A stretch of 11,157 nucleotides of DNA. It comes from Bacilli bacterium. Lineage in GTDB: Bacteria; Bacillota_I; Bacilli_A; RF39; UBA660. A model generated the notes under the pieces. The model saw nothing but the letters and a program-made list of their open reading frames with translations, searched no databases and was not told where the DNA came from. Shown one piece after another: positions 1 through 11,157 of this stretch. The stretch spans positions 1-11,157 of the forward strand of contig JAQUEG010000010.1 of assembly GCA_028685275.1 (NCBI GenBank), written 5' to 3'. The stretch's first letter is position 1; each line of letters opens with the position of its first letter. A program made the translations under genes and the position numbers.

Positions 1-10
1 CTTCCGATCT
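1..10. other. Residual Illumina adapter at contig end
   Basis: The window begins with CTTCCGATCT, which is exactly the 3' end of the standard Illumina adapter (its complement is AGATCGGAAG). A 10-base exact match placed precisely at base 1 is very unlikely by chance. The mutL reading frame runs through it and would give Arg-Ser-Glu, where relatives continue with the conserved MutL C-terminus. Genuine genomic sequence therefore most likely starts at base 11. Confidence 0.9.
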
Positions 11-1600
11 ACTAATATTTTCATTTGCTTTTATTGCCATTTTACAACTTAAAGTAATTGCAATTGCCTCGTTAAATTTTTCTAAATTAAAATCTTTTTC
101 CATTACTACTAGTAAATCAATAATTTTTCTAATTGATTCTTCTTCATAACCCTCTAATAACCATATTGGATGACTACGAACCATTAAAGTATTAATACCA
201 ATCTCTTCTATTTCAATTCCTAAATTGTTTAACACATCAAGATTTTGTTTTATAATTAAAAATTCATTACTAGGTAACTCAATATTAAGTGGTAATAATA
301 ATGACGTAATATTTACTTCTGGATTTCCTATTTTTTTAAAATAATACTCATAATTAATTCGTTCTTGAGCAGCATGTTGATCAATTATATACATACCTAA
401 TTCATTTTGACATATAATATAAGTTCCTTGAACTAAACCAACCGGATATATTTCTGGTATTTTTTCATCTTCATTTATATTTGTTTTAATTTCTTTATTT
501 TCCACTTCATTATAAAAAGTTGGTGCTTCTTCAACTAAACGTTCCAAATTAAAACTAATTTCTTCATATTGTGGTTGTACTTGTTCTTTTTGTTTCGCTT
601 CTACTTCTGGAATTAATCTAATTTTCATTAGTTGTTCTTTAATTACATTATTAACTAATTCTTTTAATTCTGCAAATTGACTAAACTTTATATCTAACTT
701 AGTAGGATGAATATTAACATCAACTAAAGTAGGATCAACATTGATATTTAATATAACAATTGGATATTTATCATGGGGAATATAAGTATGATAAGCATCA
801 ATAATAATTCGATTTAATTCAAGATTACGAACAACTCGATTATTAACCAAAGTGATAATATGATTACGATTAGATTTAGTTACCTCTGGATACGAAATAT
901 AACCATTAATATCATAATCATTATTTTCACCTTCAATTAGAATCATTTTTTTAGTAATATTAACTCCATATATTTCTTTAATTACTTTTAATTGATTACC
1001 ACTACCATCGGTATTTAAACTAATCTTATTATCATTACTTAAAGTAAAAGCAATATTAGGATAGGATAAAGCAATTTTATTAATATAATCAATAATATAT
1101 GCATATTCTCGGTATAAACTACTTAAATGCTTTAAACGCGCGGGAGTATTATAGAAGATGTTTTTTACTGTTACAATAGTCCCTTGACGCAAATCACCTT
1201 TTTCCTCATTAATTAATTTTCCCCCTTTTATGTTAAGAACGGTTCCTTCTTGACCATCACTAGTTTTTAAAGTCACTTCACTAACGGCCGCAATTGAAGG
1301 TAATGCTTCACCACGAAAACCTAATGAAGAAATTGCATATAAATCTTCTTCGTTAATTATTTTACTAGTAGCATGAGAAGAAAACGCTAATAAAGCATCG
1401 GCATAATTCATCCCTTTTCCATTATCAGTTACTTTAATTTCCTTTAATCCTGATTCGATTAAATCTATTTTAATTTTAGTGCTTCCCGCATCAATACTAT
1501 TTTCAACTAATTCTTTAACTACTGAAACGTATTTTTTAACTACTTCACCGGCCGCAATTTTATTTGCTAAATCTTCAGTTAATATTTTAATATTTCCCAT
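1..1600 (-). CDS. mutL: DNA mismatch repair protein MutL, 3'-truncated by contig end
   Basis: MutL couples mismatch recognition by MutS to strand incision. About 530 genuine residues are visible. The GHKL ATPase domain shows KELVENSIDAG (29-39), DNGKG (59-63), HATSK (76-80) and GFRGEAL (94-100), then the YNTPARL loop and the VDVNIHPTK segment. After a short linker, the C-terminal domain carries DQHAAQERINYE (407-418), which fits the endonuclease motif DQHA(x)2E(x)4E, so this is a nicking MutL as in Bacillus. The SCK-AIKAN block lies at the very end; by comparison with B. subtilis about 45-50 residues, including the CPHGRP metal motif, are missing. The last three codons fall in adapter sequence. 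The start at 1600 is preferred (GTGGTGAT just upstream, protein begins MGNIKIL); an in-frame ATG at 1606 is possible. Oddity: the near-invariant ERP before S-V-V-K-E is KKY here (22-24). Confidence 0.96.
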   Translation of the reverse strand, partial: MGNIKILTEDLANKIAAGEVVKKYVSVVKELVENSIDAGSTKIKIDLIESGLKEIKVTDNGKGMNYADALLAFSSHATSKIINEEDLYAISSLGFRGEALPSIAAVSEVTLKTSDGQEGTVLNIKGGKLINEEKGDLRQGTIVTVKNIFYNTPARLKHLSSLYREYAYIIDYINKIALSYPNIAFTLSNDNKISLNTDGSGNQLKVIKEIYGVNITKKMILIEGENNDYDINGYISYPEVTKSNRNHIITLVNNRVVRNLELNRIIIDAYHTYIPHDKYPIVILNINVDPTLVDVNIHPTKLDIKFSQFAELKELVNNVIKEQLMKIRLIPEVEAKQKEQVQPQYEEISFNLERLVEEAPTFYNEVENKEIKTNINEDEKIPEIYPVGLVQGTYIICQNELGMYIIDQHAAQERINYEYYFKKIGNPEVNITSLLLPLNIELPSNEFLIIKQNLDVLNNLGIEIEEIGINTLMVRSHPIWLLEGYEEESIRKIIDLLVVMEKDFNLEKFNEAIAITLSCKMAIKANENISRSE

Positions 1601-1637
1601 TTTCATCACCACTCTCAATTAAAACAAATATAAAACT

Positions 1638-1666
1638 ATTTAATACTTAAAATAATTATTTGTCAA
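1638..1666 (-). promoter_or_regulatory. Probable sigma-A promoter of mutL
   Basis: In the 72-base gap between the prepilin peptidase stop and mutL, the minus strand has a perfect -35 box TTGACA (1661-1666). A 17-base spacer separates it from a weaker -10 box TTAAAT (1638-1643). This suggests that mutL has its own promoter in addition to any read-through from the pilus genes. The -10 is only a 4/6 match. Confidence 0.5.
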
Positions 1667-1672
1667 TCTTTT

Positions 1673-2440
1673 TTATTTACCAATTAATAAATCAATTAAT
1701 AATGTTACATCGATTTGCTGAAAATATGTTATTAATGCGGCAATACTAAGAAAAGGCCCGAAAGGAATAACATTAGTTTTATATTTATTTAAAACAATTA
1801 AGGAAATAGGTAAAGCAATAAATGATGCTAAAAAGATAGTTAAAATAGTTGATTCCCAACCTAGTACCAAACCAAAAATAACCATTAATTTTATATCAGC
1901 ACCACCCAAAGATTCTTTTTTAAATAAAAAGTCCCCTAATAATTTAATTAAATACAACACAATAAAAGGAATAATAGCCATTAATATTAAATTAATAAAG
2001 CGATACTCCATTGTTAATCTAGTAATAAATAACATGATACCCCCTAATAATAAAATTTCATCAGGGATAATCATATATTTTAAATCAGAAATAGTGCTAA
2101 CTAATAAAACCGAAACAAAAATCATAGCAACTAAAACTTCCATTGATAATCCAAAAATTAAATAACAAATAACAAATAAAATACCAGTCAAAGCCTCAAT
2201 AACAGGATAAAAAAGAGATATTTTAGTTTTACATTTAGTACACTTACCATTTTGCCATAAATAAGAAAAAACCGGGATTAATTCCCAAATAGTTAACTTT
2301 TTTTTACATTTTGGGCAATGCGAGGATGGTTTTAAAATTGACATTCCTTGTGGCAATCGATAACCAACCACATTATAAAATGATCCCATAATTAAACCAA
2401 AGATAAAAAAGACACTACTATAAATGTATATTTCAACCAT
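1673..2440 (-). CDS. pilD: Prepilin peptidase (A24 family, PilD/ComC type)
   Basis: This bifunctional membrane enzyme cleaves the leader of type IV or competence pseudopilins at the cytoplasmic face and usually N-methylates the new N-terminus. The 255-residue protein begins with a membrane segment ending in GSFYNVVGYRLP (19-30), the signature of the N-terminal domain. A zinc-type four-cysteine loop follows (C42, C45, C67, C70). The peptidase core has the two expected aspartates, D119 in SDLKYMIIPD and D182 in GGADIKL, and ends with the conserved IPFGPF (225-230). Several hydrophobic helices are visible. The start has an ideal SD, AAAGGAGG, six bases upstream of ATG. It follows the PilC-like gene by 17 bases, so the two are probably co-transcribed. 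No pilin or assembly ATPase gene is in the window, so the pilus it serves (DNA uptake or other) is inferred. ComC is the Bacillus name for this family. Confidence 0.95.
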   Translation of the reverse strand: MVEIYIYSSVFFIFGLIMGSFYNVVGYRLPQGMSILKPSSHCPKCKKKLTIWELIPVFSYLWQNGKCTKCKTKISLFYPVIEALTGILFVICYLIFGLSMEVLVAMIFVSVLLVSTISDLKYMIIPDEILLLGGIMLFITRLTMEYRFINLILMAIIPFIVLYLIKLLGDFLFKKESLGGADIKLMVIFGLVLGWESTILTIFLASFIALPISLIVLNKYKTNVIPFGPFLSIAALITYFQQIDVTLLIDLLIGK

Positions 2441-2457
2441 TATAAACCTCCTTTGTT

Positions 2458-4440
2458 TTAGCCTAATTGTCCATATAATTCAAACATTGGTAAAATAACA
2501 GATAATAGGATAAAACCAACAATGACAGTAATAAATACAATCATAACTGGTTCAATAAATGTTTTTACCTGATTAACAGCAGTTCGATGTTCTTCTTGAT
2601 AATAATCAGCTACTTTATCCATCATTGAACCTGGTTGACCTGTTCTTTCCCCAGTTAACAACATTTCATAAGCTACGATCGGAAAAGCCCAATGATTCTT
2701 AAATGAATTAGAAATTGATTCACCTCTCGCAATATTAGTAATAGTATCAAAAATAAGCATTTTATAAATTTCATTATTAGTAATCTTACTTAAAATTTCC
2801 ATACTATCGGTAATAAAAACATTATGATTTAATAATGATGCAAAGGTTTTAGCAAACATAGTAACTTCATTATAAATGATAATCTTTCCAACTACTGGTA
2901 AATGCATTAATAACCACTGGATTAGTGTTTTAAACATCTTAACATTAGAGTAAATAGCAATTGAGCCACCAATTGCTGCTATTAATCCTAGAATTAAATA
3001 TAAAATATTTCGTTGTAAATAATCACTAATAGTAATTGTAAAACGCGTAATTACCGGTAATCCCCCCCCCATATCTTTATACATTTCGACAAACTCAGGA
3101 ATAACAAAAATCATAATAAAAGAAATAACCGTAATCGCAAAAATAAAAATTACAGTTGGATAAGTCATGGCTGAAATCATTTGTTTTCTTGTTTTATGAA
3201 TAACCGTATAATAATCCGCCATACTATCTAAAGTCTCTGGTAAATTACCAGCAAGTTCAGCTGATTTAATCATATTAACTAACAATCGCGGGAAAGCTTT
3301 TCCTTGTTTTGCTAAAGCTTCACTAAAACTTTCACCCATTGTTAATTCATATACAATAGAACGATATAAATCTTTTTTTTCTTTCTTTTTATTTTGTTTT
3401 CCTAAAATTTTTATCGCATCAACTAATGGAATCCCAGCTTTAATATAAGTTGATAATTGGGTTAATAAAAATACTAATTCGCTGGTTTTTACTTTGTTAT
3501 AACCTTTTTTTCCAAAATTTAAACCTTTAAATGTTTCTATTTCATATATTTCATATCCTTCTGCTAATAAATAAGAATGAACATCTAACTTTGAATAAGC
3601 AGATAATTTCCCTTTTTCAATTTTACCATCAGAATTTTTACCAGTATAACGATACATAATCTTTTCTTCACTTCTAACTTCATCTGATCCTTCAAAATCA
3701 ACTAATAAAGTCTGCCTTTTCATTTCCATTCTATTTCTTCTATCCCTAACAAAGGATAAGTTACCATACCAATCAATAAGCCCTTTTTTTATTTTTTGTG
3801 GTAATTGAGCTAAACTTTTTATCCAATCCTTCGTTTTATCAATTATATTTTCAATTAAATCCCAAACTGAAACAATTAATTTTTTGATAAAACTATAAAT
3901 AAATACAAATGGATAAATAAATATTTTATAAACACCAATACTAATAAATTTTATTGCTAACCAAAAATAAAGCGGAATTTTACTTATTAATTTTAATAAA
4001 TTAATTACTTGTCCCACTATAAATTTAATAATATTTATAATTAATAAAACAACTTGTTTTAAAACATAATATATTTTTTGTAAAATTAAAACAAGCCCAC
4101 GATATATATTTTTAAATATTAAAAAAATATATTTACTAATTTGGATAATAATTAATGCAATTATTTTATAAGTATAAATAATAACTGTTTGTCCACCTTT
4201 AAACAAATATAGCAAAACATATTTTAAGCCTTTATAAAGTAAAACAATTATTGTTTTTATAGATTGAAATAACACAATAACTATCTTTCTTATTATTAAA
4301 TATAAGTTAACACCAATAATTTCAATTAATTTAGCAAAATACTTGATCATAATTAAAAAATAATGAATTATTCTTTCAAAAACAATAAAAACACCTAAAC
4401 TAAAATATTTAAATGGTAGTATCACACTTTTTAAAAGCAT
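2458..4440 (-). CDS. pilC: PilC/ComGB/GspF-family pilus platform protein with long amphipathic N-terminal extension
   Basis: This is the inner-membrane platform protein of type IV pilus, competence or type II secretion systems, which couples the assembly ATPase to pilin polymerisation. With ATG at 4440 it is 660 residues, against about 350-410 for the family. The C-terminal 400 residues are standard: a MYRYTGKNSDGK start near 262, a first T2SSF domain (about 319-445, with LSTYIKAGIPL and the AELAGNLPETL block), a second domain (about 522-650) and the terminal hydrophobic helix ending in ILPMFELYGQLG. Residues 1 to about 250 are an unusual Ile/Leu/Tyr/Lys-rich stretch with basic residues at an 11-residue period (70, 81, 92, 103, 114, then 128, 139, 150). 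A run of nine G's on the coding strand encodes Met-Gly-Gly-Gly near 457-460. It is the first gene of a unit with the prepilin peptidase. The family is certain; the role of the extension is unknown. Confidence 0.93.
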   Translation of the reverse strand: MLLKSVILPFKYFSLGVFIVFERIIHYFLIMIKYFAKLIEIIGVNLYLIIRKIVIVLFQSIKTIIVLLYKGLKYVLLYLFKGGQTVIIYTYKIIALIIIQISKYIFLIFKNIYRGLVLILQKIYYVLKQVVLLIINIIKFIVGQVINLLKLISKIPLYFWLAIKFISIGVYKIFIYPFVFIYSFIKKLIVSVWDLIENIIDKTKDWIKSLAQLPQKIKKGLIDWYGNLSFVRDRRNRMEMKRQTLLVDFEGSDEVRSEEKIMYRYTGKNSDGKIEKGKLSAYSKLDVHSYLLAEGYEIYEIETFKGLNFGKKGYNKVKTSELVFLLTQLSTYIKAGIPLVDAIKILGKQNKKKEKKDLYRSIVYELTMGESFSEALAKQGKAFPRLLVNMIKSAELAGNLPETLDSMADYYTVIHKTRKQMISAMTYPTVIFIFAITVISFIMIFVIPEFVEMYKDMGGGLPVITRFTITISDYLQRNILYLILGLIAAIGGSIAIYSNVKMFKTLIQWLLMHLPVVGKIIIYNEVTMFAKTFASLLNHNVFITDSMEILSKITNNEIYKMLIFDTITNIARGESISNSFKNHWAFPIVAYEMLLTGERTGQPGSMMDKVADYYQEEHRTAVNQVKTFIEPVMIVFITVIVGFILLSVILPMFELYGQLG

Positions 4441-4456
4441 CCGGTTGCACCTCCCC
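4438..4456 (-). promoter_or_regulatory. Ribosome binding site that fixes the pilC start
   Basis: The minus strand has GGGGAGGTG (4448-4456) followed seven bases later by ATG (4438-4440). An in-frame TTG at 4458 would give a protein six residues longer, but it sits immediately before this SD and has none of its own. The ATG at 4440 is therefore the likely start. Confidence 0.85.
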
Positions 4457-4482
4457 AAACATAAGGGAACTATTATAATAAG

Positions 4483-4511
4483 ATTATAACATAAATAATC
4501 TTTTTTTTAAA
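4483..4511 (-). promoter_or_regulatory. Extended -10 promoter driving the pilC-pilD unit
   Basis: The minus strand has -35 TTTAAA (4506-4511), a 17-base spacer and a perfect -10 TATAAT (4483-4488). The -10 is preceded by TG one base upstream (TGTTATAAT), the extended -10 form. The expected transcript would begin near 4476, about 35 bases before the ATG. A second TATAAT lies a few bases downstream without a recognisable -35. The same 113-base region must also hold the promoter of the divergent plus-strand gene, for which only a weak TATATT (4531-4536) is visible. Confidence 0.6.
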
Positions 4512-4553
4512 CTTTTTTTCGCTTGTTTCATATATTATCCTAGGAGGTATTCT

Positions 4554-4919
4554 ATGTTTAATAATCAATGGAACCCTGCTTTTCAATATTATAATAACGG
4601 GAGGGGTCCAAATATGAACTGGGGCAATATATTTAATAATCCAAATTCAATTCCTAATTACAATACTAACTTAAAAAAACCAGGAGTAAATTGGAATGGT
4701 ATTTTAAATAACACCCAAAAAACTTTAAATATTGTAAATCAAGCAATCCCTATTTTTTATCAAATGAAACCAGTTTGGAATAACGCTAAAACTTTAATGC
4801 GTGTATTTAGCGAATTTAATAATGTAAATAAAACCACTAGTAATACAGTAACTAATATTAAAACTACCGAAAGCGGTAGTCAAAATTTAAATAATAATCT
4901 TCCACAATTCTTTACTTAA
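4554..4919 (+). CDS. Small Asn-rich protein, YqfQ/VrrA-like (tentative)
   Basis: This 121-residue protein is read from ATG with a strong SD (AGGAGGT five bases upstream), which supports real translation. Residues 1 to about 45 are low-complexity, rich in Asn, Pro, Gly, Trp and Tyr. Residues 49-85 form the only ordered-looking part (ILNNTQKTLNIVNQAIPIFY, then MKPVWNNAKTLMRVFSEF). The tail is Asn/Thr/Ser-rich. There is no signal peptide, membrane helix or cysteine. The middle resembles the YqfQ (VrrA) family of Bacillus, where a Gly/Pro-rich head precedes a Q-K-x-L-x(4)-Q-x(2)-P...P-x(2)-N helix pair. In B. subtilis yqfQ lies close to trmK, as here. The match is from memory of the family pattern and is weak, so the function is unknown. 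It is the only gene on the plus strand, divergent from pilC and convergent with trmK. Confidence 0.72.
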   Translation: MFNNQWNPAFQYYNNGRGPNMNWGNIFNNPNSIPNYNTNLKKPGVNWNGILNNTQKTLNIVNQAIPIFYQMKPVWNNAKTLMRVFSEFNNVNKTTSNTVTNIKTTESGSQNLNNNLPQFFT

Positions 4920-4960
4920 TAAATATAAATAATATGTGATATGAATATAAATCTATACCA

Positions 4961-5635
4961 TTATTTATCATTTACTACTTGTAAATTTTTTAAATAGTTT
5001 TTAATTTGCCTTCTTTTATGTATATATTGAAAAGGAATAACCAATAATAATTGCTTTTGTTTCGCAATTTCTTTTTTTATAAATTGTTTAAATAAAGGTG
5101 AATTTTCTTTAATTAAATGTGGCCCTAAAATTAATTCTTTTTTAGTATATTTTTGCTTACCTCGTTTAAAAGATATTATTGGATAAATAATATCTTTTTC
5201 TGATACTAATTTTTCTTTTTCAATATAAAAACCAATTTGACAAAGATATTTTCTAATTAATAAAGGATTAGTATTTGATTGAATAACAATATGATTAATT
5301 TCTTTTAATTTACTTTTTCCTTCTTTTAAAATAGAAATGATTTTGTGATGACCTAACCCCGCTAAAACAATAGTATCAACTTCGCCAGAAGCTAAACAAA
5401 ATAATCCATTACCAAGACGTAATGCAATTTTACTTTCTAATTTTGCTTGTTCAATATTTTTTTGGGCTTGATTAATAGCACCCCTACTAATATCTACTGC
5501 TATAACTTTATTTACTATTTTACTTTTTACTAACATAATAGCTAATAAAGCATGATCGCAACCAATATCAATTACTTTTGCATTTTTCTCAATATAATCA
5601 GCAATTGCTTTTAATCTTAAAGACACTTTAATCAC
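4961..5635 (-). CDS. trmK: tRNA (adenine22-N1)-methyltransferase TrmK
   Basis: TrmK methylates N1 of A22 in the D-loop of tRNAs, using S-adenosylmethionine. The 224-residue protein opens with [11 protein letters not shown], typical of the family. The SAM-binding motif I is VIDIGCDHA (21-29), VIAVDIS (44-50) is the acidic motif II, and NGL (76-78) follows. The usual AGMGG motif is AGLGH here (92-96), and the usual LQPN is QSNTN, so the catalytic face has drifted. The C-terminal helical part is slightly shorter than in B. subtilis. GTG at 5635 is taken as start because AAAGGA lies eight bases upstream and the frame overlaps the rpoD stop by eight bases. The rpoD-trmK order is as in Bacilli, but the usual next gene (the Nif3-like yqfO) is absent; the plus-strand small gene follows instead. 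Confidence 0.9.
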
Positions 5636-6707
5636 TCATATAATCCTTTAATTTACGAGATCTTGATGGATGTCTTAATTTGCGTAAAGCTTTTGCTTCA
5701 ATTTGTCTAATTCTTTCTCTTGTAACTCCAAAAATATTACCAACTTCTTCTAAAGTACGACATGTCCCATCTTCTAAACCAAATCTTAATTTTAACACTT
5801 GTCCTTCTCTTTCAGTTAAAGTATTTAAAACATCATTTATTTCATCTTTTAAAACTTCATTTATAGCATATTCTTCCGGTGTTAAATTAGATATATCTTT
5901 AATAAAATCACCTAAATGAGAATCTTCTTCTTCCCCTACTGGTGTTTCTAATGATAATGGATCTTGAGCAATTTTAAATATTTCCCTTACCTTTTCTACC
6001 GTTAATCCCATTTTTTCAGCTAATTGTTCTTCCGTTGGTTCCCTATTTAATTCAAGTGTTAATTGACGCTGTGTTCGTTTTAAACGATTAATTGTTTCTA
6101 CCATATGAACTGGTACCCGAATGGTTTTAGCTTGATCGGCAATTGCACGCGTAATTGCTTGTCTTACCCACCAAGTCGCATAAGTAGAAAATTTAAAACC
6201 TTTACTTGCATCAAATTTTTCAACTGCTTTCATTAAACCAATATTTCCTTCTTGAATTAAATCAAGAAATGATAAATTTCTTCCTACATAACGTTTAGCA
6301 ATACTAACAACTAAACGTAAATTACTTTCCGCTAAAATATTTTTAGCTTCTTCATCTCCCTCTTCAATCCTTTTTGATAAAGATAATTCTTCCTCTAAAC
6401 TTAATAAACTAATTTTGCCAATTTCTTTTAAATACATACGTACCGGATCATTTATCCCAACTGTTTTAGGAATAGATAAATCTTGGATAATTTCTTTCGT
6501 ATCATCTTTTTCTTCTTCAGCTTCTTCTGATACAATTTCAATTCCCAAATCTTGAAAAACATTATATAATTCATCTAAAGAATCATTATCTAATTCTAAA
6601 CCTTTTAATTCATCAGCTAATTCTTCAAAAGTAATATAACCTCTTTCTTTTCCTATTTTAATTAGCGTTTTCTTTCTTTCCTCAAAAGTTTTAATTTCAT
6701 CAATCAC
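5628..6707 (-). CDS. rpoD: RNA polymerase primary sigma factor RpoD (SigA)
   Basis: This is the housekeeping sigma-70 factor that directs RNA polymerase to -10/-35 promoters. The 359-residue length matches Gram-positive SigA (B. subtilis 371). Region 1.1 (about 5-60) is followed by a short acidic linker (61-70). Region 1.2 begins at [11 protein letters not shown] (87-97). Region 2 runs from [12 protein letters not shown] to the [11 protein letters not shown] helix that melts the -10 (175-185). Region 3 covers about 195-250, and region 4 contains the helix-turn-helix [20 protein letters not shown] (318-337). The start is GTG at 6707, with GGAG nine bases upstream; the ATG at 6700 is out of frame. 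It overlaps the end of dnaG by eight bases, so translation is probably coupled. The dnaG-rpoD pair is the macromolecular synthesis arrangement of Firmicutes. Confidence 0.98.
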
Positions 6708-8460
6708 TTATATCGACTCCTTTTTTTATTTCAATTATTTTAGTAGCAATTTCTGTTTTTAATTCTATATCAGTTTCTTTTTTAAATTGTTCTTCTAAAT
6801 TATTAAGTTCAAGATTAATGGTAAATTCATCTAAGACTTTAATATAATCATTAATTTCATCTTCAAGATATTCTTCTGGCAATTGTAAAGCCATTATTTT
6901 AGTAGTTAAATTAACCAACTCTTCTTTATCACCTAAATAGCTTAAATAATCAGCTATTTCAATATTTTTATATTTATCATAATACTGAACTATTTCACTT
7001 GCTAAATAACGAGCAATTTGATTTGGAAAATAACAATTATGATTTTTATATATTTTTATTACTTCCTTATAATGTAACATATAATACAACATTCGTTGTT
7101 CTGCTTGTTCGTATTTGTTCAATCTTTTAACACTTTTTTTCACTTCTGGTTTTTTATTATTGATTTTAGGTTTTTTATTTATTTCCTTATTTAGTATGTT
7201 AGTTAAAGTTTCAATTGATACATTAGTTTCCGCACTTATTTTTTGCAATAATAATTCTCTGACTACAGTATCATTAATATTACTTAATTCTTTAATTACT
7301 TCATCAATATAAAGAGATATCGCATTAGGATCATTAAAGTTTTTCTCTTTTTTTAAATATTCAATTTTATAATTTATAAATGAAACTGGTTCTTCAATTT
7401 GTTTTAAAAAAGCATTAATACCTTTTTTCTCAATATAATCATCAGGATCAAAATTATCACTTAAACGTATTACTTGTGGGATAACATTAATATTACTTAA
7501 TTCATTACCACAGTTAATTGTTGCTTTCGCTCCGGCTTCATCGCCATCAAAACACAAAATAATTTGTGATGCTAATTTTTTTATTAATAACGCTTGTTCA
7601 TGAGTAATTGCGGTTCCCATTGTAGCAACAACATTTTTTACACCATGCTTATATAATGCTAAAACATCCATAAAACCTTCCACAATAATTACTTTTTTTT
7701 GACGTCTAGCTTCATCTTTCGCTCGATGATAGTTATATAATAATTCCCCTTTTTTAAATAACTTTGATTCTTTTGAATTAATATATTTAGCAGTATCCAA
7801 TTCACTATATATACGACCACTAAAACCAATAACTTGTCCACTTAAATTCCATAAAGGAAACATAATCCGATTAACAAAAATATCCTTAAGTTCATCGTTA
7901 TTAAAATTACAAATCCCACTTTCTGTTATTTCAGTTATTGAAAACTTGTTTTTTTGTAATAAATTAGAAACTTTATTATTAAATGGTGCTAAACCAATTT
8001 GAAATTCATTAATAATTTCATCAGTAAAATTACGTTGATATAAATACTCCTTAGCGTCTTTTCCATTAGCAGTATTTAAATAATTTTGATAAAACTTATT
8101 ACTTAAATCATAAATTTTATATAAATTTTCATATTGGTCATTTTTTTTAAATTTAATATAATCACTAATTGGTAAAGAAACACCTACTTTATTAGCCATT
8201 AATTTTACAGCTTCAATAAAATTCAAATGTTCATATTCCATTAAAAAAGTAAATACATTACCCGAAGCCCCACAAACAAAACAAGTATATATTTGTTTTT
8301 CAGGAGATATACTCATACTAGGACTATGATCGTCATGAAAAGGACAAAGGGCAAAATAATTTTTCCCTTTTTGTGTTAATGGTAAATATTCCGATATAAC
8401 ATCAACAATATCAACTTTATTCCTAATTTCAATAATTAAATCATTACTTATTTTAGGCAT
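6700..8460 (-). CDS. dnaG: DNA primase DnaG
   Basis: DnaG synthesises RNA primers at the replication fork and docks on the DnaB-type helicase. It is 586 residues, close to the usual 600. The N-terminal CHC2 zinc finger has C39, H42, C60 and C63 (CPFH and CFVC). The RNA polymerase core follows, including the [16 protein letters not shown] strand block (201-216). The TOPRIM centre has EGFMDV (261-266) and the metal-binding DGDEAG (305-310). The C-terminal 150 residues are helical and Lys/Glu-rich, as expected for the helicase-binding domain, which varies between species. The SD is weak (GGGAAG about 14 bases upstream, partial GTGGT nearer), but an in-frame TAG shortly upstream leaves ATG 8460 as the only reasonable start. 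It ends in TGA, evidence for the standard genetic code. It heads the dnaG-rpoD-trmK unit. Confidence 0.98.
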
Positions 8461-8522
8461 ATGACCACTACTTCCCTACTATTTTATTCTACAAAATTAA
8501 TTAAAACTCCCCTATTAAATAG

Positions 8523-8545
8523 AAAAACAATCTATAAAATAGATT
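8523..8545 (-). terminator. Possible Rho-independent terminator after rplT
   Basis: Overlapping the rplT stop, the minus strand has AATCTAT, a TTT loop and ATAGATT (perfect 7-bp stem, 8529-8545), followed by GTTTTT. The stem is AT-rich (one G-C pair), so it is weak on paper. Its position and T-tail suit the end of the infC-rpmI-rplT transcript. dnaG begins about 60 bases further on, so some read-through into dnaG is possible. Confidence 0.5.
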
Positions 8546-9161
8546 ATTTTGTCTTTGGTTCTTTTTTAACTGCCGGCTTTTTTACCGTGCTTTTTTTAAT
8601 GGTATCAGTTTTTTTACTCTCACTTACTTTTTTCGGTTCCTTTTTAACTACTGGCTTTTTTGCTGTGCTTTTTTTAGTTGTACTTGTTTTTTTGGTCTCA
8701 GTTGTTGTGTTTGGTTCTTTTTTTACTGTTGGTTTTTCCTTAATTACTGTTTTCTTAGTAACATCTTGTTCCTTAACTTTAATTTCTTTTGGTTTATATT
8801 CTTTTCCATTTAAAGCATCTACAGCAATAGCTACTAAATCACTAAATGCTTTAGGATTATCAATTGCTAATTCCGATAACATTTTACGATTAATTAATAA
8901 TTCCGCTTTATTTAAACCATTAATAAACTTTGAATAACTAATATTATTTTCACGGCAAGCAGCATTTATCCTTGTAATCCATAATTTACGAAAATTCCTT
9001 TTATTTTGCTTACGATCACGATAAGCATAAACAGATGAATGCATTACTTGTTCTTTAGCAGTTCGATATAAACGATGTTTACTACCAAAATAACCTTTAG
9101 CTTGTTTTAAAACCTTTTTATGACGGGCACGGGTAACACTCCCAGTTTTTACTCTTGTCAT
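8544..9161 (-). CDS. rplT: 50S ribosomal protein L20 with a Lys-rich repeat tail
   Basis: L20 is an early assembly protein that binds 23S rRNA. In Firmicutes it also represses its own operon by binding the infC leader. Residues 1 to about 119 are a complete ordinary L20 ([20 protein letters not shown] start, [19 protein letters not shown], then the globular part to [11 protein letters not shown]). The family normally stops here at 115-120. This protein continues to 205 with a tail of Lys, Thr, Pro, Glu, Ser and Val that contains two exact-period 26-residue repeats (148-173 and 174-199) plus remnants at each side. The tail is highly basic and probably disordered. The SD is GGAGGG five bases before ATG. 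It lies 23 bases after rpmI. The L20 call is secure; the tail's purpose is unknown. Confidence 0.96.
8565..8720 (-). repeat. Two tandem 78-bp repeats in the rplT tail
   Basis: Two adjacent 78-base units (8643-8720 and 8565-8642) encode 26-residue repeats of the pattern KEP...KK-T-x-T-x-KKST-x-KKP-x-V-K. A short third copy follows (KEPKTK, 8547-8564), and a degenerate copy with KEKPTVK precedes. The landmark GGTT(C/T)(C/T)TTTTT recurs at 8557, 8635 and 8713 on the plus strand, exactly 78 apart. Reading frame is kept, and substitutions are spread over the units, so the duplication is not very recent. Confidence 0.9.
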
Positions 9162-9184
9162 TTTTTCCCTCCTCTACTAAAGAA

Positions 9185-9373
9185 TTAAATTAAACTCTTT
9201 AATCTCTTTTCATCAGCTTTACTTAATTTAAAACCTTGTTTTTTTCTTCTTTTAACTTTTGCACTTTTCTTACCTGTATTATGATTACCACTTTTCTTCC
9301 CTAGTGTTATCGTACCACCAGGTCTTACTTTTAATACTTTTTTTGTGCTTTTATGCGTCTTTATTTTAGGCAT
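9185..9373 (-). CDS. rpmI: 50S ribosomal protein L35
   Basis: This 62-residue, very basic protein has the L35 pattern: MPKIKTHKSTKKVLKVRPGG at the N-terminus and a KKQGFKLSKADEKRLKSLI C-terminus. L35 is a small structural protein of the large ribosomal subunit. The SD AAGGAGG, six bases before ATG, overlaps the TAA stop of infC, eleven bases upstream, so translation of the two is tightly linked. It is the middle gene of the conserved infC-rpmI-rplT operon. Confidence 0.97.
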   Translation of the reverse strand: MPKIKTHKSTKKVLKVRPGGTITLGKKSGNHNTGKKSAKVKRRKKQGFKLSKADEKRLKSLI

Positions 9374-9384
9374 AATATTCCTCC

Positions 9385-9912
9385 TTATTTCTTTTTCGGC
9401 ACTAATAACATTAACATATTTCTGCCATCTAATTTAGGTTGCTGTCCAATTTCCGCAATTTCACTAAGAGCCTCCGCAAATCTTAACATAACATCACGAC
9501 CTAATTCAGTATGAGCCATTTCGCGCCCTTTAAAACGAATTGAAACTTTTATTTTATGGCCTTTTTCCAAATACTTAGATACATTTCTTAATTTTGTATC
9601 AAAATCATGCTTATCAATTTTTGGTGATAATCGATATTCTTTTATTTCTAAATTATGAACATTTTGTTTTTTTTGGGATTCCTTTTTCTTCTTCTTTTTT
9701 TCGTATAAATATTTATTGTAATCTAATAACTTACATACTGGTGGATTTTCATTAGAATTAATTAAAACCAAATCAAACCCAGCATACTCTGCCAAAGTCA
9801 AAGCATCTCCTTTGGTTTTTAACCCTAATTGTTCTCCATTCGGTCCAATCACCAAAACATTTTCAAACCTAATTTGTTCATTAATAAGCATTCCCTTTTC
9901 TTTATTTGTTAT
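9385..9912 (-). CDS. infC: Translation initiation factor IF-3, probable AUA start
   Basis: IF-3 keeps ribosomal subunits apart and checks start-codon pairing on the 30S subunit. The N-terminal domain has INEQIRFENVLVIGPNGEQL and NPPVCKLLDYNKYLYE. A Lys-rich linker (six consecutive lysines) leads to the C-terminal domain with EYRLSPKIDKHDFDTKLRNV, SIRFKGREMAH and a PKLDGR end. The open frame extends upstream to a TTG at 9963, but that part covers the leader hairpin and has no SD. The only good SD (GGAGGTG, 9919-9925) points, at eight bases from GGAGG, to ATA at 9912. This gives a 175-residue protein beginning M-TNKEKGMLINEQIRF, which matches the usual IF-3 N-terminus. Non-AUG starts in infC are known (AUU in E. 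coli) and allow IF-3 to limit its own synthesis. An ATG at 9888 has no suitable SD spacing. Confidence 0.95.
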   Translation of the reverse strand: MTNKEKGMLINEQIRFENVLVIGPNGEQLGLKTKGDALTLAEYAGFDLVLINSNENPPVCKLLDYNKYLYEKKKKKKESQKKQNVHNLEIKEYRLSPKIDKHDFDTKLRNVSKYLEKGHKIKVSIRFKGREMAHTELGRDVMLRFAEALSEIAEIGQQPKLDGRNMLMLLVPKKK

Positions 9913-9925
9913 AACAAGCACCTCC
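9910..9925 (-). promoter_or_regulatory. infC ribosome binding site and AUA start codon
   Basis: On the minus strand, GGAGGTG (9919-9925) is followed by CTTGTT and ATA (9910-9912). No ATG, GTG or TTG lies at the correct distance in the infC frame. This fits autoregulation through IF-3 discrimination against weak start codons. The identity of the start is inferred from SD spacing and from the N-terminus of relatives. Confidence 0.72.
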
Positions 9926-9930
9926 ATAAT

Positions 9931-10066
9931 AATTATAAAAGTGAATACAAAGTATTCACTCAAATCCTAAGAAATTATATACAATATAAAAACTAAGGCA
10001 TAAACCTAAAGCTACTTAGCAATCAGGTGAGATAAATACATCTGCTTTCCTTTTTATAAATTTATA
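9931..10066 (-). ncRNA. Probable L20-type leader RNA of the infC operon
   Basis: About 150 nt separate the expected transcription start (near 10066) from infC. This is the size and position of the L20 leader that controls infC-rpmI-rplT in Bacillus by transcription attenuation. The RNA contains a 5' element with AGAU...AUCUCACCUG (about 10043-10024). A CUAAG segment (10019-10015) can pair either with the nearby CUUUAG or with the more distant CCUUAG (about 9994-9999), which suggests alternative folds. It ends in a terminator-like hairpin. The L20-binding fold was not modelled, so the class assignment is by context. Confidence 0.55.
9935..9960 (-). terminator. Attenuator hairpin in the infC leader
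   Basis: The minus strand reads AGTGAATAC, TTT, GTATTCACT: a perfect 9-bp stem (arms 9952-9960 and 9940-9948) with a three-base loop, followed by TTTATAATT. It lies ten bases before the TATGGAGGTG of infC. A Rho-independent-type hairpin between promoter and first gene is what an attenuation leader requires. The T-run is short. Confidence 0.65.
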
Positions 10067-10072
10067 CTATCT

Positions 10073-10101
10073 ATTTTATATTATTATATTAATAAAGTCA
10101 A
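10073..10101 (-). promoter_or_regulatory. Probable sigma-A promoter of infC-rpmI-rplT
   Basis: The minus strand has -35 TTGACT (10096-10101), then 17 bases to -10 TAAAAT (10073-10078). TATAAA with a 15-base spacer overlaps it as an alternative. The -35 is a 5/6 match to TTGACA. Placement gives a leader of about 150 nt before infC. Confidence 0.6.
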
Positions 10102-10130
10102 TAAAATAGTCATTATTTGTTATTTTATAC

Positions 10131-10167
10131 AATACATAGTGCCCCCCCATACTATGTATTTTTTTAT
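10131..10167. terminator. Perfect 10-bp inverted repeat with C7/G7 loop, possible terminator
   Basis: AATACATAGT (10131-10140) and ACTATGTATT (10151-10160) form a perfect 10-bp stem. The loop is GCCCCCCCAT, with seven C's (10142-10148), in an otherwise very AT-rich gap. The plus strand continues with TTTTTTAT, a terminator-like tail. On the minus strand, the direction of rnfB, the tail is GTATAAAATA, which is poor. It lies between the rnfB stop and the infC promoter, so ending rnf transcription is the natural role, but the better T-run faces the other way. Confidence 0.45.
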
Positions 10168-10206
10168 ATTTGATATAATAAAAAAAAGTTTTTCTTATTT
10201 TTGTTT

Positions 10207-10491
10207 TTAATCCTTCTTTACTTCTATATGATGTTCTTTTAAATATTTCATTATATTTTCATATTGTTCTTCTTTCATCGGTTTACATCTTTTTGGATCT
10301 ACCCCATTTTTAATTATTTGTTCCGCCATTCCAGGACATCCACCAAAACCACACGCACCACAATTATAACCTGGTAACATATTTAAAACTGCTTCTAAAC
10401 GACGATTAACACGATTTAAAAAATAATTTGTTAATACTAATAACGTACTAAATAAAAACGCTATTAATGTTATAATTACAATTCCTTTCAT
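10207..10491 (-). CDS. rnfB: Short RnfB-like subunit, N-terminal Fe-S domain only
   Basis: RnfB normally takes electrons from ferredoxin into the Rnf complex. This 94-residue protein has an N-terminal membrane helix (about 3-24), the family block LNMLPGYNCGACGFGGC and the four-cysteine set C44, C47, C52, C69 (C-x2-C-x4-C-x16-C) for one [4Fe-4S] cluster. It then ends with a Lys/Glu-rich helix at VKKD. Full RnfB proteins run to about 190-330 residues with further 8-Cys ferredoxin domains. None is present here, and no Cys-rich frame continues after the stop at 10207, so this is not a simple frameshift. It starts at ATG with GAGGG upstream and overlaps the preceding small gene by four bases (ATGA). 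The order A then B is the normal end of an rnf operon. A separately encoded ferredoxin partner is a possibility (inference). Confidence 0.88.
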   Translation of the reverse strand: MKGIVIITLIAFLFSTLLVLTNYFLNRVNRRLEAVLNMLPGYNCGACGFGGCPGMAEQIIKNGVDPKRCKPMKEEQYENIMKYLKEHHIEVKKD

Positions 10492-10622
10492 TTAATATCC
10501 CTCTTTTCACAATTATGAATATTACAATTATTACAATCACCACATTTAGGAAAATTAGTATTCTTTTTATATAAAATTAAAGTAATAATAACTAAAATAA
10601 TAGTGAATATATAACCTAACAT
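10488..10622 (-). CDS. 44-residue membrane-anchored Cys-rich small protein
   Basis: This short frame lies between rnfA and rnfB. ATG at 10622 follows GGAGG by five bases, and that SD overlaps the rnfA stop. The frame ends in TGA (10488-10490), overlapping the rnfB ATG. Both junctions argue for real, coupled translation. Residues 2-18 form one hydrophobic helix (LGYIFTIILVIITLILY) followed by two lysines. The rest is a cytoplasm-sized tail with four cysteines, C27, C30, C33 and C38 (C-x2-C-x2-C-x4-C). The layout resembles FeoB-associated Cys-rich membrane proteins and is close to, but not the same as, a ferredoxin cluster motif (C-x2-C-x2-C-x3-C). Function unknown; metal or Fe-S binding in the Rnf complex is an inference. 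Confidence 0.8.
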   Translation of the reverse strand: MLGYIFTIILVIITLILYKKNTNFPKCGDCNNCNIHNCEKRDIK

Positions 10623-10623
10623 A

Positions 10624-11157
10624 CTAACCTCCAATATAACGCAAAAATATTAAAGCCATAATCCCTGCTGTAATTAAAGCAATTGGAAAATCAGTAAATG
10701 ATTTAATAATAGGATTAGTTCTTATTTTTTCTCTAATTGTTGAAAATATATATATTACTAATAAAAACCCAATACTACTACCAAAAGCAAAAACAATCGT
10801 CTGGATTAAATTATAATTATTAAAAACATTTAATAAAATTACTCCTAATACTGCACAGTTGGTAGTTATTAATGGTAAATATAAACCTAATAATTTATGT
10901 AAACGGGGAAAATATCGACGCATAATAATTTCAATCATTTGGACTAATGACGCAATTACTAAAATAAAGACAATAGTTCGTAAATACTCAGTATTAGTTG
11001 GAATCAAGATATAATGATGAATAAAGTATGTAAGGATACTAGAAACTGTAATAACTAAAGTAACCGCTAATCCCATACCAAGACCGCTTTCTTCATCATC
11101 AGAAACACCAACAAAAGGACAAATACCTAAAAATTTAGTTAAAATAATATTTTGGGT
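10624..11157 (-). CDS. rnfA: Electron transport complex subunit RnfA, 5'-truncated by window edge
   Basis: RnfA is an integral membrane subunit of the Rnf ferredoxin:NAD+ oxidoreductase (ion pump); with RnfE it holds a membrane-embedded [2Fe-2S] cluster. 177 residues are visible, and the frame stays open to the last base. The true start lies outside the window by about 10-15 residues; the internal ATG at 11076 is not the start. Seen: NIILTKFLGICPFVGVS (visible 3-19), GMGLAVTL, EYLRTIVFILVIASLVQ and LPLITTNCAVLGV. The two cluster cysteines are at visible positions 13 and 101. LPLITTNCAVLG and GICPF distinguish RnfA from its paralogue RnfE. The gene ends in TAG within the SD of the next small gene. 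rnfC, D, G and E would be expected beyond the right edge. Confidence 0.93.
   Translation of the reverse strand, partial: TQNIILTKFLGICPFVGVSDDEESGLGMGLAVTLVITVSSILTYFIHHYILIPTNTEYLRTIVFILVIASLVQMIEIIMRRYFPRLHKLLGLYLPLITTNCAVLGVILLNVFNNYNLIQTIVFAFGSSIGFLLVIYIFSTIREKIRTNPIIKSFTDFPIALITAGIMALIFLRYIGG

Follow-up and report, generated by a model that had tools for sequence, protein, structure and literature searches.

Why should a short, cysteine-rich reading frame of 44 codons sit between rnfA and rnfB, and what might its product contribute to the Rnf pump? The window, by which we mean the whole stretch of 11,157 nucleotides analysed here, comes from a fragmented assembly, 82% complete, whose 166 contigs add up to 874 kb. 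On its minus strand, running in from the contig end, lie rnfA, the 44-aa frame, rnfB and then what we take, from reading the sequences, to be infC, rpmI and rplT. The frame translates from 10622 to 10488 as MLGYIFTIILVIITLILYKKNTNFPKCGDCNNCNIHNCEKRDIK and is closed by a stop codon; its layout is one hydrophobic helix, followed by basic residues and then a Cys motif. The ATG at 10622 stands one base beyond the rnfA stop (TAG, 10626-10624), and the TGA overlaps the rnfB start codon (ATG, 10491-10489) in an ATGA. An earlier note on this DNA had described a strong Shine-Dalgarno sequence at the end of rnfA, the ATGA overlap with rnfB, a single membrane helix and a C-x2-C-x2-C-x4-C cluster, and each of these is borne out (Table 1).

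Table 1. Features of the rnfA-rnfB junction, in window coordinates
Feature	Position	Strand	Details and basis
Cys-rich single-TM microprotein, 44 aa	10488..10622	-	start 10622, stop TGA 10490-10488
Shine-Dalgarno GGAGG of microprotein	10628..10632	-	within last codons of rnfA, 5 nt before ATG; sequence
Shine-Dalgarno AGAGGG of rnfB	10499..10504	-	inside microprotein gene; sequence
Predicted transmembrane helix, about residues 2-19	10566..10619	-	N-out/C-in; hydropathy and positive-inside rule
Cys motif C27-x2-C30-x2-C33-x4-C38	10509..10544	-	predicted cytosolic; from translation
rnfA, 5' end beyond contig end	10624..11157	-	Pfam Rnf-Nqr 2.6e-51
Short rnfB, 94 aa, TM plus one Fe-S domain (FdI)	10207..10491	-	PF04060 4.6e-11

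The flanking genes are readily placed. Against TIGR01943 the rnfA product scores 228.2 bits (1.1e-67; cut-off 229.3), its 5' end being lost at the contig end, and the named loci closest to it, at 59-62% RnfA identity, come from Bacilli or Firmicutes MAGs. Residues 13-70 of the window RnfB match residues 17-75 of the 274-residue RnfB in PDB 7zc6 (E 4.1e-7), and scans with Pfam and NCBIfam profiles found neither a Fer4 match nor a polyferredoxin domain in it. The earlier note is silent on the shortness of this RnfB. The window's own microprotein falls outside every Pfam and NCBIfam family at cut-off. Elsewhere on the same strand, an L20 leader-like RNA lies upstream of infC at 9927-10053, its 32.4 bits (E 7.6e-4) falling short of the Rfam gathering score, 58.7; a ribosomal protein L20-like frame of 205 aa (8544-9161) runs on at its C-terminus for about 85 residues, rich in Lys and Thr, beyond what we presume to be the normal length of L20; and a GspF/PilC-like frame of 666 aa (2458-4458), with a TTG codon at an unsure start, has about 250 N-terminal residues, with repeated hydrophobic-aromatic segments, beyond a norm that we likewise assume.

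Frames in low-GC sequence often stay open, and this one might be such an accident, never translated. When the 136-nt stretch was shuffled 20,000 times with dinucleotides preserved, 136 shuffles contained an open frame of 32 aa or more, and none a frame with both a TM stretch and the three-Cys motif. For the relatives of the microprotein, 17 pairs, fixed before the computation and shortened by 12 nt at the start and 9 nt at the end, gave a pooled dN/dS of 0.16 (pS 0.472, pN 0.108; one pair holds no synonymous and one non-synonymous change), against 1.18 and 1.64 when the same alignments were shifted by one and two bases. By this measure the relatives are under purifying selection. Furthermore, the position between rnfA and rnfB is conserved and the gene co-occurs with RnfA, as set out below. 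Shuffles, dN/dS and synteny together rule out a chance frame, to which we assign a very small probability, and the comparisons show the 44-aa frame to be a genuine protein-coding gene. A recoded TGA in the window was also ruled out: its seven long open reading frames hold 13 TGG codons and no internal stop, as expected under the standard code.

How widely the arrangement occurs was assessed by a census of rnfA loci. RnfA is present in 58 of the 386 genomes of the window's family and in 214 of the 395 of its class. A script classed 179 class loci, drawn from those of the matches that were fetched, some genomes supplying more than one; the family contributes 58 of them, from 57 genomes and with the window included. 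A Cys-rich single-TM frame separates rnfA from rnfB at 123 of the 179, rnfA leads straight to rnfB at 51, and 5 are undecided; within the family the corresponding counts are 53, 2 and 3. The earlier note had staked its claim on conservation in relatives that keep rnfA-rnfB, and a frame that recurs at so many family and class loci under purifying selection has passed that comparison; for the most part, the note's reading is upheld. The undecided family loci include one in G101 that a contig end truncates; a second contig of G101 has a microprotein match at its end. Two genomes of the family, G143 (96% complete) and G139 (93%), possess rnfA-rnfB, and no microprotein was found in them with either the short-form or the long-form profile. 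At the rnfA-rnfB junction, L074 (from G143) and L073 (from G254), which belong to the same genus, differ by a clean loss of the microprotein in one of the two.

Beyond the class, 80 named rnfA loci were compared, a set that partly overlaps the class census (L098, L099 and L104 appear to correspond to G082, G290 and G627). The microprotein gene occurs at three of these, all from MAGs named Bacilli or Firmicutes. An RnfB with Fer4 motif follows rnfA at 58, none of which has the microprotein, so the earlier note's premise that canonical operons run directly from A to B holds elsewhere; at 17 no RnfB follows rnfA, and at L100 and L104 an RnfB lacking Fer4 is found with no microprotein there. An RnfA tree was drawn up with 160 rows, of which 97 have the gene at the junction, 51 lack it and 12 are outgroup; it omits the five undecided rows, L079 and every other family row that carries the gene. 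The junction label needs seven changes on this tree, compared with 49.9 for shuffled labels, and 0 of 500 shuffles came as low. Thus, few gains or losses at the junction need be invoked.

The proteins themselves fall into two forms. The 122 distinct microproteins divide into 54 short forms, scored at 32-50 aa and all belonging to the window's family, and 68 long forms of 52-85 aa. Long forms share the pattern TM-LNKKTPxPxGCE...CxxC...C, with three Cys invariant among 39 aligned; 39 aligned short forms have two invariant and one nearly invariant Cys. The core C-x2-C-x2-6-C is present in 68/68 long and 51/54 short sequences, the spacing in short forms being variable and three of the 54 lacking the core. 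Every one of the 122 has at least three Cys, and 464 of the 471 Cys lie at or past the C-terminal end of the helix. Mean net charge over the 12 residues after the TM segment is +2.26 in short and +1.56 in long forms, compared with 0.00 and -0.16 before it. Since the Cys follow the helix and the flank behind the helix is positive, the tail is predicted to be cytosolic. Profiles of the two forms align by hhalign at 95.5% over 24 columns that match over the helix, and their presumed orthology would rest mainly on position.

In protein databases the family is only partly visible. As a single query the 44-aa sequence found only itself; the long-form alignment recovered 55 relatives, called 'hypothetical protein' where they are named at all, in Faecalibaculum, Allobaculum, Faecalicoccus, Erysipelotrichaceae, Haloplasmataceae and unplaced Bacilli. 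Five short forms are present, including the window's own, the other four being 35-43 aa long. The earlier note's remark that the gene is too short for gene calling is therefore only partly right: those four short forms are on record and long relatives are annotated, as in Faecalibaculum rodentium. Among the matches listed in a literature search on Rnf, NqrM and FeoB-associated proteins, titles and abstract openings describe no counterpart of the microprotein.

Absence from the junction is often not absence from the genome. The long-form profile was run on 44 genomes whose junction had been read and lacks the gene, and 38 have a homologue elsewhere (E <= 1e-6); no match was found in the other six (G139, G143, G582, G606, G618 and G684). 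Six positive-control genomes matched necessarily, their sequences being in the profile. None of the 14 off-junction places that were read, out of the 38, belongs to an rnf operon: 11 copies lie between genes that read as phosphohexomutase-like and ung-like (uracil-DNA-glycosylase-like), and three beside a gene that reads as dCMP-deaminase-like, a gene that follows rnfB in another family. No FeoB-like neighbour was recognised at these 14 loci. A few of the other 24 genomes, which have further RnfA matches, may hold a second rnf operon. A search near rnf for a second Cys-rich small TM frame, at 52 loci (51 lacking it at the junction, and L185, which has it), yielded none that passed the filter.

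Across the class the gene tracks Rnf closely. The long-form profile matches 181 of 214 rnfA-positive genomes versus 3 of 181 rnfA-negative ones; in the three (G553, G570 and G615), no RnfA turns up even when the threshold is E <= 1e-10. This profile is blind to short forms, matching none of the seven family rnfA genomes in the class sample, six of which have the gene by position. The 26 other rnfA-positive, profile-negative genomes, which were inspected because they are negative and so provide no independent test of a link with short RnfB, comprise 12 Nqr-like cases (by reading, an RnfA homologue and then an NqrF-like protein), eight with a long polyferredoxin RnfB (25-30 Cys, apart from one that a contig end truncates and that has 11), one with the gene in place (G595), and five with short RnfB. 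Of the last five, four assemblies are 55-84% complete and G618 is 98% complete with 6% contamination; all are in 130-340 contigs. Within the family, the short-form profile matched 12/12 positives outside its build set, several of them near relatives of build rows, and gave no credible match in 43 rnfA-negative genomes, where its best hit (G162, 1.9e-5) is the helix of a 221-aa frame.

The link with a short RnfB emerges more directly from 171 class loci selected solely by their RnfA. RnfB is without a Fer4 motif at 120/120 loci with the microprotein and at 50/51 without it, and at all 120 of the former it is of the short one-domain kind, the domain being doubled in three, all of one family. In these three (L188, L204 and L244) RnfB carries two tandem FdI-type Fe-S domains (184-194 aa, 8 Cys) beside the microprotein. 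L270, the only one of these loci whose RnfB does have a Fer4 motif, lacks the microprotein; it groups with Enterococcus on the RnfA tree and looks like a replaced Rnf. Taken together, these results show a gene that much of the class has conserved, that goes with Rnf complexes whose RnfB is short, and that many genomes keep away from the junction.

Such an association invites the main rival to the reading we prefer, namely that the microprotein is a redox subunit: a seventh, stoichiometric component of Rnf whose membrane-tethered Fe-S site would replace the polyferredoxin part and pass ferredoxin electrons to the FdI domain of RnfB. We regard this as possible but unlikely. The corollary, about equally doubtful, is that much of the class may possess a distinct type of Rnf in which a mini Fe-S protein of 32-85 aa and a one-cluster RnfB form a two-peptide ferredoxin port. 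A subunit would fit the exclusive pairing with Fer4-less RnfB, the Fer4 locus that lacks the microprotein, the polyferredoxin and Nqr-like systems among the 26 profile-negative genomes (selected as negative), translational coupling on both sides, a predicted topology the same as that of the RnfB anchor, and the existence of Rnf complexes that do without both the microprotein and RseC, a candidate counterpart considered below. It is harder to reconcile with short RnfB directly after rnfA at 50 class loci, with the departure of the gene from the junction in many genomes, and with proteins of 32-36 aa whose three Cys are variably spaced, which would make an unusual fixed redox relay. Nor did a search of the PDB return any chain at E <= 0.5 for the short or the long form, so that no resemblance to a subunit in solved structures emerged; we know of no solved Rnf structure from this class. 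Thermotoga maritima provides a further point against it. Like that of the window, its RnfB is short, 10.56 kDa with one predicted cluster, and the purified complex is active with this one-cluster RnfB and the usual rnfCDGEAB set, according to PMC7414866. T. maritima does have RseC, which served as a search control, and no microprotein is mentioned in the passages of PMC7414866 consulted.

A different origin is suggested by the FeoB-associated Cys-rich membrane proteins (PF12669), which resemble the microprotein in layout, size and Cys pattern and are prevalent in Firmicutes, as stated in PMC8749426. The microprotein might be a branch of these dedicated to Rnf, supplying ferrous iron locally with no single cofactor as its target. 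Among the matches listed, PF12669 is the most frequent family (23/39 short and 16/39 long forms at E <= 1), one short form (L058) exceeds its cut-off of 27 bits with 30.4, and hhalign gives 91% and 89%, over only 9-20 columns of the Cys stretch. However, the other 38 of 39 short forms fall below the cut-off, the window protein at 15.4 bits; the best long form (E 5.8e-4) scales to well under 27 bits; and the gene, which tracks rnf, adjoins rnf and not feoB, as its place at 123 of 179 class junctions illustrates. We therefore consider this branch improbable.

Two better understood proteins serve as models for an accessory role. NqrM (PF04400, DUF539) is, like the microprotein, a small protein with a single N-terminal TM helix and a Cys-rich tail, encoded with a homologous pump. 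According to PMC12174285, NqrM 'seems to' be required for [2Fe-2S] insertion in NQR, and the Fe-S site of NqrD/E that it is held to serve is homologous to that of RnfE/A. The microprotein shares this layout of one N-terminal TM, Cys tail and pump-linked gene, the gene being unlinked in many genomes. Five NqrM sequences fetched from Vibrio, Aliivibrio and Methylobacter have four Cys after one helix; they differ from the microprotein in that the first Cys lies in GSCGG and the spacing is C-x11-C-x-C-x3-C in four of the five. By hhalign, NqrM aligns with the long forms at 63% over 58 columns dominated by the TM segment, and with the short form at 21%; as a sign of kinship the former is suggestive only. 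PF04400 gave no line at E <= 10 for the window protein and ten relatives scanned, and is absent from the best 25 of 44 families for 39 long forms and the best 25 of 32 for 39 short forms. As a separate observation, genomes of Vibrio (L287 and L290) and Aliivibrio (L286 and L289) each have two NqrM matches; in the 3 kb that were read, only one of the two has nqrF- and apbE-like neighbours.

RseC (RseC_MucC, PF04246) similarly places a Cys-rich cytosolic part on a membrane anchor and has three conserved Cys. PMC11729352 describes a CX5CX2CX5C motif whose last three Cys are conserved and can bind an O2-sensitive Fe-S cluster, and reports that RseC is needed for SoxR reduction in E. coli; it is also reported to be required for autotrophic growth of C. 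ljungdahlii and is interpreted there as regulating rnf. In architecture it differs from the microprotein: RseC frames are mostly of about 150 aa and have their Cys part ahead of two TM helices, whereas the microprotein has one, before its Cys. The microprotein core C-x2-C-x2-6-C (119/122 sequences) is similar to the C-x2-C-x5-C of RseC, mostly without identical spacing, and the best PF04246 match among 11 microproteins scanned singly had an E of 4.9. RseC hiding in the class was searched for and found to be nearly absent: 14 of 395 genomes match at E <= 0.001, and one, partially, over the cut-off. Among the named Rnf genomes, 26 of 38 other than three Bacilli MAGs have RseC over cut-off, as does none of those three. 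Since RseC is nearly missing here and common elsewhere, the microprotein may fill the niche that other organisms fill with RseC.

These comparisons lead us to favour, at a little under an even chance, the reading that the microprotein is an iron- or Fe-S-binding Rnf accessory that works like NqrM or RseC and serves the Fe-S cofactors through which electrons enter. Metal binding we infer from the cysteines only. One helix would anchor the protein and three to five cytosolic Cys would hold iron or a labile Fe-S cluster; coupling of its translation to that of rnfA and rnfB would put it where both proteins are made; and it would there insert or repair the intramembrane [2Fe-2S] of RnfA/E, the single [4Fe-4S] of the short RnfB, or both. 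Such an accessory is favoured because the gene is kept after leaving the operon (38/44 genomes), because RseC is wanting in the class and the one-cluster Rnf of T. maritima is active with no extra subunit reported, because NqrM offers the layout and RseC a three-Cys Fe-S precedent, and because the gene co-occurs with RnfA, 20 of the 26 misses being Nqr-like or having a polyferredoxin RnfB.

Several results stand against an accessory. Eight class genomes with a polyferredoxin RnfB have neither a microprotein nor an RseC match, and, once the Bacilli MAGs are set aside, 12 of the 38 named Rnf genomes have no RseC over cut-off; from the genomes lacking both proteins, Rnf is evidently made without microprotein or RseC. 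The similarity to NqrM is weak, and RseC, with its Cys part before the helices, gives no significant match. In addition, the Cys spacing of short forms is variable, with three sequences departing from the core; G143, G139 and five class genomes with short RnfB yielded no match; and three matches occur where there is no RnfA. Small single-TM peptides commonly stabilise complexes, and a non-redox role, structural or regulatory, is a further alternative: the microprotein could stabilise RnfB or act as a thiol or Zn redox sensor, with the Cys that every sequence retains binding Zn or forming switches. Iron is favoured by the near-invariance of three Cys in a system rich in Fe-S clusters and by the RseC and NqrM precedents, and we think a non-redox peptide decidedly improbable. 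On balance, the microprotein probably helps to build or feed the Rnf pump by binding iron.

Other departures from the usual operon were seen among the loci read. At L080 (3126-4662) and L082, RnfD and one or two FMN-binding domains of the RnfG type form a fusion (PF03116 + PF04205). A separate single-TM frame of 29-36 aa (like MKxKIKxILVLTLTALICSxLLYLVY) precedes rnfE in most loci, namely L080, L082 and 17 of 21 further family loci scanned, and from its sequence looks like the membrane helix of RnfG split off as a microprotein of its own. In the stretches read at L091 (G038) and L093 (G047), rnfDGEAB stands without rnfC; by reading, one cluster is followed by NuoE/NuoF-like genes and the other preceded by cytochrome bd-like genes, and their Rnf cores are perhaps coupled to other partners.

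Rnf powers many anaerobes, and the microprotein offers a testable handle on how its intramembrane [2Fe-2S] cluster comes to be inserted and how electrons from ferredoxin enter a one-cluster RnfB. Furthermore, heterologous expression of the Rnf of this class may need one extra gene, one that is called a 'hypothetical protein' or is not called at all.
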